A stretch of DNA of 33,522 nt, taken from NCBI GenBank assembly GCA_014874185.1, contig JACWAF010000004.1:1-33522 (forward strand). The letters are read 5' to 3'. The notes under the pieces are model-generated. The model saw only the letters and a program-made list of their open reading frames with translations, was not told the origin of the DNA and did no database searches. Within the stretch, counting starts at the first letter, position 1; every line of letters begins with the position of its first letter. The stretch is from Nitrospirota bacterium (lineage in GTDB: Bacteria > Nitrospirota > Thermodesulfovibrionia > Thermodesulfovibrionales > JdFR-88). Shown in pieces: positions 1 to 33,522 of the stretch. Made by a program: the position numbers and the translations under genes.

Positions 1-201
1 CTACCCACCCCTTAATCCCCTCCTGGGAGGGGACGGGGGTGGGTTGGGTTCCCGGCGCGCGGAGCCTGCCCCGTACCTGATACGGGGCTTGCGGGAATGA
101 CAATTGGGAGGTCTTTTGCAGGCGAGTGGAGACGAAATGGGTTCTTCAGCGTCGTTAAATCCCCTCCCTTCAAGGGAGGGGCTGGGGGAGGGTGAACATT
201 T
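1..201. repeat. GC-rich dispersed repeat with hairpins
   Basis: Non-coding stretch downstream of the cytochrome gene. It holds three perfect hairpins: arms 16-23/26-33 (CCCCTCC-type), arms 68-75/81-88 (GCCCCGTA with TACGGGGC), and arms 161-168/174-181 (CCCCTCCC with GGGAGGGG). The middle hairpin is followed by GGAATGAC, and the same layout (GGGGC hairpin then GGAATGAC) recurs near 9018-9046. This looks like a dispersed intergenic repeat. The hairpin at 161-181 may also act as an mRNA 3' end for the cytochrome, although no strong U-tract follows it. Confidence 0.55.
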
Positions 202-202
202 T

Positions 203-1588
203 CTACGGGTTTGAAGGGGCAAAGTAGCCCCGCTGCTCAAACCAGTTGTAATGGCATTTATTGCAGAGGGACTGCTGGTTTGTGGCGAACATGGAGGGGG
301 TCCTGCCGTAATAGGCGTGTGAGGCCTCCGTCGAGGTGCGGCCCTCGTTTGTGTCGGGGTAGCTCTGGGCCCCGTCATCGATGCCCCACCCGCTGTTATA
401 GACGATGTAATCGGGAATGAAATTCCATCTGCCCGCGTAATCCCAACCCGAGGCATGCGCCCTGTGGCAGGTAAGACAAAACACCTCGCTGTTGGCATCC
501 GGTCCGGCCGTGGAGCTGGTTGCTTGAGAAAGCGTGGCCAGGTTATTCGTCCCCAATTCGAAAGACACAAGCGAGGTAAACGCCGTCGCTGTGGCCCCGC
601 TATAAACGCCGGTCTTGACGTAAGCATTGTAATTGTTAATCTGCAGGCTGGTGAAATAATCCTCCATCGGATGCTGCTGTATGCTGCCGCCCGGAGGGAT
701 ATAGTAACCGTGCTTATAATCATTTTGCACGTTCGTATGACAGTTCTCGCACCAGTTGCCCATCCCCTGACCGTAAGCCACCCGCGTACTGCTGGCCGAC
801 TCCGCGCGGTTGAAGTCCAGGGGGGCAACGGCGTACGGAGGCGGATTCGCGAAGGCGTAACTGCCCGGCACCGAGACGGGCTGATATCCAACCCCTCCCA
901 AGAGCCTGTATACGCCCACCGCGGCCCCCGTTTGCGGCGCCGCTCCGTATGAGCCGGAGTTCACTATCGGGCCCAGGCCCTTGTTGAGGCTGAGGTCTGG
1001 AGCCGCGATAGCAAGAGTGGTGCCGCCGCTTAAATATTCCCTGTACCTGCCGTGCGGGTCATGGCAGCTTGTGCATCCCAGATACTGGCCGGGATACGTG
1101 CCGCCCGGGGCCGTCGTGCTTACCGAGGAATAGCCGTAATCAGCCGCCTCGATATTATGCCCGTGATTGTACCCGTAGCTGTACATGGTGGTCGCATTGC
1201 TGGCTATCCAGCTGTAATTGTGTTTGAGCCAGCCGAAATCGCCTCCGGGCGTCATTTGCGATGGGCCTATGCCGCTGACATAGGGGCTGCTCACGTTTAT
1301 ATCGGTAGGGTACGGGTTTGTCGTGTTGTGGCAATTGAGACAGGTGGAGCTTGAATCGGAGCCCTTCAGCAGGTATGAGTTGGGGGCGTTGAACTGGGTT
1401 GCGCCGCCAACGAAGGTTATGGGCTGGTTGTCTGACGAGTTGTGCATGGTATGACAACCCTCGCACAGCCCTACGCCTCCATCGTGAAAGGCCCATGAGT
1501 TCACGGACATGAAAAGGAGCGCCAAAAAGAAAAAAGCGGCATAGAGAGGCTTGACGGCCTTGATATCCAATCTCAACCTAAATGCCAT
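203..1588 (-). CDS. Secreted six-haem c-type cytochrome
   Basis: Predicted periplasmic or outer-surface electron-transfer protein of 461 aa. The chosen start (ATG at 1588) gives a good signal peptide, with basic residues then a hydrophobic core ending SVNSWA near residue 33; the longer frame to 1669 adds an unlikely charged leader. Six CxxCH haem-binding motifs are visible, with first cysteines near residues 42, 83, 172, 280, 371 and 442. The second-to-last is followed by RAHA and the third by DPHG, as in doubled-CxxCH multihaem proteins. Long Gly/Ser/Tyr-rich spacers separate the motifs. It is transcribed alone, divergently from the receiver gene. A sigma-54-like element lies about 60 bases upstream of the start, so the neighbouring NtrC-type regulator could control it (inference). 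The redox partner and precise function are unknown. Confidence 0.85.
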   Translation of the reverse strand: MAFRLRLDIKAVKPLYAAFFFLALLFMSVNSWAFHDGGVGLCEGCHTMHNSSDNQPITFVGGATQFNAPNSYLLKGSDSSSTCLNCHNTTNPYPTDINVSSPYVSGIGPSQMTPGGDFGWLKHNYSWIASNATTMYSYGYNHGHNIEAADYGYSSVSTTAPGGTYPGQYLGCTSCHDPHGRYREYLSGGTTLAIAAPDLSLNKGLGPIVNSGSYGAAPQTGAAVGVYRLLGGVGYQPVSVPGSYAFANPPPYAVAPLDFNRAESASSTRVAYGQGMGNWCENCHTNVQNDYKHGYYIPPGGSIQQHPMEDYFTSLQINNYNAYVKTGVYSGATATAFTSLVSFELGTNNLATLSQATSSTAGPDANSEVFCLTCHRAHASGWDYAGRWNFIPDYIVYNSGWGIDDGAQSYPDTNEGRTSTEASHAYYGRTPSMFATNQQSLCNKCHYNWFEQRGYFAPSNP

Positions 1589-1645
1589 CCCGCACCCATG
1601 GCCCTCTCCGGCCGGGAGAAGAACTCTTTTCCCGTTTCCCGTCAA

Positions 1646-1665
1646 AATGCTCCCTGCTCTCCAAG
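1646..1665 (-). promoter_or_regulatory. Possible sigma-54 promoter for the cytochrome
   Basis: On the minus strand CTTGG is followed by ten bases from the GG and then GC, AT. The invariant GG-N10-GC spacing of a -24/-12 element is present (GG complement 1661-1662, GC complement 1649-1650), but the other consensus bases match only partly. Transcription would start near 1637, leaving a leader of about 49 nt before the ATG at 1588. An NtrC-type activator is encoded nearby. A chance match is quite possible. Confidence 0.3.
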
Positions 1666-1841
1666 ACACGTCTAGTTTAACTTAAAGTCAATTCAAAAAA
1701 AAACCTGATATCCAGTCCGGGATGTTGGTTAAATAACCCGGAATTTTGGGTGATATGACCAAACCGCATCCGCACCGGTTGGGGCCGCAAATTTTTATTC
1801 TTTAAAAACAGCGACTTTTAACCGGGCAACCCGGGAATCAT

Positions 1842-1858
1842 TTGGTATGTTAATTGCA
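1842..1858 (+). promoter_or_regulatory. Sigma-54-like -24/-12 element
   Basis: TTGGTATG, four bases, then TTGCA: GG at 1844-1845 and GC at 1856-1857 with exactly ten bases between, close to the TGGCACG-N4-TTGCA consensus. Just upstream is a small inverted repeat (CCGGG-CAA-CCCGG, 1822-1834). If used, transcription begins near 1869, only about three bases before the receiver's ATG at 1872, so the mRNA would be nearly leaderless. No Shine-Dalgarno sequence is seen there either. Confidence 0.4.
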
Positions 1859-1871
1859 TCACTTCATTCCG

Positions 1872-2234
1872 ATGAGGCGGATACTAGTCGTTGACGATGA
1901 CATCCTGATACAAATTGCGCTGTCTAAGGTGCTGAAGACCTTCACACCGGACGTCCGCACCGTATCGACCGGCAAGGAGGCCCTGCAGGAAGTGAAGTCA
2001 AGTTTCTATCCCCTCTGCTTCCTGGACGTATGTCTGCCCGACGCCAACGGCCTCTCCCTGATGAGAGCCATAAAGGAACTGTCGCCAAAGACAAAGATAG
2101 TCATAATGACCGGCAACTACATAGACGATAATATGAAAAGGGCCATAGAGGACGCCTCTTTCGACTTCCTGCCCAAACCCTTCGACCTCTCCCAGGTCAG
2201 GGCGATAGCCGTAGAGGGGCTGGAAGACATTTAG
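1872..2234 (+). CDS. Stand-alone response-regulator receiver protein
   Basis: A 120-aa protein consisting of one CheY-like receiver domain and no output domain. The acidic pocket (D8, D9), phospho-acceptor D52 in the LDVCLPD stretch, T80 and K102 in PKPF are all present, so it should be phosphorylatable. The ATG at 1872 is chosen because the first beta strand starts right after it; an upstream TTG at 1854 in frame would add six residues. It runs convergent with the NtrC-type regulator, with about 60 bp between the stops holding only a weak hairpin (2263-2282) without a U-run. It may relay or compete for phosphate with the neighbouring kinase; this is inference. Confidence 0.85.
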   Translation: MRRILVVDDDILIQIALSKVLKTFTPDVRTVSTGKEALQEVKSSFYPLCFLDVCLPDANGLSLMRAIKELSPKTKIVIMTGNYIDDNMKRAIEDASFDFLPKPFDLSQVRAIAVEGLEDI

Positions 2235-2294
2235 CTTAAGGCAGATCGCCTCCCGCCTGTCCGGGCTTGCCCCAAAAAGCCCCCGGCTTCCGGA

Positions 2295-3689
2295 TCAGTT
2301 CTGGTCTTCGAGGCCGTATTTCTTTATCTGGTATCTGAGCGAATCGTAGCTTATGTTCAGGAGCCTGGCGGCAACCGTCTTGTTATTGCGGGACTTGTCA
2401 AGGGCCTGTTTTATAAGGTCCCTCTCAAGGTCCTCAAGCGAGATGCCCGCATCGGGAAGGGTAAATGGGGCCTGGGCGCCGGGCTGCTGCTGCCTGGGGG
2501 CGGAAGAATGGCCGACTATCTCGGGCGGAAAGTGGTCTGGTTCCACGATCTCGGTGTTTTCAAGCACCACCAGCCGCTCTATCACGTTTCTCAGTTCCCG
2601 CACGTTGCCCGGCCATTTATAGCCGGAAAGGACCCTGTACGCGTCCTGCGAGAACCCTTTTATATTGCCCTTGTTGTACTTGGCTGAAAAATTAAGCAGA
2701 AAGTGGTTGGCCAGAAGCCTTATGTCTTCCGTCCTCTCCCGCAGGGCGGGCACGTGAAGGCTGAAGGCGTTCAGCCTGTAGAAGAGGTCCATCCGGAACT
2801 GCTCTGTCTCAACGGCCCTTGCAAGGTCCCTGTTCGTGGTGGCCATCACTATCAAATCTATGGGTATCTCGTCCTTTCCGCCGATGCGCCTTACCGCCCG
2901 CTCCTCTATCACCCTGAGGAGCTTGCTTTGGAGAGTGGGCTTCATCTCCCCGATCTCGTCCAGCAGGATGGAGCCTCCGTCGGCCATCTCGAAGAGGCCC
3001 TTCTTCTCGCTCTTCGCGTCGGTGAAGGCGCCTTTTTCATAGCCGAACAGCTCGCTCTCAAGCAGTGTATCGGGAAGGGCCGCGCAGTTCACCCTGATGA
3101 AGGGCGCGTACTTGTCCCCGCCGTGTATATTGGCATGAATATTCCTTGCGATAAGCTCCTTGCCCGTCCCGCTCTCGCCCGTTATCAGTATCGTGGATAC
3201 GCGGGCGGCTATTATTTTTGCCGTCTTGTCCTTCAGTTCGCGTATGGGAAGGGACCCGCCCACGATCTCCTTGCCGAAGAGGTGAGAAAAGAACTTCCTG
3301 TAATAATTGACCTCTTTGCGGAGCTTTTCCTTCTCCAGGGCGTTTTTGATAACGATCTTCACCTCGTCTATGTTGAAGGGCTTTGTAAGGTAGTCGGCGG
3401 CGCCCAGCTTCATGGCCTTCACGGCGGTCTCGGCGGTGTCGTCCGCGGTGAGTATGATCACCTGCGCGGGCACTTCCATGCCCTTAAGCTCCTTTAATAT
3501 CTCTATGCCGCTCTTGCCGGGCAGCTTTACATCCAGCATGACCACGTCGGGGTTCCAGGCCATCACCTCCTCTGCCACGTTGTCGGCCTTGTTGTCGGCA
3601 CGGATCTCGTAACCCTGGCTCTTCAGGGCCCGGGAGAGCATCATGGATATCAGCTCGTCGTCATCAACTATGTATATCTTCTCTTTCAC
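2295..3689 (-). CDS. NtrC-family sigma-54-dependent response regulator
   Basis: 464 aa with the full three-domain layout. The receiver spans residues 1-120 (D53 acceptor, K103). The AAA+ sigma-54 activator domain spans about 145-385, with Walker A GESGTGKE at 171-178 and Walker B LLDEIG near 242. The C-terminal Fis-type helix-turn-helix is near 420-460. The sigma-54-contacting loop reads GAFTDA rather than GAFTGA, with the key threonine kept. The start overlaps the last 26 bases of the histidine kinase gene, indicating translational coupling and a cognate pair. It should activate -24/-12 promoters when phosphorylated; candidate targets lie at 1842 and 1665. The signal is unknown. Confidence 0.93.
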   Translation of the reverse strand: MKEKIYIVDDDELISMMLSRALKSQGYEIRADNKADNVAEEVMAWNPDVVMLDVKLPGKSGIEILKELKGMEVPAQVIILTADDTAETAVKAMKLGAADYLTKPFNIDEVKIVIKNALEKEKLRKEVNYYRKFFSHLFGKEIVGGSLPIRELKDKTAKIIAARVSTILITGESGTGKELIARNIHANIHGGDKYAPFIRVNCAALPDTLLESELFGYEKGAFTDAKSEKKGLFEMADGGSILLDEIGEMKPTLQSKLLRVIEERAVRRIGGKDEIPIDLIVMATTNRDLARAVETEQFRMDLFYRLNAFSLHVPALRERTEDIRLLANHFLLNFSAKYNKGNIKGFSQDAYRVLSGYKWPGNVRELRNVIERLVVLENTEIVEPDHFPPEIVGHSSAPRQQQPGAQAPFTLPDAGISLEDLERDLIKQALDKSRNNKTVAARLLNISYDSLRYQIKKYGLEDQN

Positions 3690-5145
3690 CTTTCTCCTGC
3701 CCTTCCGTTTTAGACTTCTGCTGCACGGGCAGCACTATTTTAAACGATGCGCCGCCCCCGGGGTTGTTCTCGGCCAGTATGCGCCCTCCGTGCTGCTCGA
3801 TGAGGCGTTTCGTTATGGCCAGGCCAAGCCCGGTGCCCTTCGCCTTCGTGGTGAAGAAAGGCTGGAATATCCTGCCCTCCATGCCGGGCTGTATCCCTTT
3901 GCCGGTATCGGATATTATCACAAGGATCGAACCGCTTGGGCGGTGATAGCTGGTCTTGACGGAGAGAGTGCCCCCATCCGGCATCGCGTCCAGCGCGTTC
4001 ATCAGAAGGTTCAAAAAGGCCTGCTCCAGCTGCAGGGGGTCGGCCATGGTAGGGGGGATGCCCTCTCCAAGCTCCTTTTTTATCAGGACCTCACGGCCAT
4101 CCGCCTTCTTGGCCGAGAGGGCCACTATGGAGAGCATGGATTCCATCCGCCTGTTTATGCTGGTCTCGTTGAGCTGGGGAAGGGGGGGCCTCGCGAAATT
4201 CAGGAGGTCTTTCATCAGGTATTCTATCCTCTTCACCTCGCCAAGGACCTTGGCGAGCGTGGCCATGTCCTCTTCCGGAAGACAGGAATCCTCGGACATT
4301 ATCTCCATGAAGGCCTTTATGCCCGCAAGGGGGTTCTTGATCTCGTGGGCAAGCCCGGCGGCAAGCTGCCCCAGTATCGATATCTGCTCCGTCCTTTGAA
4401 GCTCGTCATACATCCTCTGCACCGATGTCGCCATCTCGTTGAAGGAGTTGGCAACGATGCCGAACTCGTCCTCCAGCCCGTTGATCCTGTAGTTCAGGTC
4501 CCCGGCCTTGACCTTCCTGGTCGCCTCCATCAGCGAGTCTATCGAGGATGTAAACCGTTTCGTGAAGATAACGGCAAGTCCCATTATCAGGAGGGGCTGC
4601 AGCACCAGCAGCACGAACATGGCTGTCTTCGTGTTCGCCACCTCGCGGTCTATCTGGTCCGTCCTTTTTTCAAGCCTGCTCTCCGAGAGGACGATGATGT
4701 TGTCCAGGTCGGCTATGATCTGCTCGCCCACCTTGTAGGCGTTCTCCTGCTCGCCTATTTCCCGCCCGGCGCCGGCCCTGACCAGGAAAGCGCGGCTGAT
4801 GGAGGACTTGTAAAGTTCTATCCTGCTCCTCAGCTCGGTAAGCCTCCTCATTATGTCTTCCTTGTGGTGGCAGTCGAAGCACGTATCGGCAACCCCGCTC
4901 ATCTGCCCTACGTCGGTGACAAGCGTGCCAAAGCCTTTCGCGTAGCGGGTGTTCTTCAGGCCCAGGTCCCCCTGCACTTTTTTGACCTGGATGAGAAGAT
5001 GCTCCCGCAGGATCTCCACCTGGTGCAGCTTTATAAGGGTGTTCAGCTTCGCAATGGATTGCTCCACGGATATTATCGTGTACGTCCCGCCCAATATGAA
5101 TATGAGTGAGAAGAGACCGAGCCCTATGAGTATCTTCTTTCTCAC
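3664..5145 (-). CDS. Membrane histidine kinase with periplasmic haem c site
   Basis: 493 aa. TM1 is at about 5-25, a periplasmic segment at 26-174, TM2 at 175-195, HAMP at 196-250, and HisKA with H267 in AHEIKNP. The HATPase domain at about 365-475 has the N-box at N383, D413-TGKG and GTGLGL. The periplasmic part holds one CFDCH motif (C89-H93), a covalent haem c signature, so redox state or a small ligand such as NO, CO or O2 could be sensed. This is known from related haem sensor kinases but not proven here. Translation starts at GTG inside a GTGA overlap with the binding-protein stop. Order is binding protein, kinase, NtrC-type regulator. Confidence 0.92.
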   Translation of the reverse strand: MRKKILIGLGLFSLIFILGGTYTIISVEQSIAKLNTLIKLHQVEILREHLLIQVKKVQGDLGLKNTRYAKGFGTLVTDVGQMSGVADTCFDCHHKEDIMRRLTELRSRIELYKSSISRAFLVRAGAGREIGEQENAYKVGEQIIADLDNIIVLSESRLEKRTDQIDREVANTKTAMFVLLVLQPLLIMGLAVIFTKRFTSSIDSLMEATRKVKAGDLNYRINGLEDEFGIVANSFNEMATSVQRMYDELQRTEQISILGQLAAGLAHEIKNPLAGIKAFMEIMSEDSCLPEEDMATLAKVLGEVKRIEYLMKDLLNFARPPLPQLNETSINRRMESMLSIVALSAKKADGREVLIKKELGEGIPPTMADPLQLEQAFLNLLMNALDAMPDGGTLSVKTSYHRPSGSILVIISDTGKGIQPGMEGRIFQPFFTTKAKGTGLGLAITKRLIEQHGGRILAENNPGGGASFKIVLPVQQKSKTEGQEKGEREDIHS

Positions 5146-6089
5146 CTGGGGTCGTAATCGAACTTATAGATGTCCAGCCCGGCCTTTTCGCAGTACATGT
5201 AGACGGGCCCGTAATCACTTTCAGCGGCGCCTACGAACCTCTTCGCTCCGAACCGGGCCAGTATCTGGGCGCCCTCCGAATCCCTGTTCATCTCCAGGAG
5301 GACCGCTTTAAGCATCTTCTTCAGCATGGGGTCCATATCTTTTCTTACGGCGAAACAGCCGTCCGGCACCCATGGGGATTTATCCAGCACGACCAGCTCC
5401 TCTTTGGCCTTGCGGTCGTCCCTCTCGGCCCTTTCAATCTCGGTGTCCATGGCCGCGCCCGCGTCGGCCTTGCCGTTCAGCACGTCATGGATCACGTCCT
5501 CCTGGCTGCCGGCGAAATAGGTCTTCATAAAGCCCCTGTAATTGCCAATGCCGTTCTCCCTGAAATAGACAAGGGGCAGGAGATACCCTGCCGTAGTCGC
5601 CTTGTCCACAAAGGCGAAAGTCCTGCCCCTCATGTCGGCGGCCCGCCTGATACCCGAGCTTTTCCTTGCTATCAGCTCTCCGCGGCAGGTGGAAAGGCCG
5701 TCCGTTTTCTCCGGGCTGGCAAGCACCTCTAACCCAAACCTCTTGTGGGCTATCGCGTAACTGAAACTGCCAAGGAAGGCCCCGTCCATCATCCCCTCTT
5801 TCAGGTCGTCTATGACCGCGCCGTATCCGGGCAGGATGATGAGTTTTATACTGTAGCCGGTCCGTTTCCCGATATAGCCGGCCAGAGGTTTATAGCGGTC
5901 CAGCTGGTTAAAGACGTTCCTCTCCGGGACCAGTCCGATAACGAGCGTCCTCTCCGGGGGGGGAGGTTTTGGGGGAGGCGATTCGACCTTCTGTTCACAA
6001 CCTGAAAAAATAAGCGAAAACAAAGTAAATGCCGCGGCAAAGGACCTGAACATCCGGTAATTATAAACCTTTGTAGAAGCTTTATTCAA
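5142..6089 (-). CDS. PhnD-like periplasmic binding lipoprotein
   Basis: 315 aa from a TTG start with a modest GGGA ribosome site. An internal ATG at 6053 also gives a complete lipoprotein signal ending LIFSGC. A Pro-rich linker after the cysteine leads into a type-2 periplasmic-binding fold of the phosphate/phosphite/phosphonate (PhnD) family: LVIGLVPERN at the start of the domain, GRTFAFVDKATTAGYLLP in the middle, then a DVLNGKADAGAAMD stretch. No ABC permease or ATPase is next to it. The gene overlaps a haem histidine kinase and is followed by an NtrC-type regulator, so it most likely presents a ligand to the kinase instead of feeding a transporter (inference). The ligand is unknown; phosphite or phosphonate is only one option. 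Confidence 0.85.
   Translation of the reverse strand: MNKASTKVYNYRMFRSFAAAFTLFSLIFSGCEQKVESPPPKPPPPERTLVIGLVPERNVFNQLDRYKPLAGYIGKRTGYSIKLIILPGYGAVIDDLKEGMMDGAFLGSFSYAIAHKRFGLEVLASPEKTDGLSTCRGELIARKSSGIRRAADMRGRTFAFVDKATTAGYLLPLVYFRENGIGNYRGFMKTYFAGSQEDVIHDVLNGKADAGAAMDTEIERAERDDRKAKEELVVLDKSPWVPDGCFAVRKDMDPMLKKMLKAVLLEMNRDSEGAQILARFGAKRFVGAAESDYGPVYMYCEKAGLDIYKFDYDPR
6060..6089 (-). promoter_or_regulatory. Possible promoter of the three-component operon
   Basis: Minus-strand TTGAAT (6089-6084), an 18-base spacer and a perfect TATAAT (6065-6060). Transcription would begin near 6053, which is the internal ATG of the binding-protein gene. That would favour the shorter, leaderless product over the TTG start that overlaps the -35 box. 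The upstream lipoprotein terminator at 6129-6160 isolates this unit. Confidence 0.35.
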
Positions 6090-6128
6090 ACATTCCCTTT
6101 ATTTAATAAGATCTTCTTTTGGCGGGGC

Positions 6129-6160
6129 AAAATAAAAGGGGGGAGTTTGGAACTCCCCCC
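6129..6160 (-). terminator. Intrinsic terminator of the small lipoprotein gene
   Basis: Perfect ten-base-pair stem (6138-6147 with 6151-6160, GGGGGGAGTT/AACTCCCCCC) with a three-base loop. On the minus strand it is followed by TTTTATTTT (complement of 6129-6137). It lies 30 bases after the lipoprotein stop. Confidence 0.85.
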
Positions 6161-6189
6161 TTCAGGTGCGGTTCAGAGGCTGAGATGAA

Positions 6190-6339
6190 TTACTGTCCTG
6201 GCGCGTTCACTGCTCCGGGTGCGTTTTCAGCCGGGGCGCTCGGGGCGCCAGGGGCGGGTGCCTTGGGCTTGCAGGCCGTAATCGTCAGAAGAGAGAGGCC
6301 CAGTAACAGACTCAGGATAACGGAAGTAACATACCTCAT
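6190..6339 (-). CDS. Small 49-aa lipoprotein
   Basis: Short gene with a strong AGGAGG ribosome site seven bases before its ATG (6339) and its own intrinsic terminator. The protein has a signal peptide with lipobox ITAC (C23), followed by a Pro/Ala/Gly-rich tail (KPKAPAPGAPSAP-type) of 26 residues and nothing else. The length and low complexity recall entericidin-like or small cell-envelope lipoproteins, but no specific family is recognised. A similar Pro/Ala tail ends the SurA-N lipoprotein at 7241. It is placed between the alkyltransferase and the binding-protein operon. Confidence 0.75.
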   Translation of the reverse strand: MRYVTSVILSLLLGLSLLTITACKPKAPAPGAPSAPAENAPGAVNAPGQ

Positions 6340-6426
6340 CTTAATCCTCCTTGAATTGAATTGTCATTTATTTTCAGCCGCTGATTAGCCATTCTTAAGT
6401 TGAGATTAGCAGAAAAAGACTGCAAG

Positions 6427-6927
6427 TCAAGAAGAAAGACTGTCCCGGAGGGTGCTGTCGGCCCTGGCCGAATGATAATATTCCATTTCCAGGAGCCTTC
6501 TTTTAATATTCACATCCGGCGAGTACCCGCCCAGCCTTCCGCCGGATTCTATTACCCGGTGGCAGGGGAGGATTATCGGGAGGGGGTTTTTCGACAGCGC
6601 CTGCCCAACGGCCCTTGAAGCGCCGGGCCGCCCCACAATCTCCGAGAGCCATTTGTAAGTGCGGGTCTGGCCGTAAGGGATCTCTTTCAGGGCAAGCCAG
6701 ACGCGTTTTTCAAACTCGGTGCCGGCATCGAGGACAAAGGGAAGGGTGAATTCCCTCAGGCTTCCGTTGAAATAGGCGCGGATCTGGCGCGTTATCTCTT
6801 TCGGCGTCCTGCCCAGCTTTATCCCCGGAGGCCTCTCGTTTATGGAGATGCCGGCAAGGGATTTCCCTTTAAAGCTGATATGGAGGATGCCTACCGGGCT
6901 GTGGAAAGGCTCACAGGAAAAACTCAT
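6427..6927 (-). CDS. ogt: O6-alkylguanine-DNA alkyltransferase
   Basis: 166 aa from the chosen ATG at 6927; earlier in-frame starts at 6948 (ATG) and 6972 (TTG) are possible and have no better ribosome site. It transfers the alkyl group from O6-alkylguanine or O4-alkylthymine to its own cysteine in a one-time repair reaction. The active-site PCHRV motif is present (C122 in this numbering), preceded by GRPGASRAVGQA, the helix-turn-helix and arginine-finger region, and by the FEKRVW/PYGQTRTY segment typical of Ogt/MGMT. The N-terminal domain is short, as in Ogt. It overlaps the upstream DUF3553-like gene by 17 bases, so the two are co-transcribed. Confidence 0.93.
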   Translation of the reverse strand: MSFSCEPFHSPVGILHISFKGKSLAGISINERPPGIKLGRTPKEITRQIRAYFNGSLREFTLPFVLDAGTEFEKRVWLALKEIPYGQTRTYKWLSEIVGRPGASRAVGQALSKNPLPIILPCHRVIESGGRLGGYSPDVNIKRRLLEMEYYHSARADSTLRDSLSS

Positions 6928-7144
6928 CGCATAACCGGAGTCCCGCATAATAGCAGCAAAGCTCGTTATCAAGGTCGTTTATGAAAGAGCGCTCTTCGCC
7001 ATCTTCAAAGAGTACCCTGACGAAACAGAACCCCCCTTCCAGGACCGAATTCTTTTCCTCCACGACCTCCCCTATTCCCCAGATTGAATACCTGAGGTGC
7101 CTGACCCTGTCACCGAGCCTTAAATACAACCTTTTCCCCGGCAT
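6911..7144 (-). CDS. DUF3553-like small protein
   Basis: 77 aa. The core LRLGDRVRHLRYSIWGIGEVV followed by a VRVLFEDGEERSF strand resembles the DUF3553/UvrD-tail type beta-barrel module, which begins with GDRV.H...GIG.V. Function is unknown; related modules occur with DNA-repair helicases and regulators, and here the partner is a DNA-repair alkyltransferase. A TATAAT box (7155-7150 on the minus strand) lies so close to the ATG that the transcript would be almost leaderless, and no ribosome site is visible. A small palindrome TGCCC-AAA-GGGCA (7163-7175) lies in the promoter region. Confidence 0.7.
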   Translation of the reverse strand: MPGKRLYLRLGDRVRHLRYSIWGIGEVVEEKNSVLEGGFCFVRVLFEDGEERSFINDLDNELCCYYAGLRLCDEFFL

Positions 7145-7240
7145 ACATTATTATACCAACTGTGCCCAAAGGGCATGAAGGCTTTAAAAAAGTGCCATAT
7201 TATGTTATAAAGAAAGACCAACCCAAATTAGGAGGAATGA

Positions 7241-7897
7241 ATGAGGCTTTTCGGCGCCATATTGATATCGCTTGCCCTGATATCCTGCTCAGCGGGCAAA
7301 CAACAGGCTGAATCGAACAAGAACTATCTTGCAAAGGTCAATAACCATGTCATAACCGAGGAACAGGTCAGAGAAGAGCTGAATTACCTGCCCGACCAGG
7401 TGAAAGCCATGTTTATGCAGCAGGGGCCCGAAGCCCTGCTCCAGCAGCTCATAAACAAGGAACTCCTCTATCAGCAGGCCGAGAAGAGCGGCTATGACAA
7501 GGACAAGAGGCTGAAGACCATGATGGACGACTTCAAGAAGGTCACCATGGTGAGGCTTTTCATACAGGACAAGATAGAAAAGCAGACCGCCGTGAGCGAT
7601 GACGAGGCCAAACAGTTCTATGATGCCAATAAGGCAAAGTTCAAGATGACTGTGCCCGGCTCAAAAAAGCCGCAGGAGCTTGGCTTCGACCAGGTGAAAG
7701 ACATGATTAAACAGAAGCTTGCCGGCGAGAAGCAGGAAAAGGCCTTCAATGCCTATATAGCGGACCTGAGGAAGAACAGCAAGATAGAGATAAACGAGGC
7801 GGCCCTCCAGAAAATGGGAGGCCAGCCCGAAGGCGCGCCGTCCAATGCGCCAACTGCCGCCCCGGCACCGGCCGCTCCGGCCGCTCCGGCACATTAA
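7241..7897 (+). CDS. SurA-N-type chaperone-like lipoprotein without PPIase domain
   Basis: 218 aa, start ATG preceded by AGGAGG. The lipoprotein signal ends LISC (C16). Residues about 28-125 match the SurA/PpiC N-terminal chaperone region: AKVNNHVITEEQVREEL, then LLQQLINKELLYQQAEKSGY. A VSDDEAKQFYDANKAKF stretch follows, which in the family leads into the parvulin PPIase domain. Here the roughly 90-residue parvulin domain is absent: the chain jumps to the helix LGFDQVKDMIKQKLAGEKQEKAFNAYIADLRK that normally follows it. The tail is Ala/Pro-rich. It probably acts as a periplasmic holding chaperone for envelope proteins with no isomerase activity (inference). It is a single gene followed by a bidirectional terminator. 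Confidence 0.8.
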   Translation: MRLFGAILISLALISCSAGKQQAESNKNYLAKVNNHVITEEQVREELNYLPDQVKAMFMQQGPEALLQQLINKELLYQQAEKSGYDKDKRLKTMMDDFKKVTMVRLFIQDKIEKQTAVSDDEAKQFYDANKAKFKMTVPGSKKPQELGFDQVKDMIKQKLAGEKQEKAFNAYIADLRKNSKIEINEAALQKMGGQPEGAPSNAPTAAPAPAAPAAPAH

Positions 7898-7916
7898 TAA
7901 GCCCAGGGCCTGAAAA

Positions 7917-7952
7917 AGCAAAAAGCCCCCGTTCATACGGGGGCTTTTTGCT
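7917..7952. terminator. Bidirectional intrinsic terminator
   Basis: Perfect 16-bp stem (7917-7932 with 7937-7952), AGCAAAAAGCCCCCGT against its complement, with a TCAT loop. A-rich and T-rich edges allow termination on both strands. It serves the SurA-N gene (+) and the convergent Tat protein gene (-). Confidence 0.9.
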
Positions 7953-7986
7953 GCCTGTGCCAAGCACAGAGTGTTTTTGTTCGTTC

Positions 7987-8862
7987 TTAATCCGGTTCCT
8001 TCAGGTAATATTTTCCGTTCACCTCGGTGCCGATTATGGCGAAAGCCGCCTTTGAGGTCTCAATAGGGTCCGATTTCCAGGAGAAGTCAATCGAAGGGAC
8101 TTCTACCTGGGCCGCGAGATGCGCAGCCGCCCGGTAGCCCTCAAACCTGAAATGCTTGTATTTGTCCTCGTAGACGACCTTCTTGTCATCAATGGCCTTC
8201 CAGATAAGCCGATAGCTTATACGGGCCGGTCTGGCCGGCGCATCCAGGGCCGGATATTCAGGCTGGTCGATCACCGGGACGCCTTCCAGTTTCAGTTCCG
8301 CCTGCCGCCCGTCAGCGCTCACCGTTAGGCCTCCCTCAGGCACCCTGGCTATCCAGAAGAGCCCGGAAGGCGAGATCTGAGGGTGGAAGTCGTGGATCTT
8401 GTTCGCGGGGACCGCCGGTCCCTTGAACAGTGTAAGTCATATGTGGGCAAATGTCCCCTGCCGGTTTGTGCGCGCGGCAAAATACTCTCCGTGGATGAAG
8501 GAAAAATCCGTCGTCGGGGAACCGAAGGCGATCCGGTTGCCCTTGTTGTCGGTCCCCATGCCGGTGAAATTGTTGCAGCGCGCAACCCGGCCCTTGAAAT
8601 GGAAGATATCCGAGGGGTCCATGCCTGGTTTCGGCATCTGGTTATGGCTGCCGTTTTTGTCCACCCACGGGATTGGAAACGGGTCAGTGCTCCCATTCAA
8701 CCCGGCTGTGATCAGCTCCGCGGAGCTGTCTTCGGCCAGGCCAATCTCCGGCTTCCATAAAGTGCCCGCCCCCGCGGCGGCCGCCAGAAACACGCCGGTG
8801 CGCAGGAACTGCCGCCTGCTCTTGCATAAAGGACAACCGTTCGGGCCTTCTGAATGGTTCAT
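7987..8862 (-). pseudogene. Tat-exported protein with one in-frame UGA
   Basis: Reads as one 291-codon gene broken only by TGA at 8437-8439; both halves are in the same frame, with no shift. The start has a GAGGAGA ribosome site. The N-terminus holds a classical twin-arginine motif (SRRQFLRTG) and an Ala-rich core, so the protein should be exported folded. The first half (141 aa) ends FAHI; the second continues LTLFKGPAVPANKIHDFHPQ and runs to the end as a dense, non-random sequence ending KYYLKEPD. The function is not recognised. The UGA may be a nonsense mutation, a sequencing error, or a selenocysteine codon: a 6-bp hairpin with a GGC loop begins 14 bases after it. No CxxU or UxxC redox motif is visible, which counts against selenocysteine. 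Confidence 0.6.
8408..8422 (-). other. Hairpin just after the in-frame UGA (SECIS-like geometry)
   Basis: On the coding strand GGGACC-GGC-GGTCCC forms a perfect six-pair stem with a three-base loop. The apical loop lies 20 bases after the UGA and starts with GG. This fits the loose published geometry for bacterial SECIS elements (loop roughly 16-37 bases downstream, G in the first two loop positions). The stem is also simply GC-rich coding sequence (Gly-Pro-Ala-Val), so it may be coincidental. Confidence 0.3.
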
Positions 8863-8939
8863 AACATTATCTCCTCTCCTCTTGAATTGAAGGACTTCGA
8901 TACTTGTCTTGCCGGACTTTATAGATAAAAATTTACAGT

Positions 8940-9065
8940 TTTATGGAAATAATTCAAGCGGGTTTATTCCAGAGGGGATGAAAGGGGATTCAAAGAGGGA
9001 TTCCGGAACATAAATACGGGGCTAAAGCCCCTTGGGCCGGAATGACAGAAAAAGGAATTTTATGA
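8940..9065. repeat. Intergenic repeat related to 1-201
   Basis: Lies in the 240-base gap between the Tat protein gene and the SufR-like regulator. GGGGC-TAAA-GCCCC (9018-9031) follows ATAC and is followed by GGAATGAC (9039-9046), echoing the TACGGGGC...GGAATGAC arrangement at 81-101. Runs of AGAGGGG/AAAGGGG precede it. No coding potential was seen. It is probably a copy of a dispersed genomic repeat. Confidence 0.45.
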
Positions 9066-9102
9066 TGGTTAAGCCGGATGCAGGATAATGCTTAAAGGGT
9101 TT

Positions 9103-9756
9103 TTAAGCCTTTACTGACGGTATCAGAAAACTGCACACAGGGTCGCCGGCTGCCATGCAGCCCTTCCGCTGTATGCTCCGGCCAAGGAGGTCGTTTAATA
9201 ACTCAAGCTCATAACGGCAGGCCTCGTTGTACTGGCTGGCCACGCGGGAGACGGGACAGTTGAACTGGTTCAGCAGCATGTCCTCCCTGCCGTTTTCTTT
9301 CAGCTCTATAAGGTAACCCTCCCCCTCAAGCATCTTTGTAAGCGTCCGCACCTTCTCGTTAAAATCCTGAATGCCCCCCAGCGCGGCGCTCCTTTCCTTG
9401 AAGAGCTTCTCCTTGCGCATCCTGAAAAGCTCGGTTACCTTTTCCCTTCCGTCCAATTCCTCTATGTCGTTCAGCATGTCCAGCGCGAACCGGCCGTAAG
9501 ACTTCGGGAATATGTCATCGGCCTTATCAGTGAGCTTGTAGATAAAGACTGGCCTTCCGATGCCGTGTTTCCTGGCCTCGTACTCAACCATGCCCTTCCG
9601 CTCAAGAGACAGGAGATGCTGCCTTACGCCCATCGGGGTAATGCCGATCTGACGGCTCAAATCCTCAGCCGTCATGCCGCCTGCCTTCTTCAGGAGCATA
9701 ATAATCCTGTCTTTCGTGAGGCTGTCCTCAAGTCGCATGGGGAAAAAATAACACAA
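9103..9756 (-). CDS. SufR/DeoR-like winged-helix regulator with C-terminal cysteines
   Basis: 217 aa from a TTG start with AAAAGGA five bases ahead; an ATG at 9738 is the alternative. Residues about 20-75 form a winged helix-turn-helix (MTAEDLSRQIGITPMGVRQHLLSLERKGMV). The C-terminal half carries a cysteine set C-x12-C-x19-C-x7-C beginning NCPVSRVASQYNEAC, the layout seen in SufR-type regulators that bind an Fe-S cluster. It likely senses Fe-S, redox or metal status (family knowledge plus inference). It is divergent from the AcsE-like/fumarase operon, sharing a 108-base intergenic region, and so may control that operon, whose fumarase is itself an Fe-S enzyme. Confidence 0.8.
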   Translation of the reverse strand: MCYFFPMRLEDSLTKDRIIMLLKKAGGMTAEDLSRQIGITPMGVRQHLLSLERKGMVEYEARKHGIGRPVFIYKLTDKADDIFPKSYGRFALDMLNDIEELDGREKVTELFRMRKEKLFKERSAALGGIQDFNEKVRTLTKMLEGEGYLIELKENGREDMLLNQFNCPVSRVASQYNEACRYELELLNDLLGRSIQRKGCMAAGDPVCSFLIPSVKA

Positions 9757-9820
9757 AGAAATCCTTTTGTAAACTATTTTTTAAAAAAACTCTAATATTA
9801 CGCGAAACCCGCCCGGATGA

Positions 9821-9826
9821 TATAAT
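9821..9826 (+). promoter_or_regulatory. -10 box for the methyltransferase-fumarase operon
   Basis: Perfect TATAAT about 39 bases before the ATG, with a poor -35 (TTACGC, 17 bases upstream), which suggests an activator is needed. CCCGC (9808-9812) and GCGGG (9839-9843) flank the box as a loose inverted repeat. They could be an operator for the divergent regulator. Confidence 0.45.
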
Positions 9827-9864
9827 AATCCCGTAAAAGCGGGAAATTTGAAGGAGGCTACAGT

Positions 9865-10650
9865 ATGCTGATAGTGGCGGATAACCTTAATACACGGAAC
9901 AAGGCTTACATGTCGGCCCTCCAAAAAAGGGACTCCAACGCCCTCTCCAAAATGGCAAAGGCCCTGGCGGAAGCCAATGCCGACATCATAAACGTGCAGT
10001 GCTCCACTGACGGCGCCGGGGACGAGGATGTCATGCCCTGGGCCGTAGAGACAATCGAAAAGGCGGCCGAATGCGCCCTGTGCCTCGATACGAGGAACCT
10101 TGAAGCTTTGAAGAAATCCCTGTCGCTCGTAAAAAAACCGCCGCTTGTAAACTATCTTTCGGCTACCGAGCCCAAAGACCGCGAAGGGCTGCTAACGCTG
10201 ATTTCCAGGGCGAAGGCCTATCTGGTCCTGCGCGCCTCAAGGGCCGCGGTGCCCAATTCATTCGAATCGAAATTGCAGATACTGGAGGAATTGCTGGAAG
10301 CGGCAAACGCCGCGGACATTCCTAACGAAAGGCTGTTCCTTGACCCCTCGGTGGTGCACATCGGGCGGGCCTCCGGGCAGGAGAACATAATGAACTCGCA
10401 CGAGTGCATAACCGCCCTGCAGGAGACGGTGGACCCGCCCGTGAACACGATAATATGGCTCTCGAATGTATCAAGCGGAATCCCGAAGGCGGCAGGGAAG
10501 CGGGTGGAGGCGGGCACCCTGCTCTACTTCGCTGGCGCGGGGCTGGACGCCGTCATGGTGGACCTCTTCGACCCGGAGATCAGAAGGGCCCTTTACCTTG
10601 TAAAAGCCTTCCGTGACGAACTGGTCTTCACCGCAGCCGATATCTCCTGA
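9865..10650 (+). CDS. AcsE-like methyltetrahydrofolate:corrinoid methyltransferase
   Basis: 261 aa, ribosome site AAGGAGG. The pterin-binding TIM-barrel family (DHPS/MeTr/MetH domain) is recognisable from LCLDTRN (family LDS), PPLVNYLSATEP (family INS), RLFLDPSV (family IDP) and TIIWLSNVSSGIP (family LSNVS with the catalytic-site Asn). In the Wood-Ljungdahl pathway such enzymes move the methyl group of methyl-tetrahydrofolate to the corrinoid Fe-S protein. The N-terminal strand reads INVQCS where AcsE has a DVNVG-type motif, and ADNLNTRN replaces the GERI motif. The enzyme is therefore divergent and its substrate may differ. Its stop overlaps the fumarase start (TGATG). No corrinoid protein or CO dehydrogenase gene is present in the window. 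Confidence 0.78.
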   Translation: MLIVADNLNTRNKAYMSALQKRDSNALSKMAKALAEANADIINVQCSTDGAGDEDVMPWAVETIEKAAECALCLDTRNLEALKKSLSLVKKPPLVNYLSATEPKDREGLLTLISRAKAYLVLRASRAAVPNSFESKLQILEELLEAANAADIPNERLFLDPSVVHIGRASGQENIMNSHECITALQETVDPPVNTIIWLSNVSSGIPKAAGKRVEAGTLLYFAGAGLDAVMVDLFDPEIRRALYLVKAFRDELVFTAADIS

Positions 10651-11495
10651 TGCTGAGGCTTAAAGACGGCATAAAAGAGCTGATAAGGAAGGTGGCCACC
10701 TCCCTTCCCAAGGACGTGGAAGACGCCCTGAAAAAGGCTTACGATTCCGAGCCGGCCCAGAGCCCCTCCAAAGAGGCGCTCGCCTATATCCTCCGGGACA
10801 TCCAGATAGCGAGAGAAAATTCCAGGCCCATCTGCCAGGACACGGGCACGCCCATTTTCCATGTGTCCGCCCCCAGGGAGATGGGTTTCAGGGCGATAGA
10901 GGAAGACATAATCGAAGCCGTTAGGGAGGCAACGGCCCAGGTCCCCCTGAGGCCGAATGCGGTGGACGTGCTCACGGAGAAGAACACGGGCGACAATACA
11001 GGCATTGCCATGCCGGAGATGCATTTCGAGCAGTCCGAAGAAAATACGCTGACAGTAGACCTCTCCCTGAAGGGCGCGGGGAGCGAGAACGCGGGCACTT
11101 TTTACCGTCTTCCGGACGAGGGATTGCAGGCCGAAAGGGATTTCGAGGGCGTTAGAAAATGCGTGCTGGATGCGGTCTATACCGCCCAGGGCAAGGGATG
11201 CCCGCCGTACACGGTGGGCGTTGGGATCGCGGGCACAAGGCTAATGGCCGCAAAGCTCTCAAAAGGCACACTGATGAGGAAAATAAACGACCGAGCGGCC
11301 GCGGAGAAGATACGGGAACTTGAAGACAGGCTGCTCTCGGATATAAACCGCCTTGGCATCGGGGCGCTGGGCCTTGGCGGCGACTGCACCGCGCTCTCAG
11401 TAAAGGTCAGCTACGCCCACCGGCATACCGGCTCCTATTTCGTGGACGTCTCATTCGCCTGCTGGGCCAATAGAAGGGGGAGACTGGTGTGGTGA
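10650..11495 (+). CDS. Class I fumarate hydratase, alpha subunit
   Basis: 281 aa. This is the Fe-S hydro-lyase alpha (N-terminal) subunit of two-subunit fumarase/L-tartrate dehydratase: RPICQDTGTPIFHV at 59-72, TGDNTGIAMPEMHF near 113, KGCPPYTVGVGIAGT near 182 and GGDCTALSVKVSYAHRHTGSYFVDVSFACW near the end. C62, C184 and C246 are likely 4Fe-4S ligands. It interconverts fumarate and malate in the TCA cycle together with a beta subunit. That subunit normally follows directly but is absent: unrelated coding-like sequence begins at the last codons. The ATG overlaps the preceding stop, so the two are co-translated. The final residues RGRLVW may be altered by a rearrangement junction. Confidence 0.88.
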   Translation: MLRLKDGIKELIRKVATSLPKDVEDALKKAYDSEPAQSPSKEALAYILRDIQIARENSRPICQDTGTPIFHVSAPREMGFRAIEEDIIEAVREATAQVPLRPNAVDVLTEKNTGDNTGIAMPEMHFEQSEENTLTVDLSLKGAGSENAGTFYRLPDEGLQAERDFEGVRKCVLDAVYTAQGKGCPPYTVGVGIAGTRLMAAKLSKGTLMRKINDRAAAEKIRELEDRLLSDINRLGIGALGLGGDCTALSVKVSYAHRHTGSYFVDVSFACWANRRGRLVW

Positions 11496-11613
11496 TTACA
11501 CATGGACGGACACTAATGGCGGCTCTGCCGCATATGCAATCGATCTGACATACACGTTCACGCCGGAACAGCTTGAAACGCTTACCCAATTCGCCAAAAA
11601 CCCGAATGCTTAA
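11466..11613 (+). pseudogene. Gene remnant after fumarase alpha
   Basis: In another frame from the fumarase end, an open stretch stops at TAA (11611-11613). It reads GGDWCGDYTWTDTNGGSAAY, then AIDLTYTFTPEQLETLTQFA and a short end. The composition is protein-like (alternating Thr/Tyr strands then a helix), but there is no start codon or ribosome site. It probably represents the 3' end of a lost gene joined to the fumarase gene by a deletion or insertion. The family is not recognised. Confidence 0.4.
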
Positions 11614-11750
11614 ATAACCAGACCAGTATTGCTTTTTGTTCATTCACCGCCGATTGTGACAAACGTTACATCTTTTTCCTGCCTGCAAATCTTATCCTAA
11701 GTACGTTGCAAGTTCTTTGAGACATCGTTCTCTCTGAAGTTTCCGAAAAG

Positions 11751-11845
11751 GTAAACTCCGGGCAACCGGGGGGCACAAAGCCACGGGTCCTTTCGGTTGA
11801 AAGGACGGCCGGGTTGCCGAAGAAACAGCGCCGGCCGGAGTTTAT
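11751..11845 (+). ncRNA. Cyclic di-GMP-I (GEMM) riboswitch
   Basis: The conserved core GGCACAAAGCCACGGGTCC (11772-11790) is followed by a P3 hairpin and GGCCGGGTTGCCGAAG (11807-11822), the hallmark tetraloop-receptor half of GEMM-I aptamers. The outer P1 stem is AAACTCCGG (11753-11761) with CCGGAGTTT (11835-11843). The P2 hairpin is shorter than in the Vibrio example. An intrinsic terminator follows 10 bases later, then the ribosome site of a large secreted protein. Whether c-di-GMP (or cAMP-GMP in the Ib variant) turns expression on or off cannot be decided by eye. Confidence 0.85.
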
Positions 11846-11854
11846 TTCGGAATG

Positions 11855-11890
11855 AGCCTGTTTCCCTTTTCAGGGAAACGGGCTTTTTTA
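11855..11890 (+). terminator. Riboswitch-linked intrinsic terminator
   Basis: AGCCTGTTTCCC (11855-11866), a six-base loop, GGGAAACGGGCT (11873-11884), then a T-run. It sits between the c-di-GMP aptamer and the AAAGGAGG ribosome site, so it is the likely expression platform for premature termination. Confidence 0.8.
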
Positions 11891-11907
11891 ATTTTAAAGG
11901 AGGCAGG

Positions 11908-13989
11908 ATGAAAAGACTTAAACTGGTTGGTTTTCTGACGGCAGTTTTGCTGCTGGCTGTATTAATCCCTCTAATCGGTGGGGCCGCCGAGGCCGCCACC
12001 TATTATGTGGCCACGAACGGAAGCGATGGCAATCCCGGCACTCAAGCCGCGCCCTGGGCCACCTTCTCGCATTCCGTGGGAGCGCTTCAGCCGGGTGATA
12101 CGCTGCTTATCCAGAACGGCACTTATCACGAGGCCCTGAATGTTACCCGCTCCGGAACGGCATCCGCGCCAATTACGATCCAGGCTGTAAACGACGGGCA
12201 GGCAATCGTTGACTGCCAGGGCTCAGCAGCTCATGCCCTTTATATTTACGGCCAGAGCTATGTCAATGTGCAAGGTATTGTCTTTAAGAACACCTCCGAC
12301 GATGTAGTCAAGGTTGGCGGGGGATCTCACAATGATAATCTCCGAAGGCTTTCCGCCTATAACTCCGGGATCGGAAATTATCACATTTTCGATGTGTCCG
12401 GCGCATCTTATATCCTGATAGAAGATTCAGTGGCTTCGCAAACCGCTGGTTCAAATAAAGCCGGCAGATACGGGTTCATGTCTTTTAGCGGGGCCAATCA
12501 CAATACTTTCAGGCGCAATTACGTGAAGTATTACAGCCATACCGGGGGCGGCGGACCCTGCGCGGCGGCCGCTGATTACGGCGGCAGTTACGATGTGTGG
12601 GAGAACAATGTCTTTGACGTTTCGCAGATGCCGGCAGGATGCAGCCCCATAGGCTACCAGTTCGGGATTTTCGGAACAGGCGCATATTACGACACATCGC
12701 ACAACAAATGGTATGGCAACGTGGTCATCGGCGGGCCCAATCTCGCTTCGGCAGTGCATGGAGAAACATCCGGGGAATCTATGCAAGGCTGGGAATTTTA
12801 CAACAACGTCTTTCTTAACGCTCCCCAAGGAGTTGTGGATATGGCAGGATCTCTTGGATCGGGTTGGATATTCGACAACAATACCGTTGCAAAGATGTCC
12901 AGCTCATCATTGCAATCCCTTGGATCGGGAACAACAATCTCCGCATCAAGCAACTCGTATGTTTCCAGTGCAGTAGGTGAACAAGCGTCGTCCAGCGGCT
13001 CTTTGACCAGCCGTTACAATAATTTTTCATCTATTGGAACTCCGTACAGCGGCAGCGTTTCAGATAAGACAGGGGACCAAACCATGACAGCCTCATATGA
13101 CACGGCAACCTATGGCCTTGGAGCTTATTTGATGGCGCCCTCCGGTATGATGGGAAAAGGTGAAAACGGAGGCAATATCGGGGCTAATGTGCTTTACGAG
13201 TACCAGAACGGCCAGCTTACAAATGTGCCGCTCTGGCCATGGCCGATGGAAAGCAGGATCAAAGCCGAACTGGGCATAAGCCCCACTTACGCAAGCGGCG
13301 GCGGGCTCTGGACGACACTGAACGGAGTATATTCTTCCTCAGCACCTGCTCCTTCGCCAACTCCAACGCCAACTCCAACTCCTACACCGAGTCCTATTCC
13401 CACTCCGACACCAACGCCCACTCCCACCTCCGGTTCGGGCGGCAGCTCTTCCGGCGCAAACCCTTCGGATTCTATCAGCGCCCCACAACTCATAGCGCCG
13501 GCAAGCGGCTCGGTCGTAGGCACCACGGTGACTTTCGAATGGACCCCCTCGGTCAGCCAGGCGGGAAAACCTGTTACGTATACCCATTATTACTGCACGG
13601 ACCAGGCGATGACCAACTGCATTTCGAATAACGTTGTGGCCCAGAACAGCCCGGTGAAGACTTACGCGGGAATGGGCGGACTGCTCTCCGGAATGGTCCT
13701 GTTCGGGATCGGGTTCGCGGGCGGCCCGTTGTCCAGAAAGAAGAAGATAGCGATACTGATAGCACTCCTTCTGCTTTCGTTGGCGGTGGTCTCCTGTGGC
13801 GGAGGTGGCGCGGGCAGTTCCAGCCCGAATTCCTCAAATCCTTCTCAAACGGTCGGCTCCGCACCAGGCAGCGATATCACATACACGGCATCGGGTTTGC
13901 AGAACGGGACCACCTATTACTGGAAGGTCGCGGCAACTGACGGGCAGGTCTCAACCGAAAGCCAGGCTGCAAGCTTCAAGACAAATTAG
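11908..13989 (+). CDS. Secreted parallel beta-helix protein with split FN3-like domain
   Basis: 693 aa from ATG 11908 (ribosome site AAAGGAGG). A signal peptide ends GAAEAA near residue 30. A pectate-lyase-like right-handed beta-helix follows, opening with the DUF1565-type YYVATNGSDGNPGTQAAPW and GDTLLIQNGTY. Then come a Pro-Thr-Ser linker (about 480-508) and a fibronectin-III-like domain (about 521-693). That domain is interrupted at about 585-650 by a membrane hairpin: a Gly-rich segment (589-608), RKKK at 610-613, a second hydrophobic helix and a lipobox-like VVSC (C630) followed by GGGG. The FN3 strands then resume (GLQNGTTYYWKVAATDG). It is probably a surface polysaccharide-binding, lyase or adhesin protein whose expression responds to c-di-GMP through the upstream riboswitch. 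Catalytic residues were not identified. Confidence 0.82.
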   Translation: MKRLKLVGFLTAVLLLAVLIPLIGGAAEAATYYVATNGSDGNPGTQAAPWATFSHSVGALQPGDTLLIQNGTYHEALNVTRSGTASAPITIQAVNDGQAIVDCQGSAAHALYIYGQSYVNVQGIVFKNTSDDVVKVGGGSHNDNLRRLSAYNSGIGNYHIFDVSGASYILIEDSVASQTAGSNKAGRYGFMSFSGANHNTFRRNYVKYYSHTGGGGPCAAAADYGGSYDVWENNVFDVSQMPAGCSPIGYQFGIFGTGAYYDTSHNKWYGNVVIGGPNLASAVHGETSGESMQGWEFYNNVFLNAPQGVVDMAGSLGSGWIFDNNTVAKMSSSSLQSLGSGTTISASSNSYVSSAVGEQASSSGSLTSRYNNFSSIGTPYSGSVSDKTGDQTMTASYDTATYGLGAYLMAPSGMMGKGENGGNIGANVLYEYQNGQLTNVPLWPWPMESRIKAELGISPTYASGGGLWTTLNGVYSSSAPAPSPTPTPTPTPTPSPIPTPTPTPTPTSGSGGSSSGANPSDSISAPQLIAPASGSVVGTTVTFEWTPSVSQAGKPVTYTHYYCTDQAMTNCISNNVVAQNSPVKTYAGMGGLLSGMVLFGIGFAGGPLSRKKKIAILIALLLLSLAVVSCGGGGAGSSSPNSSNPSQTVGSAPGSDITYTASGLQNGTTYYWKVAATDGQVSTESQAASFKTN

Positions 13990-14002
13990 AGAAAACTCTG
14001 GC

Positions 14003-14039
14003 AAAAAGAGAAGGCCCGCTAAACGGGCCTTCTCTTTTT
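14003..14039. terminator. Bidirectional terminator between convergent units
   Basis: AAAAAGAGAAGGCCCG (14003-14018), loop CTAAA, CGGGCCTTCTCTTTTT (14024-14039): a perfect stem with A and T edges on both sides. It ends the beta-helix gene on the plus strand and the long polysaccharide operon on the minus strand. Confidence 0.9.
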
Positions 14040-14045
14040 TTTAAA

Positions 14046-15203
14046 TTATTTCTTTAAACAGCTATAAATATTATCCAGGTCTGCCATGATCCTCTCAAGG
14101 CTGAAATTTTTTTGCGTGAATTCCCGGCCGTTTTTACCCAGCCTAGCGGCAAGTTCATCATCACGAAGCAGTTTTATGACCGAGGACGCGAACTCCTCCG
14201 GACCGTCCGCCACCAGCAAGTCCATTCCGGAAACCGCCTCTATCCCCTCGTTTCCATAAGGGGTGGTCACGACCGGCAGCCCGGCGGCCATCGCCTCAAG
14301 TATCTTGGCTATTATCCCTCCGCCCGTCAGAATTGGAGCGGCGAAGACATGGGCTTTCTTGTAGGATTCTTCCAGGTGCGGCACGAAACCGGGCACCACA
14401 AAAGAAGGGTCATCCCTTGCGGCGGAGAGCATCTCCCCCGTGGGGCCGTAACCCGCCGCAATGAACCTCGCATCCGGCACTTCTCTTTTTATAACAGGGA
14501 AGATATTTTTGTAAAAATACAGGGCGGCCCGCACGTTCTCCGTGCGGTACTTGTAAGAAGCCAGAAAGAGTATGGAGCCTGGCCCCCTTGGAAACCTGCG
14601 CTCCGAAAAACCGGGCGCGGGATGGGCCACCACTTTGACCTTCACATCACAGCCGGTCCTGGCTGCCAGATATCGCCTGTCATATTCGGAGCGGGTCAGA
14701 ACGAGATCAGACTTCTTCACGGCCCGCCTTTCAAGCCCTGTCATGGCAAGAAATCTCATCTCCTGCACAAGCCGGGAGATCCCCTTGGATTGCGTTTTCA
14801 CCCTTTCGGCGGGTTTTGAAAGCACGTCATGGGCGTCGAGGACCACCGGAGTGGAGTTTTTCCTGAAGAAGAAGCCGGACTCAACCCACTCCAGCTGAAC
14901 AAGATCGTATTTGCCGGAAGAGGCAATCCCGCTTGCCCAGCGGCTGAACGAGATATAATTGAGGGCAAGCCTCAGTTTATCAAGCGGCCCTCTCTTCCCG
15001 CAAGACCTGTATGGGAAAAGATAAACATTACCGCAATAGGGCCGGACGGATTCCGCGAGGGCCTCTTCACCTTCTTCAAACCTTGCGGCAAGCTCTATCT
15101 GGTGCCTGGCGGAGAGGGATTTTATGACCTCGAAGACGAACCGGCCCCCCGCATGATAGGCGTTGTCGTGAGGCAGGAAGAGGCTTACGAAGAGGATGCG
15201 CAT
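14046..15203 (-). CDS. GT4-type glycosyltransferase
   Basis: 385 aa with two Rossmann-like halves (GT-B fold). The N-terminal MRILFVSLFLPHDNAYHAGG contains the acceptor-side glycine-rich loop. The C-terminal half has ILFLASYKYRTENVRAALYF, then GYGPTGEML, and the nucleotide-sugar motif ILTGGGIIAKILEAMAAGLPVVTTPYGNEGI, with the E-x7-E type arrangement of retaining GT4 enzymes. Cytoplasmic, probably adding one sugar during repeat-unit or core assembly; donor and acceptor are unknown. It is the last gene of the polysaccharide operon, 21 bases after the sulfotransferase, and ends just before the bidirectional terminator. Confidence 0.88.
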   Translation of the reverse strand: MRILFVSLFLPHDNAYHAGGRFVFEVIKSLSARHQIELAARFEEGEEALAESVRPYCGNVYLFPYRSCGKRGPLDKLRLALNYISFSRWASGIASSGKYDLVQLEWVESGFFFRKNSTPVVLDAHDVLSKPAERVKTQSKGISRLVQEMRFLAMTGLERRAVKKSDLVLTRSEYDRRYLAARTGCDVKVKVVAHPAPGFSERRFPRGPGSILFLASYKYRTENVRAALYFYKNIFPVIKREVPDARFIAAGYGPTGEMLSAARDDPSFVVPGFVPHLEESYKKAHVFAAPILTGGGIIAKILEAMAAGLPVVTTPYGNEGIEAVSGMDLLVADGPEEFASSVIKLLRDDELAARLGKNGREFTQKNFSLERIMADLDNIYSCLKK

Positions 15204-15224
15204 CGGGGAAAGTTTTTCAGAAGA

Positions 15225-16370
15225 TCAGGCGGCATTCGCGCTTGAAGAAGGCCCCGGTCTTCGGGCCAGTTCCGTCTCAAGCTCCGCAATCCGGGCGTCC
15301 TTCTCTCTTACCATCTTGTCCAGGCCCTGGCCCCATACTCCCAGATTCTGGATCTCCTTTTGCAAATCCGCGATCATCTCATCCCGTTTCATGATTTTTT
15401 TATCCAGCCCTGTGCCCCAGGTGCTTAGATTCTGCACGTTGCCCGGGGTGAGCGAGTCGGCATATTCGAGGAACAGCCTTTTCATCTCATCGAAGGCGGA
15501 GGCATCCGGCCCGGCACCTCCATCCCGCAATATGCCGGAATAGAATTCGAAGGCTTCCCTCTCGAATGCCTTTTCGCTCCTGATGTTTGCCTCTATGCCG
15601 TAATCATCATCCCTGCTGTAACTGGAGCTGTTCAGCCTCCTTTTAAGAGGCAGCTGGCAATCCTCATGGAACGGCTCGCCTATGAACTGAAGGCATCTGG
15701 CCAGAATTACGGCGGGCTCTCCCACCAGGTCTTCGTAATGGATGCGGAGCACCTTTTCAGGGCCAAGCGCCTTTTCTGAAAGAACGGACGCTTTTACCAG
15801 CCGCAGCCAGGTCCGGTAGGCTTCCTCCTCAGAATAATCCTGGCCCCCTACCGTGGAGAAATGCATCAGGGAGCGGGCCACCTGCTTTGGGTTCCTCAGG
15901 ATATGGATAAACTTCGATTTGGGAAAGAGCATATCCAGACCATAAACATAATGTGAATTCTCCGGTGTGCCGTCCACCCATCTCATCTTCAGGTCGCTTT
16001 CGCCGCGGATGAGCTGTATGTATTCGCTCAAAAGCTCCGGGTTCTCCTCACCCCTTTTAAGGGAGCTTTCGACATACCTCTCCAGATATATCTTTATGAA
16101 GCTATCTACCGCCGCCCCGAAGAAGTTGTAAAATTCAGGCTTGTCCACGCCAACCGCCCCCAGGTGAGAATGCTCCCTGTTCGCGGTGGCCAGCCAGTAG
16201 ATATATTCCAGGTTGACGCCGAGGGCGGCTATCCAGTTTGTCTCTTCGAGGGGCAGGATATTCGGGTGCTGCCCCAGGCTCCATGTGAGCACGCTTGTGC
16301 CAGACCGGTAAGAGCCTATTATAAATACGGGCCTGATCTCATTGTGAAGAACCGGTTTTAGCTCAGACAT
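15225..16370 (-). CDS. PAPS-dependent sulfotransferase with W-repeat coiled coil
   Basis: 381 aa. The 5'-phosphosulfate-binding loop is FIIGSYRSGTSVLTWSL at about 16-32 and the 3'-phosphate-binding region is FIHILRNPKQVARSLMHFS near 155, both diagnostic of sulfotransferases. It should transfer sulfate from PAPS to a sugar hydroxyl. The donor can be supplied by the APS kinase at 32681 in the same locus. Residues about 313-370 form a coiled coil with two 28-residue repeats whose tryptophans are W318 and W346 (WGxGLDK...KDxxIAxLxxE). The same repeat ends the methyltransferase at 29328. Its start overlaps the gmhA stop by eight bases. The acceptor could be the exported glycan or a lipid; this is not determined. 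Confidence 0.87.
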   Translation of the reverse strand: MSELKPVLHNEIRPVFIIGSYRSGTSVLTWSLGQHPNILPLEETNWIAALGVNLEYIYWLATANREHSHLGAVGVDKPEFYNFFGAAVDSFIKIYLERYVESSLKRGEENPELLSEYIQLIRGESDLKMRWVDGTPENSHYVYGLDMLFPKSKFIHILRNPKQVARSLMHFSTVGGQDYSEEEAYRTWLRLVKASVLSEKALGPEKVLRIHYEDLVGEPAVILARCLQFIGEPFHEDCQLPLKRRLNSSSYSRDDDYGIEANIRSEKAFEREAFEFYSGILRDGGAGPDASAFDEMKRLFLEYADSLTPGNVQNLSTWGTGLDKKIMKRDEMIADLQKEIQNLGVWGQGLDKMVREKDARIAELETELARRPGPSSSANAA

Positions 16371-16941
16371 CCTTTCCGAATATCTCCCTTTCTATCAGCT
16401 CACAGATTATGTGGCCCACGGTAATATGCGCCTCCTGTATTCGCGGCGTATCGTCAGAAGGCGCGCAAAAACAGATATCGGCCAGCTCCTTGAGCTTTCC
16501 GCCTTTCTTCCCCGTAAAGCCCACCGAGAGCATGCCCTTTCCCTTTGCGGTCCTTATGGCCTCGATAACGTTAGGGGAATTTCCGCTTGTGGAGATGCCT
16601 ACCGCCACATCTCCTTCCCGCCCGGACGCCTCTATCTGTTTTGAGAATATCATCTCGAATGAATAATCATTGGCTATGGCGGTGAGGACGGATGTATTGG
16701 TGCTGAGGGCCTCGGCGGGAAGGCCCCTTCTTTCCATATAGAAGCGGCTTACGATCTCAGCGCAGAGGTGATGTGCGTCGGCGGCGCTCCCCCCGTTGCC
16801 GAAAAAAAATATCTTTCCGCCGTTTTTCAGGCAATCCACCGCGGCGGAGGCAATCTGCCGGATGGCTTCGGCCTCTTTCAGGCATTCCAGCTTTACCCGG
16901 CTGCTCTCCTCCAGTCTTTCTTTTATAAGAGAGGAGTTCAC
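16363..16941 (-). CDS. gmhA: Sedoheptulose-7-phosphate isomerase
   Basis: 192 aa, matching the usual GmhA length. It starts at GTG inside a GTGA overlap with the hldA stop; the long open frame upstream overlaps hldA and is not used. Single SIS domain: FFGNGGSAADAHHLCAEIVSRF contains the sugar-phosphate loop and metal-binding His/Glu, and STSGNSPNVIEAI is the second phosphate loop. It converts sedoheptulose 7-phosphate to D-glycero-D-manno-heptose 7-phosphate, the first step to ADP- or GDP-heptose for LPS core or surface glycan. The next enzyme, HldA, is encoded directly upstream. Confidence 0.94.
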   Translation of the reverse strand: MNSSLIKERLEESSRVKLECLKEAEAIRQIASAAVDCLKNGGKIFFFGNGGSAADAHHLCAEIVSRFYMERRGLPAEALSTNTSVLTAIANDYSFEMIFSKQIEASGREGDVAVGISTSGNSPNVIEAIRTAKGKGMLSVGFTGKKGGKLKELADICFCAPSDDTPRIQEAHITVGHIICELIEREIFGKDV

Positions 16942-17936
16942 AATTTCTCTCTTGCCAGTTTCGTGTTGTTTTCGCGCAGCGAAAGCTCCAGGTCGGCAAC
17001 CGACGCGGTGGCCGTGCCCACCTGCCCTACCACAATGCCTGCCGCGTGGTTTGCTATAAGCGCCGCCTCGGATATCTCGCACCCGGCCACATGGGCCAGG
17101 GTCATTGTGGCAATGACCGAGTCGCCGGCCCCGGTCACGTCGTACACGCTCTTCGCGACGGTCGGGATATGGACCACACTATTTTTTTCGAAGAGGCTCA
17201 TGCCATGCTCGCCGCGGGTGATGAGGACGGCATCGCACTTGAGCCTGCTCAGTAGTTTTCGTCCGGCTTCCTTCAGGCTCTGGTTATCGGTTATCTCCAC
17301 TCCGGAGCCCTCCTGGGCCTCCTTCAGGTTCGGCGTTATGATTGAGACGCCTGTATAGTAGTCGAAATGCCCCACCTTCGGGTCCACGGAGACGAAACAC
17401 CCATTCTTTTTATATTTTCTTAAGGTCTTCATCAGTCCATGCGAGATCACGCCTTTTTTATAATCGGAGATTATGACGCCGTCCCACTGCCCCTTTCCGG
17501 AGTCTATGTAGTCCAGCATCTTTTTGAGCGTGTCCTCCGGGTGGGCCCCCCGCTCCTCCTTGTCTATCCTTACCACCTGCTGGTTATGGGCTATAACCCT
17601 GGTCTTCACGGTAGTGCACCTTTCGCACTCGAATATCCCGGAGGTCTCTATCCCCCTTTCTTTCAGAAGGCTTGTCAGGACCTCCCCGTACAGGTCCGTC
17701 CCCTTCACGCCCAGTATGGCGGCCCTGCCCCCCAGGGCGACGATGTTCGCGGCAACGTTTGCCGCCCCACCCACTACGAAGTTCTCCCTTTTCATGTCTA
17801 TTACGGGCACCGGCGCTTCCGGCGATATCCTGTCCACAAGCCCCCAGATATAATGGTCAAGTATCAGGTCTCCAACCACCAGGATGGTCTTTTTCCTGAA
17901 ATTCTCAAAAAGCCAGGAGTACTTCGACGTGCTCAT
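16938..17936 (-). CDS. hldA: D-glycero-beta-D-manno-heptose-7-phosphate kinase
   Basis: 332 aa PfkB/ribokinase-family sugar kinase. GDLILDHYIWGLVDRISPEAPVPV at about 22-45 is typical of the heptokinase half of HldE. GGAANVAANIVALGG near 57 and DVTGAGDSVIATM near 265 (catalytic Asp) complete the family signature. The C-terminal cytidylyl/adenylyltransferase half of fused HldE is absent, so this is the stand-alone HldA form. A separate HldC and a GmhB must be elsewhere. It phosphorylates the product of GmhA at C1, and gmhA overlaps its stop. The 54-base gap to the preceding GT9 shows no terminator. Confidence 0.93.
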   Translation of the reverse strand: MSTSKYSWLFENFRKKTILVVGDLILDHYIWGLVDRISPEAPVPVIDMKRENFVVGGAANVAANIVALGGRAAILGVKGTDLYGEVLTSLLKERGIETSGIFECERCTTVKTRVIAHNQQVVRIDKEERGAHPEDTLKKMLDYIDSGKGQWDGVIISDYKKGVISHGLMKTLRKYKKNGCFVSVDPKVGHFDYYTGVSIITPNLKEAQEGSGVEITDNQSLKEAGRKLLSRLKCDAVLITRGEHGMSLFEKNSVVHIPTVAKSVYDVTGAGDSVIATMTLAHVAGCEISEAALIANHAAGIVVGQVGTATASVADLELSLRENNTKLAREKL

Positions 17937-17990
17937 GGGCGCGCTCCTCCAAACATAAAAAAGCGATATCTGAAATTATAGCGGCAAAAC

Positions 17991-19217
17991 TCAGACAATT
18001 GGAACCTCCAGCAAGCTCTCTATGGCGGAGAGCACTGTTTCGGGGGAAATCGATTCCATGCATGTGGGCCTTGTCTGGCACGAGGGCCTGTAGCAGCAGA
18101 CGCACGGGAGCGGCGGGACGACCTTCACGCCCCTGCCATATAGCTCTATCTCGTGGTGCGAAGTGGGGCCGAACAGGACGACGGCTTTTTTGCCAAGGGC
18201 AACCCCGATGTGCATGGCCAGGGTATCGCCAGTGACCAGGATGTCGCACAGACCCATGAGCGCGGCGAATTCACGTATGGAATTTCCGCACCCGGTATCC
18301 ACCAGGTCCGGGTTGGCCTGCCGCATCAGCGAATTGCGCTCCGCTTCTTCCGGGCCGCCGTAGAGGAGAATCCTCGCGTCAGGCAATTTATTTTCAATGA
18401 GCTCTGCAAGCCCCATATAGCCTTCCATGGTCCACTTCTTGTTTTCCCACCTGCCCCCGGCCCCGGTATTGAAGCCTATCACCAGGGGGGCCCCTTCCAG
18501 GCGGTGCTCCCTTGCGAATAAGGCCGCAAGCTCCCGCTCCTCCTCTGTCAGGTTCAGCACCAGCCGCCCCGTCCCATTATACCGCAGGCCGCATAACTCA
18601 TGCGCTATCTGCTGATAGGTCTTCCTGTTCCGCCGTTTGAGGGTGTCATCCACCCCCATGCGGAACCATTCCATCGCCCTTTCATTTGCCGGGTAGACGT
18701 GCCCCTTCTCGCTGTAAAGGTAGCCAAGTTTCTTCAGTCCCATGGACAGGGAGGCCAGTCTGCAGCTCATGGGCGAGGCGTCCAGGTTTATTACCAGGTC
18801 GAAATTGTCCGTGCCCAGCACTACCGGGGCCTGCGAGATATCGAATGCCCTGTCCACCAGCGGGTTGTTGAAGAAAAACGGGACGGACTCCGGCTTTGTT
18901 ATCCAGGTTATCCGCGAGAGCGGGTATTTCTTTTTCAGAGAGGGCAGTATGGAAGTGGTGCGCAGAACATCCCCGGCGGCGTCCAGCTTTATTATGAGGA
19001 TGCGCTCACCGACCGGCTCATAGCGGCCGCACTCTCCGCACCTGGCACCTTCCTGTTTATGGTGCACGCATGGCCTGTCGCCTGAGAAATGCCTGCAATC
19101 AAAGCTGGTGACCATCTCGCGGCCATATTGCCGCTGCCCGTTCCGGGCCTCTTTTATCGATCCCGAAGATTTGCCTTTTCTGGAATACAGGGTTTTATTA
19201 AGGCTTGTAGAAATCAT
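17991..19217 (-). CDS. GT9 (heptosyltransferase-like) with Cys-rich N-terminus
   Basis: 408 aa. The start at 19217 has GGAGGAGGG ahead of it; an internal ATG at 19115 would keep the whole recognised part. The ADP-heptose:LPS heptosyltransferase (GT9) signature is clear: ILIIKLDAAGDVLRTTSILP, GFNTGAGGRWENKKW, LYGGPEEAERN, and ILVTGDTLAMHIGVALGKKAVVLFGPT. Ahead of the catalytic domain is a cysteine/histidine-rich motif (DCRHFSGDRPC, then ARCGECGRY), and near the end a second cluster (PCVCCYRPSC, then CM). This looks like a metal or Fe-S site of unknown role. The gene precedes hldA and gmhA, which make its likely donor precursor, so heptose transfer is a reasonable inference. Confidence 0.85.
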   Translation of the reverse strand: MISTSLNKTLYSRKGKSSGSIKEARNGQRQYGREMVTSFDCRHFSGDRPCVHHKQEGARCGECGRYEPVGERILIIKLDAAGDVLRTTSILPSLKKKYPLSRITWITKPESVPFFFNNPLVDRAFDISQAPVVLGTDNFDLVINLDASPMSCRLASLSMGLKKLGYLYSEKGHVYPANERAMEWFRMGVDDTLKRRNRKTYQQIAHELCGLRYNGTGRLVLNLTEEERELAALFAREHRLEGAPLVIGFNTGAGGRWENKKWTMEGYMGLAELIENKLPDARILLYGGPEEAERNSLMRQANPDLVDTGCGNSIREFAALMGLCDILVTGDTLAMHIGVALGKKAVVLFGPTSHHEIELYGRGVKVVPPLPCVCCYRPSCQTRPTCMESISPETVLSAIESLLEVPIV

Positions 19218-19242
19218 CTCCCTCCTCCATTCCTTCAGGATT

Positions 19243-19617
19243 CTATTTCCATAAAATCAGGTTTATGGCGGCGATCAAGAGCCCGATGCCTATCCCCTGA
19301 TTTATACTGATCGTCTCCCGCAGAAACAAGGCCGATCCGACGGTGATAAAAAGAATGCTCAGGCTTATCACCACCGGATAAATCATGGTCAGCCTGAAAT
19401 GTCCCATCAGAGCAAGCCAGGCGAAAAAACTGAGCAGGTACAAAACAGCGCCAAGGAGCAGCATCCCGTTTCTCATGACATTTTTGAATATCGAAAAGAG
19501 ATTTCCGGAACCGCTAAATATTGCGCCTTGGGCGGCCAGACCTTTTTTAAGCAGCAGCAGTCCGGCGGTGCTCATCAGGAGATACAGACCGGTTAAAAGC
19601 AAGTATCTCAATTTCAT
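19243..19617 (-). CDS. EmrE/ArnE-like four-helix flippase candidate
   Basis: 124 aa, almost entirely hydrophobic, with four predicted membrane helices. The last two follow the EamA/SMR pattern (MIYPVVISLSILFITVGSALFLRETIS, then GIGIGLLIAAINLIL). Members of this group include drug exporters and ArnE/ArnF, which flip undecaprenyl-phosphate-linked sugars. Because it lies beside a GtrB/ArnC-like GT2 and a GT-C-like membrane protein, a role in flipping a polyprenyl-phosphate sugar to the periplasm is the best inference. The start overlaps the methyltransferase stop by four bases (ATGA), so the genes are coupled. Confidence 0.75.
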   Translation of the reverse strand: MKLRYLLLTGLYLLMSTAGLLLLKKGLAAQGAIFSGSGNLFSIFKNVMRNGMLLLGAVLYLLSFFAWLALMGHFRLTMIYPVVISLSILFITVGSALFLRETISINQGIGIGLLIAAINLILWK

Positions 19618-20450
19618 CTGGACTTACGGGCTATTACGAACATTATGTCCCTCAGGTTAAGCGTGAACACAAAATCCAGCATGCCGGTTTTTTCAAGCAG
19701 GCTGAACTGCCTGGCGTATTTCTTCCCCCCAAGTACAAGGATGCTGTAGGCTATCTGCCGCATGCTTCTGGAGACCCCGATATACCCTGAATGAATCGTT
19801 TCGAAGCCGTTCCTCTCCATTAAAAGGCCCAGCGTCCTCCGTGAGAAATAGTGCAGGTGGGTTGGAGGGTGGATCAGTCTCCACCTGTCTTTTCGAAATC
19901 TGGCGTTAAGGCTTTCTATATCGCCCGTGGTCATGCAAAGGAGGCCGCCCTCTTTAAGCACCCAGGCGGCTTTTTTAATATGGCGGTCCGGGTGCATCAG
20001 ATGCTCGATGACATCCCACATTACGACTACGTCAGCAGATCCAGGTTCCATTTCAGCCCTGGAGAAATCAGAGGTCTCGACATCCAGGCCCATCCCCCTG
20101 GCGTAATCCGCCGCCACGGCGCTTATCTCGTATCCCTTGACCTTGAAATAATCCTTTGCCAGATCCAGGAAAAACCCGTATGCGCATCCGATCTCCACCA
20201 GGCTGCCGCCCCGTTTGAATTCCAGTATCTTTTTCAGTCTGCCCTTGAAATTGCCCTGGAGTACCCGCCTGTCTTTCAGGTAGTCGACATACTCGCTCCC
20301 GAAGAAATAATCTTCGCCATACAGTTTCCGGAGTTCGGCCTCGCTGAACTCCCCGGCCGTGGTGACGAAATTGCATGAGACGCATTTCTTCAGCCCCTTG
20401 AAACAGGGGCTGAAACCGGTCCCGGAGCATACAAGACATTCGTTCGCCAT
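19614..20450 (-). CDS. Class I SAM methyltransferase with N-terminal zinc ribbon
   Basis: 278 aa. The N-terminus has two CxxC pairs (C5/C8 and C23/C26), a likely zinc ribbon. SAM-binding motif I is LVEIGCAYGFFLDLAKDY, followed by an acidic strand (GYEIS) and the VVMWDVIEHLMHP motif typical of Methyltransf_11/23 sugar or lipid methyltransferases. THLHYFSRRTLGLLMERNGF is the usual C-terminal signature of this group. It likely methylates a sugar or sugar-lipid in the polysaccharide pathway; the substrate is unknown. It starts in a TAATG overlap with the GT2 stop and overlaps the flippase start. Confidence 0.85.
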   Translation of the reverse strand: MANECLVCSGTGFSPCFKGLKKCVSCNFVTTAGEFSEAELRKLYGEDYFFGSEYVDYLKDRRVLQGNFKGRLKKILEFKRGGSLVEIGCAYGFFLDLAKDYFKVKGYEISAVAADYARGMGLDVETSDFSRAEMEPGSADVVVMWDVIEHLMHPDRHIKKAAWVLKEGGLLCMTTGDIESLNARFRKDRWRLIHPPTHLHYFSRRTLGLLMERNGFETIHSGYIGVSRSMRQIAYSILVLGGKKYARQFSLLEKTGMLDFVFTLNLRDIMFVIARKSR

Positions 20451-21448
20451 TACTTGAACCCGCCCAGACTTCTGTTTTCAGCCTTGGCCATGGAGACGGC
20501 TTGCGCCTTTATCGCCGCCTCGGCATACTCGGCATATATGTTGCGCAGGACATAAAGCGGCCTGAATTTGCTCTCGGTATATATACGGCCTATGTACTCT
20601 CCGATTATTCCCAGGCACAAAAGCTGTATGCCGCCCAGGAAAAGGACGGTCACAACCATCGAGGCCCAGCCGGGAAGGGCCCTCCCGGTGAACAACCTGA
20701 CATACAGGGCGTATAGCGCATACGCGAATCCCAATATGGAGATAAAGCTCCCAAAAAAGGTTGCAAGGTGCAGCGGGAAAGTGGAGAATGAGGTAATGCC
20801 GTCGAAGGCCAGCCTGATCATCCGCCAGAGGGTGTATTTCGATCTGCCGGCGAACCTCGGGGCGGCCTCATAGCATACCGGGCACTGCCTGAACCCGACC
20901 CATCTGATGAGCCCCCTGAGGAACCTGGTGCGTTCCTTTATGCGCATGAACTCATCGACCACTTTTTTATCCAATAGCCGGAAATCGGCGCTGTTTTCGG
21001 GTATATTTATCCTGGCGAGCAGATTAATGAGCCTGTAGAAACAGCTTGCCGTCTTCCTTTTGAAAAGCGAAGTGCCGGGCGGGTCTTTTCTTATCGTATA
21101 AACGATCTCATGTCCCTCTTTCCATTTGCTTATCAGCTCCGGTATCAGTTCCGGTGGATGCTGGAGGTCCGCGTCCATCATTATTACGGCGTCTCCCCCG
21201 GAATGGTCCAGGCCCGCGCAAAGGGCCGCCTGGTGGCCGAAATTCCTGGAAAGCTCCAGGACCCTGACCCGCTTGTCCCCGGACCTGAGTTCGATCAGCT
21301 TCTGAATGGTTTTATCCGTGCTGCCGTCGTCCACAAAGATCAGCCTGTAATTCAAACCGTTCTCCTCCAGCACCTTCCGGAGCCGGAGATACAGCTCATC
21401 CAGGCTCTCTTCCTCGTTGAAGCATGGGATGACTATCGAAAGGAGCAT
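20450..21448 (-). CDS. GtrB/ArnC-like polyprenyl-phosphate glycosyltransferase
   Basis: 332 aa from ATG 21448 (GGAGGCGGG upstream); the open frame further upstream lies inside the preceding gene. GT2 GT-A fold: MLLSIVIPCFNEEESLDELY, FVDDGSTDKT, ELSRNFGHQAALCAGLDHSGGD, and the DADLQHPPELIPEL metal-binding motif of dolichyl-phosphate-mannose-synthase-like enzymes. Two C-terminal membrane helices (about 225-295), ending IGEYIGRIY, are as in GtrB/ArnC. It transfers a sugar from a nucleotide donor to undecaprenyl phosphate on the inner leaflet. Neighbours supply a possible flippase and a possible periplasmic acceptor enzyme. Confidence 0.9.
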   Translation of the reverse strand: MLLSIVIPCFNEEESLDELYLRLRKVLEENGLNYRLIFVDDGSTDKTIQKLIELRSGDKRVRVLELSRNFGHQAALCAGLDHSGGDAVIMMDADLQHPPELIPELISKWKEGHEIVYTIRKDPPGTSLFKRKTASCFYRLINLLARINIPENSADFRLLDKKVVDEFMRIKERTRFLRGLIRWVGFRQCPVCYEAAPRFAGRSKYTLWRMIRLAFDGITSFSTFPLHLATFFGSFISILGFAYALYALYVRLFTGRALPGWASMVVTVLFLGGIQLLCLGIIGEYIGRIYTESKFRPLYVLRNIYAEYAEAAIKAQAVSMAKAENRSLGGFK

Positions 21449-21452
21449 TTTT

Positions 21453-23474
21453 TCACCCGCCTCCGTTTGCGGCAAACCTGATCTCCTCGCTTGAGCCCGG
21501 CAGGACGAACAGGCTGTCCAGGTCGATCTGGTTACCGCTTCCCGCAATTATGGAAGTGCTCTTCAAGTCGTGCTGCCGGTAAAAGTTCTCGCTGACTTTG
21601 ATCTGGAATAAACCGTTTGCCTTCAGTCCGGGCAGCCCGTAGGCCTCGATGACCGTCTCCCCCGGCCTTCTAAGCCTGCCAAGGATGTAGTACCTGACAT
21701 ACTTGGAGAGATTGTAGACGGTTGCCTGGCTGGCGAACAAATGGCCGCCGCCATCTTCCGGACCGGCGTCTTCCAGCCTGGCAAAGACCAGGTATTGCTC
21801 TTCGTCCTTCAGCAGCTGGTTGTACTTCAGATAAAAAAGGTCCGTCCCCGGATTCCGGTCCAGGTGATTTACCACTTTTATGCTCTTGCCCGAAAACGTG
21901 CTGAAATACTCGCTCCAGTAGGAGTCGTGGATGCCTACGCTGCCGATGATCGTCCAGAGGGACGGGGCATATATTACCGACCCGTCCGGGACCGAACGGA
22001 ACTCCTCCGATTGCAGGAACCGGTCCACCGCCTGCCATTTCATATCGGACATCTTCTGGTATTTGGCTATGTAACCGTTCGAATTGTCGATTAGAATGCT
22101 CAGCCCGGCCATGAGGAGCGCGGTTGACATGACAAACGCGTACTTCAGGGCCTTCCGTTTCATCTTCTGCTTTATCAGGACCACCGCCGGGACAAAACAA
22201 TAGATGAAAGCCAGAAAGGAAAAATAGGAGCCCTGTATCCCGATTGTTCCATGTTTAACCGTGTCCTGATAGTGCTCCGTTATCGCAAAAAGGGCCGTTG
22301 GAAGAAAGAAATAGATTACGCCCAAGAGTATGCTGAACCGCAATTTTCCCGCGTGAAACGGCCCGGTCCTCCTTAGTATCAGGAAGCAGACAACAGCAAC
22401 CAGCAGGGACTTTACAGCCCACGCGGACTCCAGCCTCAAAAACGTGAACCCCCGCAGGCCCGAATACGCGTTTTCGTTATAGAGCACTTCGAAGAGCCAC
22501 CTGTATTTCCTGTCCCAGATGAAATAGGAGGGGAGCGAGGAAACGCTGAACTGCCACAGGGTCTTCATGGCGCTTGCGATATTCAGCCTGCTCTGGGCCT
22601 GCACACCCGCGTAATGGCTTCCGAAATGGTGCCTGAACAGGGCGTAAACCGAGAGGTAGAAAAGCCCCGCGAAAATAAAAGGGAGCGCGGGTTTCAGCCT
22701 AGCAAGGGCCGGCTTTTGCCCAGCCCCGAACCATGAAATCAGGAAAAAAACAGGGCAATACAATATGTAGACTTCATAAGAGAAAAGGGCCAGAAGGTAG
22801 CAGCCGGCCGCCGGTATGAGCAGGCCCTTGCGGCCTCTTGTAAACTCGAGAAAAAATATGAATGAGAGCAGGAGGCATATGAGAGGAAATGAGAAGATTC
22901 CCGGGAATGAGACCAAAGGGGTGCATTCCCAGCTGTTCTGGAGGCCGACAAACCCGGCCAGAAGTGAAAAATAAAAAATGTCCTCCGACCCGAAAAGGCG
23001 TCCCATGAAATACGCCAGCAGGATGACCGTGCTCACAATAGAGCCAAGTGCGACTATCTTGTAATAGATAAAATTTTTGAAGACGTATGGCAGATAATGC
23101 CAAAGGAGGTTCGCGAAATTGGCCCGGCCTCCAAGTTTCAGGACCCAATAGATGTGCCCCATGTATCCCAAGACGCCCGTCTGCCTGGCCTTCAGCGACA
23201 ATTGCAGGTCGTCGTTCGTCACGAAGCCCACTTTCATAAGCGGAAAGACCGCGACTATCCCGATCATCAGAAGCGACAATTTCAACAGGTTGTTTTCGCC
23301 TGGAGCCGCGGCCGCGTGCTCCGCCCCGAAATCAAACAAACCAGGCAGCGGTTTCGCCGCCTCATCAATCCTGAGCACGCGCTTTTCTTTTTCCCGGTGA
23401 CCGGCGTCAAATCCTGTATTCTTAAATAACCCCGGAGCCGCGCCGGACTTTCTTTTCACGTCCGGTCCCTTCAT
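21453..23474 (-). CDS. Polytopic membrane protein, GT-C-like candidate
   Basis: 673 aa from ATG 23474, in an ATGA overlap with the SGNH gene stop. About 60 cytoplasmic residues come first, then roughly ten membrane helices over about 75-470 and a 200-residue soluble C-terminal domain. Right after the first helix comes VGFVTNDDLQLSLKARQ; an acidic pair in the first outside loop is typical of GT-C glycosyltransferases that use lipid-phosphate sugars. There is no clear family match by eye. Next to a GtrB-like enzyme and an EmrE-like flippase it resembles the serotype-specific Gtr of O-antigen modification cassettes. A polymerase or plain membrane protein are alternatives. Confidence 0.65.
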   Translation of the reverse strand: MKGPDVKRKSGAAPGLFKNTGFDAGHREKEKRVLRIDEAAKPLPGLFDFGAEHAAAAPGENNLLKLSLLMIGIVAVFPLMKVGFVTNDDLQLSLKARQTGVLGYMGHIYWVLKLGGRANFANLLWHYLPYVFKNFIYYKIVALGSIVSTVILLAYFMGRLFGSEDIFYFSLLAGFVGLQNSWECTPLVSFPGIFSFPLICLLLSFIFFLEFTRGRKGLLIPAAGCYLLALFSYEVYILYCPVFFLISWFGAGQKPALARLKPALPFIFAGLFYLSVYALFRHHFGSHYAGVQAQSRLNIASAMKTLWQFSVSSLPSYFIWDRKYRWLFEVLYNENAYSGLRGFTFLRLESAWAVKSLLVAVVCFLILRRTGPFHAGKLRFSILLGVIYFFLPTALFAITEHYQDTVKHGTIGIQGSYFSFLAFIYCFVPAVVLIKQKMKRKALKYAFVMSTALLMAGLSILIDNSNGYIAKYQKMSDMKWQAVDRFLQSEEFRSVPDGSVIYAPSLWTIIGSVGIHDSYWSEYFSTFSGKSIKVVNHLDRNPGTDLFYLKYNQLLKDEEQYLVFARLEDAGPEDGGGHLFASQATVYNLSKYVRYYILGRLRRPGETVIEAYGLPGLKANGLFQIKVSENFYRQHDLKSTSIIAGSGNQIDLDSLFVLPGSSEEIRFAANGGG

Positions 23475-24841
23475 TTTTGAACGGTGAGCTTCAGCTTGTT
23501 TGATTTCATGTTTGACCTCCTGTCCATGAGCTGCAGATCGTATTTGCCCGGTCTTTTTACAAGTTCCGCGGGCACGATTGCCGTAACAAGGCAGCCGTCC
23601 GGGAAGGCCACGCTCTTCAGGGGCACTCCGTTCAGGACCAGCACGGCTGAGGCGGTTGCGTTCTCCGTATTCGCCCATATAGCGGACTCGCCGTGCTCCT
23701 GGATATTAAAAGCCTGACCGGCCTTTATGCCCCTCGGTCCGTAATCTTTCAGCACCATTTTCTTAATGCCGGAAGCGGCGACCGCGTTCACGATGAAATC
23801 CGTCAGCTTTTGCGCCCCCGTCTTGTTCACGTGGACCACGTCCATGAAGTTTCTGCAGTTGTCCCTGAACCCCTGGGGTATCTCGATGAATATGACATTC
23901 GGGAAGAGGGAGGCCATGGCCTTCGATATTATTTCGGTCTCCTGCAGGTATTGAGGGCTGTACACCTTGCCGAAACCGCTGAAAACGGGCGCATTAAGGA
24001 GATAGACCTTATTGTATTGCGACGAAAGCTCCCCCAGGAGCTTCAGGAGACCCTTCACAAAAAAGGGGTTGGGCCTCTTGTCTCCTTTTCTTATCATGTA
24101 GCCGTCGTACATCTCTTTGTACCTGGCCGCCTCCGCCCGGTTACCGTCCCTGATGAGAGAATCTATCCTGGCGGGCAGGTCTTCCGGATCGCCGGTCCCG
24201 CATACGCTGTAATCCCTGGTGTCCTCCCACAGGGGGTCGTCATCTGATACCTTCCGGTTGAACCATTTGATATTTTCCGTGAAGCGCCTGGCCCTCCCCG
24301 CCGGGTTCTCCACCAGATCGCGCATGTCCCTGCTGAAAAGGGCCGGCCTGAACGTGAATAAAAAAAGGTCCTTGCAAAGTTCTTTGAAAGAGCCGGAATA
24401 ATCCCACAGGAGGTCCGCGTCCGCCAGGTCCAGAGAGGTCTTGTTGTATTCCAGGTCGCTTCGGAGCCGGTCCCCTCCGGCCCGGAAATTATCCGGCCCA
24501 AGGAAAAGGACCACTTTTTTCACCCCGGGCATGTATTTTTTTGCAAGCCTGTGTGATTTGTGGAACGTGAACAGCCACCCGCCAGGGACGCCAAGGTTCA
24601 CCGCCTTTTCTCCGATTGCCTCCCTGTTGAAGCGGTTCGGCCTGAAGCCCTCGGCCGCCGTGGAATCGCCAAGCACAACCAGCGTGGCGTCCCGGTGCCC
24701 CATTGCCACATGCCTCAAGTCCTCCAGCACGAATGAAGCGCTGTTGCCCGCCAGCAGATATTTATAAAGACCGAAATAAAACAGCATGATAAAAAACGCC
24801 AGGACCGAAACGAACGATATCCAGCCCGTTTTTTTAAGCAT
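23471..24841 (-). CDS. SGNH acyltransferase partner with C-terminal TIG-like domain
   Basis: 456 aa. An N-terminal signal anchor (8-26) is followed by a periplasmic SGNH/GDSL fold: VVLGDSTAAEGF with S60, NLGVPGG near 82, and DVVHVNKTGAQKL with D334 and H337 completing the triad. This layout matches AlgJ/AlgX/PatB-type O-acetyltransferases that receive an acyl group from an MBOAT. The MBOAT gene is seven bases upstream. Residues about 366-456 form an extra beta domain (AGQAFNIQEHGESAIWANTE, then VLVLNGVPLKS) homologous to the lipoprotein at 26314 and similar to TIG/IPT folds. It overlaps the following membrane-protein gene by four bases. The product would be O-acylated polysaccharide or cell-wall glycan. 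Confidence 0.83.
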   Translation of the reverse strand: MLKKTGWISFVSVLAFFIMLFYFGLYKYLLAGNSASFVLEDLRHVAMGHRDATLVVLGDSTAAEGFRPNRFNREAIGEKAVNLGVPGGWLFTFHKSHRLAKKYMPGVKKVVLFLGPDNFRAGGDRLRSDLEYNKTSLDLADADLLWDYSGSFKELCKDLFLFTFRPALFSRDMRDLVENPAGRARRFTENIKWFNRKVSDDDPLWEDTRDYSVCGTGDPEDLPARIDSLIRDGNRAEAARYKEMYDGYMIRKGDKRPNPFFVKGLLKLLGELSSQYNKVYLLNAPVFSGFGKVYSPQYLQETEIISKAMASLFPNVIFIEIPQGFRDNCRNFMDVVHVNKTGAQKLTDFIVNAVAASGIKKMVLKDYGPRGIKAGQAFNIQEHGESAIWANTENATASAVLVLNGVPLKSVAFPDGCLVTAIVPAELVKRPGKYDLQLMDRRSNMKSNKLKLTVQK

Positions 24842-24847
24842 CTTCGT

Positions 24848-26278
24848 CTAGAACCTGAAATAAATGAATTGTATCTTTTCGTCCACTTTAAACACCGCCA
24901 TCGCGATGACCAGGAATAAAAAAGCCGTTGAAATGTACGGATTGAACCTTTGCCTGAGGACCGCTTCTTTCAGATTGACCCTGAGGTTCAGGAGATTATA
25001 GAGCCCGAAGATTAACAGTATCGCGGCAAGCGGAAGATAAGACGCCTTGAACAGCAAGGAAATGGAGCCCAGGTCCGTGCGGAATAAAATCCCTTTCAGG
25101 TATAGAAGCGCCCCTCCCAGGGTGTCCGCCTTGAAGATTATCCAGCCAGCCACGGACAAATGGAACATCAGCAGGACCGAAAGAAAGTCCTTCGATTTTT
25201 GCGCAAGGCCGGAGGCCGCCCGTGCGGGAACGGGCTTCGCCTTCCTGTACATCCGGTATAAAACCAGCAAAACCCCGTAGTATGCTCCCCAGGCGATAAA
25301 ATGCCAGCTCGCCCCGTGCCACAGGCCGCAGATGAGCATGACGGCAAACAGGTTGGTATAGGTCCTGGCCGGGCCTCTCCGGCTGCCCCCAAGAGGTATG
25401 TAGACATAATCCCTGAGCCATGAGGAAAGCGATATATGCCATCTTTGCCAGAACTCCCTGGGGTTTTTTGCAAGATATGGCAGGTTGAAGTTGACCGGCA
25501 GCTCGTAACCCAGGAGATAGGCCAATCCCCTTGCCATGTCCGTATAACCGGAAAAATCGCAGTATATCTGTACGGTGAAGGCATATGCGCCCAAAAGAAG
25601 CTCCGCGCCCGAGAAACCGCCCGGCCCGGAATAGAAGCGGTTCACGTACACCGAAAGGTTGTCCGAGAGCACCAGCTTCTTGAAAAGCCCCATAAGGACC
25701 AGCGCCATCCCCGACCAGAGGAACTGGGGATTAAACTCCCTTTTCGCCTTAAGCTGCGGTAGGAATTCGTATGCCCTTACTATCGGGCCCGCGACCAGGT
25801 ACGGGAAGAAGGCCACGTACAGGCCGTAATCAAGCAGGTTTCTTTCCGGCTTTACCTTCCCCCTGAAGCAGTCAATCAGGTATCCAAGCACGTTAAAGGT
25901 GAAGAAACTTATCCCGACAGGCAGCAGCACCCCGGTATGGGGCAGTTTGAAACGCCCTGCCGGAATAAGTACGTTCAGGTTGGCGCTGATGAACTCCCAG
26001 TACTTGAAATAGAAAAGCGGCAAAAGGGCCAGCGCTATTGCAAAGGCCAGTATGTATCTTCTAACCGAAGCGCCTGCTCCGGAAATGACCCGGGCGAGAA
26101 CGAATGACATCAACGTGCTGTACACCAGGAGAAGGCTGAACCCAGGGTTCCAGGAGATATAGAATACATAACTCCCGAAAAGGAGCAATGCCTTCCTGAA
26201 GCCCTGCAAACCGACAGCCATGTACAGGGCAAAAATAGCGCAGAAAAAAAACAGGAATTCCACGCTGTCAAACGGCAT
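24848..26278 (-). CDS. MBOAT-family membrane O-acyltransferase (AlgI/PatA-like)
   Basis: 476 aa with about 10-12 membrane helices. Family marks are FDSVEFLFFF at the start, FPYLVAGPIVRAYEFLPQL near 158, CDFSGYTDMARGLAYLLGYELPVNF near 240, REFWQRWHISLSSWLRDYVYIPLGGSR near 274 (H281), and GLWHGASWHFIAWG with the catalytic H321. It moves an acyl group, usually acetyl, across the inner membrane for transfer to extracytoplasmic glycan. The next gene encodes the SGNH partner that normally completes the reaction, so the two form an O-acylation module. Length is normal for AlgI. Confidence 0.93.
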   Translation of the reverse strand: MPFDSVEFLFFFCAIFALYMAVGLQGFRKALLLFGSYVFYISWNPGFSLLLVYSTLMSFVLARVISGAGASVRRYILAFAIALALLPLFYFKYWEFISANLNVLIPAGRFKLPHTGVLLPVGISFFTFNVLGYLIDCFRGKVKPERNLLDYGLYVAFFPYLVAGPIVRAYEFLPQLKAKREFNPQFLWSGMALVLMGLFKKLVLSDNLSVYVNRFYSGPGGFSGAELLLGAYAFTVQIYCDFSGYTDMARGLAYLLGYELPVNFNLPYLAKNPREFWQRWHISLSSWLRDYVYIPLGGSRRGPARTYTNLFAVMLICGLWHGASWHFIAWGAYYGVLLVLYRMYRKAKPVPARAASGLAQKSKDFLSVLLMFHLSVAGWIIFKADTLGGALLYLKGILFRTDLGSISLLFKASYLPLAAILLIFGLYNLLNLRVNLKEAVLRQRFNPYISTAFLFLVIAMAVFKVDEKIQFIYFRF

Positions 26279-26313
26279 ACGGTCTTTCCCCCCGCCTTTT
26301 TTTAAAGACCGTG

Positions 26314-26736
26314 CTACTTTACGATGAACATAAGCTCATTTGACTTCTCGTTCGTCTTCTCGTCCAGCAGATACAACGTGTAGCTGCCGGGCTTTTCGTA
26401 CAGGGACGCCGGCACCGCCGCCGTCACCAGCTTGCCATCCGGACGAGGCGCGCTTTTAAGGCGGACATCGTTCAGTACCAGCACCGTTTTGGGGGTGGCG
26501 TTTTCCGTATTGGCCCAGATTGCGCTGCCGCCATCGGGCTGCTTATTGAAAACCTGCCCCGCCCTTATATCGGTAGGGCCGAATTTGAGAAGTTTAAGGC
26601 CGCCCTGTTTCGCCGCGTGCGCATCCGCCGCCGGCCCGCCGGATGGCGGCTCGCTGGAACTGCACCCCGAAAAAACAAGAAGACCCAACGCCAGAACCAT
26701 GCCAAGCATTACCCTGAGACCTGACTTCAAATCCAT
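26314..26736 (-). CDS. TIG-like single-domain lipoprotein
   Basis: 140 aa. Signal peptide with lipobox VFSGC (C25), a short Ser/Pro/Ala linker, then one beta-rich domain (about 51-140). The domain matches the C-terminal domain of the SGNH protein: shared AIWANTENAT, TVLVLN-type strand, LVTAxVPA and KSNxL. No enzymatic motif is seen, so a carbohydrate- or protein-binding role at the membrane is plausible. The start follows the glycosyltransferase stop directly (TAA then ATG) with GGAGGGG as ribosome site. The MBOAT gene follows after 35 bases. The domain pair suggests it works with the acylation module. Confidence 0.8.
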   Translation of the reverse strand: MDLKSGLRVMLGMVLALGLLVFSGCSSSEPPSGGPAADAHAAKQGGLKLLKFGPTDIRAGQVFNKQPDGGSAIWANTENATPKTVLVLNDVRLKSAPRPDGKLVTAAVPASLYEKPGSYTLYLLDEKTNEKSNELMFIVK

Positions 26737-29229
26737 TTACCCCTCCTTTAAGATTTCAGAAAATACGCTGCTCACTTTTTCGGCAAAAGCGTGCTGCGAA
26801 TAGTTGGCTGCAATGAAGTCCCTGGAGCGCCCGCTGAGCCCTTCCCAAAGGGACTTGTCAGTATATAATCTGCATATTTCATTTGCAATACCCGCGCTGT
26901 TTTCCGCAACCAGCAGGTGCAGCCCGTTTGTGGCGCCAAGCCCCTCGGCGCCAACCGGGGTCGTCACTACCGGCAATCCGTAGCTCATTGCGTCTATTAT
27001 CTTTCCCTTCACCCCCGCCCCATACCTGAGCGGCGCCAGGAAGATGCGGCACCTCTCAAAATACGGGAGCAGGTCCGGCACATAGCCCGTGAGCACAACG
27101 CGCTCCGGGTCAAGCTCACTGAGCCGTTTATCGGTATGCGAGCCGACAACGTAGAGCTTTATTCCGGGGACCGCCTTTTCAAGCAGGGGCATGATCCCGC
27201 TTGCATAATACAGGACGGCATCCACGTTCGGCTGATGCGAACTGCCAACAAAGAGGAGGTCGCTCCGCCCCTCAAAAGGATTTTTCATATCGGTTATCCT
27301 GTTTACCGGATGGTGCACCTTAAGGACCTTCCTGCCGGGGAAATACCGCTTTATCCCGTCCACATCTTCGCCGCTCACGGTCGTTATGCAATCGGACTGG
27401 CCGAACAGATAGAACTCTCGCTCCTTGATGTTCTCCAGTTCCCTTTCCGGAAGCCCCTCCAGCCCGGCCCTCCTCTTCTCCCGGAGGTATTCAAAATCCG
27501 GTGAATGATAGATCACCCTGGGGACATGTTTCCTGACCACGTCCACGTAGTTGATGGCGATATGCGTCCTGGTGATGAGGGCGCAATCGAAGTACTTTCC
27601 ATGCCCTTCCATGTAGGACTTGAAGTTATTGGGCCCGTATATAACTTCTATTCCCATCTGCTGCAGCTCGGTGGTATAGGGCTCGTGCTTGAAGAGGTTG
27701 TCGGGCCAGAAGACGACGCGGTAACCAGCCGCGGCAAGCACCCTGAGCAGGCTGTACATGAAAAACGAGCCCGCGTCCCTGTCGTACATGGGTACATAGT
27801 GGTCTATCACCAGCACCCTCTTGTTCCTGTTGCGGTCCCTGGCCGGAAAGACGTTCTCAGGCCGGTTCTCAAGCTGTTTTCCAAGCTCCACCCGCCACTT
27901 GCTTGCGAATTTGGGGGTGTTCAGCTCCTGGTATCTCTTCATCCCGGAGGCGGTGCTGGTGCCCGCGGAAACCCCCTCGAAATGCACGATAACGGAGCGG
28001 GGCTGGTAAAAAACCTTGTACCTTCTGCTCCGGAGCGAGAAGCAGAGATCGGTGTCCTCACAGTACGCCGGTGCGTACCTTGCGTCGAAGCCGCCCACGC
28101 CCTCAAAGAGTTCCTTCCTGACCATCAGAGACGCGCCGGAGCAGTAATCCACCTCGCGGAGGTAGTTGTACTCGGGTTTGTCGGGGTCGTCGAACTTGCC
28201 GTAATTCCACCCGCTGGCATCTTTCCAGATTATCCCGCCGGCCTCCTGCAGCCTGCCGTTCGGGTAGATGAGCTTGGAGCCCACGGCCCCGCATTCCTCT
28301 TTTCTCCTGAACGTCTCCAGCATGGCGGAAAGCCACCCAGGGGTAACGAGGGTGTCATTATTCAAAAAAAGGACGTATTTACCCCGGGATGCGCGGGCCC
28401 CGATATTGCACGCCTCCACGAAACCCAGGTTCTCCCGGTTGCGGATTACCCGGACATGTTCTATCATGGCCAGCATCGAAGCGGTATTATCGGTGGACGC
28501 GTTGTCCACAACGACCACCTCGTACCGGGTCTCCCGCGTGTTTTCGCGGACCGAAAGGATGCAATTGTAGGTGAAAAGAGATTTGTTGTATACGGGTATC
28601 ACTATTGATACTTCCGGGTCCTCGAACCGCGGCAGACTGAAGGGCTCCACCCTTTTTTTCTGCTGATATGCTGAGACGGGGGCGGAAGCCTGCACCAGCC
28701 TGCCTGCGCTCTTTTTCAGAAAAGAGGCGGTCCCCTCCCTTTTTATCAATTCCATGGTCTCGCGCGCGAGGCGCAGCTTTCTGCTGCGGTTTCTGAAATT
28801 CCTGAACCTCCACTTGAGATGAAACTCCATCTTCTCCCGCGTGTAGAAGAAGCAGTCCACATTTTCGTTGAATATCAAAAGTTTCTTCTTCCGGCATAGC
28901 ACGGCCATTATCTTGTGCTTGAAATACCCTCCCTCACCCGAAAAAAATACGGCCACGACGTCGTATCGGAGCCTCCTGAGGCGCAATAAATAAAACAGCG
29001 CCCGCACAAGGCCGGGCTTTGTCACGATCCTTTTTTCAAGGTTCGGTATGCCGTCCTCCGGAAGACACTGGTGCCTGTTGTCGCACAGGTAAGTCATACG
29101 GCAGCCGGGATAGAGCTTCTCCGCAATCACCCTGACGGCCTTTGAAAGCAGGTCTGTATTTCCGCTTTGCACAACGAGGAGATTTGGCTTTTCAGGGCCG
29201 GGACCCGCTGTCTTGCGCCGGAAAAACAT
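26737..29229 (-). CDS. Trimodular glycosyltransferase (N-terminal, GT2, GT4)
   Basis: 830 aa. Residues 1-190 are a Rossmann-like domain (NLLVVQSGNTDLLSKAVRV...) with a basic helix, possibly a degenerate glycosyltransferase. About 205-465 is a GT2 domain: EVSIVIPVYNKS, VVVDNASTDNT, NLGFVEACNIGARASRGKYV, LFLNNDTLVTPGW (DxD equivalent), then the ED.DLCFSLR catalytic segment. About 485-830 is a GT4 domain: VLVIDHYVPMYDRDAGS, LLFVGSSHQPNVDAVLYY, FLAPLRYGAGVKGKIIDAMSYGLPVVTTPVGAEGL. Two active transferases in one chain may add alternating sugars of a repeat. It is the first gene after a promoter at about 29.3 kb. Confidence 0.88.
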   Translation of the reverse strand: MFFRRKTAGPGPEKPNLLVVQSGNTDLLSKAVRVIAEKLYPGCRMTYLCDNRHQCLPEDGIPNLEKRIVTKPGLVRALFYLLRLRRLRYDVVAVFFSGEGGYFKHKIMAVLCRKKKLLIFNENVDCFFYTREKMEFHLKWRFRNFRNRSRKLRLARETMELIKREGTASFLKKSAGRLVQASAPVSAYQQKKRVEPFSLPRFEDPEVSIVIPVYNKSLFTYNCILSVRENTRETRYEVVVVDNASTDNTASMLAMIEHVRVIRNRENLGFVEACNIGARASRGKYVLFLNNDTLVTPGWLSAMLETFRRKEECGAVGSKLIYPNGRLQEAGGIIWKDASGWNYGKFDDPDKPEYNYLREVDYCSGASLMVRKELFEGVGGFDARYAPAYCEDTDLCFSLRSRRYKVFYQPRSVIVHFEGVSAGTSTASGMKRYQELNTPKFASKWRVELGKQLENRPENVFPARDRNRNKRVLVIDHYVPMYDRDAGSFFMYSLLRVLAAAGYRVVFWPDNLFKHEPYTTELQQMGIEVIYGPNNFKSYMEGHGKYFDCALITRTHIAINYVDVVRKHVPRVIYHSPDFEYLREKRRAGLEGLPERELENIKEREFYLFGQSDCITTVSGEDVDGIKRYFPGRKVLKVHHPVNRITDMKNPFEGRSDLLFVGSSHQPNVDAVLYYASGIMPLLEKAVPGIKLYVVGSHTDKRLSELDPERVVLTGYVPDLLPYFERCRIFLAPLRYGAGVKGKIIDAMSYGLPVVTTPVGAEGLGATNGLHLLVAENSAGIANEICRLYTDKSLWEGLSGRSRDFIAANYSQHAFAEKVSSVFSEILKEG

Positions 29230-29290
29230 CAGCCATTTCCCTCCATCTCAGGTTGTATTATGGCCGCTGATATGCAACCATAGGTTTTAA

Positions 29291-29318
29291 ATTATACAGA
29301 CAGAAAACAATCATGCAA
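29291..29318 (-). promoter_or_regulatory. Internal promoter of the polysaccharide locus
   Basis: Minus-strand TTGCAT (29318-29313), a 16-base spacer and a perfect TATAAT (29296-29291). The expected start is near 29284, giving a leader of about 55 bases before the trimodular glycosyltransferase gene. It lies in the only sizeable gap (98 bases) between 33.27 and 17.99 kb and splits the locus into two transcription units, with read-through still possible since no terminator was seen. Confidence 0.6.
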
Positions 29319-29327
29319 GAGGTAATT

Positions 29328-30527
29328 TTATTGCCCGGATTTTTTCAGTTCCCGGATATCGGCCTGGAGTTTCCTTATCAGTTCGTCCTTCCGGCGGATC
29401 TGCGAATCCAGGTCGATGGCCCACATGTTCCGTTCCTCAAGGTTGGCCTGCAGCCGCCGGATCAGCGCGCCTTTTTCTTCCAGCTCCTGTTGCATTTGAA
29501 GCGCCCACTGCGTCCTCTCATCGCATTGCCTGGTTATATCCGAGAGCCGTTTTCCAAGCTCTTGCAGCCCTTCCGAAGGGGCGGACCCAGCCTCCGCTCC
29601 CTCGGCTGAAAGACGGATTTCCCCTTGGAGTTTTGCCTCGAGGCCATGGGCCCAGTCATTGCTCTTTCGAAGTTCCGCCTGGAGTCTTCCTATCAATTCC
29701 ACTTTTTCATCCAGGTCCTTTTTCATCCCGAGCGCCCATGTGGTCCTCTCCTCAAAATTACTTCTCATATTTGCGACCAGGTCTCTGATTTCCGCCTCCC
29801 TCCTGCGGAAACTTTCCGGGTCATCAGCCAGGAAGAGGAAATCCGGCCCGCCCCGGACTTTTTCATTCCCGCAGACCGCGATGAAATACCCGGCTTCCTC
29901 AAGGGCCATGCCGCCGGATTGAGACATCGAGAGAATTCCCATGCCCTGCGCCTGCGGCTCCTTCAAAACCATATTGCCGCCGGTTGCAAATTGCGCATAT
30001 ATCCGGACTTCTGGAAAATGGACGCCGAGCACCTGGCGGAACTCCTCCAGATAGAACTCTTTTACATGGAAAGGGTTCCTGTAACCCCTCCGCAGGTCTG
30101 TATAGGTTTTTTTATTGGGAGTTGAGACCATGAAAAGCCCTTCCGGCGCGAGGAGCCTTTTTGCCTCTGAAAGGAACCTTTCGTGTTCCTCCAGGTGCTC
30201 GATAACCTCGAACGAGACAACAAGGCCGAATTCGCCGTCGCTGAATGGGACGCTCCCGCAGTCGCCCGCAACGAAATCCAGGTTCTCCCTTTTATAGCGC
30301 TCGCGCGCGTATTCAATGGCCTGGCCGGAAGAGTCCAGCCCAACGGCCCGGGAAGCGTTTTCCGCAAGCAGATGCGTGCCGTATCCCGTGCCGCAGCCCA
30401 GATCGAGCACTTTCTTCCCCGTAGAGGACTGTGCCGCGAAAAGATACCTGACCAGGTGCTCCAGGTATAGCTTCTGGTCCACCTTGCCCGGTACCACCCG
30501 CTCGCCGTTAAATTCCATATCGGGCAC
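29328..30527 (-). CDS. SAM methyltransferase with C-terminal W-repeat coiled coil
   Basis: 399 aa. Residues 1-225 are a class I methyltransferase: NGERVVPGKVDQKLYLEHLVRY, then KVLDLGCGTGYGTHLLAENA (motif I), VAGDCGSVPFSD, FEVIEHLEEHERFLSEAKRLL and VSTPNKKTY. This group is common in O-antigen loci. Residues about 240-399 are a long coiled coil with tryptophans at 264, 292, 341 and 369, spaced 28, 49 and 28, each in a W-A-x-x-[LM]-x repeat ending in IxxLQAxL. The adjacent wzt has a C-terminal glycan-binding domain. In E. coli O8/O9a a methyltransferase (WbdD) caps the chain and its coiled coil sets chain length, so a similar terminator or ruler role is inferred; no kinase domain is present here. 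Confidence 0.85.
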   Translation of the reverse strand: MPDMEFNGERVVPGKVDQKLYLEHLVRYLFAAQSSTGKKVLDLGCGTGYGTHLLAENASRAVGLDSSGQAIEYARERYKRENLDFVAGDCGSVPFSDGEFGLVVSFEVIEHLEEHERFLSEAKRLLAPEGLFMVSTPNKKTYTDLRRGYRNPFHVKEFYLEEFRQVLGVHFPEVRIYAQFATGGNMVLKEPQAQGMGILSMSQSGGMALEEAGYFIAVCGNEKVRGGPDFLFLADDPESFRRREAEIRDLVANMRSNFEERTTWALGMKKDLDEKVELIGRLQAELRKSNDWAHGLEAKLQGEIRLSAEGAEAGSAPSEGLQELGKRLSDITRQCDERTQWALQMQQELEEKGALIRRLQANLEERNMWAIDLDSQIRRKDELIRKLQADIRELKKSGQ

Positions 30528-30532
30528 GGGAG

Positions 30533-31852
30533 CTACCTGCCGGCCGCTCCAGCGGGATTTCCTTCTTCAACCCGTCTGCATTCGATAGAGAAGGGTATCC
30601 GGCTGAGCCCGACCACATGATGGGTCTTTTCGATGTGGAACAGGAGGGCGTTGTCTATCCAGTCGCAGATGACGTGCTCCTGCATCGAGCCATCGGCCAC
30701 GGCGGGCGAGACCGAGTAATGGTGCGGGAAGAGGTCCGGAACGGTAAAACTGAAATCGAAGGTATAAACAGAACCCTTCTTAACGGACTGGAAAGGCACC
30801 CCCTCCATATACGTATTGGTGGCGAATATGTCCAGCCCTCTTGAGTCCCTGACAGTGACTCCGGCTATCGGTCTGGCTATCCCTTCCTTCACGGTGAAAG
30901 AGACCCTTATTGTGGCCTCCTCCCCCTTTTTGAAAGAAACCCGCTCCTCGCCATCCGGCCCGTAAAGCCTTATCCCGGTTATCGCGGCCTTTCCGTTTCC
31001 GTAGCGGTGGTCCATATTGGGGATGCCGTAAACCACGTCTTCTTTTTCCTTCAGAGTCATTTGGGGGGATGGATTCGATCCGGCCCTTGCCGGGACCACG
31101 CTGACCTGGGCCCCGTCTTTTCGCTCGTTGCACAGGGCAAGATAGCGGTTGGCCACATCTTCCGGCGAGCCGCTTTCAAGCAGCCGCCCGTAATCAATCA
31201 GGATGGCGCTTGTGCAAAGGCTTTTGACGGCTGCCGTGTTATGCGAGACGAAACAGACCGTCACCCCGTTTTCCCGCATCTCGTTTATCCTTCGCATGCA
31301 CCGGTGCTGAAAGACCTCGTCGCCCACGGCAAGGGCCTCGTCCACGACGAGGACATCAGGGTCTACATTAATGGCGCACGCAAAGGCAAGCCTCACGTAC
31401 ATGCCGCTGGAATACGTCTTCACGGGCTGGTCCATGAAGTCCCCGATCGAGGCGAATGACTCTATCCCGGGCAGTCTCTCCGTTATCTCTTCCTTTGAAA
31501 GGCCGGTTATCGCCCCGTTCAGATATACGTTCTCCCTTCCGGTAAGCTGCGGGTTAAAGCCCGCGCCAAGCGCCAGTATCGAGGAAATCCTCCCCGTTAC
31601 CCGCACCTCTCCGGAGGTCGGGGTGAGGATGCCGCAGATTATCTGCAGGAGGGTCGTTTTTCCACTTCCGTTCTGTCCCAGGATGCCAAGCGTCTCGCCC
31701 CTTTTCACCTCCATCGAGACATCCCTCAGCGCCCAGAAGTCCTGGTGGTATTTCTTCCTCAGCGGGTGGAGGGCCTCCTTCAGACGCTCCTTGGGGCTCC
31801 TGTATATCTGGTATTTCTTGCTTGCCTTCGACAGCGCTATGAGTGTTTCCAT
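30533..31852 (-). CDS. wzt: Polysaccharide ABC exporter ATPase with glycan-binding domain
   Basis: 439 aa. Residues 1-230 are the ABC domain: Walker A GILGQNGSGKTTLLQ at about 57-71, signature YSSGMYVRLAFACA and Walker B DVLVVDEALAVGDEVFQHRC. This is the TagH/Wzt/KpsT-like class, which has a long linker. Residues about 275-425 are a beta-sandwich of the Wzt C-terminal type (GNGKAAITGIRLYGPDGEE..., VTVRDSRGLDIFATNTYMEG). In E. coli O8/O9a this domain recognises the finished, capped chain. It pairs with the permease five bases upstream, and the coiled-coil methyltransferase follows five bases downstream. This points to ABC-dependent export of a capped glycan. Confidence 0.93.
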   Translation of the reverse strand: METLIALSKASKKYQIYRSPKERLKEALHPLRKKYHQDFWALRDVSMEVKRGETLGILGQNGSGKTTLLQIICGILTPTSGEVRVTGRISSILALGAGFNPQLTGRENVYLNGAITGLSKEEITERLPGIESFASIGDFMDQPVKTYSSGMYVRLAFACAINVDPDVLVVDEALAVGDEVFQHRCMRRINEMRENGVTVCFVSHNTAAVKSLCTSAILIDYGRLLESGSPEDVANRYLALCNERKDGAQVSVVPARAGSNPSPQMTLKEKEDVVYGIPNMDHRYGNGKAAITGIRLYGPDGEERVSFKKGEEATIRVSFTVKEGIARPIAGVTVRDSRGLDIFATNTYMEGVPFQSVKKGSVYTFDFSFTVPDLFPHHYSVSPAVADGSMQEHVICDWIDNALLFHIEKTHHVVGLSRIPFSIECRRVEEGNPAGAAGR

Positions 31853-31857
31853 CCGCG

Positions 31858-32679
31858 CTAGAGCACATCCGCGAAATGCGGCCTTAAACGTAGGAATATG
31901 AACGCGCCCGCGACGAAGACCAGCCCGGTAAAGCTCCAGTAATAGAGCGTAAGCCCCGGATGACTCCAGAAAGGGACGAAATAAATGAAAGACTCGCGGT
32001 AGCCCTGAACTATATACAGCATGGGGTTCAGTCTAAGAACGGCCTGGTACCGGGCCGGGACCAGGTCCGGGTCCCAGAATATAGGGGTGGCCCAGAACCC
32101 GAACTGAAGGGCCACGCCCACCACCTGGCCCATGTCCCTGGAAAAGAGGTTCACGGAAGATATTGTCCAGCCGATTCCAAGGACAAGCACGCCCATGGCG
32201 AAGAAATAATAAAGCGCCTGTATCCAGTAGAGGCTTGCGGGCAGGCGGTACAGAAAGATAAGCGCCATAAGAAGCAAAAGAAAGATCGAATGCGTAATGA
32301 AAGAGGCCGCAAGTTTTACAACCGGAAGGATGCTGAGCGGAAAGACCGTCTTTTTTACCAGGTGTGAGTTGGCGATTATTATGTTGCTTGAGCCGTTTAC
32401 GACCTCCGCAAAGGTGTTCCATATGGCCATCCCGGCGGTAAGCCAGATGACAAACGGCACGTTGTGCCGGGGCGGGTTCCTGAAGGCGACCGTGAACACG
32501 AACCACAGGATGAGTATCATTATGGCCGGGTTTATGAAGGTCCAGAAAAACCCCAGACCGGAGCCCAGGTGCTGGTTCATCATCTCCCTCTTTGCCATCT
32601 CGAATATGAGATATCTCCGTTTGACCAGGGTGGCCAGGAAACCTGAAAAGCCCCTGGTGAGCATTCTGAACCTGCCCAT
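31858..32679 (-). CDS. wzm: Polysaccharide ABC exporter permease
   Basis: 273 aa from ATG 32679 (TGATATG junction with cysC); the longer open frame upstream lies inside cysC. ABC-2 type permease with six membrane helices: RYLIFEMAKREMMNQHLGSGLGFFWTFINPAIMI is the conserved start, followed by the PFVIWLTAGMAIWNTFAEVVNGSSNIIIANSHLVKKTVFPL region and the C-terminal WATPIFWDPDLVPARYQAVLRLNPMLYIVQGYRESF motif of Wzm/KpsM-type exporters. It forms the inner-membrane channel that exports the undecaprenyl-linked chain with Wzt. Length is normal for Wzm. Confidence 0.93.
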   Translation of the reverse strand: MGRFRMLTRGFSGFLATLVKRRYLIFEMAKREMMNQHLGSGLGFFWTFINPAIMILILWFVFTVAFRNPPRHNVPFVIWLTAGMAIWNTFAEVVNGSSNIIIANSHLVKKTVFPLSILPVVKLAASFITHSIFLLLLMALIFLYRLPASLYWIQALYYFFAMGVLVLGIGWTISSVNLFSRDMGQVVGVALQFGFWATPIFWDPDLVPARYQAVLRLNPMLYIVQGYRESFIYFVPFWSHPGLTLYYWSFTGLVFVAGAFIFLRLRPHFADVL

Positions 32680-32680
32680 A

Positions 32681-33274
32681 TCAGAACAACCCCCTTCTTC
32701 TGAGGAAGTCCAGCAACAGCCCCACTGATTCCCGGACGCCGTTTTCTTCGGTATCGAGTACAAGGCCGGGCTCCAGGGGCTCTTCGTAGGGAGATGTTAT
32801 CCCGGTATAATCCCTTATTATCCCGGCCCGGGCCTTCATGTACTGCCCCTTCGGGTCACGCCTCTCGCATTCCCCGATGGAGCACTTCACATAGACCCCG
32901 GCTATCATGTTGCCGTCCAGGATTTCCCTCACGACACGCCTGTCGTCCCTGCAGGGGGAGATGAATGCCGCTATCACGAGGAGGCCGGCATCGGCCATGA
33001 GTTTTGCCACTTCGGCCACACGGCGCAGGTTTTCCCTGCGGTCTCCGGGGCTGAAGCCGAGGTCGGAAGTAAGCCCGTGCCTTACGTTGTCCCCGTCCAG
33101 CACGCAGCACCTCACGCCGCGATTGAAGAGTTCCTTTTCCAGAGCGTGCGCGATAGTGGACTTGCCCGAGGCGGACAGCCCGGTCAACCAGATCACCCCG
33201 CTTTTATGGTTATTGAGGCGGTTCCGGTCAGACCTGCTTACGCAGCCCTCCTGCCAGACTACGTGGTTTTCCAT
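32681..33274 (-). CDS. cysC: Adenylylsulfate kinase
   Basis: 197 aa, normal length. P-loop GLSASGKST at about 32-40, then VLDGDNVRHGLTSDLGFSPGDRRENLRRVAEVAKL, the APS-binding and lid region of APS kinases, and later FISPCRDDRRVVRE. It phosphorylates adenosine 5'-phosphosulfate with ATP to PAPS, the sulfate donor. No cysDN/sat or PAPS reductase gene is nearby, and it heads an export operon that ends with a sulfotransferase. It therefore more likely serves glycan sulfation than cysteine synthesis. Ribosome site GGGGGAGAG precedes the ATG. Confidence 0.95.
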   Translation of the reverse strand: MENHVVWQEGCVSRSDRNRLNNHKSGVIWLTGLSASGKSTIAHALEKELFNRGVRCCVLDGDNVRHGLTSDLGFSPGDRRENLRRVAEVAKLMADAGLLVIAAFISPCRDDRRVVREILDGNMIAGVYVKCSIGECERRDPKGQYMKARAGIIRDYTGITSPYEEPLEPGLVLDTEENGVRESVGLLLDFLRRRGLF

Positions 33275-33439
33275 CTCTCCCCCATTCCGCGAAATATTTT
33301 ATAACACACGCACAGCCGGATTACAAAAAAAAAAAATAATTGCAACCTGAGGGCGGTTATCCTTTTCCCGCGCGGGCTTTTGCAGTTGGAATATGCCGGT
33401 TATTAAGGGTCTCATAATTGAACAGACATTTTGACCGGA
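33275..33439 (-). promoter_or_regulatory. Upstream region of the polysaccharide operon
   Basis: No gene is supported here. A possible -10 TATAAA (33303-33298 on the minus strand) lies 24 bases before the cysC start with no convincing -35. A run of twelve A (33325-33336), read as T on the transcribed strand, and a tight palindrome CCCGCGCGGG (33367-33376) sit upstream. Both could affect promoter strength or regulator binding. Confidence 0.3.
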
Positions 33440-33522
33440 AAATCTCCCCTCGCCCCTCAACCTGCACCCCAAAAAGTCTGCGACTTTTAGGGGACCCCGT
33501 TCCAAAGAGGGGTAATTCCTCC
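33440..33522. repeat. GC-rich intergenic repeat at window end
   Basis: CCCCTCGCCCCTC-type runs are followed by a hairpin (33467-33478 with 33482-33493; one mismatch, TGC loop) and AGAGGGG. Style and composition resemble the hairpin-rich repeat at 1-201, though they are not identical. It continues beyond the window. Confidence 0.4.

Follow-up and report, generated by a model that had tools for sequence, protein, structure and literature searches.

The stretch of DNA analysed here (33,522 nucleotides, hereafter the window) carries on its plus strand a gene for an exported protein of 693 residues (11908..13989, from an ATG start and with the stop codon included). An AGGAGG sequence, read as a ribosome-binding site, lies ahead of the ATG at 11908. 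The leader of this gene contains an aptamer of the c-di-GMP-I-GGC type of riboswitch (11741..11822, plus strand; Rfam RF03167, 64.1 bits for a gathering score of 59), and a terminator-like hairpin is located between the aptamer and the gene (11854-11885). The protein begins with an N-terminal Sec signal, MKRLKLVGFLTAVLLLAVLIPLIGGAAEA, which is devoid of a lipobox and for which our reading places the cut before the A that follows. The main body of the protein, referred to below as the passenger (11989..13338, plus strand), corresponds to a beta-helix of the chondroitinase-B/pectate-lyase-like type, matched by the Pfam model PF14592 with E=2.2e-8 and 34 bits, above the cut-off of 24. Its likeness to PelN is weak only (NF041899, 41.6 bits for a cut-off of 740). 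A Pro-Thr and Gly-Ser linker, recognised from the sequence (13339..13479, plus strand), connects the passenger to the C-terminal part of the protein. The gene is adjoined on the minus strand (14046-19217) by a cluster encoding a glycosyltransferase, a sulfotransferase, a SIS-domain protein, a PfkB kinase and a member of the heptosyltransferase family, which looks like a set for heptose/LPS or surface glycan synthesis.

The last ~170 residues of the protein constitute a module that reads as one FN3 domain interrupted in its DE (C'-E) loop, the strands being named after FNfn10 according to our own assignment. All of its parts are encoded on the plus strand. The N-terminal half of the domain, with strands A-B-C-D(C') as placed by an AlphaFold2 (AF2) model, occupies 13480..13644. 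It is followed by a Gly-rich hydrophobic helix (helix 1, 13663..13725) with a YAG motif at its outer end, which we infer to re-enter the membrane from outside to inside. The basic cluster SRKKK comes next (13732..13746) and is predicted to be cytoplasmic from the net charge in the 86 copies. A second hydrophobic stretch (13747..13794, with 16 residues between the last charge and the Cys) would be the h-region of an internal lipoprotein signal peptide and runs into the lipobox VVS-C (13786..13797), whose Cys630 is encoded at 13795-13797. A Gly/Ser-rich linker of low pLDDT (13798..13875, module residues 109-131) then leads to the C-terminal half of the domain, with strands E-F-G (13876..13986), which is supported by the AF2 strands and by FN3-like Pfam matches and ends the protein. 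The sequence is thus exactly as described in an earlier note on this DNA, which had recognised FN3 strands on both sides of an insert made of a hydrophobic segment, RKKK, a second hydrophobic segment, VVSC and GGGG. The module possesses the lipobox with its Cys, the basic n-region and the uncharged h-region of a lipoprotein signal, but the Cys is residue 630 of 693 and hence internal, whereas such signals are N-terminal.

The assignment of both halves to one FN3 domain rests on a structural model. The AF2 model of the module (numbered 1..171) was built from a seven-sequence alignment. It shows strands at residues 6-8, 13-15, 19-23, 35-41 and 50-55 in the N-terminal half (mean pLDDT 88-96 over residues 1-50) and at 135-139, 147-155, 160-162 and 166-170 in the C-terminal half (mean pLDDT 92-97 from residue 141); no confident structure was obtained in this model for the hairpin insert. 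The Foldseek matches extend over the entire module and are to domains of the immunoglobulin fold, FN3 included, although none reaches E<=0.001; VIA-align superposed the model on an FN3 domain of neogenin with a Z score of 11.5, over 90 residues at 2.1 A. Since this comparison spans the model range 1..171, both halves are predicted to build a single fold, and the seven-strand sandwich characteristic of FN3 is found in the model. At the sequence level, Pfam fn3 matches 52 of 65 related modules at E<0.01; the match of the window module itself reaches 22.8 bits and falls short of the Pfam cut-off of 25. Relatives with an uninterrupted FN3 domain of this type exist in lipoproteins of Thermotogota and others, in which the profile positions 1-47 and 124-165 adjoin. 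The earlier note had regarded such insert-free homologues as an argument against its reading. They were indeed found, though in distant lipoproteins, and the reading survives them because they show that the hairpin has been inserted into a loop of an otherwise normal FN3 domain. The N-terminal half of the window module also contains Cys41 and Cys49, kept in 66 and 70 of the 86 copies respectively, and these two residues could form a disulfide stabilising this half.

The module is not restricted to this gene. Four copies are present in the source genome, the window copy included, and the three sibling passengers read by us as an SGNH-looking hydrolase, a LamG-like domain and a beta-propeller. 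The earlier note had suggested a search in other genomes; a four-sequence profile matched 45 of 200 genomes of the class, mostly over its full length. Among the named relatives, a Thermodesulfovibrio MAG (L061) and a Nitrospirae MAG (L063) belong to the same class and family, which makes Nitrospirota the likely origin of the window. Further relatives extend beyond the class to other classes of the phylum, to SAR324 (L064, L140) and to the phylum of a Desulfuromonadaceae MAG (L066, L227-L232). In all full-length copies the module stands at the C-terminus or a few residues from it, and nearly all full frames examined start with a hydrophobic export signal. The passengers belong to no common family: they comprise beta-propellers (SBBP), VesB/HYDIN-like Ig domains, the MopE Cu-binding motif and FG-GAP, as well as LamG, subtilase, M6 peptidase, NHL, beta-helices and others. 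The occurrence of the same tail on so many unrelated exported proteins makes it very probable that the module is a lipid anchor acting through the end of the chain. Several neighbouring large proteins all bear the tail at two loci (L107, four copies; L109, three copies), a local expansion of surface proteins. Two proteins (L099, L120) seem to contain an N-terminal lipobox (VFTACGGGG and LMACGSNGGG) besides the internal one, and on this account they could be lipidated twice. At one SAR324 locus (L070, 3842-4994) the N-terminal half of FN3, the hairpin and the C-terminal half are found in separate frames with an Ig-like stretch between them; this possible natural split was set aside, as frameshifts are its probable cause, although it is perhaps real.

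Conservation was evaluated on the 86 aligned copies, and on the set of 65 related sequences in which the mean column identity is only 34%. The lipobox Cys is invariant (86/86). It is preceded by S or A in 84 copies and followed by G in 78. Between the last charge and the Cys there are 14-20 residues in all copies, and 16-18 in 77 of the 86. N-terminal lipoprotein signals encoded in these genomes have an equally short spacing and terminate in the same S/A/G-C-G(n) sequence (LAACGGGG or YSCGGGG, for example). The ten residues ahead of the second stretch bear a net charge of +2 to +6 in every one of the 86 copies. The mean net charge is +3.7 on the predicted inner side versus -0.2 and -1.4 on the outer flanks, which are neutral to acidic, in accord with the positive-inside rule. 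About 28 more copies from other classes and another phylum all keep the Cys, two of them being truncated by contig ends; the shortened copies of 105 residues in one genome (G609) stop at contig ends. The YAG motif is conserved to a lesser degree (Y in 63, A in 77 and G in 67 of 86). A purely topological helix needs no such motif, which makes a recognition or cutting site possible at this position. The most conserved residues include the cores of both FN3 halves, namely P (86/86), W (85) and Y (85) in the first and W (86/86), D (85) and F (85) in the second. The succession of basic residues, hydrophobic stretch and lipobox is found in 80 of 86 modules, whereas shuffling of these modules yields it in 0.3 of 86 on average, and it occurs only once in 159,039 residues of other open reading frames past residue 100 in the fetched loci. 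A chance origin of this arrangement is excluded.

The earlier note had stated that no described sorting signal could be recognised. This has to be corrected, as the NCBIfam model NF058595 (invert_tail, 'lipo-invert putative C-terminal anchoring domain') matches the whole window protein with E=4.2e-7 and 30.3 bits, and the module alone with 32.6 bits. These scores remain below the curated cut-off of 37, so that by the curated rule the window copy is a homologous but unassigned member, whereas one sibling module (L032) passes it with 37.6 bits; 60 of the 65 aligned modules are matched at E<1e-3. Model and module share the C-terminal stretch made of helix 1, basic cluster, hydrophobic segment and lipobox Cys, but the matches cover mostly the hairpin and not the FN3 halves. 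This kind of tail is accordingly already catalogued in NCBIfam and, judging from these matches, the window copy joins a known kind; no paper naming or describing the lipo-invert tail was met in the literature searched. Beyond the name, the present analysis provides the split FN3 domain with its insertion loop, a Cys that is invariant across a broad sample, the YAG motif at the outer end of helix 1, a profile of proteases and the riboswitch link. The two possibilities raised in the earlier note, a cleavable internal anchor or a surface-attachment hairpin in a beta domain, both fit the evidence, with the Cys invariance on the side of lipidation; the novelty suggested for the hairpin does not stand, since the tail had been modelled before.

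Like the Sec/SPII signals of lipoproteins processed by Lgt and LspA, the module exhibits a basic n-region, an h-region of ~17 residues, S or A at position -1, the Cys and a Gly/Ser tether. Its signal is nevertheless internal, preceded by a re-entry helix and enclosed in a beta domain, and the passenger lies N-terminal to the Cys instead of C-terminal. The tripartite MYXO-CTERM, GlyGly-CTERM and JDVT-CTERM tags combine a motif, a hydrophobic helix and a basic cluster, one tag being found on unrelated exported substrates (PMC11980579). The module resembles them by its short motif (YAG-x-G), helix, basic cluster and variety of exported substrates. In contrast with MYXO-CTERM and GlyGly-CTERM, the chain continues past the basic cluster in all copies with the lipobox, the linker and the C-terminal FN3 half, and a dedicated CPBP protease or rhomboid is not present in every carrier genome, some of these genomes being incomplete. 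A parallel for the FN3 domain itself is the split monobody, an engineered FN3 cut in the CD loop whose two separate peptides reassemble to a form with binding activity (PMC11666773, citing Dutta et al. 2005). Here also one FN3 fold would arise from two separate chains, although the break is natural, is located in the DE loop and would leave the lipid on one of the fragments. The proposed retention of two FN3 pieces without a covalent bond thus has a published parallel. The split monobody melts near 45 deg C versus 78 deg C for the intact form (PMC11666773), and the tether provided by the module may therefore be weaker than an intact FN3 domain.

On the basis of these observations, the module is probably a portable C-terminal lipid-anchoring device, an 'inverted lipoprotein' tail that is processed by Lgt and LspA and whose FN3 halves are held together. 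Export of the passenger would depend on the Sec signal at its own N-terminus. Helix 1 would make the chain re-enter the inner membrane up to a basic cluster retained on the cytoplasmic side, from where the second hydrophobic stretch would cross outwards again as an internal lipoprotein signal peptide, in an out-in-out topology. Lgt would then lipidate Cys630 and LspA would cleave before it. The FN3 halves would fold together, leaving the passenger bound non-covalently to a small lipidated C-terminal piece possibly destined for the outer membrane or the surface. All 30 genomes checked, with or without the module, have one LspA copy, so that housekeeping processing would suffice for the cut at the Cys; an additional LspA copy as dedicated enzyme is ruled out by the same count. 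With the LspA cut alone, two membrane segments would be left on the passenger, which would be kept in the inner membrane. To reach the outer membrane it would need a second protease cutting helix 1, and such a cut, freeing the passenger from the inner membrane, is conjectural. In its fullest form the proposal turns the split FN3 into a non-covalent coupler: helix 1 would be cut at YAG by an intramembrane protease and the chain before the Cys by LspA, with loss of the hairpin; the passenger would then reach the outer membrane or surface bound to the FN3 half that bears the lipid, which would thus be placed on the C-terminal side of the passenger. This version is put forward tentatively, its being wrong having the better chance.

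Candidates for the second protease were sought among the CPBP and rhomboid families and among conserved neighbours. Of 45 carriers, 32 have CPBP proteases and 39 have rhomboids, versus 86 and 130, respectively, of the 155 other genomes, some of the genomes being incomplete; on these counts, neither family is a strict partner of the module. CPBP (PF02517) was rejected as the dedicated protease, being absent from two genomes (G038, listed as 100% complete, and G110, 99%) with four modules each, and so was rhomboid (PF01694), which occurs almost everywhere as one copy and is lacking in 6 of 45 carriers. An all-against-all blastp of the fetched neighbourhoods revealed no protease recurring beside the module genes, the sole recurring neighbourhood being that of the beta-propeller gene, which is syntenic among orthologues within the window's own family. 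These three approaches thus yielded no dedicated helix-1 protease. This result would suit a hairpin that is never cleaved, in which helix 1 together with the second stretch would simply span the inner membrane twice as an anchor, with a Cys either unmodified or lipidated without cleavage, all the more as the hairpin by itself would suffice to anchor the protein. Such an anchor, however, demands neither an invariant Cys, nor S or A at -1, nor an h-region of 16-18 residues in copies so diverged, and it has no need to be placed inside an FN3 loop. We consider it unlikely, and the absence of any variation at the Cys within the family speaks for lipidation rather than for a simple membrane hairpin.

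The cut before Cys630 could conversely act as a release switch, the C-terminal lipopeptide leaving, the two FN3 halves separating and the remainder staying membrane-bound or being set free. An intradomain cut could destabilise FN3, and the published split monobody is less stable than its intact counterpart (PMC11666773), but the core residues of both halves would not be expected among the most conserved positions unless their packing were obligatory, and this scenario also has a low probability. An artefact, in which misassembly or a frameshift fused a secreted protein to a downstream lipoprotein gene, was the other concern of the earlier note, which had considered an assembly chimera. The second half does resemble an N-terminal lipoprotein signal. 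Nevertheless, the frame is open at four loci of the source genome and more than 100 copies exist elsewhere, nearly all free of internal stops, so that this explanation is already refuted for practical purposes.

The riboswitch of the window gene also has counterparts in the family. A riboswitch of the same clan lies directly upstream and on the same strand in 8 of the 55 other module genes with enough upstream sequence (L055, L056, L086, L091, L098, L119 twice, and L120). Together with the aptamer of the window, this suggests that some module proteins belong to a surface programme under putative cyclic-dinucleotide control. If the anchoring mechanism proposed above is true, these bacteria would possess a lipid anchor on the C-terminal side of their proteins, obtained through the ordinary lipoprotein machinery by means of a beta domain that is cut yet remains coherent. 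It would represent a second route to the outcome of MYXO-CTERM, where a special protease is needed, and possibly a ready-made tag for C-terminal lipidation. It would also make it easier to delimit surface proteomes in many uncultured bacteria related to Nitrospirota.
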